Part shown: in pieces, positions 1 through 64,000 of the stretch
Numbering within the stretch: position 1 is the first letter of the stretch
How the letters are laid out: each line of letters begins with the position of its first letter
Origin: Ilyonectria destructans
Lineage: Eukaryota; Ascomycota; Sordariomycetes; Hypocreales; Nectriaceae
Assembly (NCBI GenBank): GCA_020740775.1
Contig: JAHEWK010000020.1
Span: forward strand, 806,001 to 870,000
Direction: 5' to 3'
DNA length: 64,000 nucleotides
Notes under the pieces: model-generated
The model's input: only the letters and a program-made list of their open reading frames with translations
The model's database searches: none
What the model was told of the DNA's origin: nothing
Made by a program: the position numbers and the translations under genes

Positions 1-289
1 CTAGCTAACAGATATGAAGAGAAGCTTGTGGCGATTTGTGCTTTTTGGAGCATCCCGCGGACCCTTGAACGTTCTTGAACTGGGAGGGTTGTGTGTCCGA
101 TCTCCTGACAGTTGCATCATTTGACGGAAGGGGCACTTTTATCACATGCACAATATTGACATATCGTCATACCCCCCTCATTACCTTGCTTAGTGGCGTT
201 TTTACAGTCGACTATTTTAATTCGATTATGCCGAGCCCTTGCTGACAACTTTCGGCATCTTTAGTGGTCGACTCTTTTTTGTCCTCATT

Positions 290-994
290 ATGTCAAAACC
301 GTGCATTCCTACATCTCCTCATCCTATTCCCGATGAAGAGGTTATCTCTGACATTTATGACTTTCCCGTACTCTCTTTCGAGGGCAAATCTAGTCCATTT
401 GGTAAACTAGTCGCTGCAAGAGATGGTGTTCTCAACGTTGTCGTGATATTCAGTAAGTCCTTTACGAGAGTCCTCGATGTTTGAGAAGCGCGATTAACAG
501 TCAATAATCTAGTTCGCCACTTCTTCTGCTCCTGCGATCAAGATTATACCCGTTCCATAGCGCTATATCTTACACCAACCGCCCTCTCTAGTCTGGCCAT
601 TGGGCCGTCTAGACTCATTATCGTCGGTTGCGGCGACCCGTCCCGTATCCTTCCTTATGCTGCAGAAACATCCTGCGAGCTCCCAATATTCACGGATCCT
701 ACTGGCCGCATATATGAAAGGCTCCAGATGAAAAAATCCTTGACTATCTCCGGAAGACCGTCATATGTGAAACAGTCCTTACTCAGTCTTATCATAAGAA
801 GCGTGAAACAAATGGTTAGGAGCGGATATGGTGCCTTCAAAGGTGGAGACTTTTGGCAGAATGGTGGGGAGTGGATTTTTAGAGAGGGAAGATGTGTATG
901 GGTGCATAGGATGGAAACAACGGCAGATCATTTGACGGCGGAGGAGTTAGTAAAAGTTCTGTCAGGAGATGAATACTGGCTCCCTGCGACTTGA
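290..994 (+). CDS. PRXL2/AhpC-TSA-like thioredoxin-fold protein, 2 exons
   Basis: Two exons, 290-452 and 513-994, flank a 60-bp GT-AG intron (GTAAGT donor, branch-like TTAAC, TAG acceptor); the join keeps frame and gives 214 aa. The stretch around residues 55-64 (IRHFFCSCDQDY) is the active-site region typical of the PRXL2/AAED1 branch of AhpC/TSA proteins, followed by a beta strand (RLIIVGCGDP), FTDPTGRIYE and a glycine/tryptophan-rich GGDFWQNGG segment, all in family order. Such proteins are thought to be cytosolic thiol oxidoreductases; substrates in fungi are unknown. The motif here is C-S-C (Cys60, Cys62) rather than the more usual C-x-x-C. The ATG at 290 was chosen because upstream in-frame codons only offer TTG. 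Spacing and motif order make the family call fairly safe; the precise reaction is not known. Confidence 0.8.
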
Positions 995-1029
995 GAGATG
1001 AGAGGTACCAGAAAGCACCAAAGTTCAAC

Positions 1030-2030
1030 TTTCCGGCTTAAGCTGCTCTCGACAGCCCCGGGAGATATTCCTTCCGATGATGCCAGCACCGCCTAGAGCG
1101 ATAGCGCCGCAAGGAAGACGAAGAGATATTCGAGTTAGCGCTCAAGGCTAACAGTCACTTGTATGAGGCTTTTCTCCGCGGGATTTCCACAACTGGCAAC
1201 GAGACAATCAGGGGCTTGAAGATGACGATGGTGGTTTCGCAGCCTTTGGCGAGATGGTGAAAGGCTATTATACGAAGGATGGGAATGCCGAGGGGTTAGC
1301 CGAGATTAAAGCTAACCCCTTACACTTCAAGTCACAATAGGAGTACAAGCAAAGAGAACGGCAACTACAGCGGCGGTGACGCATTCCCCGGGGAGCCGTC
1401 TTTCCATCTCGATCTTTGGCTCTAACATCGGCTGCCCCTTTCACCAACTTACCTCGACAGTTGCTCGATGCCCTTGCCGCTATGTAAGTAGAGTGGTGTC
1501 TTGCTGCTGTATTTGACATTTAAGTCGGCTTTCCACCTTCTCAGCTTAGAGCGACCTATCGGAGGGCGAGGGTCACGAGGGTGTTAGGAGTGAAAGTATG
1601 GAGGCATTGTTGGCTCACATGCTCCGCACTACAACCCAACCGCCTTTAGCGAGTGACCCCTGGCAGCCACTGAAGTGGCTCTGCAGTATGCAACCCTGCA
1701 CTCGGCGACGCAATGATGACGAGCAACTAAGGAGATGCTGTAGATACCAACCCCCTTCACTTGAGAGTTGAGAGTCTAATAATTCACTCGCCGACATCGC
1801 CGCGGGACCCTCAAAAGAAGTTCAATCACCTAAATCGAACACACTCAAAAGTCAGTGGCTAGCTCATCTCCGCTTTCCGCCAAGAGATGGCGGCTCTTAA
1901 GGATGATCGGTCTTCCAGCAGTGGGAGTGAGAGGCAGAGGAGGAGAGAGGATGGGGACCACATGCCAGATCAACAAGGAGCATTACTGCTTCAGAGCCAG
2001 AAAACAGCCCTGGAATGGTGTGGCTGAGGG
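1030..2030 (+). pseudogene. Decayed multi-exon gene of unknown family
   Basis: Protein-like stretches occur here but in shifting frames. Positions about 1107-1215 read as a helical segment (ELALKANSHLYEAFLRG); near 1220 the sensible frame changes and continues as DDDGGFAAFGEMVKGYY up to a stop at about 1339. A further plausible splice (donor near 1482, acceptor near 1549) and a serine/arginine-rich tail ending in LLLQSQKTALEWCG at about 2028 suggest the remains of one gene. No start codon, no uninterrupted frame and no recognised domain. It could also be two unrelated remnants. Treat as a degraded coding region only. Confidence 0.3.
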
Positions 2031-2575
2031 GGGACCCACGCCGCCTCACGGCGGCCCAACAGCATCCCACCACCATCCAGCGATCACCTATCGCCGCAGA
2101 AGCTTGCGCTCTCACAAGCGACAAGAGAAACACATGCACATGCTAAAACTAAAAAAATTCCAAACATGATTCTGTGATAATAGATTCCCTTGCTGGCGCG
2201 CGCAGCCGGTCAAACTGTGGCGTTTTCAACAAAACCCGGTCGCTTGTGTTGCCCATTTAGCTCCCGGTTCCCAGCTACCAACTCCCAGCTCCCCATCCAT
2301 CCACACTTCCTCGCATTGCCCTCCCACACGCTTCAGCCTTCTTCTGTCAGCTTCTTATAGGCTCACGCTGATCTTTCCTGGCTCTCATCGCATTGTCTTA
2401 ACTCACCTAACTACCCAAGGTACCTGACTTGTGGCCGATCGAACCTCCCGCTTATACATCCTTCCATCATCCTATCGTCATCGCGACCGGACAGCTTCCT
2501 CACCTAACCCACGAAGCTTACGACTCCCATCTCCCGCCTCTTCCGGCCACCTCACATATCCCCTAAGCCTTCAAG
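2031..2575 (+). promoter_or_regulatory. Pyrimidine-rich upstream region of the perilipin-like gene
   Basis: No coding signal. From about 2240 to 2575 the top strand is rich in C and T (runs such as CTCCCAGCTCCCCATCCATCC), as is usual for promoters and 5' leaders of well expressed filamentous-fungal genes. No clear TATA box next to the start. Confidence 0.4.
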
Positions 2576-3191
2576 ATGACCCCTGCGCAAGTTAAAGGCG
2601 ACATCCCGACACACGGCTCCACCTTCATCAAGGTACATCTTATCACCACTTCTAGCTCAATCCCCAAGCACCCGCCAGCTAACCGCGCTCCAGCACCTCC
2701 TGAACTACCCCGTATTCAAGGACGGCGTTCAGAAGGCCGACGAGTACGGCCAAAAGTCTATTCAGCTCGGCAACTCTGCCTATAAGACCTTCGCCGCCCC
2801 CGTCCTGCCCTGGTTCGCCAAGCCCATTGAGTACGTCTCGCCCTACGTCCAAAAGGCCGATGAGCTCGGCGACAAGACCCTCGATCGCATCGATGAGCGT
2901 TTCCCCATAGTCAAGAAGCCCACCAGCGAACTCTACAACGAAACCAAGGGTCTCATCCTGCTGCCATACACCAAGGGCCTCAAGGGCAAGGACCATGTTC
3001 TCCAGGTCTACTCCACCGAGTATAATAAGAACGAGCAGGCCGGCTTGGTCGCCGGCCTGGTCGCCCACGGCAAGGCGATCTTCACGACAATTCTCCTCGT
3101 TAGCAACGAGACGCTAAGTTGGCTCAGCAGCTTCGTCAGCGCCAAGAAGGCTGAGGCGACACAGAAGGTCAACGATAAGATCAACCAGTAG
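2576..3191 (+). CDS. CAP20/perilipin-like lipid-droplet protein
   Basis: Exons 2576-2632 and 2694-3191 are separated by a 61-bp intron (GTACAT donor, GCTAAC branch site, CAG acceptor). The product is 184 aa, the usual length of the CAP20/MPL1 family. Visible features are the start MTPAQVKGDIPTHGSTFIK, HLLNYPVFKDGVQKA, three PV(L/I)/PYV-type repeats in which a helix is followed by KADELGDK or RIDERFP, and VKKPTSELYNETKG. Family members (CAP20 of Colletotrichum, MPL1 of Metarhizium) coat lipid droplets and affect appressorium turgor and virulence; the same role here is inferred from homology. The gene shows no lesion, unlike its downstream neighbour, whose remaining coding region begins about 40 bp after this stop. 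Confidence 0.88.
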
Positions 3192-3229
3192 ACAAGGACT
3201 TTGGTTGAGATAGACCGAGTTGACGACAC

Positions 3230-4365
3230 GTGTTTAGACACATATACCTCTTTCCCTTATTTCTAGGCTTTCTTGCTACTCTACTATATTTCAATCTCTC
3301 TTCTCTGTCTTCCCTATGGTTGGGACCTCAGTCGACGCTCTATCTGATGAACCCACAGGCGCCTTATAATACGACCGGTAAGCGTCACACAGCCTGGCTC
3401 ACCGCCTACACGTGAGCAAAGTTCCGAGGCTGACCCAAGAGAAGTCCTCCTGAACAATTACTTCGGCAGACAGTTCAACTCGCTCAATGATGTGGTCGTC
3501 CATCCCCGTAATGGTGACCTCTACTTCACGGTTACTCTATGGTTTCCTCCAGGACTTCCGCCCCGCCCCAGGGCTACGTAACCAAGTATACCGGTACAAC
3601 TTCACCACAAGTGCCGTGACTGTGGTTTCTTCACCACAAGTGCCGTGACTGTGGTTTCTTCACCACAAGTGCCGTGACTGTGGTTTCTTCACCACAAGTG
3701 CCGTGACTGTGGTTTCTTCACCACAAGTGCCGTGACTGTGGTTTCTTCACCACAAGTGCCGTGACTGTGGTTGCTGATGACTTCACGCTACCAAACGGTA
3801 AGTCTCAACTTACAATTAGAAATCATGGCGCAACTTACTCACAATCATCAGGAATCACCTTCTCCCCCGACGGGAATCGCGCATACGTTACGGACACGGG
3901 AATCGCCCTCGGATTCTACGGCCGTAACCTGTCTTCCCTGGCCTCTGTGTACACCACCCCCAGACTCGTTTCATGTGGACAACCCTAACAAAATGTAGCT
4001 ATCAGTTTGACGTGAACAAAGACGGCACCTGGCAGAACCGCAAGACTTTCGCTTATGTCGCATCTTTTATTCCAGATGGTTCGTTATTTTCCCTTCTACT
4101 TGGGGTCTGACCTGATGTCGTGGTCTATGCAATTGGCTAATTCATATGTGTGGCAGGCGTCCATACCGATTCCAAGGGTCGCGTGTACGCTGGTTGTGGA
4201 GACGGCGTCCATGTCCGGAATCTCACCGGCAAGCTGATCGGCAAGATTTACGCGGGGACTACAGCGGCGAACTTCCAGTTTGCTGGCCGCGGGCGCATGA
4301 TTATTACGAGGCAGACCAAGTTGTTCTATGCCACTCTGGCGGCTTTGGGTACGGTGCTCACTTGA
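3230..4365 (+). pseudogene. SMP-30/gluconolactonase-like lactonohydrolase, broken
   Basis: Several blocks are typical of fungal lactonohydrolases with a six-bladed SMP-30 beta-propeller: LNDVVVHPRNGDLYFT (about 3485-3530), a block ending FTTSAVTVV, ITFSPDGNRAYVTDTG (3850-3903), YQFDVNKDGTW (about 4003) and DSKGRVYAGCGDGVHV (4173-4218). Introns can be read at 3799-3851 and about 4079-4159. An N-terminal hydrophobic stretch (YLFPLFLGFLATLLYF, from 3245) looks like a signal or anchor but has no ATG, only GTG at 3230. Two lesions break the frame: an indel near 3530, and five extra copies of a 29-bp unit at 3601-3770 that add 145 bases, not a multiple of three. In life such enzymes hydrolyse sugar or aromatic lactones, usually secreted. 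The locus is called a pseudogene because no splicing pattern repairs both shifts. Confidence 0.72.
3601..3770 (+). repeat. 29-bp tandem repeat, six copies, inside a coding region
   Basis: Units start at 3601, 3630, 3659, 3688, 3717 and 3746; the last is cut short at about 24 bases. Copies are identical by eye. The unit begins TTCACCACAAGTGCCGTGAC. One copy fits the lactonohydrolase reading frame; each further copy shifts it by two bases. Confidence 0.97.
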
Positions 4366-4399
4366 TTCCTCGGTTCGCCAACATTTAGCTGCATAAACA

Positions 4400-7300
4400 G
4401 CCGCCTTCCACAGAGAGTTAGCTTGACTTGCACGCATTTCTCCTCATGTAGCGCCAGCCCTACCTGCAACAGCAGGGTGTCACGCCAAAAGGCCTCTGGG
4501 TACCTGCAATGAGATGATTCGTTCCCGTCACACTGGCGAAGATGACTGAGGATCGTGACAACAAACACCTTGTAGGCGTCCTTTCGTTGCAACAAGATTC
4601 CCCACCACTCTCAATCCAGTCTTTTCCTGAGGTCATTAATCAATCCCCCTCCCAACTCTCCAGTCGTCTCTAAGAGGCGTTGGGACTTGCTATCCTTCCA
4701 CAAGTAGCACACCCTACCAGCCGCATACATGTTGAGCAGAAGCCTCAACTCGTCTCCCTGTTGTTTCTCTAGGATATCCTCGTAGCGGTGTTGTATCATG
4801 TGTATAATATCCCCAGTATTCTCCTTCCACAAGGTGAACCATTTCAAAAACTGTCGCAATTACCAGACCCTACTTTAGGGACCAGGTTCCCGACTATCGA
4901 ACATAGCATCATTTGTCCTGCTCTGGCTCGTCGTGCTGATGGCGGACAGACTAGATCCGTCCACCACGTTTTCACTGCTGCCTGAGGGACCTACGAGCCA
5001 CCGACCCCGGTGACATCACAGTATAACGGGTGACGACGAATCTACTCAAGATTCTCATGTAGCCCCTAGGGCTTGAATGCTTGCAAAACTCTAACTCTGT
5101 CCCGTGAACAACTTCGAAGCGCTTCATCCCGGCTGTCCTCGAATTCAGGTCTAACAGGGCACCAGATAGCACCATTTACGTTCAGGTTCATGGCAGTATA
5201 CCAAGAGCTACCTGCCCAAAAGGGCTGCTCATCATGTCTTGGTCATCATTCGGGCTGATCGCATACGTCTCCAATCATGCCTCCGGAAGCAACTTTCACT
5301 ATGGGTTCTGGAATACAGGCCGTTCGCCAAATAGCGTCATGAAAGACGCACCTTTGCAGAGTTGGACACGGTTTTATTTACTTTGATGCTCTAGATCACC
5401 CTCTATTGTACAGGTACCATCCATGTACTAGCCAGTCTCAGGACAAACTCATACGCCCCAAGTGCGATTACGGCTGCTGGGATTGGGCGCAACGGGTGTG
5501 GCGTAAGGCCATACAAACCGCTCCACTTTGAACTGGTCTACTCCGTACTGGTTTACTACCCTGCCTGCACTGGTCCAATTCGTCGTACCAGTTCATTCTA
5601 TTCGTTACTGATCGAGCCAGAGGTATGACTCGGCTCTTGTATTCGAGCAATGGTGACGGGTAAGATAGTGTGGCTGCAACATCATGATTGGAGTCTTCAA
5701 CGCCGGCGAATGTGTCCTGGTCACAAGAGAGCGGCCTAACATCTGTGTCGTGTGCGACCATCATTGCTTTGCATCGGCCACCTTATTTAGAATAAGGTAC
5801 ATTTGTGTGGCGCTTATCGGGAGGTCCTCCTCAATCAATCAACGCCGAACCATCCTCAAGCTTGCTCTTTTCCAATCCCTCAAATCTATCGTTGCTGAGT
5901 CGCAGACGAGAAAGTCTGGCACATTGCTGCAAAGCCTGCTTGAAGTGGTGCCACTGGCTTGCCAGAATGAGATTGGACAGAAGGCAGTTGTCCTCGATCC
6001 CCGACGGGAGACACCCGACATCTCACACTAACCCTTGTTCCCCAGCTTATTGACATGACATTTTGCGCGTTTACTCTGACAGCGGTGAAATCCAATATAC
6101 TTCATCGCTATTCTTTATGCCTTGGATGGCTATACGCTCGGTTCCCCCACCCGGCCTTTATGTTACGTCAAAGCACGAAGGCGAACGCGCCTTGCGTCAA
6201 TGAGATGCCGCGGATGCAAAGAATCTAATTTAAACCCACACTACAGAGGGGAACCGTTTCTGGCAGAAGAATGGATCGTTTGGGTGGGGTAGCACTTCCA
6301 GAGGTAGCAGGATTTGGGTAGGAAGCAGCCACTGTTGGAGGCTATGTTTGGATGACAAAGAGCCGTTTTTAGATGTTAAAGGAATGGAGTAGCCAGTTTT
6401 GGAGGCTGCATGGATGTGATGATGCGCATCCATTTCTGAAGGCAGCGGGGACTAGCTAGTTCTAGAGGTAGCAGGAATAGAACAGCCAGTTCTGGAGTTG
6501 AATGTAAGATGTGCGCTGGCTCGTGGCCGGACCCCAGAACGTCTGGAGACCGCAAAACGCACCAACAGAAATCCAATGGCCAAACATTTTGTTCCAGTTG
6601 CTGGAACCAAGTTCAAAGTCGGGTTCCAGCTGTTGTTGCGTGTCGGTCTCGTGAGAACGACAAAAACTTCTCACGAAAGGTCCAGTACTTCTCGTAGCTG
6701 TCCGAAGCTATGTTCTAGCGCATGCTAGTCAAATCTCTAATATATTTCTGCAGCAACTTGTTGCTGTCTAGCTTCTCATGTCCCTTCTTAACTGCCTCGA
6801 CGCGGTTAAAGATGAGGAGTAGCGAGTCCTGCAACGCCTTCGCATGCCTAGATCCGCAGGAAGAAACGTCAGTGAGCAGTTCCAAAGATGGCCACCCTCG
6901 GACACATCTAACGTTCACGGCAGATCCCATAGTCTTCACTAACCGGCGCAGTTCAGTGTGTATTTCACGCTCCAACGCTTCAACATCCTCGCTTGTCATC
7001 CGCTACGGAAGGCCGGAGGGATCAACTGGTCATAACCCCCCTGGCCTCACAGACCCTTGCCAATTGTCTCTTAGGTCGACCCTGGCGTGTGAGCCCATTC
7101 CTGCTTAGATAAATATCACTCTTGGCCACATACGCTGCTCCCAAAACAGCCTTACACTCTTTATCGTTCCTCCCACTTTCACTGAAAGTGCTTTGTATGC
7201 GTTGCCATTGGCCCATGACCCTTATAATACCCCGCACTTCACTTTCACCAGAAGGAGGCTTCACTATTAGTTAAATCCCGACTAGCTCTAAGAGCCGAAA

Positions 7301-7458
7301 ATGGATAAAAAAACTTATGAATAGTCTTAAGCTACTTATTAAAGCCTTCTTGCTTACCTTATATACTTGTCAATCTATTTTCTTTCTTTGTTATTGCTGT
7401 ATTTGTCTTGTAAGTTGTTGACCTCGTCGTCGACTCTGTATCTTGCAACCAATCAGAA
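4400..7458. other. Gene-poor debris region
   Basis: No convincing gene over 3 kb. Short open stretches exist on both strands; the best is on the minus strand at 6715-6999 (EALEREIHTELRRLVKTMG...), which looks like a helical protein fragment without a recognisable domain. Imperfect repeats of the type GAGGTAGCAGGA recur at about 6300 and 6463. The piece at about 7150-7262 is related to a copy at 25128-25262 in the opposite orientation. Confidence 0.5.
7150..7262 (+). repeat. Dispersed repeat, copy 1 (partner at 25128-25262)
   Basis: This piece and the reverse complement of about 25128-25262 share blocks in the same order: CTTACA, GTTCCTCCC(A/G), CTTTCACTGAAAGTGCT, GCGTTG, CATTGGC, CCCCGCA and a CTTTCA-type motif. 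The shared order of many blocks means common descent, most likely a decayed non-autonomous element. No coding capacity is seen. Confidence 0.55.
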
Positions 7459-7549
7459 TTTTGCAGTCAAAGCTAAACTGCATTCGATTTTCGCAGTCAA
7501 AACTAAACCACATTCGATTTTCACAGTCAAAGCTAAACTAAATTGAGAA
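7459..7549 (+). repeat. Three-copy 30-bp tandem repeat
   Basis: GCAGTCAA-type blocks start at 7463, 7493 and 7523 (the last as ACAGTCAA), each followed by A(G/A)CTAAAC and, in two copies, CATTCGATTTT. The period is 30 bp and the copies differ at several sites, so the array is old. It lies about 280 bp upstream of the 1261-codon gene and could belong to its promoter or to an element end. Confidence 0.85.
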
Positions 7550-7831
7550 TAGTATAGCTACAGTTAGTACCTAAACCTCTTTCAGTTCCTATATTGCTTT
7601 TTGAAGAAGCTGATCAGGATATTGCTAGGTCGCCCCTGTATATGTAATCTGTTCAAGCATGTATTACATAATCTGAGTTTTATGAGGGGGTCGTGGCTGG
7701 TTTCATATGGAGAGGGGCTCATCTTGATGACTTGAATAGCTTTTGCAGTCTCCTCAATAAATTGCTGAAGCCTCGTATATTCAATCACAACTACCCAAAG
7801 ATCCCTCTTCTGGTTCCGCTTTCATTATATC

Positions 7832-10800
7832 ATGGACAATACCGATCCCACTACTACTCTCGGGAAACGTAACCGTGGTCGGCCTCGTAAATATCCCACA
7901 CATGAGGAGAAGCTCAAGGCAGACGCAAAGCAGAAACGAGCGAGGCGACAGGAGGCGGCCTCCGCGCAACGCGATACATTGCATGCGAACTTCTACAATA
8001 TACCTTTCCACCAAGAAACAGGAGGACCTCTTGGGTGGGCGAATGCATTCACCAATCCTCATTCTCAGGCCAATCCCACTGGCGTGTCAGGACTCAACTC
8101 TATGGATATCTCGGAATTCCTTCCCCCTGCCAGTCCTCCGCCGATGGAAGATATAGAAGAGCAAGCTATATCAGATGTTGGCGTTACTACAGATGCATTG
8201 GATGCGCTCTCTATGCCAAATTATGAGAGCCCCGATCCTAACATTAACTTCGACGCAGCCTCGCACACCTCGCCCGAGGCGGAGGACGATGAGCAAGATC
8301 CGGTCAGACACCTTGCGCACAAGTTGACAGAGCAACTTGCAAAATTCCGAGGATGCTGCAATGACTGCCACCAAGAAGCAGATTGTGAACGATCGGATGA
8401 CCCAAACGAACACATCAGTCTCGCAATGTATCTGGAATTTGCACCTGAGCTGGGTCCTGACATTCTTGGCTCTGCGACTATAGCACACCAAAAAGATGAC
8501 CTAGCTGGAAAGCTCGATACTGCAACCCGAAGAGAGATGTTCTGTGGTATCGGCTCCAGAGACGAGATACCTCGTATTTGCTTAAGAGAAGACGATGGGG
8601 TTACAGATGATGCCGGGGTTTCCTTTGATGTGGATAGCATCATAGCCTTCCCAAGTTGCCTCGCGGTTGCCAAGCAGGGCATTCGATGGTCTCCTACCCA
8701 GATGACTGTCTCTGATCTTCAGTCTGATCTTCACCTCCGTTCAAGGCCGGTCACTTACCTCGATGCAACTGGAATACAACATCAAGTACACCGACCTGTC
8801 CATCAGATTCCTCATTATACCTTCGGTCGTGTCGTTGGATTTGAGGACATATCTTTGTACTTCCTGTTTCCCAACCTATATCGAGAGGAGCAGAAGTGCA
8901 GCCGGCTTCGAGACGAAGACTTTCGGCTATGGATGGACGGCATTCTCCTCCCCGCAATATACCAATGCTACAGCAGCGCCCATGTCCAGCATTATCCATC
9001 GAGCTACGACCACAGTCGCTATAATTCTACTGCCCGCGGAGTGGAGACACTTGCTCAACGTATGCACCCAGTAGCACGGGAACAACAATTGATGTACTAT
9101 CTCCCACCAGATGCACTGGCAGATGTTTGGGCCAATATCCTCACCACTGTTCAAGAATCAGGGTTCCAACAGTTCCAGGATGTTACTATCCTCCTTCAAG
9201 CAAAGAACCTCAAGATCCTTACAAAAGACATCACTTGGGAGAAAATGGTATCACGCTTTGAAGGGAATTGGGCTAAAGCTATTGACGAGAGCTATATCAC
9301 CCCAGACCTCTATCTTGATATTGGGAAAGAAACTTGCCCTCGACAGGCATCTCAAGTTGTGCCTTGGAGCCAACTGGCGGCTGAGGCTATTGATGATCTG
9401 ACGGACAAACGAGCTGAATCGCTACTATACAGGCGATGTTGCTTAGAGTCATATGCCTTCCAGGCCCAGGACGGGTCGACCGATGAAGCGAAGCAGAAGC
9501 AGGTCTTTTATCCCTTCAGTATGCTTCAAGATACTGGAAGCTTGACCATTGAGACTGGAAAGCGCTCTTTACGCCGCGCAGCTGGTCTTCTCTACTCTCA
9601 ATTCTACCCCAGTGTCAAGGAAGTCTTCGCAGCGGGGAATGTATATCCATTTACGAACACGGCCATCGAGACGCTTGCCCTCGATAAGAAGTTAAGAAAG
9701 ACATGGGAACTCGTTGGAGGTGGTCTCAGTCACCAACCAGCTGCATTGATCAAGGCATATCTATACACCAAACTCCGATGCCACTATGCCTTGTTGGGAT
9801 CTATGCAGAAGTCCTTTGGCATCAGAGAAGAGCATCGTGTTTCTAAGGAGCTATTCTACGCCATTGATAGCCGAATGCGCTCCCGAGAGCTCCACAACAA
9901 GCGCCTTGTCGTACCCACCGACGATAGTTCCCCATACTACAGTTTCACGACTGATACTTTGCTTCGATGGGTGCGGTCGAACATCAACAAGTTCTGTGTG
10001 GGGTTTGAGATGGTCTACAGCTTTCAGGACCCGCACTTTGTTACTTGGGAACACACAAGAATCATGCTCATGTTTCTTCGTTGCCTCCAATTCTCGTATT
10101 CAGGTGGGTTGATACAGAAAGTCGGCGGTTGCTGGCAAGACGTACGGCAGCAACCCGATCCACGCCAGCCAAACGGACTTCGCCGATACGAAGGTCTCGG
10201 GTTCAAGCGCACAATGGAGGTGTACGGCTATGCTTGGTTTCTTGACAAGATCGACTGGAATACGCTCACTTTCCGGCAACCCCATGCGGCCTATATGATG
10301 TTCAACAATCCATCAATGCAGACTGCTTACCACGCCCGATATCGTCAAGTTCGCGACGTTCGCATTGACTTCATTCGAGTTGACAAGGCTCGGCAATGGA
10401 TGCAAGATTTCAGCGCAATACCTAGTTGCCTAGAACTCTTAGAGAAGTACCTTCGACAGCTCTGTTTATGTGCTTTTCGAAAAGATGTGTTCACCCACAT
10501 CAAATCAGTTCTACGCCCAGAGCACATGGAGGCTGCGCTATCAGGAGAGGTTCCTCTCTGCTATAACAGCGTGGATAAAGTCTTGATTGAGCGGCATCGT
10601 CCGCCTCAGCTCGCATATGGACATCGGTTGGCGGTAAAGAACATTGATGTACTGTTTGCTTGGCTCTGGGAATGGAAAGATGGGCAGTTCGAACGAAAAG
10701 GGTGGAATGATAAGCCATATCGTATGCTGTACCAGCAGAGCTTCCGCGCTGTCACCACCGCACGAGGTAAAGACGGCGCTCGCAAGTGGCGGCAAGAGCT

Positions 10801-11617
10801 GAAGAATTCATTCCTCAAAAGTCATTGGATGATCCCTTACCCACAGAGTCAGGGATTCATGCGTAAGGACAAAGAAACAAAGGAATTTGTCTGGTGGCCC
10901 AGCTTTCACTCTGGTCTGAACTGTTACTATGCACGACTGGAGAAGCTTGGGTCTCTTACTCAGCCCCTGCCAGCCTCTAACATCAAACATCATCCGAGCA
11001 ATGGATGGACGCTAGCGTCAGGGTATTTCACTAATAGTCATATGCCATATGTTGTTCAAGCGGAGCAAAACTTGCTTCGCGTGTCGGAGGATGAGTTGTA
11101 TGCTAAGCTCGTTGACCTTCGAGAGCAGATGTCGGCGGATTCATTTCAGACCCCTGCAGCATCTACAACATCGATCGTGATAGAATTCAACATTTCATCA
11201 TCCAATTACGTTAGGGCTACTGATAAATGGTGCCCAAGACGGAGAGAATACGTTTCCAAGACATTTGAGGAAAGCGAATCGCCTGGTGAGTGTTCAATCT
11301 TTCTCAGGCAAGAGCTGGAGAAGTATGAGCTTCTTCAGCACCACCGACGCAATCTACGTCGGAGTCGTCGAAAGCACGTGGATATTCGATCAAATAGCGA
11401 TTCAGACTCAGATTCAGAATGCATTGATGATGGCGAGGCTACCTCAGATGAGGAAAGCCTTGGGGTGAAGCGACAACAGCAAGCACAAGTGGTCCGCCGT
11501 ATCGAGACCCGAATGCGTGAACTTATCAAACAGCATAGAGAAAAGGAAAAGGATTGGCCAAAAGCGTATGACTATCTTCTGAAAGAGTTTAACCGCCGGC
11601 TAGAGAGAGTCGAGTGA
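7832..11617 (+). CDS. Large AT-hook protein of an accessory-region family, function unknown
   Basis: One uninterrupted 1261-codon frame from ATG 7832. Residues 13-20 (RNRGRPRK) form a canonical AT-hook, followed by a basic stretch (KQKRARRQE, about 34-42), so DNA binding is likely. An acidic/proline-rich region follows (EFLPPASPPPMED), then a cysteine motif (FRGCCNDCHQEADC, about 172-185) and a long conserved-looking body without a motif I recognise. The C-terminus has an acidic serine run (SDSDSDSE) and a charged predicted coiled coil. There is no DDE, tyrosine-recombinase or reverse-transcriptase signature. A shortened relative lies at 33850-34456, so the family is repeated. The intact frame amid debris suggests recent arrival or selection. 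A protein carried by a mobile element is the likeliest reading, not proven. Confidence 0.75.
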   Translation: MDNTDPTTTLGKRNRGRPRKYPTHEEKLKADAKQKRARRQEAASAQRDTLHANFYNIPFHQETGGPLGWANAFTNPHSQANPTGVSGLNSMDISEFLPPASPPPMEDIEEQAISDVGVTTDALDALSMPNYESPDPNINFDAASHTSPEAEDDEQDPVRHLAHKLTEQLAKFRGCCNDCHQEADCERSDDPNEHISLAMYLEFAPELGPDILGSATIAHQKDDLAGKLDTATRREMFCGIGSRDEIPRICLREDDGVTDDAGVSFDVDSIIAFPSCLAVAKQGIRWSPTQMTVSDLQSDLHLRSRPVTYLDATGIQHQVHRPVHQIPHYTFGRVVGFEDISLYFLFPNLYREEQKCSRLRDEDFRLWMDGILLPAIYQCYSSAHVQHYPSSYDHSRYNSTARGVETLAQRMHPVAREQQLMYYLPPDALADVWANILTTVQESGFQQFQDVTILLQAKNLKILTKDITWEKMVSRFEGNWAKAIDESYITPDLYLDIGKETCPRQASQVVPWSQLAAEAIDDLTDKRAESLLYRRCCLESYAFQAQDGSTDEAKQKQVFYPFSMLQDTGSLTIETGKRSLRRAAGLLYSQFYPSVKEVFAAGNVYPFTNTAIETLALDKKLRKTWELVGGGLSHQPAALIKAYLYTKLRCHYALLGSMQKSFGIREEHRVSKELFYAIDSRMRSRELHNKRLVVPTDDSSPYYSFTTDTLLRWVRSNINKFCVGFEMVYSFQDPHFVTWEHTRIMLMFLRCLQFSYSGGLIQKVGGCWQDVRQQPDPRQPNGLRRYEGLGFKRTMEVYGYAWFLDKIDWNTLTFRQPHAAYMMFNNPSMQTAYHARYRQVRDVRIDFIRVDKARQWMQDFSAIPSCLELLEKYLRQLCLCAFRKDVFTHIKSVLRPEHMEAALSGEVPLCYNSVDKVLIERHRPPQLAYGHRLAVKNIDVLFAWLWEWKDGQFERKGWNDKPYRMLYQQSFRAVTTARGKDGARKWRQELKNSFLKSHWMIPYPQSQGFMRKDKETKEFVWWPSFHSGLNCYYARLEKLGSLTQPLPASNIKHHPSNGWTLASGYFTNSHMPYVVQAEQNLLRVSEDELYAKLVDLREQMSADSFQTPAASTTSIVIEFNISSSNYVRATDKWCPRRREYVSKTFEESESPGECSIFLRQELEKYELLQHHRRNLRRSRRKHVDIRSNSDSDSDSECIDDGEATSDEESLGVKRQQQAQVVRRIETRMRELIKQHREKEKDWPKAYDYLLKEFNRRLERVE

Positions 11618-11813
11618 TGGTATTGTAAGTTTATTCAAAGGTATCTCAGGGAAGTAAGAGGTAGCTAGGCAGCTCTATAAAATGAGGTTCATTGTTTTAG
11701 AAGAAGGATAGGCAGCTCGTCAGCTATCAATACAACTAGATTACATCTATCGAGTACCCCTCTACTATTATCCGACGTGACCTTCTTTGGTCAGATATGC
11801 AAAGAACTAGAAG
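11618..11813 (+). other. Short spacer between the AT-hook gene and helicase fragment
   Basis: A 196-bp AT-rich spacer with no coding signal. It probably holds the 3' end of the upstream transcript; no defined terminator or repeat end is visible. Confidence 0.4.
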
Positions 11814-12623
11814 ATGGAAGAGTATGCGATACTGAACGAAGAGCACCAGCTTCTGCTGTGTAGGATATGCCTAACCCTCGGTCCTGGGTTCGACTATGCG
11901 CATGTGCGATGGGTCATCCACGTCGGCGCCCCCAGCCAGATGACAGACTACTCACAGGAATCCGGTCGAGCTGGTCGAGACGGCAAACCCGCCGAATCCA
12001 TCATCCTGCTCAACGCCGCCTGGCAGCCGCAGTTGGATCAGCCCCTCAGCGCCGATAGCGAGGCTATGCACTTGTATCTCATGCAGCGGCACTGTTCGCG
12101 CGGGGTCCTCAGCCAGTTCCTTGATAGGGAGTCCGACTGGCGGTGGTGTATGGAAGACGATGAGCTCTGTGGCGTCTGTCCCGAATACCACCGCGAACGC
12201 CGGCCACCCGGTCTGCAGTTCCATCTCCCCAAGCTTATCCGCAGCTCGAGCGCAGAGCCAGAAGAGGACGGAGATGCCGAAGCACGCCCTAGCGCCAGCG
12301 AAATGGTCTTCACTGGACCGAGGGAGGTTCTACGCCAGGCTCAGGTCTGTGATGAGGAGCTGAGCCGGTATGAGAGCGACCTCCAGACGATGCTGGGCTG
12401 CTGTCTGTATTGTCGAGTGGAGGGGAAACCGTTCGAGCATGCGGTGACGACCTGTGCCCGGCGTCACCACTGGATCAAGGCCAAGCAGAAGGCGCTGCGG
12501 GACTGTCAGAGCCGGGACCGGGACTGGCTGGAGCGATATGTTGTCTGCTGGAACTGTTATCAGCCCCAGGAGATTTGCCGTGCAGCAGATCCGGACTACG
12601 ATGGGGATCGTTCCTATCATTAA
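11814..12623 (+). CDS. C-terminal part of a RecQ-like helicase (truncated)
   Basis: The 269-codon frame opens inside the second helicase domain. GFDYAHVRWVIHVGAPSQ corresponds to motif V, and QESGRAGRDG is the RecQ motif VI with its arginine finger. A zinc-binding C-terminal region follows, with cysteines in CSRGVLSQFLDRE, CMEDDELCGVC and later CCLYC, CARRHHW and CWNC. The walker A/B half (motifs I-III) is absent, so this piece cannot act as a helicase. It resembles the telomere-linked, OrsD-containing RecQ-like helicases that populate subtelomeres and accessory regions of fungi. The ATG at 11814 is only the first in frame. Truncated copy; expression is doubtful. Confidence 0.75.
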   Translation: MEEYAILNEEHQLLLCRICLTLGPGFDYAHVRWVIHVGAPSQMTDYSQESGRAGRDGKPAESIILLNAAWQPQLDQPLSADSEAMHLYLMQRHCSRGVLSQFLDRESDWRWCMEDDELCGVCPEYHRERRPPGLQFHLPKLIRSSSAEPEEDGDAEARPSASEMVFTGPREVLRQAQVCDEELSRYESDLQTMLGCCLYCRVEGKPFEHAVTTCARRHHWIKAKQKALRDCQSRDRDWLERYVVCWNCYQPQEICRAADPDYDGDRSYH

Positions 12624-12779
12624 TGTGTGTAGGAACTCTTCAAAGAGGTCTACTACTCAAGAATTAACAGCGGAAACGGGCCCCATTTTCACTTTTAGTC
12701 CAATCAACAATCTTGAATTTCTACAGGGGTTCAATAATCCGAAATGGGGCTCGTTCTTAATTTCGACTTTTACATTGAA

Positions 12780-12802
12780 CGCGAAACGAGCCCCGTTTCG
12801 CG
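12780..12802. repeat. Small GC-rich hairpin
   Basis: Perfect 9-bp arms (CGCGAAACG / CGTTTCGCG) around a 5-base loop. A related sequence, GCGGAAACGGGCCCC, lies about 110 bp upstream. Possible element end or transcription stop; function unknown. Confidence 0.6.
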
Positions 12803-12943
12803 TCGCGTTAGTCCGTGCCATCCATGTAGACTTCGACCCGCTGGCCGTGTCTTCTTCTCACCGAAATCATATTACTACTCCTACCCAACACCTTGCCAAA
12901 AGCCGACTTCAACCATTACCTCACATCTACATACACTTTCCAA

Positions 12944-13267
12944 ATGATCCAACTAACCCCAGAACAATATTCCTGGCTGGAAGAACTACGCCTCCACTTC
13001 AATCTACCGGAACTCGCGATCATCTGTATGCGTTGTGGCTACGCCCTCGCTGTGGATGGCGACCGCGTTGGGCGTCATTTGGGAAAAGAGCATCAAGTTC
13101 CTAAGCATAAGCGTCGAAAAATAAATTCCCTAATCAATTCCCTTCAACTCCCCAATCCTGAAAGCCTTCCCCAGCGGCCAGATAACTCAGCTCCTCACCC
13201 TACTCTTCTATTATTAGTTAGCTGGTTAGCGACGATTAATTTTGTATGGGGAATCCGAAACCGCTAG
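12944..13267 (+). CDS. OrsD/DUF3505-type zinc-finger piece (N-terminal fragment)
   Basis: A 107-aa frame from ATG 12944. LTPEQYSWLEELRLHF is followed by IICMRCGYALAVDGDRVGRHLGKEH, a C2H2-type finger (C-x2-C ... H-x4-H), then a basic segment and NSLQLPNPESLP. This is the N-terminal module seen in OrsD-like proteins and in fungal RecQ-like accessory helicases. Downstream the frame degrades into hydrophobic, non-family sequence and stops, so the rest of the protein is lost. It lies 320 bp downstream of a RecQ C-terminal piece in the same orientation, an order (C-term then N-term) that cannot be one gene. Confidence 0.65.
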   Translation: MIQLTPEQYSWLEELRLHFNLPELAIICMRCGYALAVDGDRVGRHLGKEHQVPKHKRRKINSLINSLQLPNPESLPQRPDNSAPHPTLLLLVSWLATINFVWGIRNR

Positions 13268-14980
13268 AAGAGCATGGTGTAGGCGACAATTAAAAAACCG
13301 AGTAGCCGACAATTAGTAGTTTACTTACTTGCTAATACACGATTGCAGACCTGAAAAATAATAAAATAAACTGATCATGATATGGAGGACTAGCCTTTTG
13401 TCCAACGAGAAGCGTGTTCTAGATTGGTCATTCTAAGGCTAAGGAAGAGAGAGAGACAGGTAGTGAGAGAGGCTGCCATTCCAGCGATAGTGTTGGGCTA
13501 TCACTATCAGGGTAGCGCGAGTTCGGGAGGAAAAGCCTGTAGTGAAAAGTCTGTTTCACTGGAAAGCGGCCGGAGACAGCACAGCCATGATACCTGATTA
13601 GGGTTGGCCTGTGACACTTCTTCAACCACTAGATAAGCAATCAATAAGCCATTCAAACAGTGGCTTTCTGAGGTGTTGGACCAATATATACTTGAACACT
13701 CGACCCCAGGGAAGACAGATTAGTCAGTCTCTGACAAGTGGATCATGGCAACACATATTGTAGCTCAATCAACTCCTTAATTCTACTCTTGGCTGGCAAT
13801 AGTTGCAGCTTCTGCGCCTATTATTTTGGCCAAGTTGAAATAGTGACGAATATTCGAAGTGCAGGAGCAGGCTTGCTTCGAAGCTCTTGTTCGGCGACCA
13901 TGGCTTATAGGTAAGCGATAGAGTGTTCTAAGCTGATGGCTTTGGCGCGTCCGAGATGCCGGCACATAACTATGTCCACATTCTAGCTAATCTGTAGTTT
14001 ATCCATAATTCCTCCAAGATCCTTCGCCCAGTTGAGAAGATCACCTCCTTGTGACACATATCCTCCTCGCTCTATCGTCGCCGAGACATCAGTCATACTA
14101 TCACGGCATCTTTAGTGGTGTTCATTAATTATGACAGCGCTCCAAATGGGTTCCCCCTTCCAAGTGACCATATTCGCCCACTCGCTTGAAGAGAGTCAGC
14201 AAATGAAGCCTAGTAATGGCAGCGACAAAGAGCTAGCGCAACAACCACCGTCCCGGCCTAAGAACACAACGAAAACATATCAATTGTTGTTCACCGTGCA
14301 GCCTCACTCGCAATGGGAGTGCTTGAAGCCGCATGGCAGCATGGACTGTAAGCAATCTGTGGCATTGACTGGATCAGCAAACTCGGGGCTAACAAAATTT
14401 CTACTTAAGTAAAGGGTACCAAATACAGTTTAAACGACATCATCTATGCTAAAAAAAGACACCAACGTTTCAAGGCTACAAGCCACGCCTAACAGTCTCC
14501 ATGAATTTGAATTGCGTAAAATAGGCTTTAGAGTCGCAAAAGTTCTGGAAATTAGGGCTTCAGACGAGTCCCATGTTTTTTTTGCGCGTTTGCTGGATGT
14601 ATCAGCCTGACGAACAACTCACAAACACCCAACAACGAGGGCTTGCCCTGAATGGGCCAATGCCTTCCATTAACAGTACGTTGAATGAACGCTTAAGTAT
14701 GAAAGAGTTTATTAATTCATCACAGTGGACGTAATCGAGGCGGTTAATATCGCGAAGCATGCAGATATCAACCTTGAGGGAAATTTGGGAGAAGAAGATC
14801 CATATATAATCTATTGGAGCCCGTCACTATATGAACTGTAGTGGCAACCCCAAGTTCGGTGAAAAAGGAAATCCACACCCTCTAATTGGTCCGTACCCCT
14901 TGAGATCCTCTTTCACCTGAAAATGTGCTTCAGGGCCTACATATGGATCTGGCAATCAACGCGACTATGCACGTATGACT
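13268..14980. other. Non-coding region before the pogo-type element
   Basis: About 1.7 kb with no supported gene. An open frame at 14131-14412 (plus, 93 codons) lacks any recognised motif and is not accepted. AT-rich patches at 13290-13390 and 14400-14480; nothing else seen. Confidence 0.5.
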
Positions 14981-14982
14981 TA

Positions 14983-15070
14983 CCCGTTGGCATTGTGGGG
15001 CTTGCAAGCATGCCAACCTCTCCGAGGTTGGTCACAAAAACCTGGTCCAGTCACATTAATGTGGTCCACC
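14983..15070 (+). repeat. Left 88-bp terminal inverted repeat
   Basis: Exact reverse complement of 17726-17813. It contains an internal palindrome (CCAACCTC TCC GAGGTTGG) near 15013-15031, a possible transposase-binding structure. Confidence 0.95.
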
Positions 15071-15153
15071 TCTTTTCGTTCAACCTCCACCGACCACACC
15101 GCAAAAACGCACCTTATTTACTAAATTTCAGATAGACCTTTATCAACGTCAAG

Positions 15154-17464
15154 ATGCTCCGCGTACGCCGTGATTCTAGGCAATCTCCGCCGGCTAAGAA
15201 CGCTGCGGACAAAAGAAAGGCCGAAATCCGCACCAACATACTCGCTGCGGTCCACCCCAATGTGCGGTATCACACACGGAGGCATACGAAGGCTATAAGC
15301 ACGCCGCCTTCTCACCGCAAGCTTATGGAGGCCAATGGCACTTCCAAGGGCACTGTACAGCGTATTCTTGCTACTAGTTCCTCTTCCTATGTTCCACCGG
15401 GCCCACGAGGCCGGCCGGCGACTCTAACGCCTAGCGAAGATGCGGCTGTGGCAGCATACGTTGTGTGGATGGAGAAATCCGGCTTCCCAGCAGAGAAGTC
15501 ACAAGTTGAAGAAGCTGCTTTGGGTTTCCTGACTGCTAGGAATATCCCCAACGCCAAGATCGGCAGGATGTGGTATCCCCGGTTCCGTGAGCGTCATCCT
15601 GAGCTGCGGAAGTCGTTCCTGAAGGCTGTGGACCGAGCACGTAAGTCGTTCGAAGCATCTGATGTTGAGGATATCACCAAGTTCTTCTCTGGCCTCCAGG
15701 ATATCATCTATCAGTATAGGATCGGTCCCTCAGAGTGCTGGAATGAAGATGAGTGCGGTCTTCGCATTGGGTGCCTTCGAGAACGTATCCAGGTCCTCGT
15801 CGTACGCACCACACGATCCCAACGCCCAGAAGTCAGTGATCCGGCAAATCGAGAGTCCTGTACCCAGGTTGGAGCCGCAAATGCTATTGGAGATACAATT
15901 CCTCCCTGGCTGATCTTCAAGGCGCCTCCTACAACAGATTGGTCTGATATTGACGATATCCCGGGCATGAGGGTTGCACAGTCAGAGACCGGCTTCAGCA
16001 ACCAAGAGATTACATTGGAATGGCTTCATGACTTTAATGCTTATTCCTGGAGAGCCTCTGCGAAGGTCAAGCAAAGAGAGATCTCTTTCCAGGACTGGTT
16101 TGGCTGTGATGAGTGGCTCCGTGATCCCTTTAACTTGGACTTCCGTCACACAGCCCCCCCCAGTGGTCCATGAAGAGGAAGAGAAGATTTATCGCCTTCT
16201 AGTCATTAACGGCTTCTCAGGGCATCTCTCCTTCCAGTGCATCAACTACTGCATCCAATTTGACATCATTATCTGCATCCTGCCTTCACATTCAACACAC
16301 CTTACGCAGCCACTAGATGTAGGAGTTTTTCAGTTTCTAAAGAACGCACATCAGAAGGAACTTCGCAAATCTATCCGGGAAGGAAACCTAGCCTTTAACC
16401 GCAAGCAATTCGCAACAGCATTCTCAGAGATCTACAAAGCTGGCTTCTCTACCCACCACATTATATCAGGGTTCGAAAAATCCGGTATCTGGCCGCCTAA
16501 TGCAACGCCTGTGATCAACCGCATCCTCGATAAGCAGCGGCAACAGCAGAAGGCAATACATCCCTCTATTCAGAAGCATCTGCCTCTCGATTCTCGCTTC
16601 CAAGATGCCCAGGATCAGATCAACCGGCTCTATGAGAGATACCACGCCGTGATGAGCTCACCTACTCTAGAAGCCGTCAGCAACATCAGCAAAGTTCTCT
16701 CTGAGGCGGCCCTTATGCACAGAGAGCGTGAGTCTTTCTCAGTTGACCGGCTTCAGCGGCTTGAGAAATGGGGCAAGAGAAGGAAAACCGGCCAACGCGT
16801 GAGACCTGCTGGTGACTTCATCACTAGTGTCAGCTTTCCTGATATACGGGCTCAACACCAAGCATCCCTAGCCACAGCAGAGGTCAAGGAACAGCGCTCG
16901 CAACTGCGATTTACTCGATCTCTCATTATCCAGCAGATCAACGATCTCAAGCGTCAGTGGAGAGAGGCAAAAGCGGCACGAGATGTTCCTCATCTTCCCC
17001 GGCTAACCTTCAATATGTGGCTCGCAGAGAATAACTACACCGACCAATATAACGCCCTCGAAGCACAGAGAAAGGAGCATAATGATACCCTCAAGCAAGA
17101 GACCCAAATCCCGTTTTCTCAAGCCCAAGAAGAAGCCCGCCGCGCCTACAGACCGACCCTAGCAATGAACCCCAACGCCTGGCCTCCAAGTGACGAAGTG
17201 GTCCAGTTCACGGGCATCACAACCTTCGAAGACGATGACGATGACGATATCGAGCTCATAGGGCTCCAAGACCAGCAGGAGGATGATATTCCTGACCTAG
17301 CAACCCCCCCAGAGATAACCTCATCGCCGCCAATGTCACCGGTTGACCTGCCCTCGAGTCAACACCATGATTTCGCAACAACGCTGCTGCCGCCAGCTCC
17401 AATTCGAAGGCAAACCCGTTATCAAGGCATCATGAGGATATTACGAGAGCCACGGGGTGAATAG
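15154..17464 (+). pseudogene. Pogo-type DDE transposase, frameshifted at a C8 run
   Basis: The first frame (15154-16173) holds a CENP-B-like helix-turn-helix region (GFPAEKSQVEEAALGFL, WYPRFRERHPEL) and the first catalytic Asp in NEDECGLRIG. The second frame (to 17464) carries LLVINGFSGH, then LPSHSTHLTQPLDVGVF, followed by a basic coiled tail. The frames join at a run of eight C residues (16154-16161); one base fewer would make one protein of about 770 aa, within the range of large fungal pogo transposases. In the block that normally reads (V/I)DG, the Asp is Asn, a GAC-to-AAC change that fits RIP on the other strand and would remove a catalytic carboxylate. Both lesions suggest this copy cannot move itself, though it could be mobilised in trans. 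Confidence 0.85.
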
Positions 17465-17725
17465 GGCACCTAATGCGGCCACAAGGAACACATAGTCAAC
17501 AGGGTCATAAGCAACAGCCGCGGCGAGACCCTCGCAGCAGGCAGCCCAATTGAGGCCACAGATGCAATTTCTGCTATTTTCATATACATCATCAATTTCT
17601 GCTATTTCGTAGCTTTCCAACGAGCCCGCTTACGGCCCTAGTCTTCAATAAATGAAGGTGTCATGCCGACTGAAACTCCGTAAACAGAAAATGGGTCATT
17701 TCACAGCTTGAGGGTCACTAATGTG

Positions 17726-17813
17726 GGTGGACCACATTAATGTGACTGGACCAGGTTTTTGTGACCAACCTCGGAGAGGTTGGCATGCTTGCAAGCCCCA
17801 CAATGCCAACGGG
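17726..17813 (-). repeat. Right 88-bp terminal inverted repeat
   Basis: Exact reverse complement of 14983-15070, followed by TA at 17814-17815. Confidence 0.95.
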
Positions 17814-17815
17814 TA

Positions 17816-19521
17816 TTTCTCAAGTAATCGCCAAAGACAGTACTGGATGATCTGATGAGGCGGAAGTCACGACATGGCGCCACCGTCTTAGGCGACAGCC
17901 GGCGGGTTAGGCTGTTGGTTTCCACGAGGCACACAACCGGTTGGCGATAAAATGCCGCAAATGATGACTGCATTAGCTCTGACAAGCTGAATTAGGATGC
18001 CTGAGTCGGATGATTACGGTCATGCACAGAGGTCACAAGCATCTACAACAGCCAAATCTTTTGTTTGCGGTATCAGCCATGGATGTAGGATAACGCGACT
18101 GGAAGTTGGAAAGACCACCCTTTAGATGGTCAGTGGGGTAAAACTAATTCACGGCTCCCCTGTTGACGACGAGGCCCGACCCTTGTTAGAATGACGCCCA
18201 CTACGGCTAACGATGGCCCCTTGATAAATTTTTCTGATATGAGAACCCCTCCCCGGAAAAGTCTGGAAATATGCACTTCATAGGGAGATGACGTGTCTAT
18301 TATGGCTGCCTGCACAGAGATGCTACCATATTCCTAAAAATTCTCAAATAGGATTACGATAACCACTCTCAAGGCATAAAGACGTGTCCAAACCGTATTG
18401 GCATGGGTACCATTCGGCTCTGTGGAAGGCATATTTGTGTGGTATTTGCTGATTTACCTTATATGCACCACGAGATGCATCTTCTACGACTTGCCCAAGC
18501 TTGCTTACTGAAGCTATTCACAAACATGAAGATATCGAAACCCTATGACTTGTAGCCAATGATTATTAAGTCAGTCTAAAAATCCTCTACCCCTTGTGGT
18601 AATACCGGTAATAATTCTCCAGTTCATCACTGGGCTGAAAATCCCTGTGGTTCGTGGGGCTAGTTTGACTGGTGTACCCTCGGTTTGATGTGAGGTTTAG
18701 CCCAGTCCGATGTGCACTGTAGCAGTGGGGCCACCCCTCTCACTCGCCTAATTACTCCAAGGCACGCGAAGGAGCCTTTAGCGATCGCCAGTTGTAACCT
18801 TACCCCGCAGTTTGCCGGAAAGCTATGGCCCACAGTTAAGTACTATGCGTGTAGTGTAAAGTATCTCCAGTTACGAAATCAGAGAGAGTGTAATAACATT
18901 AGGAAGGCGGATACGCTCGCGACTGTATACACCTCGCATAGGCTTCAGCTTGGGCCGCGACGCTTGATGAAGAGGTTGGGCACCAATCTTCCCTTATTCA
19001 ATCGTCCACAAATTCATCTGAAGGACATATTTTCTGGACTATCATGGTCATCAAGAACTAGTAGCAGGAGAAATAGCAGAAAAAGAGGGGCAAATTGTAG
19101 CTAGAAAACCGATCATATGGACCAACAACCAATAATCAACAGTGACTAAACTACCCAACACCCGGATGGCCAATGGCTTGAAGCATAAATGCGGCCTGTG
19201 CCATTTCCTCGTAACCATCTGCGCCGATCGGATTACCTCCTTCGGTTGTAGGATTTTCATTCACGCCGTGCCATCCTTTTCGCTCCGCATAATGCTCGAT
19301 CCTGCAGTCCTGAGCCCATACCAGTCTGCGAACCTGCAGCCCAGGCCTGGTCCTGCTGGGTAGAACCTTGCGAGAATTGGCTCGCCCGACCATCCGACTC
19401 ATTTCCGCCTAACTGTGACGCTAGAATGATCCAACATAGAGGGGATTGAATGGATCCGTCGAGTAGTAAGCGCGTTACTTCTCAAGCTCTCAAACGATGG
19501 ATTTAGAGGATGCCACCACGT
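17816..19521. other. Non-coding region after the pogo-type element
   Basis: No gene supported over 1.7 kb. The frame at 18712-19104 (plus, 130 codons) has no recognisable motif and shifting composition. No repeat or element end recognised. Confidence 0.5.
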
Positions 19522-20670
19522 TCACCACTCGGTCAAGAAGCGCAAAGGGGGCCACACATACTTGACATCCTCGAATGCGTCGATCTCCGCAGTTCCCTCA
19601 TCGTCTTCGCCAAAACTCAACAACAGCGAATCGTCGTCATCTGCAAAGATGTTGTCGATGCACTCGTATCGAATTTCTTCCCAAGACTTTCCTGGCATAT
19701 CTCGGCGAATATCGCTTTCAATGAATCTCGAGTCATTCTTTTGTTCGTAATCAACTCCGGTCCCCCTCTTGACGATAAACATAATCTCTTTGCCTCTTTC
19801 GCCATCCGCCACCAGTCCCGCATCCTCTGTTATCCCAAAGGCTTCTCGTGTTGTTGAGTGTTCGGGCATGTTCTGTTCAAATCGCTTGCGTGTGTTCGCA
19901 TTCATGACTGAACCGAGACAGCCCGACACGGCCGAACGGTAAATGGCGACTGAAGGCTTCGAAAGGGCGCCGTCCCTGTCCTCCAGGACACTTTGCCAGT
20001 GTGCTGGCTGAGGCTTTCGCCAGTATCTGTGCTTCTCAACTTCATCAGAATCAAGCGGCTCAAGTCTGGGAAACCCCAGCACTTCTGAGCCATCGCTGAT
20101 GTAACGAAGTTCCTTCCACCCACAACTTTCGCTTATGAGACCATTTAAAGTATCGTAGCTAACTTGGTACGGGGGGGTGCCAAGCACGGTGAGTGTATCG
20201 AGGCGAAGGCCTGGGAGAAGTCTGAGCGTGGAAGCTAGACGATAGTAGACATCACCATCCTCGTAGGAGAGCATAAGAGGATCGCCCTTGACGCGCAAAT
20301 GACGCATCTTGGAGAGGGTTCCAGGAGGTAAAGCTGTCAAAATGTCGAGCATCGTCTTGGGATCTTCGAAGCTGACAAAAACCTGGCCGATCCAAGTATC
20401 CCCAATCTCCTTTTTTGCCCGGCGACAAGTTTGAAGCATGGCGAGAGCGTTTTGAGCGGGTTTGATCCTGATGCGATCAATTCGGTCGACTGCTCTCTGA
20501 CCGTAACCAAGTCTGGTAGAAAAGAAGACATGTGAGTATATCTTATCGCGAAGTTCTTGAGGGAGGTGTTGAAAGAGCCTGCTCTTGTTCTGTGGATCGG
20601 CTGCGAAGGCTGGTTCGCGTGTTGTTTTTGATCTGTGCGTGGAATTATTCTTCTTCCGCGTCTTTGTCAT
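19522..20670 (-). CDS. F-box-like protein of unknown function
   Basis: Single 382-codon frame with ATG at 20670. After a basic N-terminus (TKTRKKNNSTHRSKTTR), residues about 33-47 (FQHLPQELRDKIYSHVF) match the F-box-like helix found at the start of many fungal single-exon proteins. The rest contains LLQTCRRAKKEI and a leucine-rich region (RLLPGLRLDTLTVLG), ending acidic (FADDDDSLLLSFGEDDEG). F-box proteins usually recruit substrates to SCF ubiquitin ligases, but most of these fungal paralogues are untested. Isolated gene with no operon-like partner; frame intact. The F-box assignment is by motif only. Confidence 0.7.
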   Translation of the reverse strand: MTKTRKKNNSTHRSKTTREPAFAADPQNKSRLFQHLPQELRDKIYSHVFFSTRLGYGQRAVDRIDRIRIKPAQNALAMLQTCRRAKKEIGDTWIGQVFVSFEDPKTMLDILTALPPGTLSKMRHLRVKGDPLMLSYEDGDVYYRLASTLRLLPGLRLDTLTVLGTPPYQVSYDTLNGLISESCGWKELRYISDGSEVLGFPRLEPLDSDEVEKHRYWRKPQPAHWQSVLEDRDGALSKPSVAIYRSAVSGCLGSVMNANTRKRFEQNMPEHSTTREAFGITEDAGLVADGERGKEIMFIVKRGTGVDYEQKNDSRFIESDIRRDMPGKSWEEIRYECIDNIFADDDDSLLLSFGEDDEGTAEIDAFEDVKYVWPPLRFLTEW

Positions 20671-22529
20671 AGCGACTTGAGATTATTCGTGTCATTTAAA
20701 TTGCCAAGTTGAGAGGGAACACAAACCCGGATTCATGGTCGATGTTGAGATACGTGATCATTTAGCTGTCGAGGTCGGCCCGGTTTGCAGACTGAGTGCC
20801 GACACGGTGACACTGTGCTAATTGGCCTTATCGATCTTGACAAACCTTGGATGAGGGGCATTTGACCTGGAATCCAAAGATCAAGATCAAGACTGACGTG
20901 TGAGAAAGATTTTGTTACGCCGGCGCACGATGCACCTGTCCAACAACCCTGGCTGACCAACTGAGGCGCGGAAGTCTCGGGAGTCGTGGCGTCATCGGCG
21001 GGGTTACGAAAAGGTTATATTAAGGCCTTGTAGGCAACGCATCATTATGCTGTAATTATCAACTCTGTTCTCTTCTACCTAGCTAATGCCTGCGTCTACG
21101 GATGCTAGAGAGCCTTGCTAGCAGCAGGAGGTCTGCTGGCAGTTATTGTGTTCGTAAGTGGACATGTTTGTGGTTAACGGAAAGACCTCGGCTTCGGACC
21201 CCGGGACCACGGGGTTCACAACTGGCGTGCATGCACCTAGGTGTGGTGGCCGCGTTGCATATGAGTCACATATACCAAATGACGGTGCAGCAAAACGCAC
21301 ATGATTATGTTTCACACGCTGTGTATTTTTCGCAAGCTGGGCATTTAGTTGCATTGTTGTGCCACTTCCGTCACATAATTAAGTCCTTTCCGACTCCGCA
21401 CGCACGAGCAAATGAGTGGGCCGCATTTGTCAGATATTTGGGTGAATTGTGTGTTATTCATGTTGTGTGTAACTTCCGTGTGCCGCTTGCTAGTTGAGGT
21501 TTCGGAGCAGGCTCTATATGCCTTTTCTGTGCTATCATCAGCCCCTTACACTTATGTATCCTCATTTTGTATGCATGCTACACCAAACAAAAAAGACACC
21601 AAACTATGAAAAGCATCACCCCCGTGTCTATCTTCATTATGACTGCCGCGAATAACCTCAATGCCGCCAGGGTGGTGATCCAGTCACGTGCCAAAGTCGC
21701 CAACCGCCCGCAACGGACTTCCCCCTTATATATCATAAAGCCAGTCTCTGTCAGGCAGAGTTCTTAACAAGCAAGCAATTATCAAGCAGTACTGATTACT
21801 GATTGATACTGATATGGTATCAGTATCAGTAAGCTTCTAATCAATCAATCAGTAATCAGTAACTCACGTGACAATGTTATATTTGGTGTCGAGATTTATA
21901 CAGGAGACGCAAACCGCAGGCCGTCTGCCCAGAACAGCCTTGAGGAACGAAGTTAGAGACGAAAATCGGCCGACGTACCTTCAGCAAATTTTATTATTTT
22001 CAGCTGACATGAATTTAGTTGAAGCAAGATCGACAGCTCGGCTATTGTGGCGTCGTTGCAAACTCGACTGTGTGAGAGGTGTGATTGGCATGTCGAGATC
22101 ATGAAATATATTCCCGGCTCTCTGTAAAGCTTCATAAAAAACCTTAATAGCAACCCGGGGGGAGTCATTTACAGAGGCATGAGTCGCCCTATGCTTTCGG
22201 CATTGATTGAAATGCCTGACTCGTGGTCCGGCCACGCAGCTCGCATGCGGTTCTTAGTCGTCAAAGCGCAGACGAATTAGAGGAAACTATCAGTGCAGCA
22301 GAAGATGAGCAAAAAATCGCTGTTATTCTCAGCCTCTTCGATAACAGGGCGCAAACTGCTACGTCGTCTTCTTCCTCCACCTCAGCCAGTACCCTGCAGA
22401 TAATCACAAAATCCTCTTCACGCCCCAGGCTTCAACCCTAGAGTTATTCATCATGCAACTGTACGATGCTTCCACCGGACACGCCTTATCAAACACAACA
22501 GACGCGACCATCAACTGGCACCACTAACC
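20671..22529. other. Intergenic region with a cruciform-like repeat
   Basis: No supported gene in 1.86 kb; frames at 21102-21497 and 21868-22104 show no domain. The notable content is the hairpin at 21790-21861. A serine-rich frame at 22223-22441 is of low complexity. Confidence 0.5.
21790..21861. repeat. Perfect 18-bp inverted repeat with nested palindrome
   Basis: Arms 21790-21807 (TACTGATTACTGATTGAT) and 21844-21861 are exact reverse complements. The loop holds a second palindrome, TACTGATA-TGG-TATCAGTA. TGATTACTGAT-type repeats dominate the stretch. Could form a cruciform; function unknown. Confidence 0.9.
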
Positions 22530-23633
22530 TCAGGCTTTCGCCAGCACCAACCCGTCTCCATCACTCAGGAAACCCCTTTTTCTGAACTCTGTCTGGATGA
22601 ACGACACCATGAATTCCTCTAAATCTTCGTAAAAGACCATGAGCTCGTAGCCCCAATCAAAAGGATTCAAAACACAATTTGCAATTATATTTACATCCAG
22701 TCGTTTCACATCGTCCCAAGACGAAAGATTGGAGAATATTCGTAGTAAAAATCTCGATGCACGCTCTGTATACTCTTCAAGTGAGATTCGCTCGCGACCG
22801 CGTAGCCTCATATGGGCGAGATTGTCTGCACTCACAAACTCCTTCCTCAGAAAAGCTTTCCTATTATCATCAAGCTGCTGAGTTAGATCTGACACAGAAA
22901 CAAAGGCGACTAAAGCGTCGCGGGGAACAAATTCCCAACAAATATATTCGTCGGCGTTCATCGCCTAACGGCGGAGTTGCGAGGAAATAGTCAAGGAATC
23001 TTTGAGTCTGCTGTTGTCGAAGAAGGCGAGCATATCTTTCACTCGCCAAATATGCACACCGCTCGTTTTGATTACAGAGCTTTCGAAAAGAGCTAAGCCA
23101 GGGACCTGATCGGCTCCGGTCGTCTCGCCGAGTTTGCAAATCTTCTGTGTCGTCCAGTTGAAGTGTCCACTAAGAGAGACGAGGCGAGTGTAAAGTGGTT
23201 CCTCGCCACTCTGCTGCTGTTGGAGGCATATTTGGGTCTTGTTCAAGTGCTGGCCGAGCTCTGAAAATAGGTCATCGATCGTAGAATATTCCACGGGGTC
23301 GCACATGAGTACATGAATCTCTGTTCCAGCATCCTGTTCTGCCCAGCTATAAATATCAGAGGCATAGTTATCGCAATACTCCCCGTTAAATTCATCTATC
23401 CATCGAGGAAAAAGGTGGCCATGAACATAGGCTCGGTAAAGGTATATTGAGTAAGGATATTCCTTAGCTCGGAACTCCATAAAATCAAGAACTGTTTGTT
23501 ATCCGTCAAAGGCTTTGGGCGTGGAGAGCAAGGAATTCATACAGTCTGTCCACTCTGCTTTGTCAACCATGCTTCTTCCGGAGTCATTCCATTCCGAAAC
23601 AGGATCTGTCGTATGAGAAGAGACGACGGACAT
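22530..23633 (-). pseudogene. Fungal protein of unknown function with two in-frame stops
   Basis: From ATG 23633 to the stop at 22530-22532 the minus strand keeps one frame of 368 codons, interrupted only by TAA at 23499-23501 and TAG at 22965-22967. The three pieces read smoothly: an N-terminal AEWTDCMNSLLSTPKAFDG, a middle part with YSIYLYRAYVHGHLFPRWI and GVHIWRVKDMLAFFD, and a C-terminal NADEYICWEFVPRDALVAFV. The latter two blocks recall large fungal families whose C-termini read DEYxCWxxVPxxAxxxF, but I cannot name the family with certainty. Both stops fit C-to-T change at CpA (CAA to TAA; TGG to TAG through the other strand). An alternative is a 78-bp intron removing the second stop (GTGAAA...GTTAG). 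Pseudogene is preferred because homology-like sequence continues through the would-be intron. Confidence 0.6.
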
Positions 23634-25805
23634 GTTGTTCTCCGCTACGTGCAGCGTTGGTTCGTGGCTGTTTGTGAGACGTTGTATTCCTGCCGCTCGA
23701 GCACTTGATAGCGCGTCAAAGTCTTCCACGCAAGCTGCTCTATCGGCCCTCAACGAGCTTGCTAGTAGGCGTGGACACAAACGTGCATGTGGTGTGGTGA
23801 TGCCGAGTCTTAATGAAGTGGGCTCCCGGTCACGACTTTATTGCGGGGTATTGAACACTTGTTGTTGGATTGCGCAGTGATGCTGAGTGCACTTGATAGA
23901 AAGTGGATTCTTATTGCTCTGATTGTAATTATTCTTAATTTTTTGATGAACGTGAAAGCCCTCTTTCATACTTCGATATGAGCCTGAGTCCTACGAAGTC
24001 GCCACCATCTAGGACTTCTTTTAGAGTTTGTCATGACATCAGGGTCATGAAGTCGAGGGGCAAACCTCAATCCTTCCAACAACACTCGGAGGAGGAAAAC
24101 CAACAACACAGTTGCGCAGGATGAGGTTCTGTCCTTGGCAATAACGACTGAATAGCCTCCCCTTTCGGACCCAATATCCCATCAGAATGCATATCTTGAA
24201 CAACACAAAGAGGGTGGTTTGATCACTGACCACCGCTCGGGTACATAGGTATAAGAGGCTAACCTTCGTCGCTCCCTTACATAGAAGAAAGCAGCGAAAA
24301 TGCAATCTCTTCGGCCCACACCCTTCGTCACACAACTCGTCTCGTGAGAATCTGCGCGGAGCTGACCGGTCTGCCCTAAACGATCTGATGCTGATGGGCT
24401 GTGCGTGGCAAGTGACGCACTACGACTTTGATGCTGACATGGTGTGCGGGATAAGCGTGTCACCTCACAACTGAGGGAAAGGTACTACAGCCAATGATTG
24501 CGAGTTCGGCCCCCCCTCGTTTCGAGTTGCTCGCCTGCATTTGTCAGTCTGTCACAAGTGTCACTGCACGATCGCCCTGTGCATCCGCTACGTGGTCAGC
24601 TGTCCCCATTAAGCCCCTGCGTAGCGTGGGCTGAAATCTGCCTTGGTTACACTTCGACAGGGCTGTTGTGGCTGCAGCCGGTCAAACAAGCGGCCGATAG
24701 GGTCCTCGACAAGGGTTTAAATCATATCCAAAAACGGCAATAGATCGACGCAGTTGTCTCTTTTTCCAGAGAGAAGAGTTGTAGTCTCGCTCTGTTCAGC
24801 GGACTCGACGTGATTGGTCTGAGTGCTTTCGAACGCCTTTTCATGATGATATTGGTCACCTCAACTTGTCGGATGTCTGTGGGTGACTGGAGACGACATG
24901 AAGATGTAACTTTCTAAGTTAGCAAAGTCTATATCTATGAATGGATAGATGGCTAGCAGACACGTCTCACGCGCGTCGACGCGTTCAGCTCGCTCAAATA
25001 GCTTAAACCTAAATTCATCAATCTATAACCCTAAATCATTGTCCCTTGATCATGCCAGAGGATTCGTAAGGGGAAGCAAGGGAGTCAGCCAATCAAAAGG
25101 CCAGAACCCCACTTTGACTTGAAATTGGATCCGGGTTGCCTTATTGAGAGCACTCTTTCACCTGAAAGAGGATTGCGGGGAACTGCAGGGGTCCTGAGCC
25201 AATGACAACGCGAAACGAGCACTTTCAGTGAAAGCGGGAGGAACCATATTGCTGTAAGTAGGGGAGGAAGCTGCGCACGGAAGGAAGGAACATCATTGCA
25301 TCTTGACATTGAATTTTTCTTTCTTTGGAGTCAGAGAGACAGCAGTCTCGAAGACTTTATTGTTTGAGTTAATGAAGACTTTTTGCCCTTGATTTTTGAG
25401 AGATTTTTACGAGACTATTTTTGACCACAGTCGCGATCCTTGTCCGACCTCAGTCTTCCACTTCGTCAATTGACGGGCTGCCGCGGGCCTCATCGATGCC
25501 TTGCCACCATTATTTCCTGCGACCGACCCGATAGAGCATCCGATTAGATGCTTTACTATTAGGAGATATAAGCCTCAGATCAATCCGACCACATACGCGC
25601 GATCTGGTGCGGCTTTGGGCCGACCAATCTTGACGCCTGTGCGACGCTTTTCTGTGCATCCCCCTAAAGGAAGCTGATGAGTTGGGTGTTGGCTATTGTC
25701 CCTTTCCGCCGCTAAATTATATATATTTATATATTTAGAGGACTTTAACAAAGAAGTTAAAGAAATTAAATATATATATTTGTATATTTAAAGGACTTAA
25801 ACACT
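23634..25805. other. Gene-poor region with old repeats
   Basis: No supported gene over 2.2 kb. Holds the second copy of the dispersed repeat (25128-25262, opposite to 7150-7262) and an AT-rich duplication at about 25713-25800, where AAATTATATATATTTATATA and a variant recur about 55 bp apart, each ending in (G/A)AGGACTT. Confidence 0.5.
25128..25262 (-). repeat. Dispersed repeat, copy 2 (partner at 7150-7262)
   Basis: Read on the minus strand it shares ordered blocks with 7150-7262, including GTTCCTCCC, CTTTCACTGAAAGTGCT and GCGTTG. It is longer on its 3' side, with a CTTTCAGGTGAAAG palindrome. Probably a decayed non-autonomous element. Confidence 0.55.
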
Positions 25806-26384
25806 ATGAATGACTTCGAACTTTAAAGCGGGCGATTTATCCTGGAGCGGGAAGTAGGGCAATGCCAAATTATATACTACGGACGGAGAAAAGCCTACAG
25901 CATTACAAACGAGTTCAAGGCAATTGCTCAACTAGATCGAGGTCGGTTATTTCCAGTCGTAAGCTCCACCAGTGGTTGGAGGTGTGATTTCGCTGAAGGC
26001 GAAATCATCGACAATCAGTTATGGATGAGCCGAGTCATGGAGCTCTGCAGGTTGATTAATTACCCTCTGCTAGCGCATCAATACGACAAGACCAGACTCC
26101 CTGGGTCGTACTATGGCTCCCATACCGAAAAAAAGCTCATGGCTTACTATGTTGATTAACATATAATACTTTCAACGGATGTTGACAACCCCAATGAACC
26201 CAGCGGAGTCGGAGACTGGACGAAGGAGCATATAGTGCTCCAAGATCTCGCCAAGGTTCAGCCTACAATCCCAACAGTCAGCGAGAGGCTCCGCGTTAGT
26301 CGAGAAGTTTGTGATGACTGTCGATTCTTCTTCAAAAGAATTGCAGAGATCTTAGGCGTTAACGTTTTGGTGGAACACTGTTGA
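25806..26384 (+). pseudogene. Zinc-dependent nucleic-acid/nucleotide-deaminase-like gene, broken
   Basis: From 25827 to 26384 there is one frame of 186 codons with a single internal TAA at 26157-26159; another TAA at 25824-25826 separates it from ATG 25806. SHTEKKLMAYYVD carries a His-x-Glu and VCDDCRFFFKRI a Cys-x-x-Cys, spaced and ordered like the zinc ligands of cytidine-deaminase-fold domains that occur at the C-terminus of many fungal proteins of unknown role. The preceding text has a helical region around MSRVMELCRLINYPLL. Both stops could come from C-to-T change at CpA. The family call rests on two motifs only. No neighbour suggests its job; the next gene, 440 bp on, encodes a secreted peptide. 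Confidence 0.55.
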
Positions 26385-26820
26385 TAGGCGACTGACTAGT
26401 GCCATACATTACCGACAGAAATTAGCTAGTAGGACACCTACGCGACCACCCTCTAAGGCAGTGTGCATTGCATGAAAGAGTCTTGCCAGTGCTGCTTACT
26501 CAAATTGGTTCGAGTTGCTCTTGGTGCTGTTGCTGTTCCATGGCATCTTTTCCCCGTATGGCGTATCAGTAAGGGATCTAGTCGATGACATACCGCAACA
26601 GCGGCAAAGATTTGTGACATCATGCATGACGTTATCCTTAAACCACCTCCGATTATTAAGTTCTGGAGCTTTCCAATCTAAACAGCACACAACCTCAACG
26701 AGATTCTATAGGTTCAAGCTCTGTTCGTACGGGCGTGACCCAATTCTCCTTATACTTGAAAGGATTGTGGAACCCAGATCGCATACCAAAAGACATTCCA
26801 TCAAGACAGCAACCTCAAAA

Positions 26821-27069
26821 ATGAAGCTCTTATCCCTTGTCACCACCCTTGCCATCCTCTCGACGACTGCCTCCGCGGGGCCCGTCGCGTACGGTGTCTG
26901 TCAAGCCGGTTGCGCTGGTGTCGTTATGGCTTGCTACGGTGCAGCCGGGTACACCTGGGGCGCTACCATCGGAGCTACAGCCCCAGCAACCATCGTCGCT
27001 TGCAACAGCGCGTTTGGGACGTGCTCCGCGGCTTGTGCCAAGGTAGCCTTGCTGGCCCCTATACCGTGA
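26821..27069 (+). CDS. Small secreted cysteine-containing protein
   Basis: An 82-aa frame from ATG 26821. Residues 1-19 (MKLLSLVTTLAILSTTASA) form a clear signal peptide with an A-x-A cleavage site; the mature peptide begins GPVAYGVCQAGCAG. It has six cysteines in the pattern C-x3-C-x7-C ... C-x5-C-x3-C, and is rich in Ala and Gly. Similar fungal proteins carry the odd database name 'zygote-specific class V copy B'; function is unknown. Size, secretion and cysteines make it a candidate effector or cell-wall peptide, but that is inference. An in-frame extension upstream to 26515 exists but dilutes the signal peptide, so ATG 26821 is preferred. ATG context (CAAAATG) is good. The mature peptide has two Gly/Ala-rich hydrophobic stretches and might associate with membranes. 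Confidence 0.82.
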   Translation: MKLLSLVTTLAILSTTASAGPVAYGVCQAGCAGVVMACYGAAGYTWGATIGATAPATIVACNSAFGTCSAACAKVALLAPIP

Positions 27070-28290
27070 AGTTTTTCAAAACGGAACAGAACGAGCCTTA
27101 GGGAGTAGCAGATCGACTCTGGAATCGAAGCTTTTGGGGCGTATGCACTACCAGTCGTTGTACTGCAGACGCAGGTGGTATATGGGGAGCCTATGTATAA
27201 TGGGACATCGTTGGAGGATTTCGGGGTTTGATAACCGCGGCTGTGCTGAGGTCCTTCCATGGGTATCATTCCTAACAGCGACTGTGAGTTTGAACTATGA
27301 TAGCAACACATGTCCAGCCACGCAATTGGGACTACGTAAATTGCAGAGGCTCGATCTCGGATATGCATCATCTGTGACTAGCTTACAAAATACACGGATC
27401 GAGACTAGGAAAAAGGGTATTCCCAGGTCGACTGTGTAGTTTCATTCTCACCAATTTGCTACTCTGTGCTCCAACCTCTCCAGTATGAATTGTGGCCGGA
27501 TGTTTTCCTGGGGTTGACGAAGGTGTGGAGGGGAATCGCAGACCCACTGACGACATTCTGACGATTACATTCTGTTGTGACTAGCTAGCTTATTGAGCAA
27601 ATGGCGCTCTGCTATTCGCTATCCCTGCGCTGTGTATAAAACAGCGCACCGCAGAGCCTCGCAACTGCGAGGAATCAAGGCTCTTTGTTATTCCATCATG
27701 TGCGCTCATTGGTACGTTTCTATCAGCTCATGATACATTCCATACGCGATGATTCTACTCATAGCCCCTCATGTCAAATTCGAATGCGACTCTAACAACC
27801 ACCATCAAAGCTCGCCCAAAAGCTAAATGCTACGTATTTGCGACTTTCCATAGGTGAAAGACTAGCATGAATACGTTTTCTCCTAGTATAAAGGATAGAG
27901 TGTGAATGCACCCTGGTCAGGCTTTTTTTTGTGACAGGTGATATGTGTAAGGTAACCAAGATACACCCGACAAGAACGGCAGCTTGAATAGAGCAAGCAT
28001 GCAAAGCCGAAAACCATCAATCAAGCGCTATCACTATCCTCATGATATGGGGTCGTCCCAGGAATGGGCTGCCAAACCTGAAGGTGTACACATTGCATTA
28101 TGACCTCATAATGGTCGCGGATAAGTGAAGATATGCCAGCAAGCTGGCCCACGTAGTGATGCAATTTATTGTACAGCTCATGAGTCATCCCAAGTGGTTG
28201 AGTTAGTGGTGGCGAATGAGCAGACAGGATTTGAGAACAGTTCGTTGGTTGACATTGGGGAGTTTGGACAAGATGATATCTTATCCGATG
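27070..28290. other. Intergenic region before the hAT element
   Basis: No gene seen. A TATA-like GTGTATAAAACAGCG at about 27633 has no convincing frame after it. Nothing else supported. Confidence 0.45.
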
Positions 28291-30808
28291 TAGGGATGCA
28301 TCGAGGTAAATTACCAGGAGGTAAATTACCAAAACCCCTAGGTAAATGACGGTCATAAACCCGAGGTTTATGACGCGTCATTTATCACGTGCTTCCAGTA
28401 CTATTTGGTGACTACGGAACGGCGTCGGTGGAATGATATACGCACAAACAGTCTGGTGTGCATTGGTATTCGTCCGGGATGAGGTACCGATCACACCAAA
28501 ATCGGCTGTGCGGGTACAAGAGGTCCATACCCCCGTGCAACGGCTCCGTGTTCGTTTCTTCGTCAAAACTCCCAGACTTGCTACTTCAATATGACAGTAT
28601 TATATTTCTCGAAAGCCAACTTATTTACATTTCAACGTTAATAAACAGACTCTGTCTCTGCGTCCGTGCCTGCATCTACAAAAATGCAGTCCTGGAAGTC
28701 GTCCTCGAGCTCTAAGAGCAACTTCACGTCAGCCGTCTCCCAGGATTGGCCGCTCGGCATTCTCCAAGGTGTCTCTTGGGCTGTCTCAAGTTTTCTCAAC
28801 ACCCGACTATTCATATATATGAATGTCAATTTATTGGTGCTAGTGACAGTAAGACGATTGCGAATCTTGTTGTGGAGGAAATTGATGGAGGAAAAAGATC
28901 TCTCAGAAGGTACGGAATTAGCCAAAGCGCCCAGTACTCGTTTGGCCAATGCAGCGAGTGATACATTCATAGAATGAAGATACCGCCAACTGTCAAGGAC
29001 GTGTTGGTGGTGCGGAGTGCCCTCGGATGCTGCTCTGTATATGCGACTTCCTGGGCCAAAGAGGTTGCCCTCCCGAGCTCTAAATTGACAAAACTCCCGG
29101 AAGATATTGCCGTATTCCTCAGCGTTGGTGTTGTCCTCAAGAAAGTTGTGTGCTCTTCTGACAATGTCTGTGGTCAACAAATGGTGCTTCGGGTCGGTAG
29201 TGGCAGGGTCCAAAGCAAAGGCCATGTAGTGTATGTCGTCCGTTTGCACGTCAAACCGTTGCTTTCGTAATGCCTTCAGTTCTTGGTAGTTTATTAGTGG
29301 GTCCTGACCAGCCTCTTCCAATGCGTCCCATGAAGCCTGAATGGATAGCCAACGTGGAATGACCTCCCCAAGACCCGCGCGGTCGCGTTCTGAGTTGGCT
29401 TGGGCATGGCCAATCGGCTGAAGAACTTTGAATAACATTTCCAGATTGGCCCAAAATTCGAGATCGTTGATATATGATATCACCTGAGGTAGACTTGACT
29501 GTGTCACCTGTTCCTCCTCTTTGACAATTACCGGCTTCATTCCGTTGAGAATAACTGGATCGCGTGCGAAAGCTCGAAGGGCGTCTTTGTTGGCAAACAC
29601 AGATTTAACAGCAGCAAGTTGTGTTCCCCAGCGTGTGATTGCAGCAGTAATGAACGCCTTGCGCTGCCCGTAGCATTCCTGCTGATGAATGCGAAGCCTT
29701 GACAACTGCAATTTGGCTTTCTTAAAGAAGGCAATGAGAAAAGTAATCTTCCCAAAGATTGGCATCCACCGCTTCGACTCCACAATGTCTTTGATAAGCA
29801 ATTGAAGTCCGTGAGAATCGCACAAGATATAAAGGCAGTGGCTGAACTCTGGCAGCGCTTTCATTTCTCGATGAAGCTTTCTCATCGTGCTACATGTATC
29901 TGTACAGATAGCATTCAGCCGCGAGAAATCGTGTCCGAATATTTCAAGAAGAGATGGCTTGATAAGGCCCAAGGTCGTCAATGCCGTGTGATCATGATCT
30001 TTAGTATCGATTGTCGTCCAGTAAAATGCAACCGAACTAGGAATTTCAATAGATATATTGATAATTCGGTTGCTTGAGATATCATCTGAGGCATCGAATA
30101 TGACGTTGAGATGCGGGGCCTCGTCCAGAAGAGCCTTGACACGTTGCTGATAGTCCAGGTAGACAGGGTCGAGGAATGAGGCAACTCGATTGCGATCTGG
30201 AGGTTTATATGCCGAATTTAGCATTTGGAATAGTTTCAGTGTCTCAGGCTCTTCATAGAGGGAATAGGGTTTGCCGGAGGTAAAGACTGCGACGGCGGCT
30301 TGACGGTCCAATGCATCCTTAGATGCTTTGCTAACACTATCCAACTTAGTGTTGATGAGCGGTTGTCGGCTGGGAATGACTTCATGAAGCTGTCGATATG
30401 CGGTGCATTGCGTGTGAAGGTGTCGAAGTTGTTTGGAGGTGTGCTTCGCCATAGTCTTTGAGCAGAGCTTGCAGACTACACGGTTCAGCGTAAAGCCCTC
30501 TTCCGAAGCCGGCCGGAAATATTCGTCAATGCCATGAAGTTTAGGACGACCTCCCCGATTGGTCATATTGACTCAGTAATGACCATAAATAGTTGTTGTC
30601 GGTGAAGAAATCTCAACAGCAACATCGGGGGGTGATGAAGCCTCCTCAGGGGTCGCAACAACTCATGGTCGTCCCCCACCCCAACCCCTTTTGGGATAGT
30701 CACTAAACCCAATTAGGAAGGAGGTTTATGACGGTAAATTACCCGTCAGTTGGGGTTTATGACGTCAATTGGTAACTTGGGGTTTATGACGTCAAAAACG
30801 CATCCCTA
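28291..30808 (-). mobile_element. hAT-superfamily transposon, 2518 bp
   Basis: Ends are short inverted repeats: TAGGGATGCAT at 28291 and its partner TAGGGATGCGT read inward from 30808. Both subterminal regions carry repeats of GGTAAATTACC and GGTTTATGACG in both orientations, as is usual for hAT transposase-binding zones. The 8-bp flanks (ATCCGATG on the left, GTCACGGC on the right) do not match, so the target duplication has been lost or one end recombined. One intact transposase gene lies inside. Confidence 0.85.
28638..30566 (-). CDS. hAT-family transposase, intact frame
   Basis: Single frame of 642 aa from ATG 30566. Residues 32-54 form a BED-like zinc finger (VCKLC ... HLHTQC). A central DUF659/RNase H-like region follows: LNVIFDASDDISSNRI supplies the first Asp, and LNAICTDTCSTMRKL and CDSHGLQLLIKDI follow in hAT order. 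TRWGTQLAAVKSV is the conserved region before the alpha-helical insertion, and the C-terminal dimerisation domain is clear (LANSVPSERSFSSINFLHNK). All parts are present and no stop interrupts it, so it may be functional. It cuts and pastes hAT elements through short terminal inverted repeats. The gene fills most of the element and probably uses a promoter inside the right end. Confidence 0.92.
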   Translation of the reverse strand: MTNRGGRPKLHGIDEYFRPASEEGFTLNRVVCKLCSKTMAKHTSKQLRHLHTQCTAYRQLHEVIPSRQPLINTKLDSVSKASKDALDRQAAVAVFTSGKPYSLYEEPETLKLFQMLNSAYKPPDRNRVASFLDPVYLDYQQRVKALLDEAPHLNVIFDASDDISSNRIINISIEIPSSVAFYWTTIDTKDHDHTALTTLGLIKPSLLEIFGHDFSRLNAICTDTCSTMRKLHREMKALPEFSHCLYILCDSHGLQLLIKDIVESKRWMPIFGKITFLIAFFKKAKLQLSRLRIHQQECYGQRKAFITAAITRWGTQLAAVKSVFANKDALRAFARDPVILNGMKPVIVKEEEQVTQSSLPQVISYINDLEFWANLEMLFKVLQPIGHAQANSERDRAGLGEVIPRWLSIQASWDALEEAGQDPLINYQELKALRKQRFDVQTDDIHYMAFALDPATTDPKHHLLTTDIVRRAHNFLEDNTNAEEYGNIFREFCQFRAREGNLFGPGSRIYRAASEGTPHHQHVLDSWRYLHSMNVSLAALAKRVLGALANSVPSERSFSSINFLHNKIRNRLTVTSTNKLTFIYMNSRVLRKLETAQETPWRMPSGQSWETADVKLLLELEDDFQDCIFVDAGTDAETESVY

Positions 30809-30869
30809 GTCACGGCATGTACATCAGATTGGACCAGTCATTAAAAAGTAAAATTGTGGGGCTTCGGGT

Positions 30870-30965
30870 GACTATGGAAGTACTGTACGAAACGTAAACA
30901 GCTTAGCGCAAAGGCCCTCTGGGGTGTGTCCCCCCGGGCGAAATAAAATACAATACAATAATGAC
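30870..30965 (+). mobile_element. 3' tail of a non-LTR retrotransposon (5' truncated)
   Basis: The block from GAAACGTAAACAG through AAAGGCCCTCTGGGG to CCCGGGCGAAATAAAATAC, then ACAAT repeats, matches the reverse complement of 58833-58925, where the tail is CCATCC repeats instead. A shared 3' UTR ending in GGGCGAAATAAAA with different short tandem tails is the mark of 5'-truncated LINE insertions. Confidence 0.7.
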
Positions 30966-32031
30966 AACGGCCGATCCACCAGAGGCGAGGTTGCAAGCCT
31001 GTGTGATTTCTTTCTCATTGATGCCACGATCGGTACCGAATTGTCTGAGCAGCCCAATGGCTTCTATGTCTCCAGTGGTAGGCAGGCATATCGGAGGCGT
31101 CATAGGCAGCTCTTGGGCCTCCCGAGGAACCGATAATCCAAGAACAACGTGAAAGTGAGCCGCCGCTTCGTGAACACCTGATGCCTGATGCTTCAGTGCC
31201 ATCGTTATAGTTAAGATGGTGTGGTCTTGTCGGGCAGATGAAGCAAGAGTTTTTGAGATACTTTGGGTGTTTGATTCTTTCTTCTTCAGCAGCCATCCAT
31301 CCCTATTAGGGAGATGGCGACGATTTCAGTTGCCCAACCGCTGGACTGTGTGCCGGCTCGTTCTTCCGTTCCGCCCTCAACTTTAGTGGTTTATGTTTAA
31401 TTTTTATCAAAGTGAGGCGAGTGGCGCATCACATGCCATGGAGGGAGCACTCAATCTCTCTGTGGTGCATGGACTGACGCCCCCGGACGAAGAGTAATCA
31501 AGAACAGGAAATGTAACGCTTAATCGATTCTCACCATGTCGCGACATGCCATGACATGCCGCGACAGCAATATCGATTTAAAAAGAATAAAATTTCTTTT
31601 TTTTGGTTCTTTAGACAGTAAAGTATGTATTAAAACTGTATTTGGGCATAAAAATTGGTAGTGGCCTTGAAAACCTAAGTGCGGTTTTCCCACTGGATTC
31701 GCGAGGGCCTCATCGAGACGATGAGACGCGTTCGACAGGCTCATTGATGTCAAATTCCGCGAGGTCGTATCGTGTTTTTATTTGTTTTAGCCTAGCTACT
31801 AAGGCAAAAAGAATTGTGTCAGACGTAATGCCTGCCGCCCCTCCCTACTTGTAATTGGTGAGAGAAGGCAAGTTGAAGTTAAAATCTCGTAGTAATGATT
31901 CATGAAGCCCTCATAGCCCTTTCTCTCAGAAGCTTATTACAGTCCCTCATGCTTACCTCTCCCTCAATGACAAACCTCGCTCCTCGTGATGTTTACATAC
32001 CTCCAAAATACGAGAAAACACCTGTTTCAAA
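30966..32031. other. Intergenic region upstream of the DUF7587-like gene
   Basis: No supported gene. Minus-strand open text at about 30961-31202 (IEAIGLLRQFGTDRGINEKE) could be the end of a host gene cut by the LINE tail, but no family is recognised. The repeat GTCGCGACATGCC/GACATGCCGCGAC at about 31537-31566 is a small inverted repeat. Confidence 0.45.
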
Positions 32032-33627
32032 ATGAGTGAGAAGACACCAGCGAATGGGGCTGGGCTCGCAGATGTCGCCAACTCGATGGCAGGACTCAAC
32101 ATTTCTGACCACATAAGCGAAACTCAGTCGGTTCTTGCAGAGAAGATTGATAACCTCATACAGGCTGCCAATACCGCTGTCCTACAGGCGCAACAGGCTA
32201 AGACTCTTGTCGAGGGTACCAATACTATCAGTAGCGACGACATCACAGAAATTTGCGGGCTCCGTAGCAAGGCCAACGGGCTTGAAGAGGCAGCCAATGC
32301 CCTTGGTGGTGCAACGGAACGATCAATCATCGAACATGTCATCTCGCTCGGGGATCGGCGCGAAACCATTATAAATAGCCTTATTTCCCATTTCGACAAG
32401 CGCATAATGACCATATCCCGGGACATCCTCGACAACTCCGACAATGACCCTTGTGTTCTTTGGAGGATTGCTGAGAAGTGTTACATGGAAGCCATTAGAA
32501 CCTCCGGCAAGCTGCACTCCGATGACTACTTCATCCCGCTCGAGGAGACCTATCTCGAATCACCCTTTGACCCGGACTTCGAGAGCGAGGAATACTACGA
32601 ACACGAAAATCGTCTAGAAATCGATGAAGGATATGCCAGGGCTTATCGCTATAATAGAGAACTCAAGGAACAGCGCAAGAGAAGAGAAAGAGAGCGCTGG
32701 ATCGACTTCTGGGTTCGAGTGTTGAGCAACTGCCCTAGTGGGCCGACATTGTTCTACCCGCCAGCAGCTGCAACCTCTCTCAAATGGCCATTTCAAGGCA
32801 TCCCACGGTATCTGTTCCGGGTGTTCGACTCGGAAAGCTCGGGTCGAAACGATGACACCGTCGTGGCTTCAACCATGAGCGTTAGCAAAAGCCCAGGCCG
32901 CAAAAACATGGATCTTCTTTCGTTACAACCACGTGAGGCATCAAAAATGCTCTACAGCCACTCAAACAAACCGTGCTTCGGTGGCGTTCCCTCCGACAAC
33001 CTCATGTCCTGGAGCAGCTCACTGATATTCGTGATCCAATATGCGATTTGGAGATCACACAAACGCGGTAGATCCCCAGCCGACGTTCGAATTTGCGTAG
33101 TGGACACAAGCAAGTTCCCGCCCGGGCAGTTTGCACGGGATATGTGGCTACTCCGAGCATACTGCAACACAGCCCGACTAAGCGACCATCAGGACCAGTT
33201 TTTTCGTTTCCGTCTTGAGAACTCAGACTATGATAATGGGGAATACTTTTCTCAAGGAATAGTGAATCATGGTGGCCGATCATGCACTTTCTCCTTGCAT
33301 AGCCTGATCCGGAGCGGTCTCTACAGCTTGTATCCCGAGTTTGCAGATGTCCAGGCTAGGAATCAATGGACCAATCGTGTCCGGCAGCTTCGCCTAGGGT
33401 GGTTGTATGAAGAGCAAAGCACGCCGCGCCAAGATCTAGAGTGTGCGTTCAGGATGGCAAGGGAATGCTTTAGGGCCTTTGACGTGCGTGACGTGGCGTT
33501 GCTGCTTCTTAGCTTAAAAAATCGCAAACTTCAAGCAAGACGTGAGTCTCATTGCCACATCACGCTGCTCCATGTCAAGAAATTAACAAAGCCATATAGT
33601 ACTACACGATTACCCGGGAGAAGTTGA
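32032..33627 (+). CDS. DUF7587-like fungal protein
   Basis: A 531-codon frame from ATG 32032. The N-terminal third is helical and Ala/Ser-rich with a predicted coiled coil (IDNLIQAANTAVLQAQQAK), followed by an acidic stretch and an Arg/Glu helix (ELKEQRKRRERERW). From about residue 262 the DUF7587-type domain starts: PRYLFRVFDSESSGRND, then NLMSWSSSLIFVIQYAIWR and VRICVVDTSKFPPGQFARD. Arg in YLFR and a Ser-rich SWSSS strand recall the first two motifs of ADP-ribosyltransferase folds; a third (Glu) motif was not identified, so enzymatic activity is only a possibility. A donor-like GTGAGT after LQAR (about 33540) suggests the true C-terminus may be spliced, replacing the last ~30 residues. Function unknown. 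Confidence 0.7.
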   Translation: MSEKTPANGAGLADVANSMAGLNISDHISETQSVLAEKIDNLIQAANTAVLQAQQAKTLVEGTNTISSDDITEICGLRSKANGLEEAANALGGATERSIIEHVISLGDRRETIINSLISHFDKRIMTISRDILDNSDNDPCVLWRIAEKCYMEAIRTSGKLHSDDYFIPLEETYLESPFDPDFESEEYYEHENRLEIDEGYARAYRYNRELKEQRKRRERERWIDFWVRVLSNCPSGPTLFYPPAAATSLKWPFQGIPRYLFRVFDSESSGRNDDTVVASTMSVSKSPGRKNMDLLSLQPREASKMLYSHSNKPCFGGVPSDNLMSWSSSLIFVIQYAIWRSHKRGRSPADVRICVVDTSKFPPGQFARDMWLLRAYCNTARLSDHQDQFFRFRLENSDYDNGEYFSQGIVNHGGRSCTFSLHSLIRSGLYSLYPEFADVQARNQWTNRVRQLRLGWLYEEQSTPRQDLECAFRMARECFRAFDVRDVALLLLSLKNRKLQARRESHCHITLLHVKKLTKPYSTTRLPGRS

Positions 33628-33849
33628 TCCATCTGGGCCAGTTGAGGTTTGTCGGTATCAGAGGGTGGCCAGAGCTACGAGACAAGGTGATCATGCTTGG
33701 GGCGCGCGGGGTTTGGAAAGTTTTTGGAGACCCTTGCCTTCATATGGCATAGAGTCAGTGGCGGATATTTTTGAATGTACTTGAGTGGGCGAAGAATACA
33801 TGCTAAAACTGACTGAATGAATCTTGTGAGCGTCAAAGAAAGACGGCGG

Positions 33850-34456
33850 TAACAAATATTCCAGAGACAAATCGATAGCAGATACTCAACGTAAACGGGA
33901 AAAGCGACAGAAGGTAACAGCTGAAGAGAGGGGCGTGCCATATAGCAATTTCTGCAATCTGCACCTTCCTTCCTTCGTACCTTCTCAAGTTGATCGCAGC
34001 CATCATCCTATCCAGCACCAGGATAACACAGAGAGCAGTCTAGCCACAGAGCTAGACAGCCAAGAGATCTCCAACTTTCTACCTCCGCCTAGCCCTCCAC
34101 TCCAACCCACTACCAAGGAGATATTCTTAGATGATGGTGAGCCCTCTGGAGCAGTATCGATCCCATCTTCGAGTGTTGTAGGCGAGGATGATACAACAAC
34201 CCCTACGGCCGATAGTAGGGAAGCATCTACTCCTTGTACTATAGACCACCAAAATCGAGTACAACGCCTCGCATCCGAGCTAGCGGATCAGCTGACCTTA
34301 TTCCGGGGATGCTGCGTGGATTGCCATCGTACAGCCAAACGCCAGCATAACGAGGATCTCGTCGGCCGTACTAGCCTTCCCAGCTACCTAGCATGTCGGA
34401 TCGTAGCTTTCCCGTACGGATCCCTTCTTCTTGATCCGGAAGTTACAGTGTCTTAG
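33850..34456 (+). pseudogene. Truncated relative of the 1261-codon AT-hook gene
   Basis: The frame reads DGGNKYSRDKS..., RKREKRQK, then EISNFLPPPSPPL, VQRLASELADQLTLFRGCCVDCH and IVAFPYGSLLLDPEVTVS. Each block matches the N-terminal part of the protein at 7832-11617 (RKYPTHEE, QKRARRQE, EFLPPASPPP, LTEQLAKFRGCCNDCH, IIAFPSCLA) in the same order. The AT-hook is degraded, no ATG opens the frame, an internal block is missing between the cysteine motif and IVAFP, and a TAG ends it at about residue 200. A dead, 3'-truncated and internally deleted copy, which shows that the family spreads. Confidence 0.78.
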
Positions 34457-35342
34457 CTCGGGGCCGTGGTGTCGCTAATAAGAGTCTTCAGTCTTGCAAT
34501 GACCGCCACCAGCACGACGCTTGATTCCCGATAATTTCTCGTCAAGCATGCGGGCAGATCTGCACACGCAAGTGCTCCGTGGCCAAACGGTTAGTTTGGT
34601 TGGGACCGTTATACCCATGCTAGCGATTAGATCTCGCATTACCGCTTTTCTGCGTGCATTCCATTCAACGTGGCGACTAGATGCATGTCAGCGTTTTTCA
34701 CGACGTGGCCACCTATGACTGCTTGTATCAACGCTTTGAACCCCCGGCCTTTGTGAGCACACGTCACTCGAAGCGGGTGTACACCCTCACAGAAGTCGGC
34801 CCGGTCACACAATATACGTTCCCTTTGGGATCTGTTGGAAGATGACCCTGTATTACGAAACCTCTGATAGATCGATATCCTGACCTTAGTCAGAAGGGGG
34901 GTTTGATAACCCCTCTTTTGGCCGGTCCGGATGACCGGGAGAAGCAATCATCAACATCATCATCACTGCTTTGAACACTATCCATTTGATCAAATTGACC
35001 GTAACGGATCCAACAGGATCCTAAAATCATATTGACGTCATTGTTGCATAAGCTGCGCAACGCCACCCAATTGCCTCATCACCCCGCTCTATGAAAATGG
35101 AGATTCGTGTCTGTGTGGGCAAGTCTCGGCAAAGCAAGTATGCATCGAGCAGAAGTGTGAATGGCTAGAGTTTGGCGCACTGCTTTTGTCGATGTAACCA
35201 AGGGAATTGAAAGATTCTCATTAGGATGACGAATTCCCCTCATCATCTCTCGGAGCCCTATTTTCTCATCTCCCTCGAGATTGAAGCCTGGCAATAATTA
35301 CTTTCACTTCTCTCCAGCCATCTGATTGTACGTGTTCAAACG
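34457..35342. other. Intergenic region
   Basis: No gene seen in 886 bp. Small palindrome CCGGTC-CGGAT-GACCGG at about 34923-34939. The last 250 bp form the upstream region of the next gene. Confidence 0.45.
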
Positions 35343-37133
35343 ATGGCATCTGGCGAGACAGTTGAGATTTCTCGCCTAGATCTTCAAGACCTCAGTACTG
35401 TTCCTGAGGTGTCAATTACTGGCGTCAGGCACCTGTCCTCCTACAACTGGATTGAGAGACCTACACCCACCATTGCTGTCCCTGGTAGCCCACCCATTTG
35501 GTCTGCCCCAAATGGACCTCAACAGCTGACGAAAGACTCCGGCCTTAATTACATCGATCAAAACGCGGCTCGACATCCGGACAGCCCGCTTGAACCTCTG
35601 TTTCGCGCGTTATTCGTCACACATCCTTCTTTCGACATCCGTTTGATTGATGTTGTGACCGACCGAAACAATATCCGTAAACTCTTGTCGTTTATCAACC
35701 CCTCCTTGGCTGCAAACGAAGTCGAACCATTCACCATCAATATCGAGGTGACGAACAAAACCGCAATATTCTGCCGCAAGGAGACTTCGACCCGCCAGTA
35801 TATCGGGCCACATGAATTCAAGGGCTTTGGTCATGAATTCGAGAAAGCATACACTACTAGCCACATCAAGGATAGTACTGGGCATCACAGAATTATCTCG
35901 TACCGCTTTGGTGACATAAACTTCATTGTTCGCCACGAAACCGACGGATACGTGGATGTTGATACGAGGATGCCTTTTGCTAATAGAAAGGAGCCAGAAC
36001 TTGATCGCCTCTCTAGCACTCTGGGATCCTTGTCTTTATCCTCATCCAACAACCTTCCTGAAGTCATTCCTGCTAGGTCCAAATTAAGGATCAACGAAGA
36101 AGGTCAGGTGGTACCTATCGAATCAACCATTGAAATCAAGACTCGGGTCTTCAACAAACGTCTTCAAATACACGATGTGGCACCGCAGCTCTGGATATCT
36201 CAAACTACTAAGCTCGTGCGAGCTTACCACAACAAGGGAAGATTTCAGGCACCAGAGATCGAAGATGTAGCGTATGAGATTAAGAGATGGGAAAAAGTCA
36301 ACCAAGGGGATCTACGGAAACTGGCAGTTCTTATAAACAAGATCCTCAATGTGGTGAAGGGATTTGGTGGCAATGCTACTGTCAGATATGATGGACACAA
36401 ATTGGTAGTTCGGAAGGTTGATGAGGAAAACATGCTGCCACAAGACTTATATTCCAGATGGAATGATAGGATCGACTCCAAGCAGGAGACGAGTACGAAT
36501 CGTGACACAACAGCTGAGATTGCCGTACGGCGTGTCGACCGAGCAAGGACCGAAGCAGATGGCAAGACTCCAGAAAACATAAAGGGTAAACATGGTCATC
36601 ACAAGGATGTGCCCTTTTCCGACATGATCGGCTATGGATTGGACCATGGGTTCCGACAATTCTTTCGTCGCATGCCGATTCGACTCTCTGAGTACCATGT
36701 TCTCTGCGAAACCCTCGAGTCTCTCGCTATTGACATTACTGGAGGACGGAATATTCATGACATTATGGATGATATGAGAAAAGGCAAAAGCGACTGGGAT
36801 CCGGAGGAGAGACGACAGATTGAAGGACAGAAAAGTCTCGCACGAGATTCGGCTTTTCGACTCCTATATATTTTCCTCCAGGCCTCAGATATCGAGGACA
36901 GCAACATGGCTTACAATGCGACACTGTTTGTGGTCTCACACCGCCGAATGTTCATGTACAGGACCCGGAAGATAGTTCGAGAGGCATTTGTGGAACGATA
37001 TCATGTTTCGGAAAAGCAGCAGAACAGTTTGGACAAGTGGCCTATCGAAGAGCCCTCTTCTGCAGGATCGCAAGAGGAGGATGTGACTACTGAAGTAGAA
37101 GATATCGCCTTTGAGTCTGATAGTTCATGGTAA
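35343..37133 (+). CDS. Conserved fungal protein of unknown function (often mislabelled GGPP synthetase)
   Basis: One intact 596-codon frame from ATG 35343. It has the blocks LSSYNWIERPTPTIAVPGSPPIW, SGLNYIDQNAARHPDSPLEPLFRAL, IDVVTDRNNIRKLLSFINPS and ISYRFGDINFIVRHETDGYV, which characterise a large fungal family of 350-600 aa. Database entries for this family are sometimes called geranylgeranyl pyrophosphate synthetase, but no DDxxD prenyl-diphosphate motif is present (MDDMRKG near residue 475 is not one). The IDVVTDRNNIRKLL block and following strands look like a nuclease-like or decapping-related fold, which I cannot confirm. The C-terminus is acidic (EEDVTTEVEDIAFESDSSW). The gene is whole and may be active; role unknown. 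Confidence 0.72.
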   Translation: MASGETVEISRLDLQDLSTVPEVSITGVRHLSSYNWIERPTPTIAVPGSPPIWSAPNGPQQLTKDSGLNYIDQNAARHPDSPLEPLFRALFVTHPSFDIRLIDVVTDRNNIRKLLSFINPSLAANEVEPFTINIEVTNKTAIFCRKETSTRQYIGPHEFKGFGHEFEKAYTTSHIKDSTGHHRIISYRFGDINFIVRHETDGYVDVDTRMPFANRKEPELDRLSSTLGSLSLSSSNNLPEVIPARSKLRINEEGQVVPIESTIEIKTRVFNKRLQIHDVAPQLWISQTTKLVRAYHNKGRFQAPEIEDVAYEIKRWEKVNQGDLRKLAVLINKILNVVKGFGGNATVRYDGHKLVVRKVDEENMLPQDLYSRWNDRIDSKQETSTNRDTTAEIAVRRVDRARTEADGKTPENIKGKHGHHKDVPFSDMIGYGLDHGFRQFFRRMPIRLSEYHVLCETLESLAIDITGGRNIHDIMDDMRKGKSDWDPEERRQIEGQKSLARDSAFRLLYIFLQASDIEDSNMAYNATLFVVSHRRMFMYRTRKIVREAFVERYHVSEKQQNSLDKWPIEEPSSAGSQEEDVTTEVEDIAFESDSSW

Positions 37134-37371
37134 ATACATACTGCGTACCATGCGCCACCACCCTTTTGCCACGCAAAATAAATTCTCACCACCAAAAATG
37201 CATTTTCTGAACGTCACGGATTTCAACCAAAATTGAAGTTATTCGCAAACAATTGCCTCCCGTGGATAGAAAATTAATACCTCTATTGACTTTTAGGTCT
37301 TTTGACCAACTGGCCTGATCGGGGTTGTACGCTGAGGAGATACAGATTCTTCCCTGACTTCAATAACCGGT

Positions 37372-38055
37372 TCAGCCTCCGCCTCTGAGAATGCCCTGGT
37401 TGGCGATGTCGTTGCTGGCCTGAAGAACGGATAGAACAATCGTTATGGAGTTCTGTAGATACGATGCAACCATATCGCGGACTGCGTCGACATCGTCGTC
37501 CGACTGCTCTTCGTTCGACACTGAAATCAGACCAGGGAGGTCTACGACACTGAGATGCAGGCCAATGGGTCCACTGATCTCGATACGGAGAGCATCCGAT
37601 GCAAACGCGTTGTCATCGTCGCTGTCCGTGAACCCCCGAAGCCCCATGAGCTTCGATACATCATTGATGATGGATGGAAGTTCCGAGAGATCCTTGACGT
37701 CCTTGCGGTATGCTTTCAGACTTTGTTGAACTTGTTGAGGACGGGAGCTGTGAGGCCGAATGCTAGCGGCGATGGTCTGTGTTGTGTTGCAATGCCTCAG
37801 GATGATCTCCGTAGGAAATCTAGTGCACAAACCATCTTGTCTGGGGAAAGGAATTCCTGTAATCCCCTCCAAGACTGAGCTTTTTCCTGCTGATTGGTCC
37901 CCGCAGACCACTAGCTGAGGCAAAGAGATCAATTCTCCAACTCCATTCGCTCTGATCTGCTCTATCTGGTTCAGGCGAGAGCTTGATTTCGCGGAGCGGA
38001 GAAGACCGAAAGCCTCATCATGGAGTTCATATTCGCTCTGTGCGGAAAGAGTCAT
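37372..38055 (-). pseudogene. Dynamin-like GTPase, truncated after the G3 region
   Basis: ATG at 38055 opens a clear dynamin-superfamily G domain: IRANGVGELISLPQLVVCGDQ, then the P-loop GDQSAGKS (residues 52-59), switch I FCTRFPTE-type text with the G2 Thr (CTRFPTEIILR), and G3 DLPG (172-175). The text follows family order to VLQASNDIANQGIL, where normally the G4 motif (T/N-K-x-D) would come about 25 residues later. Instead a few Gly codons and TGA end the frame at 37372. Without G4, the middle domain and the GED it cannot cycle GTP. The cut is abrupt, typical of a breakpoint rather than gradual decay. Dynamin-like proteins of this type are expanded and often partial in accessory fungal DNA. 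Confidence 0.85.
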
Positions 38056-39810
38056 GGTTTAAAGGGTCGGAAGGGATGAGAGAGACAGACAATTGAATGG
38101 AAGTAAATACTGAATTGATCTAAGAAGCACTTATCCATTGGCGATGAGTGCGGAGTTTATGGCGTGTTCGTCGGCGTAGCTCTTTGCTCCATCCACGAGC
38201 CACCACCAGAGATTAGGTCAGCCCTTGTTCGGCGCCATGCAGGTTTGTGTCAATGCGGAAAGCTAGACATGATACGAGTTGCCACCTCAAGCAGCATGTG
38301 AACGTAGGCTTGACGTAAGTTTGACGTAAGTCTGGCAATTAACTCAAAAGTTTAAGCAACTATGGTATCACCTGTTGTAACCGAGATTTCATATGAACTA
38401 GACCTAGGTCTCATGTTATTGAGGAGCTTACCCGATATTACTGGAAAGAGTAGTAAAGTATGATGCATTGAGTGATCGATGATTTAACATATAGAGGCCG
38501 TCGGATTTGTCTTCCTCTACGCCGAACCGCTTTCTGTGCTAACTTTGCAAAGCGGAAGCTCGTTCGCCTTTTGTCGTGCTGTGGTTGGGCAGTTCATGTT
38601 GCGGCAGAAAGCAGCAATTCATCAGTTACGTCAAGAAGCTGCGTAGGCGATTTGCAGATGTCCAAAGTTCCCTAGACAGACCGCATCTCCCCGGCACCTC
38701 CCTCAAGGCACCATTTCCTGCAATGTGTACGTCGAGTGGCTCGATTTCCATCTTGAAGCTGATGACGCTCGACAGCATGATTTAGCGATAAGCAGGCGTT
38801 ATGTGCGAGATACCTTCTTGTCCTTCGGAGTACCATGGATTCCCCAATGTTCCGTTTCTTGGCATACGTGAGAATTTTCCTCATCTTACGTACACGACAA
38901 TTTGAGAGCTAAGCATTTCTAACTACGATAGATAACCGTGCTAAACTGGCCCGTTTTCTCCATGACGAGAAACTTCGTAATTCAAGGCACAGGCCGAAGA
39001 CGACAAGAACATCCGGTGTGGATCTGTGAGGCGTCGTTCCTAAAGCCTAATGCCACTAAAGTAAAGGAGTCATCACATCCTCTACACATAGCCCCTTTAA
39101 GCTTTCGGAATTTGGGTTTCCGGACGCCAATAATCATCTTGGATAGCTCGAGCACTCTATTGTGGAACAGCGACGGAAGCAACGGCAGTGGAGCGATTGG
39201 ACGTCCCTCCGGGTAGCCAGAGGTTCCACGAAACTTCAGCTAGACTAACTGAATTGTCATACGAAGGCGCGGAAAAGTTTGTCGACGTGGCTGCAGCAGT
39301 GATACAGTTATGAGCATAAATAGCTTCCTCTTCTAGATACCCTTTCTAAAATTATGAGAATACCCCCCACACATGTACACCGATAGTGGGGCAGAGCTAC
39401 CTGGCAGCGGGTTTCGGCCTGCAGATTGACGACCAAACGCCCAAGTTCATGCTGCTGCAACAGCCTGTTGAAATGAGAAGATTCGAGTTACTTAATTCAT
39501 TCCAAACATGCAGTAGGGGAACCACTGTTTATATACCGGCACGATCTCTTGTGGAATGTTCCACATTCTTCCACACCGACTTGGTCGCCTCACACTTGTG
39601 GATCTCCAACACAGCCATGTGAAGCTCTTCTATAGCGTGAGCGATCGACATATATGGCCAATAGATTCCGACATGATTGCCAAGGAATAATGGCCCGGAA
39701 GATGCTGCCCTGGTGTTTCGCAGTTCCGCCTAGACTACGCCGTTAGGATCCTTGCTCATCCTCTGCTCCTTGTCTTGTCACATCAGGATACATGTCCCTA
39801 ATGATTGATC
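38056..39810. other. Gene-poor region between the dynamin piece and BTB gene
   Basis: No supported gene over 1.75 kb. Direct repeat TTGACGTAAG at about 38311 and 38322 (CRE-like halves) near the 5' side of the dynamin piece. Frames at 38938-39216 and 39386-39622 show no motif. Confidence 0.45.
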
Positions 39811-40816
39811 TTAATAGCTATGGGAGCGCTGGCTACAACTAGAATGCATGCTACCTGACCGAACGCAGTGCAGGCAAAGCCCGATACTCTTGTTAAAGAT
39901 GTCCAGACTCCAACTACGATTTCTCCTGTATGCTGGCGCGGCATGCTTGTACTCATAGGTACATGCGGTACTTGATTCCTCAGGGATCGGATCAGGCATC
40001 CTCTCTGCTGACTCTAGTGCCTTGGAGATAGAGATATGGGGTAAGTGTCCTGGCCAAAGGTCCTCTCTTTCCAACAGCTTTATATATGCATATGAATATT
40101 TACTTGTCCATCCACACTTGTGAACACACAGCCCAGTCCCATCGTTTACTCCTGCTATGAGAATTTCTGCTACCTTCAGCCTTGCAAATCCTCTTTGCTC
40201 TTCCAGCAGACCTGTCCGTTTGCCCGTCAGTCATATGTCCAAACCGATCATCGGGGTACTTACAGAAGACCCTCCACGTCATAGCAGATTCAACTTCTTT
40301 GCATGAGAGAGAAAGATAAGGACCATCATAGTCAAGTATCAATGCTCTCGTGATCTCTTTGAACGCCTGTGCGTTCTGGAATAGATATGCCGCGGCAGTG
40401 AGAAGCATTAGATTGCTAACTTCGTCTCTAGAGGGTCGAAGCCAACTTTCGCTCGCAAATCTCAGGGCATGAATACAATCATACTTGTCTGCGGTGACGG
40501 CAACTGCGAGGACATCGCCTGCAGCGAGGGTTTGAGGTACTTCTCTGTTCTGATGGTGAATAATAGAACAGATAATTTTCAACGCAGCAGCATTGTCTTC
40601 AGGCAGTAATAACTCGGCAGGGCCATCGCGATCGAGGATATCATGGCCTTCCTTCCAGTCTGGACCGAACATGGCGGAGAAAGGTTTCGAGACTGCTATC
40701 AGCAACATCGAATGAACATGAAGTTTTGCCTCTTCTGGCCCAACTATCAGAATAAGGTCGCCATCTGGAGCAATTTCGACAACTGTGTTTGTCTGGGTGT
40801 CTCTTGGGTTTTCCAT
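39811..40816 (-). CDS. BTB/POZ-domain protein, 2 exons
   Basis: Exon 1 runs 40816-40264 and exon 2 40211-39811, with a 52-bp intron (GTAAGT ... GACAG); the join stays in frame, giving 317 aa. Residues 14-45 (EIAPDGDLILIVGPEEAKLHVHSMLLIAVSKPF) with SAMFGPDWKEG and ELLLPEDNAAALKIICSIIHH form a canonical fungal BTB domain. TADKYDCIHALRFASESWL is the following helical segment. After the splice, ARLKVAEILIAGVNDGTGL continues the family pattern, and a Cys/His-rich end (CVHKCGW ... CLHCVRSGSMHSSC) may bind metal. BTB proteins mediate dimerisation and often link to Cul3 ligases; this single-domain fungal type is uncharacterised. Upstream codons only offer a TTG start, so ATG 40816 was chosen. Confidence 0.85.
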
Positions 40817-41360
40817 GCTGGTTTGAATAGTCTGCCACTGTTTTGTGAAGGCGGACCTGGTTGATCCTCGCAGGTACTCTGCCAAGCAACGCCGGCCCAC
40901 AAAGGCCGTCCTGAAACCCCTCGCATTCCACTATATTCCATAGCCTTCTACGGCCCGGCGTCACGTGAGCATCATAGTGACATTTATCACAACCATTTTT
41001 CCCCAGTTTTGGCGACGACGAAATGACTTTCATTGAGGTTATTCACGAATTTGAATATGCAATGGTGACTTAAAGTATTGTGAAACTTTGTGGCGATGGT
41101 GCGCTGGATTAGTGTTTGCATGCTGGAATGGGCATTTACCTCAACGTTTGGAGCAAGGTCCTGACAACACGGAACTCGCACTGTCATAGTGGAGCGTTGT
41201 TGTAAGTGGAGCCTCAGTACTTACGTATACTCAACGGTACTTTTGGCAGCCAGCAATAATGCACATTAATAGACGCGGATCGCTGACAGATGTGCCTAGA
41301 AGTCCCCACCACGACGTTTTAAAGAGATTGTCTAAGTACAAGGAGGAAGCTAGTTTTGCG
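40817..41360. other. Upstream region of the BTB gene
   Basis: No gene seen; open frames here are antisense to the BTB leader and lack motifs. Confidence 0.4.
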
Positions 41361-41641
41361 CCCACCCTACATCAAACACCTCGTGCCATGGACAGCAGGC
41401 ACCGCTTCAGCCGCCGTAGATAGGACTCTGAACACTTGGAGAATAGCCTTCAAGTTCGCTTGCTAATAATACAAACCCCACGAGACCCGCCGAAAGATTG
41501 AAAAGGAAGAAGCAAAAGCAGAACTTGGACGCTGTATGGGCTTTTACGAGATTATGACAAAGCTTGGGAAACGGAAATGTACAATAGCAACTAGTGTCCT
41601 ATTGGTTATAAGCCACCGGGCGAAATAAAATTGTGTGTGTG
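41361..41641 (+). mobile_element. ~280-bp retroelement-like unit, copy 1
   Basis: Starts CCCACCCTACATCAAACACC and ends CCACCGGGCGAAATAAAATT followed by GTGTGTGTG. The reverse complement of 45765-46047 matches along its whole length with about 5% differences and begins at the same base. The 3' end GGGCGAAATAAAA is the motif seen on the LINE tails at 30937 and 58842, so this may be a SINE or a fixed-length LINE derivative. An internal frame ends VDRTLNTWRIAFKFAC; no family recognised. Confidence 0.72.
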
Positions 41642-44244
41642 TAATAATTCCTCACACGCCTCGATTTGCTCACATGCATGCGCTTACTCCAGTAATGAAA
41701 TCATTCACAAGACAAGAAACGGATGGCGAATGCTGCTCCCGCCCCTCACGCCGCAGCGCTTTAAAAAAAAGATCTTCACCGTAGAAAAAACGGAAAAAGG
41801 GGGTGGGAAAAAAAGCAAGCTGGCGACAACCCCTAACCCTTAACCCTCAATTGCTTGCTTGCTGCGCGCTCTGTACCAGAAAGTGGAAATTGGTGTTATG
41901 GAAGTGGTGTTCCGAACTCTGCTACCGAGACGCGTCTCGTCTACCATCGTCGTTTCGGCGCAAATAAGCTCTGCGACACATCTCCATTCTTCCAGGCCAT
42001 ATGTCGACTGAGCTCGGTCAATGCCGCCAGCGTCTGCGCTAGACGCTGAGGACGGCAGGACCTGTCCACTGCTGCGTGCTCGGCGAGCCCAACACCCCTT
42101 TTCCCTATCGTTTCCCTATCGTACAAATGAGAGTGAATGAGTCGAGGAGACGTTCTCGTGGGGTTTCGATCTCGTTGAGTTCTCGCTCGAGGCCTCGCGC
42201 TACAGGTTCACCACGGACTGGGTCGAGCATGTGAAGGATAACCGCAGCCTGAATACCTCATTCATCGGGCCTAGGTGGCGGAGTAGACCAATTATGGTAA
42301 GAATGTTGTCACGACCATCACCCACCTGTTGATGGAGTGACACACTTGGGCTGCGTCAACGGAATTTCCCGTTACATCAGGTCCACGTAACTTCATAAAT
42401 TCTCTGCTTTCTCTTTGCCCATGCTATTCATCATACGTCATTCGAACGTGTGAAATTAGCCTGGATGGGGCCCAGTATTCTCCAACGTCGCCATCCCCAA
42501 TGGAACGCCGAGTGTGGGCATCTGTTCGTCTGCCTGTGGGAGGGGGTGGAGCTGTTGAAAAACAAAGGCCGTTGCGCCTCGGACAGCGCTAGCAAGAAGG
42601 ACGCGATTTATTCCCCTCTAGATCTGCAACCGGTGAAGTTCTTGGCCTGGACCGGGTCGGCAAATCTCGAGAGCCCTACGATGCTGATATCATCATATCA
42701 GAGCCTAGCCCAAGCCCCAAATCTTTGAATCACATCACTGGCCGGGATCGGGAGGGTGAAAGACGGACCCCCCGCTTGTACGTTAGAGGAGTTTAGCCAG
42801 GTAAATCCGAACTGTCCAACGTCGTCGTCTGATGATACCACGGTGTAGAGGGCTGTGCGTCTTGCGCTAGCCAGCATCCACTAGCTTGATACATAGCTCT
42901 GATTTGGATCGACGATTTCTTCCCAACGACCCCATGCAGAGAAGCGCAAAGCTTCGGCCGAGTGGTGCTGAGGTCAGGGAGTTGCAGTCGACGTCCGAGC
43001 GATCGATGTAAGAAGCCGTTCTGGGAGATGATGACTAGTGCCCTTGAGCTCGGCATCGGCTCATGTTCAACTCTCTAACCGTAGCTGGTCAGGATCGCGA
43101 GCGATCCTTGAACGTTGAAATCCATCTTGCACCCGCAGCAGGAACTGAGCGCAACGGAGTTCACCGAGCTCCGTACAGTGTGGCTGGAGCTGGAGTTCGT
43201 GCCACAGCCTCGTATTGTAGCCACAACGGCGATTGCCACGTTGGATCATGGGAGTCTCGCAGAAAGAACGCGTCAAACCCAGGAGTTGTAAATCCTTCTG
43301 GTTCCTTAGCCCAAGGCTCGCGAAAAACCTGTCCTCACGCTTGTCCTGGAGAGGGCAACACTTGCCATTGCATCTTCCAGGAGGAGGGGACCGCAAACGC
43401 CACTGTCCCCCAACCTTGGGTACGGCAATTAGAACGCACACCCCTCGTCTCGCAGCTCCCAGTTCCCAGTTCATGGCGTTCCTCATGGCAAGGATCCAGG
43501 GTCCACCCTATCGGCCACCGCACCCGGTTCCCCTCTCCCCACGGCCCCATTGTATGATGTATCTGGAGCTCTTGTGCCCGATAAGGCCCCCCGCAGCGCA
43601 AGGAGATACTGCGGCGCTTAGACCCTCGTTTATCTGGTGGTTGCCCTTTGCTGCCATGTACGGGCACGGCTGCGCGAGCTGCTCGAAAGTGCAATGGAGC
43701 AATTCCGCTAGGGTGGCCCAATCGGAATTCCGTGAATTCAGACTTGAGGGCTTGTTGACCCCATCGCATTGCAGAAAGATGTCTGAATCTCGAGCTTTTC
43801 ATAGGAAAAGTCTATTTCCCCTCCCGGCGTCCCACAGCACGTAGCATGTGGGTGTGCCCGTCCTGGGCTTGCTGGGGTCCCGTCGCCCTCAATCCTCTCG
43901 CGATCCCCTCATTCTCTTGGATTCCCCTCCTTCAAAACCCTGCCGGTAAATTTCTGCTTGTCAATTACCAAGCCGGCTCACTCCTTGACCCGTCAAATCC
44001 ACTTTCAGACCTGCTCCTCTCCCCAACCGCCTCTCAGCCTTGCCTGGTCCAGACACAACTGGCTCACTCAGCTGCTGTCCAGCAAACGAATAAGCAATAC
44101 CGGGAAGCGTTACAGCCCTGCGTGTTGTCTTCGTTGGTAAACCGGCCCCCAACCAGTCGGCCTCGTAATCACCTGCCCACCCAACCCCGGGATAGCATAA
44201 ATCGAAACCGAAGAACGATCACCATCTGTGCAGAAAGATCCTCG
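41642..44244. other. Long upstream region of the bZIP gene
   Basis: About 2.6 kb without an accepted gene. At 41829-41848 CCCCTAACCCTTAACCCT is a short interstitial telomere-like run. The GC-rich part 43050-43850 has long open frames on both strands, a composition effect rather than genes; an in-frame extension of the bZIP frame to 43846 is probably 5' leader. Confidence 0.45.
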
Positions 44245-45405
44245 ATGGCAGCCTTGGTCGATTCTTACCCTCAGGTGGCGGGAGATTTTGCGTTCGGCCA
44301 ACACTTCGACGGGATCGCCTCGAAACCAGCGGCGGGATGCCTGATGACCCCTCCACCTTTTCGCATCAGCACATCTTCCCCCGCATCTCGAAGCCACATG
44401 GTCTATCAACAAGCGATGAACCAAGTCACCGAGGGCTCGTTCTTTGACGAGGCAATTGGCACCTCCCCGATCTCGACAGAGGTCGGTCTCGGGTTTCCCC
44501 AACCTCCACCCCAATATGTCAAGGCAGCCAAGATCCCCGTGTATGAACCCTCCCAGATAGTATTGCCGACCGCAGAACGCGAAAAGAAACCGCCCCGCCG
44601 ACCCCGAAACCGACGAAAATCGCAAGAAAGTTCAAGCCTGTCAGAAACCGGTGCCTCCGCACTCGTTTCGGATGTACCGAAAGCAAGAAAACGAGGCCCG
44701 AAACCCAAAGTCGAACCTAAAGAGCCTGCAAAGGCACGTCGAAAGCAAAAGGGGGAGAGCAATGACGACGAGGATCTTCCTAGGGACCCCCGGCGACGGC
44801 GCGTCATAGAACGCAATAGAATCGCTGCTACTAAGTGTCGTCTGCGCAAACGGGATGAAGCGTCAGCACTCGCCTCCCGTGAGCAGGCCATGGAGGATCA
44901 GAACCGATACCTCTCAACCTGTTTCGACCAGCTGACTGCCGAGATCTACCACTTGAAGACCCAGCTCTTGCGGCATACTGATTGCAACTGCGTTCTCATC
45001 CAGAAATACATAGTAAACGAAGCGAGAAAGTCCGTCGATGGCCTCTTATCTTGCTCTTCGGCCTTTCAACTCCCTGACGGACTCACACGTCTACACCACA
45101 GGGGCTCAAGCGGCAGCAGAACAAGTGGAACAGATTCCTTGAGCATCCAAACACCTGAGATGGAAAGTGCCTCGCCAACATGGACCGACCCTTTTCAGCA
45201 AGGTCCAAGGTCGTCGGAAGTCGGAGATGATTTGTTTGATATGGTATTAGAGCCGTTCCAAAAAGAACCACTCCCGGCGCCAAGCCAATCTATTTCAAAT
45301 GTGCCCTCCCTGTCCAGATGCGACCAGGGAGTTTTTGGTAGCTCAGGGCTACAGCCCCAGCCGGTGGTTGGAATGGTTTGGGAATCGCAATGGGGGGTTC
45401 ACTGA
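44245..45405 (+). CDS. bZIP transcription factor, ATF/CREB-like
   Basis: The 386-aa frame from ATG 44245 begins MAALVDSYPQVAGDFAFG, which looks like a true fungal bZIP N-terminus; the frame stays open upstream to 43846, but that part is low-complexity leader. Proline/serine-rich activation-like text follows, then a basic, AT-hook-like RKRGPKPKVEPK. The bZIP basic region is ERNRIAATKCRLRKR (about residues 189-203) with the invariant Asn and Arg, followed by a zipper of heptads to HTDCNCVLIQKYI. N-x3-A(T)KC-R is the ATF/CREB (AtfA/Aft-like) signature; such factors act in stress and secondary-metabolism control. It lies between inverted copies of a 280-bp repeat, consistent with residence in mobile DNA. 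Target genes cannot be told. Confidence 0.87.
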   Translation: MAALVDSYPQVAGDFAFGQHFDGIASKPAAGCLMTPPPFRISTSSPASRSHMVYQQAMNQVTEGSFFDEAIGTSPISTEVGLGFPQPPPQYVKAAKIPVYEPSQIVLPTAEREKKPPRRPRNRRKSQESSSLSETGASALVSDVPKARKRGPKPKVEPKEPAKARRKQKGESNDDEDLPRDPRRRRVIERNRIAATKCRLRKRDEASALASREQAMEDQNRYLSTCFDQLTAEIYHLKTQLLRHTDCNCVLIQKYIVNEARKSVDGLLSCSSAFQLPDGLTRLHHRGSSGSRTSGTDSLSIQTPEMESASPTWTDPFQQGPRSSEVGDDLFDMVLEPFQKEPLPAPSQSISNVPSLSRCDQGVFGSSGLQPQPVVGMVWESQWGVH

Positions 45406-45764
45406 TGTCGGCCGTAGTGCTGCCGTTTCATGCCCAACGAGTGACGGGAGTATACGACCTGAATGGAACAAATACAGTTCAAGTTGCCTTTCCTGGTCCT
45501 CATGGAAGGCCATATAACAGCCCAGAGCTGTCTTGTCGGGGCTAGGGGGATTGGCTAAGTGGGGTATCTGTGACGGGACAAGAGCACGAACGAGGTCGAG
45601 TGCGACTTGGGCAAAATGATTGTTTACAAGGAGAGAAAGGGATTCCTAAGGAAAGCTCTGACTTAAAGCTATTTATACAATATTCATAAAGTGAGACTAT
45701 TCATAAAGTATGAAAGTCACATGATCGTCCCCTCACAGTATCGAAGATTCCACTCAATGTACAC
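45406..45764. other. 3' flank of the bZIP gene
   Basis: No gene. Probable 3' UTR, then an imperfect duplication of ATTCATAAAGT at about 45684 and 45699. Confidence 0.4.
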
Positions 45765-46047
45765 AGACACACGTACAATTTATTACGCCCGGTGGCTTAC
45801 AACCAATAGGGCACTAGTTGCTATTGTACATATCCGTTTCCCAAGCGTTGTCATAATCTCGTAAAAGCCCATGCAGCGTCCAATTTCTGCTAATACATCT
45901 TCGTTTCCAATCTTTCCGCGGGTCTCGTGAGGTTTGTATTATTAGCAAGCGAACTTGAAGGCTATTCTCCAAGTGTTCAGAGTCCTATCTACGGCGGCTG
46001 AAGCGGTGCCTGCTGTCCATGGCACGAGGTGTTTGATGTAGGGTGGG
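45765..46047 (-). mobile_element. ~280-bp retroelement-like unit, copy 2 (inverted)
   Basis: Read on the minus strand it matches 41361-41641 over the full length. Both copies have their GGGCGAA-type 3' ends pointing inward to the bZIP gene. It lies inside the remnant of a hAT transposase. Confidence 0.72.
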
Positions 46048-46440
46048 TTAGTGAGAAAGGGTACCAGTTGAAAGTCTAGTAGGATATCGCGGAGCGTCTG
46101 AGGTACACACCAGTCGCCGCTGGTAATCCGGTTCTCCTCCTTCAAAAAGAACGGCATCCTGGCCCCCTTCCTAACAGAGCCACTTTCCGTGAGATTCGCT
46201 TTGTTCAATTCACTCAACGCTCGTTGGATGAAAGGGTGGTAACCGGCTGCAAAACGAGGGCCCGGTCGATCATGGCTAGCTGGGAAAGCCAACGGGTAGC
46301 GTTATCTAATACGACGCCAACAGGATTGTGGGTTTGGGCGACTGGATCGTCGGATAGCTGGGATTCGACCAGCTGGACTTTCTTAAGGACATCGGTCTAG
46401 ATATCGGATCTATTAACCTCCAGCAGTAGAGTCAGAATAA
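46048..46440 (-). pseudogene. hAT-transposase remnant
   Basis: On the minus strand, LDNATRWLSQLAMIDRAL (about 46262-46315) is the conserved DNxTRW block of hAT transposases; a frameshift follows, then PFIQRALSELNKANLTES and ENRITSGDWCVPQTLRDIL in another frame, which fits the region after that block. The remnant is interrupted by the 280-bp unit at 46047. Not related closely to the intact hAT element at 28291-30808. Confidence 0.6.
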
Positions 46441-46518
46441 GCGCCCCTCAACCCTCCGATTTTTTTTTAAATAAATAAATAAAATAAGGCGATGACTATG
46501 CGGGCCGAACCACTTTGC

Positions 46519-47681
46519 TACGGGGGCCGCGTTACGGGGGCCGTGTGGCTGAGCCCTCCAAATCTGGCAATTGACCCATTCCTTTGGCATACACACTGCC
46601 ACTTCCAGTTGATGGCTGGTTTGCGTTCCAGTATTTACTCTCCAGCCATCAACCAGAAAAACATTTCACGACCATGTTCCTATCGTTGTAGCTGTCCGTG
46701 TCCTAATATAAATTCACTTTCACACTCGTCGGTACAGAGGAGCCATCCGCCAGAAACTCACAGCGTCATTTACCATAAGATTACAGGAAAACCCAATCTA
46801 TGTACACGGCACTGAGAGTAGTGGCAACAGCACTTCCCTTCCCCCTCCACGCAATCGCCAGAAACGCGCATCCCATGACCCATTCGACCCTGAGCTTTAC
46901 TACGGCGAAGGCGACGATGGTGCCTTATATAACCTTTTTGCGACATGGCCAGAGAACTACTTTAGTAGCCTTCCCAGACCACATGGAAGCCGCGGTATTG
47001 ACGAACCGTGGTGGGAACTGCGGCAGACGCAAATCTTCCTAGACGACTGTTTCCGCGGCCGCGGCAAGCGGCGATTATTCGTCTTAGCAATTCCAGACCC
47101 TGACAAGCTTGAAAGAGCGCCTGCGCGAGCAGGTGAAGTCAGAGGACGCCAGCGGCTACGCGAGAAGCATGGTTCGCTTTAAGTCTGCGTTGAAGTTTGC
47201 CCGAGAGCAAGCAAAGTCCGATACCCACTAGCTCTCGAGTTGGCCAAGCATTGCCAGAGCTTTGGCCCACGGTGAGTGGGAGATCAATGACGACGAGGAG
47301 CTGGAGCCTCCGTCGAAATACAAACGCCGAAGCTCCCGTAAACGGACTGCCACTTCGATGCCGTCGGCCGCGTTAAGTTTGGGTAGCAAGGCAAAGTGCG
47401 AAGATTGTATCAATGTGCGAGTGTAACAAGTCTATAGAAGCGTTGAGGAGGCAATGCAGAGCACCGTCTATAATACTGAAAGAGGCGAGCATTTCGTCAT
47501 AGGGCTGCTTGTGCAACTGAGGATCATTTAACCGGTTCTAGTTGTGCAAGGTCGTTGGTTTTCATAGAGCACAATGGTACAATAAATTTGTAATGAGAAG
47601 CTTGATTCCCTTTGGTAGTAAATCAGACGTCTTAATGGTGTGGCTGACGGACTAGTTAGCCACACGGCCCCCGTAACGCGG
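46519..47681. mobile_element. CTACGG-ended element with inverted termini, about 1.16 kb
   Basis: Perfect 24-bp inverted repeats at 46527-46550 and 47658-47681 (CCGCGTTACGGGGGCCGTGT...). The left side extends outward as CTACGGGGG at 46518-46526; the matching right extension is missing exactly where E1 begins (47685). Inside, an unopened frame from about 46798 to 47182 (DPELYYGEGDDGALYNLFAT, EPWWELRQTQIFLDD) looks protein-like but is of no known family. Terminal CTACGG links it to E1 and E2. Confidence 0.65.
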
Positions 47682-47684
47682 CGC

Positions 47685-47719
47685 TACGGAAGTCCATAGG
47701 GGGCACAGTTCCAAAACCC
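47685..47719 (+). repeat. E1 left terminal inverted repeat, 35 bp
   Basis: Exact reverse complement of 52603-52637. The E2 left end at 58988 agrees at 27 of 35 positions. Confidence 0.93.
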
Positions 47720-47895
47720 CCGGCCCTCTTTTTTTTTATCACTAGACTAACCCCAATGTGTATTTATCCTTCTGTTTAGCCGCATACGAGCCCGTATCGT
47801 AATTTCAATGAGAAAATTGCTTTACCGGTGTACAAGGGACCATCCATTTCCCATTGCCGGGCCAATTTAGTATATGGTGAAAGGGGTATAAGGTT

Positions 47896-47923
47896 GCGTA
47901 CGAGTTCGTACGAACTCGTACGC
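47896..47923. promoter_or_regulatory. 28-bp perfect palindrome upstream of E1 gene A
   Basis: Half-site GCGTACGAGTTCGT, perfectly mirrored, ending 42 bp before ATG 47966. A related ATACGAGCCCGTAT lies at 47784-47797. The position suggests an operator or transposase-binding site. Confidence 0.7.
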
Positions 47924-47965
47924 ACACTTTCGCTGCTCTCTATCAACTTTCCACCTTCTTTCAGT

Positions 47966-49102
47966 ATGGAGCCCGCTTCACCTCCTCAAACAGAGTACTG
48001 TCCATCAGCGCAACAACGTACTCGTCATGTGGATATCCGTACGAAATTTCCGGGGGCTGTTTATTGCCCGCATTGCGCTCAACGACTCCCTACGGCTCTA
48101 CACAATGCAGCCCCTATTTCGATCGACCTGACCGTTTTTTCACCTTTAACCCAACGGACCTCTACGACAAAGAACATTGCCTCACGGGGCATAATCACTA
48201 CTTCCTCTACAACTGTGCCAATGCCTGACACCTATCAGGCTTCGACTATGATGGCCGTACAGAACCGTCAGAGCAGTATCGCAGCCACACGGATCCGAAA
48301 GGACCCAGTCGTTGTCGAACTATCAGCAATCTTCTGGATTGGTGACGGCTATATCGATGATAGCATCCCAGGCATCACGATTCCAGTGTACAAGGGAATT
48401 CGGCACGCTGGAAAGCGTACTGGATCTGTTGAAGTCGTACTAGGGCGTAAGTTTTCATCCCATAGCTCAATGATCAGATTCATCGTCGAGCAATGCGATG
48501 AACGCCTCAAGGAGAAAGAGTGGCAAGTCGTTCATTCCGTATCAACAGTTGGCGCTACTTCTGGACCCGTATACTTCCCTAGTGGAGCGTACAATACCGT
48601 TACGCTAGGAGATCTATTCAGCCAGGGGAATATCACCGTTACAAAGCAACGTGATACAGCCAATCTCACTTTTTGGCTCTTCAACGAGGGACCCCGACCT
48701 GATGACGACTGTCAGAGGCCGTTGAGAGCCGCACGTGGCCGCAAAAGGGCTATTGATCACGGGCCTTCTGATATGGACTCGGATATGTCAACGCCAAGCC
48801 CTATCAAGCCCAAGGTTCCACGTACGGCAAAGTCAGGGCGCGTATCAACCAGTAAGGACGAATTCAAAGCCCCAGTGCTATCTCTGGTACCAATGAAGCT
48901 CGAAGCTCGAAGCCCCATCAAGACTGAAGTCAAGGATGAGGTTATCGCGGGGTGTATTACAGTCACAGATACAGCTTCGAACGATGCCGCACTGAGTGAT
49001 CCTTTTACGAGCGATATCGAACAGTCAGAAACACAGGGGGGTTCACCTGAGAAGAAGCTTCCTTTTCGAGCTGGGAGGGGGAAGAATAAGAATATAGATT
49101 AA
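47966..49102 (+). CDS. E1 gene A: zinc-motif protein with a psi-K-x-E cluster
   Basis: A 378-aa frame from ATG 47966. The N-terminus holds a C-H-C-C motif (Cys12, His21, Cys34, Cys37; YCPHC) likely to bind zinc. A conserved central body (residues about 105-250) contains WIGDGYIDDSIPGITIP and SMIRFIVEQCDERLKEKEW. Basic and proline patches follow (GRKRAID, KPKVPRTAKSGR), then MKLE, IKTE and VKDE at residues 310, 318 and 322: three psi-K-x-E sumoylation-consensus sites within 16 residues. The relative in E2 (59764-61134) has the zinc ligands at the same residues and four such sites starting at residue 311. It converges with the integrase gene, whose stop lies 45 bp away. No known family. A DNA-binding or chromatin-linked helper of transposition is my inference. 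Confidence 0.8.
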   Translation: MEPASPPQTEYCPSAQQRTRHVDIRTKFPGAVYCPHCAQRLPTALHNAAPISIDLTVFSPLTQRTSTTKNIASRGIITTSSTTVPMPDTYQASTMMAVQNRQSSIAATRIRKDPVVVELSAIFWIGDGYIDDSIPGITIPVYKGIRHAGKRTGSVEVVLGRKFSSHSSMIRFIVEQCDERLKEKEWQVVHSVSTVGATSGPVYFPSGAYNTVTLGDLFSQGNITVTKQRDTANLTFWLFNEGPRPDDDCQRPLRAARGRKRAIDHGPSDMDSDMSTPSPIKPKVPRTAKSGRVSTSKDEFKAPVLSLVPMKLEARSPIKTEVKDEVIAGCITVTDTASNDAALSDPFTSDIEQSETQGGSPEKKLPFRAGRGKNKNID

Positions 49103-49147
49103 TTTGAGTGCGAAATGGTTCAATCATGTACGTATTTAGTTATATGG

Positions 49148-50771
49148 TTAGTCCTCCTGCTCGTCAACATCATCAATCTCCTCTCCAATCTCATTTTTGA
49201 GCCTATCAAGCGTAGTGGCATCAATATCATTCGCTGCCAAATGATCTCGTACGCGGTCCAGTCCACCAGTAGGTATTGATAGTAGCTCTAGAGCAGGTGA
49301 TTCTTGATTGATAATATACTGCTGCAAATGCTGCCGTAAGAAGAGATATGTAGAAAGATGTGGCCGTTCTACTGGATCTTGCGGGTAGTCTTGACGGCTT
49401 TGGAGTATGCGATCGCAAATAGCTATCGTATGCTCAGGTAAGTAAGCGTCAAGGTCAATATGGTCTTCTGCGAAGATATTCTGAAGTGTATCTAGTCGTC
49501 CCTGAGGGATGACCTCTGCCCAGCTTCTGACTTGTCGGGCCTCGGGCTGAAAGTAAAGGTTCCATGGTTGCCCGGGAACAACATGTGGCCTGTTGCGCTG
49601 TTTACGAATGTAATGCACATTCCACATGTGTACGAAGTCGGCGAATTCCTCTCTCAAAATTGGCATAAAGATATAAAGCATCGCAATACGGTCGGGTACG
49701 GAATCATCCGAGAAATATGAAAGTCCCGTGATTTCAGAGAAATACTCCTAAGAATACATCAATACGCCATCATAAATAAAGATATCAGTCTATACTTACC
49801 CGCCAGAACTTAGCCCTGCCTCGACTTAGCCGAAGCCACCAGCTTTCAATCTTCTGATTATTCGTGCTCTTGCCGTAGGCCCAACAGTCTTGGAAGCGCA
49901 CGTCTTGCCGAATACTATCCCGTACACGCACGCGTTCTTTCGAAAGGTAGAAATGTGCTCCAGCCATTAGAATTGTCTCTCGGCCGCGGTCTGAACGGAT
50001 GATATTGGGCATTGTTTGGCGTTCTGAAAGTACGTGAAGGTATTGCGCAACAACACTCCGTGACGTATTGGCTGATATGCCAATATAAAACCACGTAATA
50101 AACCGTGAGTATACGTCAATTGAAGCGTAAATCTCAAAGCCCCAAGCCTTCAATTTATCATAGGCATCAAGAGACCACATGAAGTCAGGGCCAGGGGCTG
50201 TCCATCCACCTCGGCGATATCGCATCGTATTCCAACGTTCGGTAATACTTCCAGGATAAAACTCACGAAAGCCTTCGTACAGCGCCCGGCGACTGAGTAC
50301 GAGTCCAGCTCGACGGACCTTTGCGTAGAGATACGTACGGCCAAAGTCTTTAAGCTTAGTGCTCTGTTCGGACTCGCTTTCAAAGAAACGGCGCAATTCG
50401 CGTAGGCTTTCTGATATCTGCTCGGGGTCTTGCCGGCGCCAAAGCCCAAGGTCCCGGCGTATGCGTTCAAGTCCAGTCTTCGTGATAATAAAGCCGTCAG
50501 AATGAAGCTTCAGAAGCATAAAGTGATCATTCAAGACCTTATTAAAGAATAAATCTTTAATATGCTGACGAAGGTGTTCTGAGTCTTTGGTGTATTGTTT
50601 GACTGAGATATTCCAACTTTTGAGGCTGCAATACACGGTCGTACGTCCCACTATGACGTGGAAATGCTTATTAAGGCGCGTGACGATTTGATCGTATGTA
50701 AGATAGTCATCATTCTTCCATTGTTGAATTTGTATGCGAAATGAAGATAAGTCAATCGAAGGGCGGCCCAT
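49148..50771 (-). CDS. E1 gene B: DDE integrase-core protein, 2 exons
   Basis: Exon 1 is 50771-49800 and exon 2 49747-49148; the 52-bp intron (GTAAGT ... CTTAG) joins in phase 0, giving 523 aa. The N-terminal half is a helical, HTH-like region (YDQIVTRLNKHFHVIVGRTTVY and a second similar block near residue 95). The catalytic core reads WSLDAYDKLKAWGFEIYASID, then IRSDRGRET and NNQKIESWW: putative triad Asp202, Asp261, Glu309 of the retroviral-integrase fold. After the intron, IFMPILREEFADFVHMWN ... RNRPHVVPGQPWNLY is the conserved C-terminal part of these fungal integrase-like proteins. The ATG at 50771 was chosen because the open extension upstream only has TTG. Probably the enzyme that moves E1. 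All parts are intact. Confidence 0.88.
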
Positions 50772-51289
50772 TGCGTTGACTTGCGGGCTCGTATGAGGCC
50801 GTGACGAGAAGTACGGGCTCGTACTAAAAATCGAAAATTCCAGCTTTGGATTCAATCGGGGGCTGGAAATCTTTTTCGCATGGCCGCGTACGTGGCCGTA
50901 CGAGAGCGTAATCTTAATTTTTGAGCTAGAGCCTAATTAGGCAATTCAGGGGCAAAGCTACTAGTGGTCGTTAGTAATCATACAATATACAACCAGACTC
51001 TACCCAGCAATACTCCCCAGATTTTAAGGCAAATATATTACATCTTCCTCACATTAAAAACAATTAAAGACTAAAGTAAATTTCATTTCAGGCCCTAGCT
51101 AGCAATTAGGTATTATAATGCTCTGTATGCCTCTTGCAGTCGTACGCAAAAGTTTCGTTTATATTTTTGCTTAGATTACAAAAAGAAATTTTACCTTAGA
51201 ATCTCAGAACAGGGGTGGTAGGAAATAACTAAGTAGACTAGGAAAAGGGTCGGTACGAGCTCGTATTCTCATGTAAAGGGTGATATACC
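50772..51289. promoter_or_regulatory. E1 spacer with GTACG-type palindromes
   Basis: Between genes B and C. AGTACGGGCTCGTACT (50810-50825), CGTACGTGGCCGTACG (about 50887-50902) and the perfect TACGAGCTCGTA (51254-51265) lie in an otherwise AT-rich spacer. The first two are 40-130 bp upstream of the integrase start, so may control it or bind the transposase. Confidence 0.55.
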
Positions 51290-52116
51290 TCAGTCTTTCC
51301 TCAAAGGGGTGGCCCCCTTCTTTCTCTTCTTCTTGTCAGCAGCATCCTTAAAGAACTTAGACATCTTCAAGAGCGTCTTGCGGTCAAAGTCCTCCATCGG
51401 GTCCGTACTGTCACTATTAGAGTCGAAGTCATCGGCCTTGCGCTTGGTGCTTTGCTTGCCTACTACTAATTAGTACTGTATATAGGTGCGTAAGTGTAAG
51501 TACTCACCGAGAGAACATGCCTGGCTAGAACGGTTCCAGTCGCAATTGGCACAAGCATGCAGGTAAGTGTCAGAGACAATACACTTGTTGAAGGAGCCGT
51601 TTTGGCCCGTACACTTGTTGCAGCGCTCCGTATCCTCACGTTCGTCACCGTACAGGTGGCGGAGCATAGTATCACAATTCTGACTGCCGCGAAAGTTAAG
51701 GACAGGGGCGGTCTTCTTCATAGACTTGCTGTCAGTCTTATAGTTGAGCTCAAGCAGACGTACTTCCTGATACAAGTTAGTACGAACTAGTACGCTGATC
51801 TGCGGGTATAAACCTTAGTGGAGTCAATAGCAGCAAAACCCTTCTTACTGCTACCCTTCAGAGCATTCATCAGAGCCCAAACGGTAAGATCCGGGTTCTC
51901 AGTGGGCTGTTCGCCCTTGTATGTGAACGTATAAGTATCGATCTCCAGCACTTCCTTAGGCAGCTGGCCGAATTTTTCCTCTCCAAAATCCTCACGTAGG
52001 AGGTCGATAGCAGCCTTACGAAGCAGATTGTCCTGTTTCTCTTTTTCCTTTTCGAGTCGCTCTCTCTCCTTCTCCGCCTCCTTGTCCTTGTCACCCTTCT
52101 TGCGAGCGCCGGCCAT
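51290..52116 (-). CDS. E1 gene C: cysteine-rich DUF3716-like protein, 3 exons
   Basis: Exons 52116-51814, 51766-51508 and 51465-51290 join in frame to give 245 aa. The N-terminus is a charged coiled coil (KEKEKQDNLLRKAAIDLLRED). The middle carries C-x2-C-x9-C-x9-C-x2-C-x8-C (RCNKC, FNKC, HACANC, ACSL), which matches the arrangement of the fungal DUF3716 zinc-binding domain. The C-terminus is rich in Lys and Asp (TKRKADDFDSNSDSTD; KKKRKKG), with a likely nuclear signal. The third acceptor could also be 3 bases later, changing one residue. DUF3716 has no known function. Here it travels in a transposon, next to the integrase, and a gene with a like cysteine pattern lies beside the E2 integrase. 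Upstream motifs CGTACGGGCGCGTACG lie about 50 bp before the start. Confidence 0.7.
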
Positions 52117-52602
52117 GATGGGCAATCTGTAGTCGTACGAAGCCGAAGTGTGTCGAATCTGCTTACGTACGGGCGCGTACGGAGATGCATCGCGTCTGGA
52201 AGGCTTGTGGGGTTCCTGCCTGGGTAACGGTTAGCCTGGGTCAGTACGTACTGCGGAAAATCGTAGGGCGCGTGGGTCCGCCAATATGGGCAAAATGCAT
52301 ATCAAAATGTAGCACGTAACCATGCGATATCGTAGCTGATTGAACGCCCACGTAAAGCGCATGGCGGTGGCGTTATTTTGATGCAAAAGAAGGCTATTCT
52401 TACCTTCAAATTGTAGTTGAAGAAGGAAGAAGAAAGGAAAGAGACCCTCGTAGCCTGTTGTGAGGAGAATTAGGCGTGCGCACGTGACTAGCTGGCCATG
52501 AATGCAAGTTGATTTTGGATGACTAAGCGATTTGAGGGAGCGATTATGCTTCAAACGGGGCCGCACGGTGGGTGTGCCCCTACCCAAAAACAACCACAAA
52601 TT

Positions 52603-52637
52603 GGGTTTTGGAACTGTGCCCCCTATGGACTTCCGTA
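52603..52637 (-). repeat. E1 right terminal inverted repeat, 35 bp
   Basis: Exact reverse complement of 47685-47719. Confidence 0.93.
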
Positions 52638-53734
52638 CCTGGCACGAATGGCCGGGGATATTCCGTAGTGTTGAGTTTGGAGAACGTGGCCAATAACTTC
52701 GCTGATCGTTCGAACGCCCCACGTTTCTCAACCAGCAAGGTCCATTTGCAAATCCCATTCCCCGAGCCTGAATGATCAGTCTGCGGTACAAGCGAGACGG
52801 CCTTGGCGCCACCATTTTTCCAGAGTTTGCGCTACGGCTAGCTGCTCGATTCGCTTCGAGTTCGACTGTGGCGAGACTCAAGGGCTCAAGTACACCTACG
52901 ACCCTGCAGTGCATGACTCGAAGCGTGTCAGCCGCCAAGCTCGGATGGCGGGGAGATCCTGCACGGAACATGTCCCCTTAGATCACTTAATTTGCGTCCG
53001 AAGCTACTTGCAGTTTCTGTCAGAACGCGCCCAAAGAGCATTCCAGATACTCGCGAAAATGTGGCAGTGTAATTTCAAGCAATACAACGACAAGGTTACT
53101 CGCATAGACCAACAAGCACGGATACCCCAATCATTGACATCCTTCCTCGTCTGCGCTGCCAGCACCTTCCAGCGCTCACCATCTTGGAGGGAGCGGCAAT
53201 GTAGAAGTGACAGGTTGGTTGACAAGGGTCTCAGAGCGTGACCAGGCCACGACAGTCCAGGTGGGGGCCTCCCAAGCCGGCGGCCATCGCGACGGCCCTT
53301 GAACAATATAATTTCTCGAGGCTGTCTTCGCTCGTGGGAACCGCACACGGTTTGCCAGCAGGAGATTGGTTCGGCTGAAGTTTCCGTGCATGGCTGACAG
53401 CTTTCATGCATGTCTTGAATCATGGACGAGAGCCATCCGGGCTGCAAGCACTTGCGAAACCAAGCGAACTTTTTCGTGCTTCAGGCCCATTCCTATGTGA
53501 CTTTTCCCTCATGGATGGGATCCCATTGCTGTTGATGAAAGAATACCTCGTTCATAAATCGCCTTGCACAAAGTCCGTTCATAAGCACTTTTCTCTCCTT
53601 TTTCCCGGCCGAGGTGTCCTTGCATCTGCGTTTGTTTGATCACTTCAATCTTCCATCTCAGGTTTCTCCAAATTTGGCCATTTTCCTCTTCAGGTTATCC
53701 TGCTCTCCTCTGCAACCTCCAATTGCCGCCCAAT
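52638..53734. other. Region between E1 and the HAK gene
   Basis: No supported gene in 1.1 kb. Overlapping open frames on both strands at 52770-53450 are without motifs. The last 250 bp, with CT-rich text (53590-53720), are the likely promoter and leader of the transporter gene. Confidence 0.45.
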
Positions 53735-56231
53735 ATGGCGAAGCCGGAAGGGGAAGGTGATAGGACCCCCGGCAAGACTAGATTCGACGCCGTCCACGAA
53801 GACGGTGCTGTTGTGGGCGAATCGTCCTCTGCAGCCGCCAAAGACAAGATCTGGGATATGGATTCGGAGGAGAAGGCACGTCGGATTGCCGACGAGGACC
53901 TGAACCACAAGACCAAGCAGGTAAGTCGTGGAAGAGCTTTGAATCCCTGCCATGACTGTCCTCTCCAACCCAAAACCAATTTTGTTTTGGATTGACTAAT
54001 CTGGCCTTTACTTAGGACCACCGCGGCTTCCTCCTCCTGTGGCTTACCTGGCAGAGCACGGGCACCATTTACGGCGATATCGGCACCAGCCCACTTTACG
54101 TGTACAGCTCGACTTTCTCCTCGCAACCGTCCTGGGACGATCTCGTCGGCGCGCTGTCTATAATCGTCTGGTCTCTAACCCTCATTGTCACAATCAAGTA
54201 CTGCTTCATAGTGCTGTTCGCCGACGACGATGGCCAGGGCGGTACCTTCGCGCTCTACTCGCTCCTGGCCCGCTATGCGAACATTGTCCGCCGCGACCCC
54301 AATGTCTCCAGCATGATGCGCCTCGACCGCCATCGCACAGGCGATATGAGGCCTGTCGATCGTAGCATGAAGGATTCCTTGGAGAAATCCCGTGTCGCTC
54401 AGTCCGCGTTAAGGGTCATTGGTGTTTTTGGCGTGTCTATGGTGATGGCGGATGGAGTCCTGATGCCCGCGCAGTCGGTTCTTGGTGCGGTCCAAGGCAT
54501 CACAGTCGCCAACGCGCAGCTAACGACGAGGGATATCGTTGGCATCTCTTGCGCAATTCTGATTGTGCTATTCTTGGCGCAGCCCTTTGGTACTGCCAGG
54601 CTCGGCACATCGTTCGCGCCCATTGTCGTCGTTTGGCTGCTTTTCAACCTGTGCAGCGGGATCTACAATCTCGCGCTGCATGACTACACGGTGCTGAAGG
54701 CGCTCAGCCCGCACTATGCCTTCGCCTATCTGATTCGCAACGGGTCTGACGGGTGGAAGTCGCTCGGCGGGCTGTTGCTCGCGTTCACAGGCGTCGAGGC
54801 ATTGTTCGCGAACCTGGGCGCGTTCGGGAAGCGGGCAATCCAGCTCTCGTGGCTGTGCCTTGCGTACCCTTGTCTGGTTTTCACATACGCAGGGCAGGCG
54901 GCTTATATCTCGGCGGATGAGAGCCAGAAGGCGTTTACAAATCCGTTCTTTAATACAGTGCCGCCGGGGAGCTTCTACTTCAGCATGGTCATCGCGGTGC
55001 TCGCAGCGATTGTCGCGAGCCAAGCAATGATTACCGGCTCATTCCAGCTGACGTCTCAGATCATGCGGCTGAGTTACTTCCCGCATGTCAAGACAGTGCA
55101 TACGAGTCGCAAGTTCCACGGGCAGGTATATATGCCGCTGGTGAATTGGCTGTTGATGATTGGGACGGTCATTGTTACGACTTTTTACAACAATGTGAGC
55201 TTACCGGTATTACCTATTGAGCTGTCATTGGCCATGACACCTGACACAAAAATTCGTAGACTACCAGTCTCGGCAACGCCTACGGCGTGTGCGTCGTCAT
55301 CGTGACCTTCATCACAACCTGCATGATCTCGCTTGTCGCCATCATCGTCTGGCGCATCCCGGCGCTGGTGGTCCTCTTCTTGTTCCTCATCTTCGCCGCC
55401 CTTGACGGCGCCTTCATGTCTTCCGCCCTCCGGAAAGTCCCCGAAGGTGCCTGGTTCACGATCGTTCTCGCCGTCATCCTCTCCGTCGTCTTCTTCCTGT
55501 GGCGCTTCGGCAAGGAGCAGCAATGGGCTGCCGAAGCCGAGGATCGCATCTCGCTATCTCATCTCTTGCAGCTCCCACCCGGCCCCTCGAAGGCTCCTCG
55601 GGTTAAGCAGGAGAGCCCGGTGGTGACTCTCTCGCCATCAAATGGCCCCGGGAATATGTCGACTGTATCGGGCCTGGGCGTTTTCTTTGATAAGGTCGGG
55701 AGAGGCGATAACACGGTGCCAGAGGTATTCGCGCGGTTTGTCCGCAAGTTCAAGGCCCGGCCCGAAGTCATTGTGTTTTTCCATATCCGCACGCTTTCCG
55801 TCCCTACCGTCCCGCCTGCGGAGCGCTTCATTATCACGCGGGTGACTCCGGCAATCTCGTCATGCTATCGTCTCACACTCCGCCATGGGTACATGGACGA
55901 TGTGCTGACGCCTGATCTGGAGAGGATCATGGTGCGCAAGCTGATGAAATTCATCACGCGTGGCGGCGGCGATCGGCGCAGCGAGCTTCTGCCGGCCGTC
56001 CGCGAGGAGGTGGAGGCGCTGTGCCGCGCGCAGGACGCGCAGACAGTGTACATGATGGGCAAACAAGTCATGAAGATCCGCAGGGGGGACGGCAGCATCG
56101 TCAAGTGGGTGATTCGCAAGCTAGCGCTGGAGGCGTTCTTGTGGATTCGCGAGAACTCGCGGACGAAATTGGCGGACCTGGATATTGATGTGGATAACTT
56201 GATCGAGATCGGGTTCGTCAAGGAGATCTGA
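53735..56231 (+). CDS. HAK/KUP-type high-affinity potassium transporter, 3 exons
   Basis: Exons 53735-53920, 54016-55194 and 55260-56231, with introns of 95 and 65 bp, give 778 aa, the normal family length. After an acidic cytosolic N-terminus, exon 2 begins the membrane part: STGTIYGDIGTSPLYVYSS is the family hallmark in the first membrane segment, then DDDGQGGTFALYSLLAR, FGVSMVMADGVLMPAQSVLGAVQGI and SGGLLLAFTGVEALFANLGAFG-type text. About 12 hydrophobic segments can be counted up to residue ~520 (ending GAWFTIVLAVILSVVFFLWRFG). The rest is a cytosolic domain with GVFFDKVG and VPEVFARFVRKFKARPEVIVFFHIR. HAK proteins import K+ with H+ or Na+ at the plasma membrane, induced by K+ starvation. 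The gene is undamaged, a metabolic gene amid transposons. Confidence 0.94.
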
Positions 56232-56795
56232 CTGCGGCTGGCTATCCTGGATCTAGTTGTCTGGAGGGGAGGAGGATCGGAGCATTAGGATTTAGAATGA
56301 AGGCAGATTTGGCGTACCATGCGGGCGTCAGGAGACAGGGATTCCGTGGTTTTGCAGCGGGCCGTAGTCGATGGGCGTGAGCCAATCAAGAATCTCAACA
56401 TCTTCCTTTCTGTCCAACTTGGCCCGGGTATGTGTGGTATTTTCTCGAATTGTGGACTCGCAAACTACATCCAATATTAGAATTCGTTGCCAGCTTCACT
56501 TAAAAACAACTAACCCTGGCTAAGTATGTCTCTCACTGGGCTAACCCTAACCCAAGGGAGCGCCCCGCATTGCCCAAATGCGTGCTTAGGCGGCCTCGTG
56601 AGCAGCTATTCCAAGGAAGGCAGGCAGGAATCGAACCTCGAGCCTTAAGACCTCGGGCCACCCGCTTATTGCGATCAATGTGTGACGGCTACCCGGGGGC
56701 TTAGAATCATACTTCAAATATCGCAGCGCTTGTCTTGATTGTTGGGTGCTTTCTGCCATGGACGAAAGAGGTGTACAGTCCGTCGCAAGAATAAT
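56232..56795. other. Intergenic region with a tRNA-like B box
   Basis: 564 bp between convergent genes. On the minus strand, GGTTCGATTCC (56627-56637) is a perfect Pol III B box, preceded by a D-arm-like GGTGGCCCGAGGTCTTAAGG. No anticodon arm or paired acceptor can be drawn, so this is at best a tRNA-derived remnant. CTAACCCTAACCC at about 56540 is a two-unit telomere-like run. Confidence 0.4.
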
Positions 56796-58610
56796 TCATG
56801 TGAAGTTCAAATAAACATCTAGGTCTGAGGTTGAAGCCTGTTGGTCCATCAAGCCGTGAACATAGCATTCCCCACGTAGTGTGTGTGTATTATTTGACTT
56901 TGTATGCACGACAAATGGTGTTCTCAATCCGTGGATCAAGTAGATTGACGCACCAGGAGAAACGTGGGTCGAACCTAACCCTAGTCGTCCGCTTTTCGTG
57001 ACGAACAATGTCCTATTTCGGCATACCTCTTCGGCGAGGTATCCGAAACGCGCAGAACCCTCAGAAAGATCGTCAGAATCTTCAATACTGTGGGGTATCA
57101 TTTCGTTCAAGTTCCTTTCTGCCCAATGCCTAAATATGCGGAGTACCTCCTCAGGTTGAACGTTCAATGCTCCGTGCTCTGTGAGTATCACTTTCGCACC
57201 CATTACAAGCGTCGAGGCAAACATGGACTCAAAGCCATCGCACTTAACGATGTCCTTTGCCAAATTAAACCAGAGACCAAAAATATCATGTTCGGTGATC
57301 TGAAGACGCCTGCATAGGGAGGTGTAGTAGGGAGGACCGCACGCGGTTATCTCATCTACCAGAAGAGCACGGACCCGCAATGTTTGGGAACCTTCATTGA
57401 GGTAGTAATCGGCACTGGAGACTGTAGCCGAAAACTGAGCCCGTACATTATCTCCTGGGTATGGCAAGAGTGTGATAGGTCGCGACTGCACACGCCAATC
57501 CGGCACCCATGAGGGCACATCATCTGCGGGAGGACCGGGTTCCAGAATGATGGTGTCGTACGCTTTTGAGAGTGAATGAGCTTCGACATCACCACAGCCC
57601 GCAAAGTGTAGGATGTCTAGGTTGCCCTTTTGTTGAATGTACCCCTTTGCGAATTTCAAGTAGAGTTCGGGACTTGTTATGCTGTAGGTCGGCAGAAACC
57701 ACGTGTGAACTGGGTTGTTGCGGGAGACAAGCCCAAAAAGTGCATTCAGTCGATCGTGGCTTCTCTTACAGCCCCATGTACTAAGTGTCTGAGCCAAATG
57801 AGGAAATGAGCAGGGCATTCCAGCTTTAACCTGGGCTCTTAGCTGACCGAGTCTGATGGAATGTCGAAATGGCTTCAACAACCAGGGCATAGGAGGGTCA
57901 TGAACAATGGAAGACAACGCTTGCATCGCCGTGAAGAATGTTGTCCCTCGAATGGTTGAGCCACCACATCGGAATTCGAGCTCAGAGGCCAATGCAACTT
58001 CTTGGACTATCCACAGTCTGCTGAACCAAGGTCGATTTGCCAACGCAGCAACCACAAAAAACGGAACTTTGGTCGGATCAAACAGATCAGACAAATCGTT
58101 CAGGAATCCCGCTGTCCACAACTTGTTGGTGGCTTTTTCCCAGTCCGTGGAATCCTTCGGGTCGGCAGTGTTCGGGGCCAAAGTATGCAATAGGTCAAAG
58201 GCATAATCGCTATCATTTTCATGAAGTCCAAGCCAGCATATGACTCGCTGAGCTTGAATGAAAATCCTTGACATGAATTTGACTTGCTGTTCTCGTTCCA
58301 CATCATTTTCTTGGTCAATGCAGATTTGATCTATCCAAACTACCATGGCAGTGACGTGGGATAGAAGCTGCTCGAGGGCCTGGAATAAAGATTTCCTGAT
58401 CCTTAACTGACTGTTGTTGACCTGGAGCATTGGATCACTCGGTGATGCATCACCCCAGACATACGATAGCGCTGAATACTCCGGGGCGTCATCGAGCCTG
58501 GACTGGAAGAGACGCCCTTGTATCGGATCGTCAGGACCGGGTCGTGTGAGCTCAAGTAGTCGAATGCTGTCAGAGCGGTGAAGCTTCGCATGAAGACGGG
58601 TTGAGTCCAT
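56796..58610 (-). CDS. HET-domain (heterokaryon incompatibility) protein
   Basis: Intact 604-aa frame from ATG 58610. The HET domain is complete: PEYSALSYVWGD (residues 44-53), VVWIDQICIDQENDVEREQQV (90-110), QRVICWLGLHEND and NRPWFSRLWIVQEVALA. A long C-terminal region holds the usual LNALFGLVS and PSWVPDWRV blocks and ends without an added STAND, ankyrin or repeat domain. HET proteins trigger cell death when unlike strains fuse, and some respond to other non-self cues; here no partner gene is recognised nearby. HET genes vary greatly between strains, which fits this setting. Next to it (58833-58925) is a LINE tail, and the E2 element starts about 380 bp from its start codon. No intron is needed. 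Confidence 0.93.
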   Translation of the reverse strand: MDSTRLHAKLHRSDSIRLLELTRPGPDDPIQGRLFQSRLDDAPEYSALSYVWGDASPSDPMLQVNNSQLRIRKSLFQALEQLLSHVTAMVVWIDQICIDQENDVEREQQVKFMSRIFIQAQRVICWLGLHENDSDYAFDLLHTLAPNTADPKDSTDWEKATNKLWTAGFLNDLSDLFDPTKVPFFVVAALANRPWFSRLWIVQEVALASELEFRCGGSTIRGTTFFTAMQALSSIVHDPPMPWLLKPFRHSIRLGQLRAQVKAGMPCSFPHLAQTLSTWGCKRSHDRLNALFGLVSRNNPVHTWFLPTYSITSPELYLKFAKGYIQQKGNLDILHFAGCGDVEAHSLSKAYDTIILEPGPPADDVPSWVPDWRVQSRPITLLPYPGDNVRAQFSATVSSADYYLNEGSQTLRVRALLVDEITACGPPYYTSLCRRLQITEHDIFGLWFNLAKDIVKCDGFESMFASTLVMGAKVILTEHGALNVQPEEVLRIFRHWAERNLNEMIPHSIEDSDDLSEGSARFGYLAEEVCRNRTLFVTKSGRLGLGSTHVSPGASIYLIHGLRTPFVVHTKSNNTHTLRGECYVHGLMDQQASTSDLDVYLNFT

Positions 58611-58832
58611 TGCCGGGTCGTGGTTTGGTTGTGATTTGAACCACTCAACTTAGTTGTCAAGTTTATGTTCAAATGTGGGGTAGGATTATATCGAAAGGAT
58701 GGATGCCTTAATTAGGTGGTGTGAGCTGTTAAGTGGACTAGGCAGAAGGCCACCGCGTGGGCCGGCTGCTCGTCCGCGGTACCTATCTCATGCTGACACG
58801 AAGTGCGGGGATGGCTAGCTACGGATGGATGG

Positions 58833-58925
58833 ATGGATTTTATTTCGCCCGGAGGGAAGTCCCTATAGGGCCTTGACACAATCTAGTTTACATTTCAGAA
58901 CATTTGGTACCTGACACCCCAAGCC
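58833..58925 (-). mobile_element. 3' tail of a non-LTR retrotransposon (inverted)
   Basis: Read on the minus strand: GAAATGTAAACTAG, CAAGGCCCTATAGGG, CTCCGGGCGAAATAAAATCC, then CATC repeats. It is homologous to 30870-30965 with a different tandem tail. Only the 3' end is present. Confidence 0.7.
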
Positions 58926-59763
58926 CCACGGATCGTCGTCTCATCGCTTGCTGCTCAACCTCGTCGCTGCTTGTTCCATGACAGGCCTACGGAGGCCTAT
59001 AGGGCACACTGTTGCAAAACTCCCTGTCAGCTGTCTTTAGTGCCCATCCCCCACTATTAGGCCAGAAATGACCCCACACCTTACTAATCCAGATACTTCA
59101 GCATAAGTAGTAAGCAGGTACTGCGGACCAGCTGCGGGCCCGCGCGATTCGTATCCGTCCAACCTGCTGTTTGAATGCTACGAAGTGGCAACGTGCTCCA
59201 GTGATGTTGTAGAACCTCGATCTACACAATACGGTCCAAGCTATTTAGTTCTTTCCAAGTAATCACTAGCGAACTATAAGGTATTGTAATTAACCTGATT
59301 TTTATTTGCTATGGTTGTAAGTCGAAATGGCCGCTGTGCCGGATGTAAACTCCCGGTACTTATCCAGCCTTCAAAGTGGCCTCAACCTCTAAATTTGACG
59401 GCGCTGTGGACGTGTATATGCTAGCGTCCTTTTCATAATAGCCTCAAATTTTCATTCAGAGACTCAAATTGCGATCCCCATTTAAGCTGGTATTTTTTTT
59501 GCTTAAGGATTCTTCACACCAGGTGTTAACTGCCTATGTATGAGCACACAGCTTGGTAAGCCAGCAGCGGCTCAGCGCAGTGTTCCTGAGTCGGGTCAGC
59601 AGAGGACTAGTGTGGCGATCTCACGCTTAAGAGAGTCTAGTGATCACTATTTATCGTAGCAAAGGGCAACATTATTATGTTTTATAAATAATAAAATCTC
59701 GTTCCTAATGTCAACTTGTTTCATTCTTTGCTTCTCTTGGCCCAAGGTCTCTCCTTAAACAGA

Positions 59764-61134
59764 ATGGAACCCCTAGACATTCCCCCTGAGTATGTCTACT
59801 GCGTTAAAGCTGGGAAGAAACATCATGATCTCTTTACCACGATATACGCTGGCGAAAACTATTGTGGCCGTTGCGGTTTAGCCAACCCCTTTCAATCCCA
59901 AGGTCGGGCCAGGTCCAGAACTCCAGCCCTTCTGGGCCCCTATGATGAGGTGGTTGAGGTCGAAGACTCTCCGCTACAGCCAGCCAGTCCAGTAAGTCAG
60001 CTTATGCGTGACAGACTAAAACCAGTATCGTCTTCCGGTATTGGGTACGTGCAACTACTGCCCAACACGGTGCCTGTCTCCAATGGAGTGACTGCGAATA
60101 CACGGGCACGCCTATATCCCTCTAAGCCGGCAAGCGATACTCCCTATCCGCAATTCATGGCGGTCGCATCGGCGGCCAGTCAGGCCATTCAAAACACCAA
60201 AGGCAGCACCAGAAAGCCTAAGCGGCAGCGCACTGGCTACCAATGGGTCCACATCAGTCTCCTGCTCGTGAGCTTGGAGACCAGGTACTTCAATGGCCTT
60301 GCGATAGAGGTCCCAGAGACGGTGCTGCCTCTAAAGGATACAGTGATCAAGTTTAGTGCGGCCGACCTCCTTACCTGGCCTTCATTCACTCGGGTCTTAT
60401 TTGAGCACCTGCATCCACTCCCAAGCACCATCGATCCAACCAACAAAGAGCTTTAGAACCTTTCTTACGCTTCATCCTTTTCTGGCAAGAAAATCGTTAC
60501 CGTTCCTAACACCGATAAGTACACGATGCCGTCAAGCATGCTCGCTTCTGGACACTTTTCGAACAACCAATCTGGGCAGGTAAAGGTGCTCGTTGTCCTG
60601 ACATCGACCGATGTCGTTGACAAGCAGGAGCCAATCACCCTGCTGAGGCCAGACGAGTACTTAACGCCTGTCAGGAAAGACAAAAAAAGGAAGGTCAAAC
60701 AGGAGGACTCAAGCCTAGAGCTGAAGAAGCGTATCAAGCAAGAGAGGCAGATCAAGAAAGAGAAGGGTGTAAAGAATGGGAGACAAGTCAAGCAGGAAAA
60801 CGCAGTTCCAGCTTCCTCCTACTCGAACCCGGCGGTTGATGAGGGCAGCACAATCGTCGACAACATTGTTGTGCAGGTGGATGCAGCAGATCTGAGCGAT
60901 CTGGAGGATCCCGTTGACGATCTAGTTTTCGACAGCGTCTCCGACGTGGAAGGGGATGAGCGTGAGGCAGACCAAGGCCCCGAGATCGAACGTGGGAATG
61001 ACGCAGGTTTTTTAACAGAGTTCGTAAGAATCCCGGCCAAATTTTCACCCAGAGAAATACTGACCTCAGAAGATAAACCTGCAGTCGGCAGTCACACCAG
61101 AATCTATCGAACAAGCTCCAACACAACAATTTGA
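59764..61134 (+). pseudogene. E2 gene A relative, one in-frame stop
   Basis: From ATG 59764 a single frame of 457 codons runs to 61134, broken only by TAG at 60454-60456. The N-terminus has Cys13, His20/His21, Cys34 and Cys37 (NYCGRC), matching the zinc ligands of E1 gene A almost residue for residue. A central body (ISLLLVSLETRYFNGLAIEVP) and basic patch (RKPKRQRTG) follow. After the stop come LVVLTSTDVVDKQEP and VKQE, IKQE, IKKE and VKQE at residues 311, 324, 330 and 342, four psi-K-x-E sites, then an acidic tail (LSDLEDPVDDLVFDSVSDVEGDE). TAG could stem from CAG or TGG by C-to-T change. A spliced form that skips the stop cannot be excluded, but the frame on both sides is the same. Confidence 0.72.
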
Positions 61135-61246
61135 GGATAATGCCGTCGAAGGAATCCCCCCGGCCCACTCAACACGTTTTAGGGGCACGAAGATCCCCAT
61201 GACCTTTGCCTCTCGACCTAGAAAGAGGAGAGATTGACTATTCAAG

Positions 61247-62969
61247 CTACCCATCAGAGGTGCCAGCGTCCTCCTCGTCATCACTTATTCCCTCAATGTC
61301 ATTTCCATTTTCGTCTTCAACGCCAAGTTCAACAAGCGGCTGTTCTGCTGGTTCCATATCTGCAAGCTCCTCTTGATGGGCTTGATTTGCTCGTGCAAGT
61401 AGTGCTTCCTATACATAGTTAACTGGATACTTTAATACGCAGATAGACATAGCATCTTACATATTCGGTAACTCCCCCGGTCGGTGCTCTACGGTAGGCT
61501 AGCATAGGCCGTTATCCACTCTCTATGTGCCGAATGATCCTATCGCGAAGGGCAAGGTAGAAGCGCTTCAATAGGCGCAACTTGTCAGGCTCCTGGTGAT
61601 CGCCGAGGACTACATTATGGTAATCCATTTCGTTAAGAACGTCGCGGCACTATTCCTTTGTCTCTGGCTCAAGACATGTGCTGATGTCGATGCCAGCCAG
61701 TGGCTGTGCCAGCTCGCCTAGAACTGTACGGTCGATAGGGATTCCCCAATTGCAAGCCTTACTTAGGTCAGGGTAATGGTAATTCATCCAAGGTTGGCCG
61801 TGCACAACATGAGGCCGGTTCTTCTGAAGGCGAATTTTATGTAGATTCCACGCCTCTACGAAATCGAAGAGCTCTTAACGCAGCACATCTTCGAAGACAG
61901 CGTAGATAGCAATCTGGTCCTCGAGCATATCGCCGTCAAAGTCCCCATCTCTGGCAAGCTCCCCAAAGTAGTCCACCCACTGCCGTGAAGAGACGTGAAG
62001 CATGCTCTCCCACCACTTCTCGATCTTAACGTTCTTCGTACTCGGTGCCGCCTTATAGGAATCCTTCATCCGCTTGCCCTGCTGGAAGACTTGGCCATTC
62101 CATTCCACGCGCCCACCAGCAGCTAAGGCAAAGTTCCAATGGGCTGCTGCGACCAGTGGCGTTTCGCTACCCCGGTCTGCCTGCAAGTACCATAGGCGCA
62201 AGCCATAAGCGTCGCATGCAGCCAAATACTGCTTCAACACACTCAAGGCGGTGCTGGCTGAGTGGCCAAGGTAGAACCAGACAATATTGCGGGAGTATGC
62301 ATCAATCGCGGCGTATATCTCGAAACCGTATGCCTTCAGCTTGTTATGGCCGTCAATGCACCACCGGTAGTTCGGCCCCGGGACGAGGAACTGCCCTTCC
62401 TTCCTTCGCATCATCCTTCGGCGCATCTCGACATCGTTTGGGAACATGACTTTGTACATTTCAAACAGGGGATCCCTGGGTACCCAAAGCTGCTGTTGTT
62501 GGCGTAGATATGACTGGAGAAACCTTCGACCGTATCCTGCAATGGCATTAGATCGTTGAGCCATCTCGACAATAACTTGCTCTGTCTTCTCCAACAAAGC
62601 AAGGCGCTCCTCGTCGCTGTTTATGCGACGTAGCCAGCGACGGTCCCGGTGGAGTCTGATGCGTTTCAAACCTCTTTTAGTGATAGGCCAGCCTTGCCTC
62701 TGAAGAACACTCAAGGTCTGCTTCTCGGTAAGGCCAACACGGAAGATAAGGTCGTGAATAGCTTCCATGAGCTCTGGAGTCTCAATAGTGCGTGATTGTT
62801 GACGCGGAAGTCCCCAGCTGGCCACCCGCCGCGAGATTGTGCTAAGGTTGACAGCGACATTGTAATGTTTCCACAGCTTATATCTGATCTGGCTTCGCGA
62901 GACGCCATTAAGGTACAGCAAGCTGACATAGTCGCGATATTGATCGATTGGGTTGGGTGGCCGAGCCAT
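61247..62969 (-). pseudogene. E2 gene B: DDE integrase relative with three stops
   Basis: ATG 62969; exon 1 extends to 61461 and exon 2 is 61408-61247, with a 52-bp intron (GTAAGA ... TATAG) in phase 0, together 556 sense positions long. Stops lie at 61875-61877 (TAA), 61650-61652 (TAG) and 61512-61514 (TAA). The catalytic core is complete: RWCIDGHNKLKAYGFEIYAAID, QADRGSET and TKNVKIEKWW give Asp206, Asp265 and Glu317, parallel to E1. After the first stop, FVEAWNLHKIRLQKNRPHVV matches the E1 C-terminal region, showing that the frame once continued. All three stops fit CAA or CAG changed at CpA. The N-terminus (YVSLLYLNGVSRSQIRYKLWK) is a clear helix-turn-helix of the resolvase/transposase kind. 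Not functional as read. Confidence 0.85.
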
Positions 62970-63325
62970 GACAATAGGTAGGGATAAGAACCAAAGGCAA
63001 GGACGAGGTCGTGGTGTTTAATGCAAGGGGATTTGTGGCTGGAACCCCTATTTGAGCAACGCGATCGGCGCGGACCGTCGCGCTTTTGCTGCTGCCTCGC
63101 TGCAGACTAGATCAACTAGTGGGATGGCAGACACCACTCATTAGGAATAGCTTAGACGCGGATCAATTCAAGAACGCCTCAAGTAGCCTATTGATAAATG
63201 AGTTTTCCGCTCTGTTCTTATTATCGTCACCAAGGAAACGAATTGGGCTCTTCTAACTGTCACCAAGGTGCTTTTAATCAGAAGCGTAGTGCAACATAAC
63301 TGTGCGCTGTCGACTTACATTAGTC

Positions 63326-64000
63326 ATGGCAAACGTAGACGCTGTACGCGCGTCTGGTGGACTGCAGTCCAACAGCGACAAAATTGTCAACAATAAGGGA
63401 AGAGTCCAGTCCAGCACCCGCAAATCCGCGAGCAAGATCACCGTACGGTCCACCCGGCTGCTCTGCACATGGTATCGTTACTGATTACATTTGTTTGGGT
63501 AGAAGAAGAGGGCACAAAAGAAGAAGGCACCTCCGATCGGCTCGGCGCGTGACTTCCCCTGCCGCCCCTGTGTTACCCGCGCTACCAAGAACCCTGGGCA
63601 TGAGTGTGCCTCTCAGGATAGTAAGTGGCTATTCTGTCGTAGAAGCTTTTCCAGGGTAACTTATACGGACAGATACTGGTGCTGCCTGCTGGGACTGCGC
63701 AAAGAACGGTCACACGTGTCGGCCAGTGAGTAAACAATACCGACTCTCTACAAATCAGATGCTAATCAGTTGCTATCAAAGGTCCCCGCTGGTGCCGTCT
63801 CTGCTGTGCGTGCCTTCTGGGAATTGAACCGGCTGATCGACGATGTAAATAAGGATCCCGACGATGCCTGGCACTCTGCAGCACAGCGCGCAGCACAGCA
63901 ACTACGCGCTTGCGGTGCTGCTGACCGGTGTCCTGCTGCCGCTCTAGCTCATTCTCCCGCCTTGGCTCGCCTTGGTGAATCAGCCGAGCCGACACTCGAG
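63326..64000 (+). CDS. E2 gene C-like cysteine-rich protein, partial at the window edge
   Basis: Four exons are proposed: 63326-63442, 63503-63620, 63673-63725 and 63782 to the window end, with phases 0, 1 and 0; each intron is GT-AG and 50-60 bp. The product starts MANVDAVRASGGLQ, has a basic stretch (KKRAQKKKAPP), then C-x2-C-x11-C-x9-C-x2-C-x6-C (FPCRPC, HEC, CWDC, HTC), the same order as in E1 gene C. The last exon reads AVSAVRAFWELNRLIDDVN and an Ala-rich helix, as in fungal DUF3716-type proteins with a C-terminal helical part. It is divergent from the integrase (357 bp apart), whereas E1 gene C runs in the integrase direction. No stop codon within the window. Without splicing, stops break the frame, so the gene model depends on the introns. 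Confidence 0.6.

Follow-up and report, generated by a model that had tools for sequence, protein, structure and literature searches.

E1, a young three-gene DNA transposon of Ilyonectria destructans, and its probable place in the IS3EU superfamily

The window (the whole stretch of 64,000 nucleotides of Ilyonectria destructans DNA that was analyzed) contains an element, E1, bordered by inverted ends (47685-47719 and 52603-52637) that are complementary at 35 of 35 positions and form the longest of the seven inverted pairs reported in the interval 47400-52900. The exactness of the ends agrees with the original prediction, and the three intact genes that it had placed between them, A (forward strand), B and C (both reverse strand), were all located. 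The introns of B (one) and C (two) were deduced from GT..AG sites; exon 3 of gene C has three possible in-frame acceptors, which gives a protein C of 243-245 aa. The features of the locus are, by position in the window:

47680..47684 (+), left flank of E1, GGCGC; no partner among the 11 copies
47685..47719 (+), left terminal inverted repeat (TACGG...); 35/35 against the right end; in 11 full copies
47785..47920, three TACG-N4-CGTA palindromes upstream of gene A (starts 47785, 47899, 47909)
47966..49102 (+), gene A, 378 aa, one exon; no Pfam family (ORF, Pfam scan, alignment)
49148..49747 (-), second and last exon of gene B, ending in the stop codon
49748..49799 (-), intron of gene B (52 nt), inferred from its GT..AG borders
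49800..50771 (-), gene B exon 1: N-terminal part of the transposase and most of the rva_4/rve core (D202, D261, E309)
50196..50433 (element positions 2512-2749), interval in which the SNP type changes, being 2 to the left and 1 to the right
50812..50910, three TACG-N4-CGTA palindromes upstream of gene B (starts 50812, 50889, 50899)
51254..51265, one TACG-N4-CGTA palindrome, shortly downstream of the end of gene C
51290..51459 (-), third and last exon of gene C with its stop, in the 243-aa model; the acceptor could shift by 3-6 nt
51508..51766 (-), gene C exon 2, containing the DUF3716 (PF12511) cysteine domain
51814..52116 (-), first exon of gene C
52168..52179, one TACG-N4-CGTA palindrome on the upstream side of gene C
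52603..52637 (-), right terminal inverted repeat (...CCGTA); 35/35 against the left end; in 11 full copies
52638..52642 (+), CCTGG, a target duplication adjoining the right end; it is paired with the left end of copy L016 and not with that of the element itself

Proteins encoded by E1

Protein B (523 aa) carries the DDE triad ascribed to it earlier, D202, D261 and E309 (spacings of 58 and 47), and these residues are conserved. In an alignment of B with 13 of its 31 homologues, D202 is D in 14 of 14 rows, and D261 and E309 are found in 12 of 12 and 13 of 13 rows having that column; where the column is missing (D261 in two Fusarium gene models, E309 in one), the model lacks that stretch. The protein matches the Pfam family rva_4 (PF24764; 5.4e-21) and, below its own cut-off, rve (6.7e-5). 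Its match to the IS3 transposase model NF033516 (0.0011) lies far below the curated cut-off (18.3 of 160 bits); three of the four homologues scanned also matched this model (2e-6, 2e-4 and 0.0045), and the fourth gave no match. A PDB profile search with B yielded a weak match to TnsB of Tn7 (E 0.018) and nothing else. Residues 1-201 contain one Cys and no CxxC, which indicates that an HHCC domain is absent upstream of the core. Homologues of B were named also from Fusarium and other fungi (35-60% identity). In Ilyonectria robusta one homologue of A and one of B are both listed with a longest contig of 442,315 bp, and the two are probably located on one contig.

Protein A, which is 97% identical to a protein of I. 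robusta, matched no Pfam family in the Pfam scan; C12, H21, C34 and C37 are invariant in all seven aligned sequences. Protein C matches DUF3716 (PF12511; 1.3e-10), and six homologues were named from Ilyonectria and Dactylonectria. In an alignment of eight DUF3716 proteins, which left out the C protein of E1 itself, C144, C147, C166, C169 and C178 (numbering of the homologue P0033) are invariant. These conserved Cys/His patterns suggest that A and the DUF3716 proteins may bind zinc. In the literature searched, no mention of the name DUF3716 was found; the accession PF12511 does occur there.

A PDB sequence search with A gave weak matches alone (E 0.09 or more), and one with homologues of C gave no match. 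Structure prediction for A from a three-sequence alignment produced no usable model (mean pLDDT 31.6). For P0033, predicted with six sequences, the best model reached a pLDDT of 71.2 (the four others, 43-52), and its sole PDB match had an E value of 8.0.

Comparison of E1 with a diverged element of the same genome, L027 (Nei-Gojobori), gave dN/dS values of 0.315/1.01 for A, 0.152/0.95 for B and 0.315/0.98 for C, i.e. ratios of about 0.31, 0.16 and 0.32, which are rough, with dS near 1; in the comparison with another such element, L028, dS was saturated. As dN is below dS for all three, A, B and C are under purifying selection.

Copies, target duplications and exchanged halves

The left 100 bp of E1, used as a query, gave 26 matches in the host genome. 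Eleven copies within the 71.7-Mb genome (the window's included) have both perfect 35-bp ends, and the end structure of E1 is thus not a product of chance; the expectation that many copies with the same three genes would be found is borne out, in this genome, by these 11. According to BLAST, the ten other full copies are 95.6-99.6% identical to that of the window (L011 and L012 in two pieces, 99.4 and 98.7%). Nine of the 11, the window copy among them, are mutually 98.8-100% identical, and L017 and L018 are 95.6-97.6% identical to the others. The remaining matches of the 100-bp search were partial copies or lone ends.

L011 and L012 are the same in sequence and share an insertion of about 190 bp, and they occupy different sites with different duplications; this insertion variant probably moved as such. 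Gene A is split by a 1-bp deletion in five of the 11 copies. Two of these, L013 and L016, are 100% identical and lie at different sites, which indicates that a copy can spread without itself encoding a full-length A.

In order to find target duplications, the 11 copies were oriented alike and their left and right flanks were searched for exact matches. Eight duplications were matched; five measure 5 bp and three measure 6 bp. Three of them border a single copy (L011, CTAAC; L012, ATTGG; L013, AATAGT), and the other five join the left flank of one copy to the right flank of another: L010-left and L014-right (CCCGTG), L014-left and L010-right (CCAGTG), L015-left and L016-right (AACAG), L016-left and window-right (CCTGG), and L009-left and L015-right (CCGCC). 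At 20,000 random offsets the mean number of 5-bp matches was 0.12 (maximum 4) and that of 6-bp matches 0.03 (maximum 2), and the observed five and three were never reached. Among the 11 copies, no partner was found for window-left, L009-right or either end of L017 and L018.

Empty sites were searched for in this genome with six joins (the five cross pairs and the own pair of L013), and uninterrupted sites were present elsewhere in the genome for four of the five cross pairs. The site of the L016/window pair (CCTGG) was found on contig C19 (98% over 220 bp), that of L014/L010 (CCAGTG) on C47 (100% over 220 bp; also on C19 and C22, at 97%) and that of L010/L014 (CCCGTG) on C26 (80%). The L015/L016 site (AACAG) lies inside a repeat, 34 of whose 40 matches cross the junction (the best, 99% over 147 bp). 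The cross pair L009/L015 and the own pair of L013 gave no empty site in this genome. The six empty sites that were fetched align best when exactly 5 bp (CCTGG, AACAG) or 6 bp (CCAGTG, CCCGTG) are removed, and hence the E1 family makes duplications of both lengths. The intact empty sites with exact target duplications demonstrate the mobility of E1; together with the copies, they bear out the earlier view of E1 as a mobile unit, and the empty sites that it called for exist within this same genome. Its further expectation, a constant length of the duplication, did not hold.

The cross pairs can be followed through single-nucleotide differences. At the informative SNPs, L013, L014 and L016 are of type 1, and L009, L011 and L012 of type 2. 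The window copy is of type 2 up to element position 2512 and of type 1 from 2749; L015 is of type 1 up to 1211 and of type 2 from 1325; and L010 is of type 1 apart from a patch of type 2 (about 1325-1827). When halves were re-paired by their target duplications, pure SNP types were obtained in three pairs, which involve the window copy, L009, L015 and L016: type 1 results from joining L016-left to window-right and L015-left to L016-right, and type 2 from joining L009-left to L015-right. Between L010 and L014, the exchange joins two type 1 copies, so that the SNPs provide no test there and the patch in L010 remains. These two copies, on contigs C38 and C16, look like the products of a reciprocal translocation. 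L015 and L016 are inverted on one contig, about 145 kb apart, and reversing this inversion would therefore place AACAG on both sides of one copy.

In the assembly, the copies of E1 have exchanged halves, either through real translocation and inversion or through assembly chimerism. The latter, by which the swapped duplications are chimeras formed within a near-identical 5-kb repeat and not chromosome rearrangements, is an explanation that we take seriously, while giving it less than even odds. It is favored by the breakpoints of the window copy (2512-2749) and L015 (1211-1325), which are non-reciprocal, the complementary switch being present in no copy, and by the state of the genome assembly (74 contigs), which is the sole source for the exchange. 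Against it, three copies retain their own duplication, the double switch of L010 is as expected of gene conversion, and Styx, an IS3EU-related element, is described in the accessible part of PMC10853768 together with likely non-allelic recombination and a translocation. The non-reciprocal breakpoints imply that more events, gene conversion or assembly chimerism must take part. Recombination between E1 copies may have reshuffled host chromosomes.

Related elements and the IS3EU superfamily

Searched against the same genome, the three proteins gave at least 89 (B), 45 (A) and 97 (C) matches, and the families rva_4 and DUF3716 at least 162 and 59, all of them lower bounds counted exon by exon. 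Five diverged elements, L027-L031, whose B proteins are 76%, 62%, 46%, 35% and 41% identical to that of E1 (first or sole piece), have TACGG..CCGTA ends of 33-40 bp and, except for L029, a target duplication (L027, ATCTC; L028, CGTCC; L030, CACGTG; L031, GGTATC). All five contain the three genes; A and B converge, and a C gene runs in the same direction as B. Since they were picked partly for C matches near B, they are a biased sample as regards the presence of gene C. The match to A is weak in L030 and L031 (E of about 4e-6 and 2e-6) and was obtained in L029 by profile comparison alone (probability 98.4%). L029 has two DUF3716 genes.

Three related elements without a nearby C match (L040-L042) were fetched afterwards, and gene C was present in none of them. 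L040 (3.6 kb) is bordered by the duplication GACGTG and contains B and an A-like ORF (E 5e-5); in L041 and L042 neither TIRs nor a convincing A were found. A 1.6-kb family, represented by two copies (L032 and L033) with TIRs of 42 bp (two mismatches) and no duplication found, was considered as a separate A+C transposon and rejected. Both genes read inwards from the ends and their 5' parts alone match, and these copies are therefore likely to be internal-deletion derivatives.

The location of the accessory genes was compared with a partial list of transposases, using all 59 DUF3716 matches and 38 of the 45 A matches (the seven others being further pieces of listed genes). A listed transposase lies no more than 4 kb away for 48 of the 59 DUF3716 matches; such stretches make up 1.3% of the genome, and the copies in this count are not independent. 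The same applies to 25 of the 38 A loci, and 11 of the remaining 13 share a common 196-aa open frame and resemble the 1.6-kb family. The finding that would have told against the original prediction, A and C occurring mostly without the integrase or the ends, is not what these loci show.

That prediction also held that E1 brings two accessory proteins along, and this part requires revision, as both proteins seem to be components of the transposon and not passengers. That they are captured host genes carried along, as is the TET/JBP gene of rust-fungus IS3EU elements, seems unlikely to us. It is true that no listed transposase is near eleven of the 59 DUF3716 matches, one of which sits in a 920-aa open frame (C4:1035133). 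On the other hand, the two genes are found, arranged alike, in five further families whose transposase identity goes down to about 35% (with the selection bias mentioned above), dN is below dS for A, B and C, and an A-like protein is present in the two-gene family L040.

The original prediction knew of no named superfamily for E1, a statement that is not borne out, as the printed marks of IS3EU fit (TACGG..CCGTA, ends of over 30 bp, an IS3-like core, no HHCC) and a multi-gene relative of this superfamily, Styx, has been described. According to the accessible text of PMC10045372, complete IS3EU families end in TA..TA without exception, lack HHCC and usually carry duplications of 6 bp, and that of PMC12730594 gives TET+ IS3EU families of rust fungi 6-bp duplications, TIRs of over 30 bp and TAYGG..CCRTA ends. 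E1, L027-L033 and L040 share the TACGG..CCGTA termini, with 5- or 6-bp duplications in five of the eight relatives. The TIRs of E1 (35/35 bp) and L027-L033 (33-42 bp) have the length printed for the rust families. The core of B, with its DDE residues and IS3-like similarity, is like that of IS3EU, and HHCC is absent in both. As regards the usual 6 bp, three duplications of E1 have this length and five have 5 bp (two of each confirmed on empty sites); among the relatives, L030, L031 and L040 have 6 bp, L027 and L028 have 5 bp, and L029, L032 and L033 have none. Duplications of 5 bp are here as frequent as those of 6 bp. Extra genes are also known in fungal IS3EU, those of the TET+ families being printed as an alpha-kinase and a TET/JBP gene (PMC12730594), whereas those of E1 are A and DUF3716.

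Styx of Zymoseptoria, as far as it is described in the accessible part of PMC10853768, resembles E1 in its IS3EU-related integrase-type transposase, its TIRs, its 6-bp duplications (in E1, three of the eight), its accessory genes bearing zinc motifs (GATA and CCHC in Styx) and a link to translocations (a possible one in E1), as it was reported near translocation breakpoints. Unlike E1, it is 7,927 bp long and has four ORFs, including DUF3577; two of its genes are said to be specific to Zymoseptoria. The prokaryotic IS3/IS481 elements share the similarity of the core; E1 differs from them in its inferred introns, longer protein and two accessory genes. By the accessible definitions of PMC10045372, Ginger1 has 4-bp duplications and HHCC, whereas E1 has 5-6 bp and no HHCC; IS481EU has duplications of about 4, 15 or 25 bp and TG..CA termini, as opposed to 5-6 bp and TA..TA; and Ginger2, compared by duplication length alone, has 4 or 5 bp, and E1 has 5 bp but also 6 bp.

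The whole is best explained by E1 being a young DNA transposon, presumably autonomous, that belongs to the IS3EU superfamily (probability of roughly 0.9) and is placed there by the printed marks and the IS3-like similarity, not by a tree. It would represent a new family of a known superfamily; the gene set of A and DUF3716 was not found described in the open-access papers searched. We consider it very improbable that E1 belongs to a distinct, unnamed superfamily that converged with IS3EU at the ends only. The 5-bp duplications (five of eight) and the gene set, not seen for IS3EU in the accessible text of that literature, would suit such a superfamily; the TA..TA termini, TACGG..CCGTA tips, TIRs of over 30 bp, lack of HHCC and IS3-like core all match what is printed for IS3EU, and 6-bp duplications occur in part of the E1 copies and in L030, L031 and L040.

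Palindromes and possible roles of A and C

The palindrome TACG-N4-CGTA occurs eight times in E1, always outside coding exons and in seven cases no more than about 200 bp upstream of one of the three genes. It is absent from the other 59 kb of the window, and in 200 shuffles it appeared at most once (mean 0.065). Elsewhere, L027 has three, L028, L030 and L031 have one each, and L029, L032 and L033 have none; the palindrome of L028 and one of those of L027 fall within gene B. The half-site GTACG/CGTAC reaches 8.4-11.5 per kb in E1, L027, L030 and L031 and 0.6-1.5 in L028 and L029, and is missing from L032 (background, from 5-kb stretches elsewhere in the window: mean 0.98 per kb, maximum 2.6). 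It is denser outside genes than inside them in E1 (17.2 vs 7.3 per kb) and L027, but not in L030 and L031, for which the gene borders used are partial. Markov counting of 5- and 6-mers added no information. That the palindromes might be bound by A, C or B is offered as an idea only.

Transposition of E1 could proceed as follows: (i) protein B would recognize the TIRs via an N-terminal helix-turn-helix, as suggested by its sequence and by a Clr5 match in a homologue, (ii) it would cut at the TA..TA tips with its DDE site, and (iii) it would integrate the element at a target site whose strands are cut 5 or 6 bp apart. A and C would be conserved, element-encoded DNA-binding partners or regulators and not cargo. 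After insertion, near-identical copies may have recombined, leaving several that join the flanks of two different insertions.

A broader proposal, which we put forward tentatively and rate somewhat short of even, is that fungal IS3EU elements of the E1 clade are three-component systems consisting of a DDE transposase and the zinc proteins A and C (DUF3716), that A and C bind CGTACG-type palindromes upstream of all three E1 genes, which would be the first function for DUF3716, and that recombination between E1 copies rebuilt host chromosomes several times very recently.

In the accessible text of PMC11645255, IS3EU is the commonest DNA transposon of Colletotrichum lupini. E1 documents a recently active family of this superfamily, with exact empty sites and mixed 5- and 6-bp duplications. 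Target duplications that are mismatched across copies provide a simple marker of copies that were broken and rejoined, in chromosomes or in the assembly. DUF3716 and the Pfam-less family of A gain a testable role, as a partner in transposition or its regulator.

Copies and remnants of the element

Two of the full copies of the transposon E1 that lie elsewhere in the host genome (L011 and L012) share an insertion, although they occupy different sites. Two further features lie within the window:

L011 and L012, near element position 3297: roughly 190 bp inserted; flanking matches overlap by 12 bp
Window 7004-7040, + strand: solitary end that matches the diverged L028 family's 37-bp TIR at every position
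Window 61815-62390, - strand: second rva_4 transposase core, with one internal stop

No opposite end of the TACGGAAG type was seen in the window except E1's own. The second core is probably a decayed relative, because it is interrupted by a stop.

Relatives with altered gene content

The gene set varied among the related elements of the host genome:

L032, 914-2526: 1.6-kb non-autonomous element, 42-bp ends, 5' parts of genes A and C retained
L033, 731-2346: as L032
L040, 2632-6208: two genes (B and an A-like ORF), 6-bp duplication GACGTG
L029, 852-6139: two different DUF3716 genes, one close to each end

Nine further loci from the own-genome match list for A were grouped with L032 and L033 as 1.6-kb elements; a flank duplication was looked for in these two fetched copies, and none was found. 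The L040 element lacks gene C, and its transposase was one of 15 equal-scoring rows in the own-genome search for B.

Density and spacing of CGTAC/GTACG

This half-site of TACG-N4-CGTA palindromes occurs at approximately 10 times the background density in four families (E1, L027, L030 and L031), and is not enriched in three (L028, L029 and L032). L028 is not enriched, though it is nearer to E1 than are the enriched L030 and L031. Within E1, neighbouring sites are often spaced 9-10 or 20-21 bp apart.
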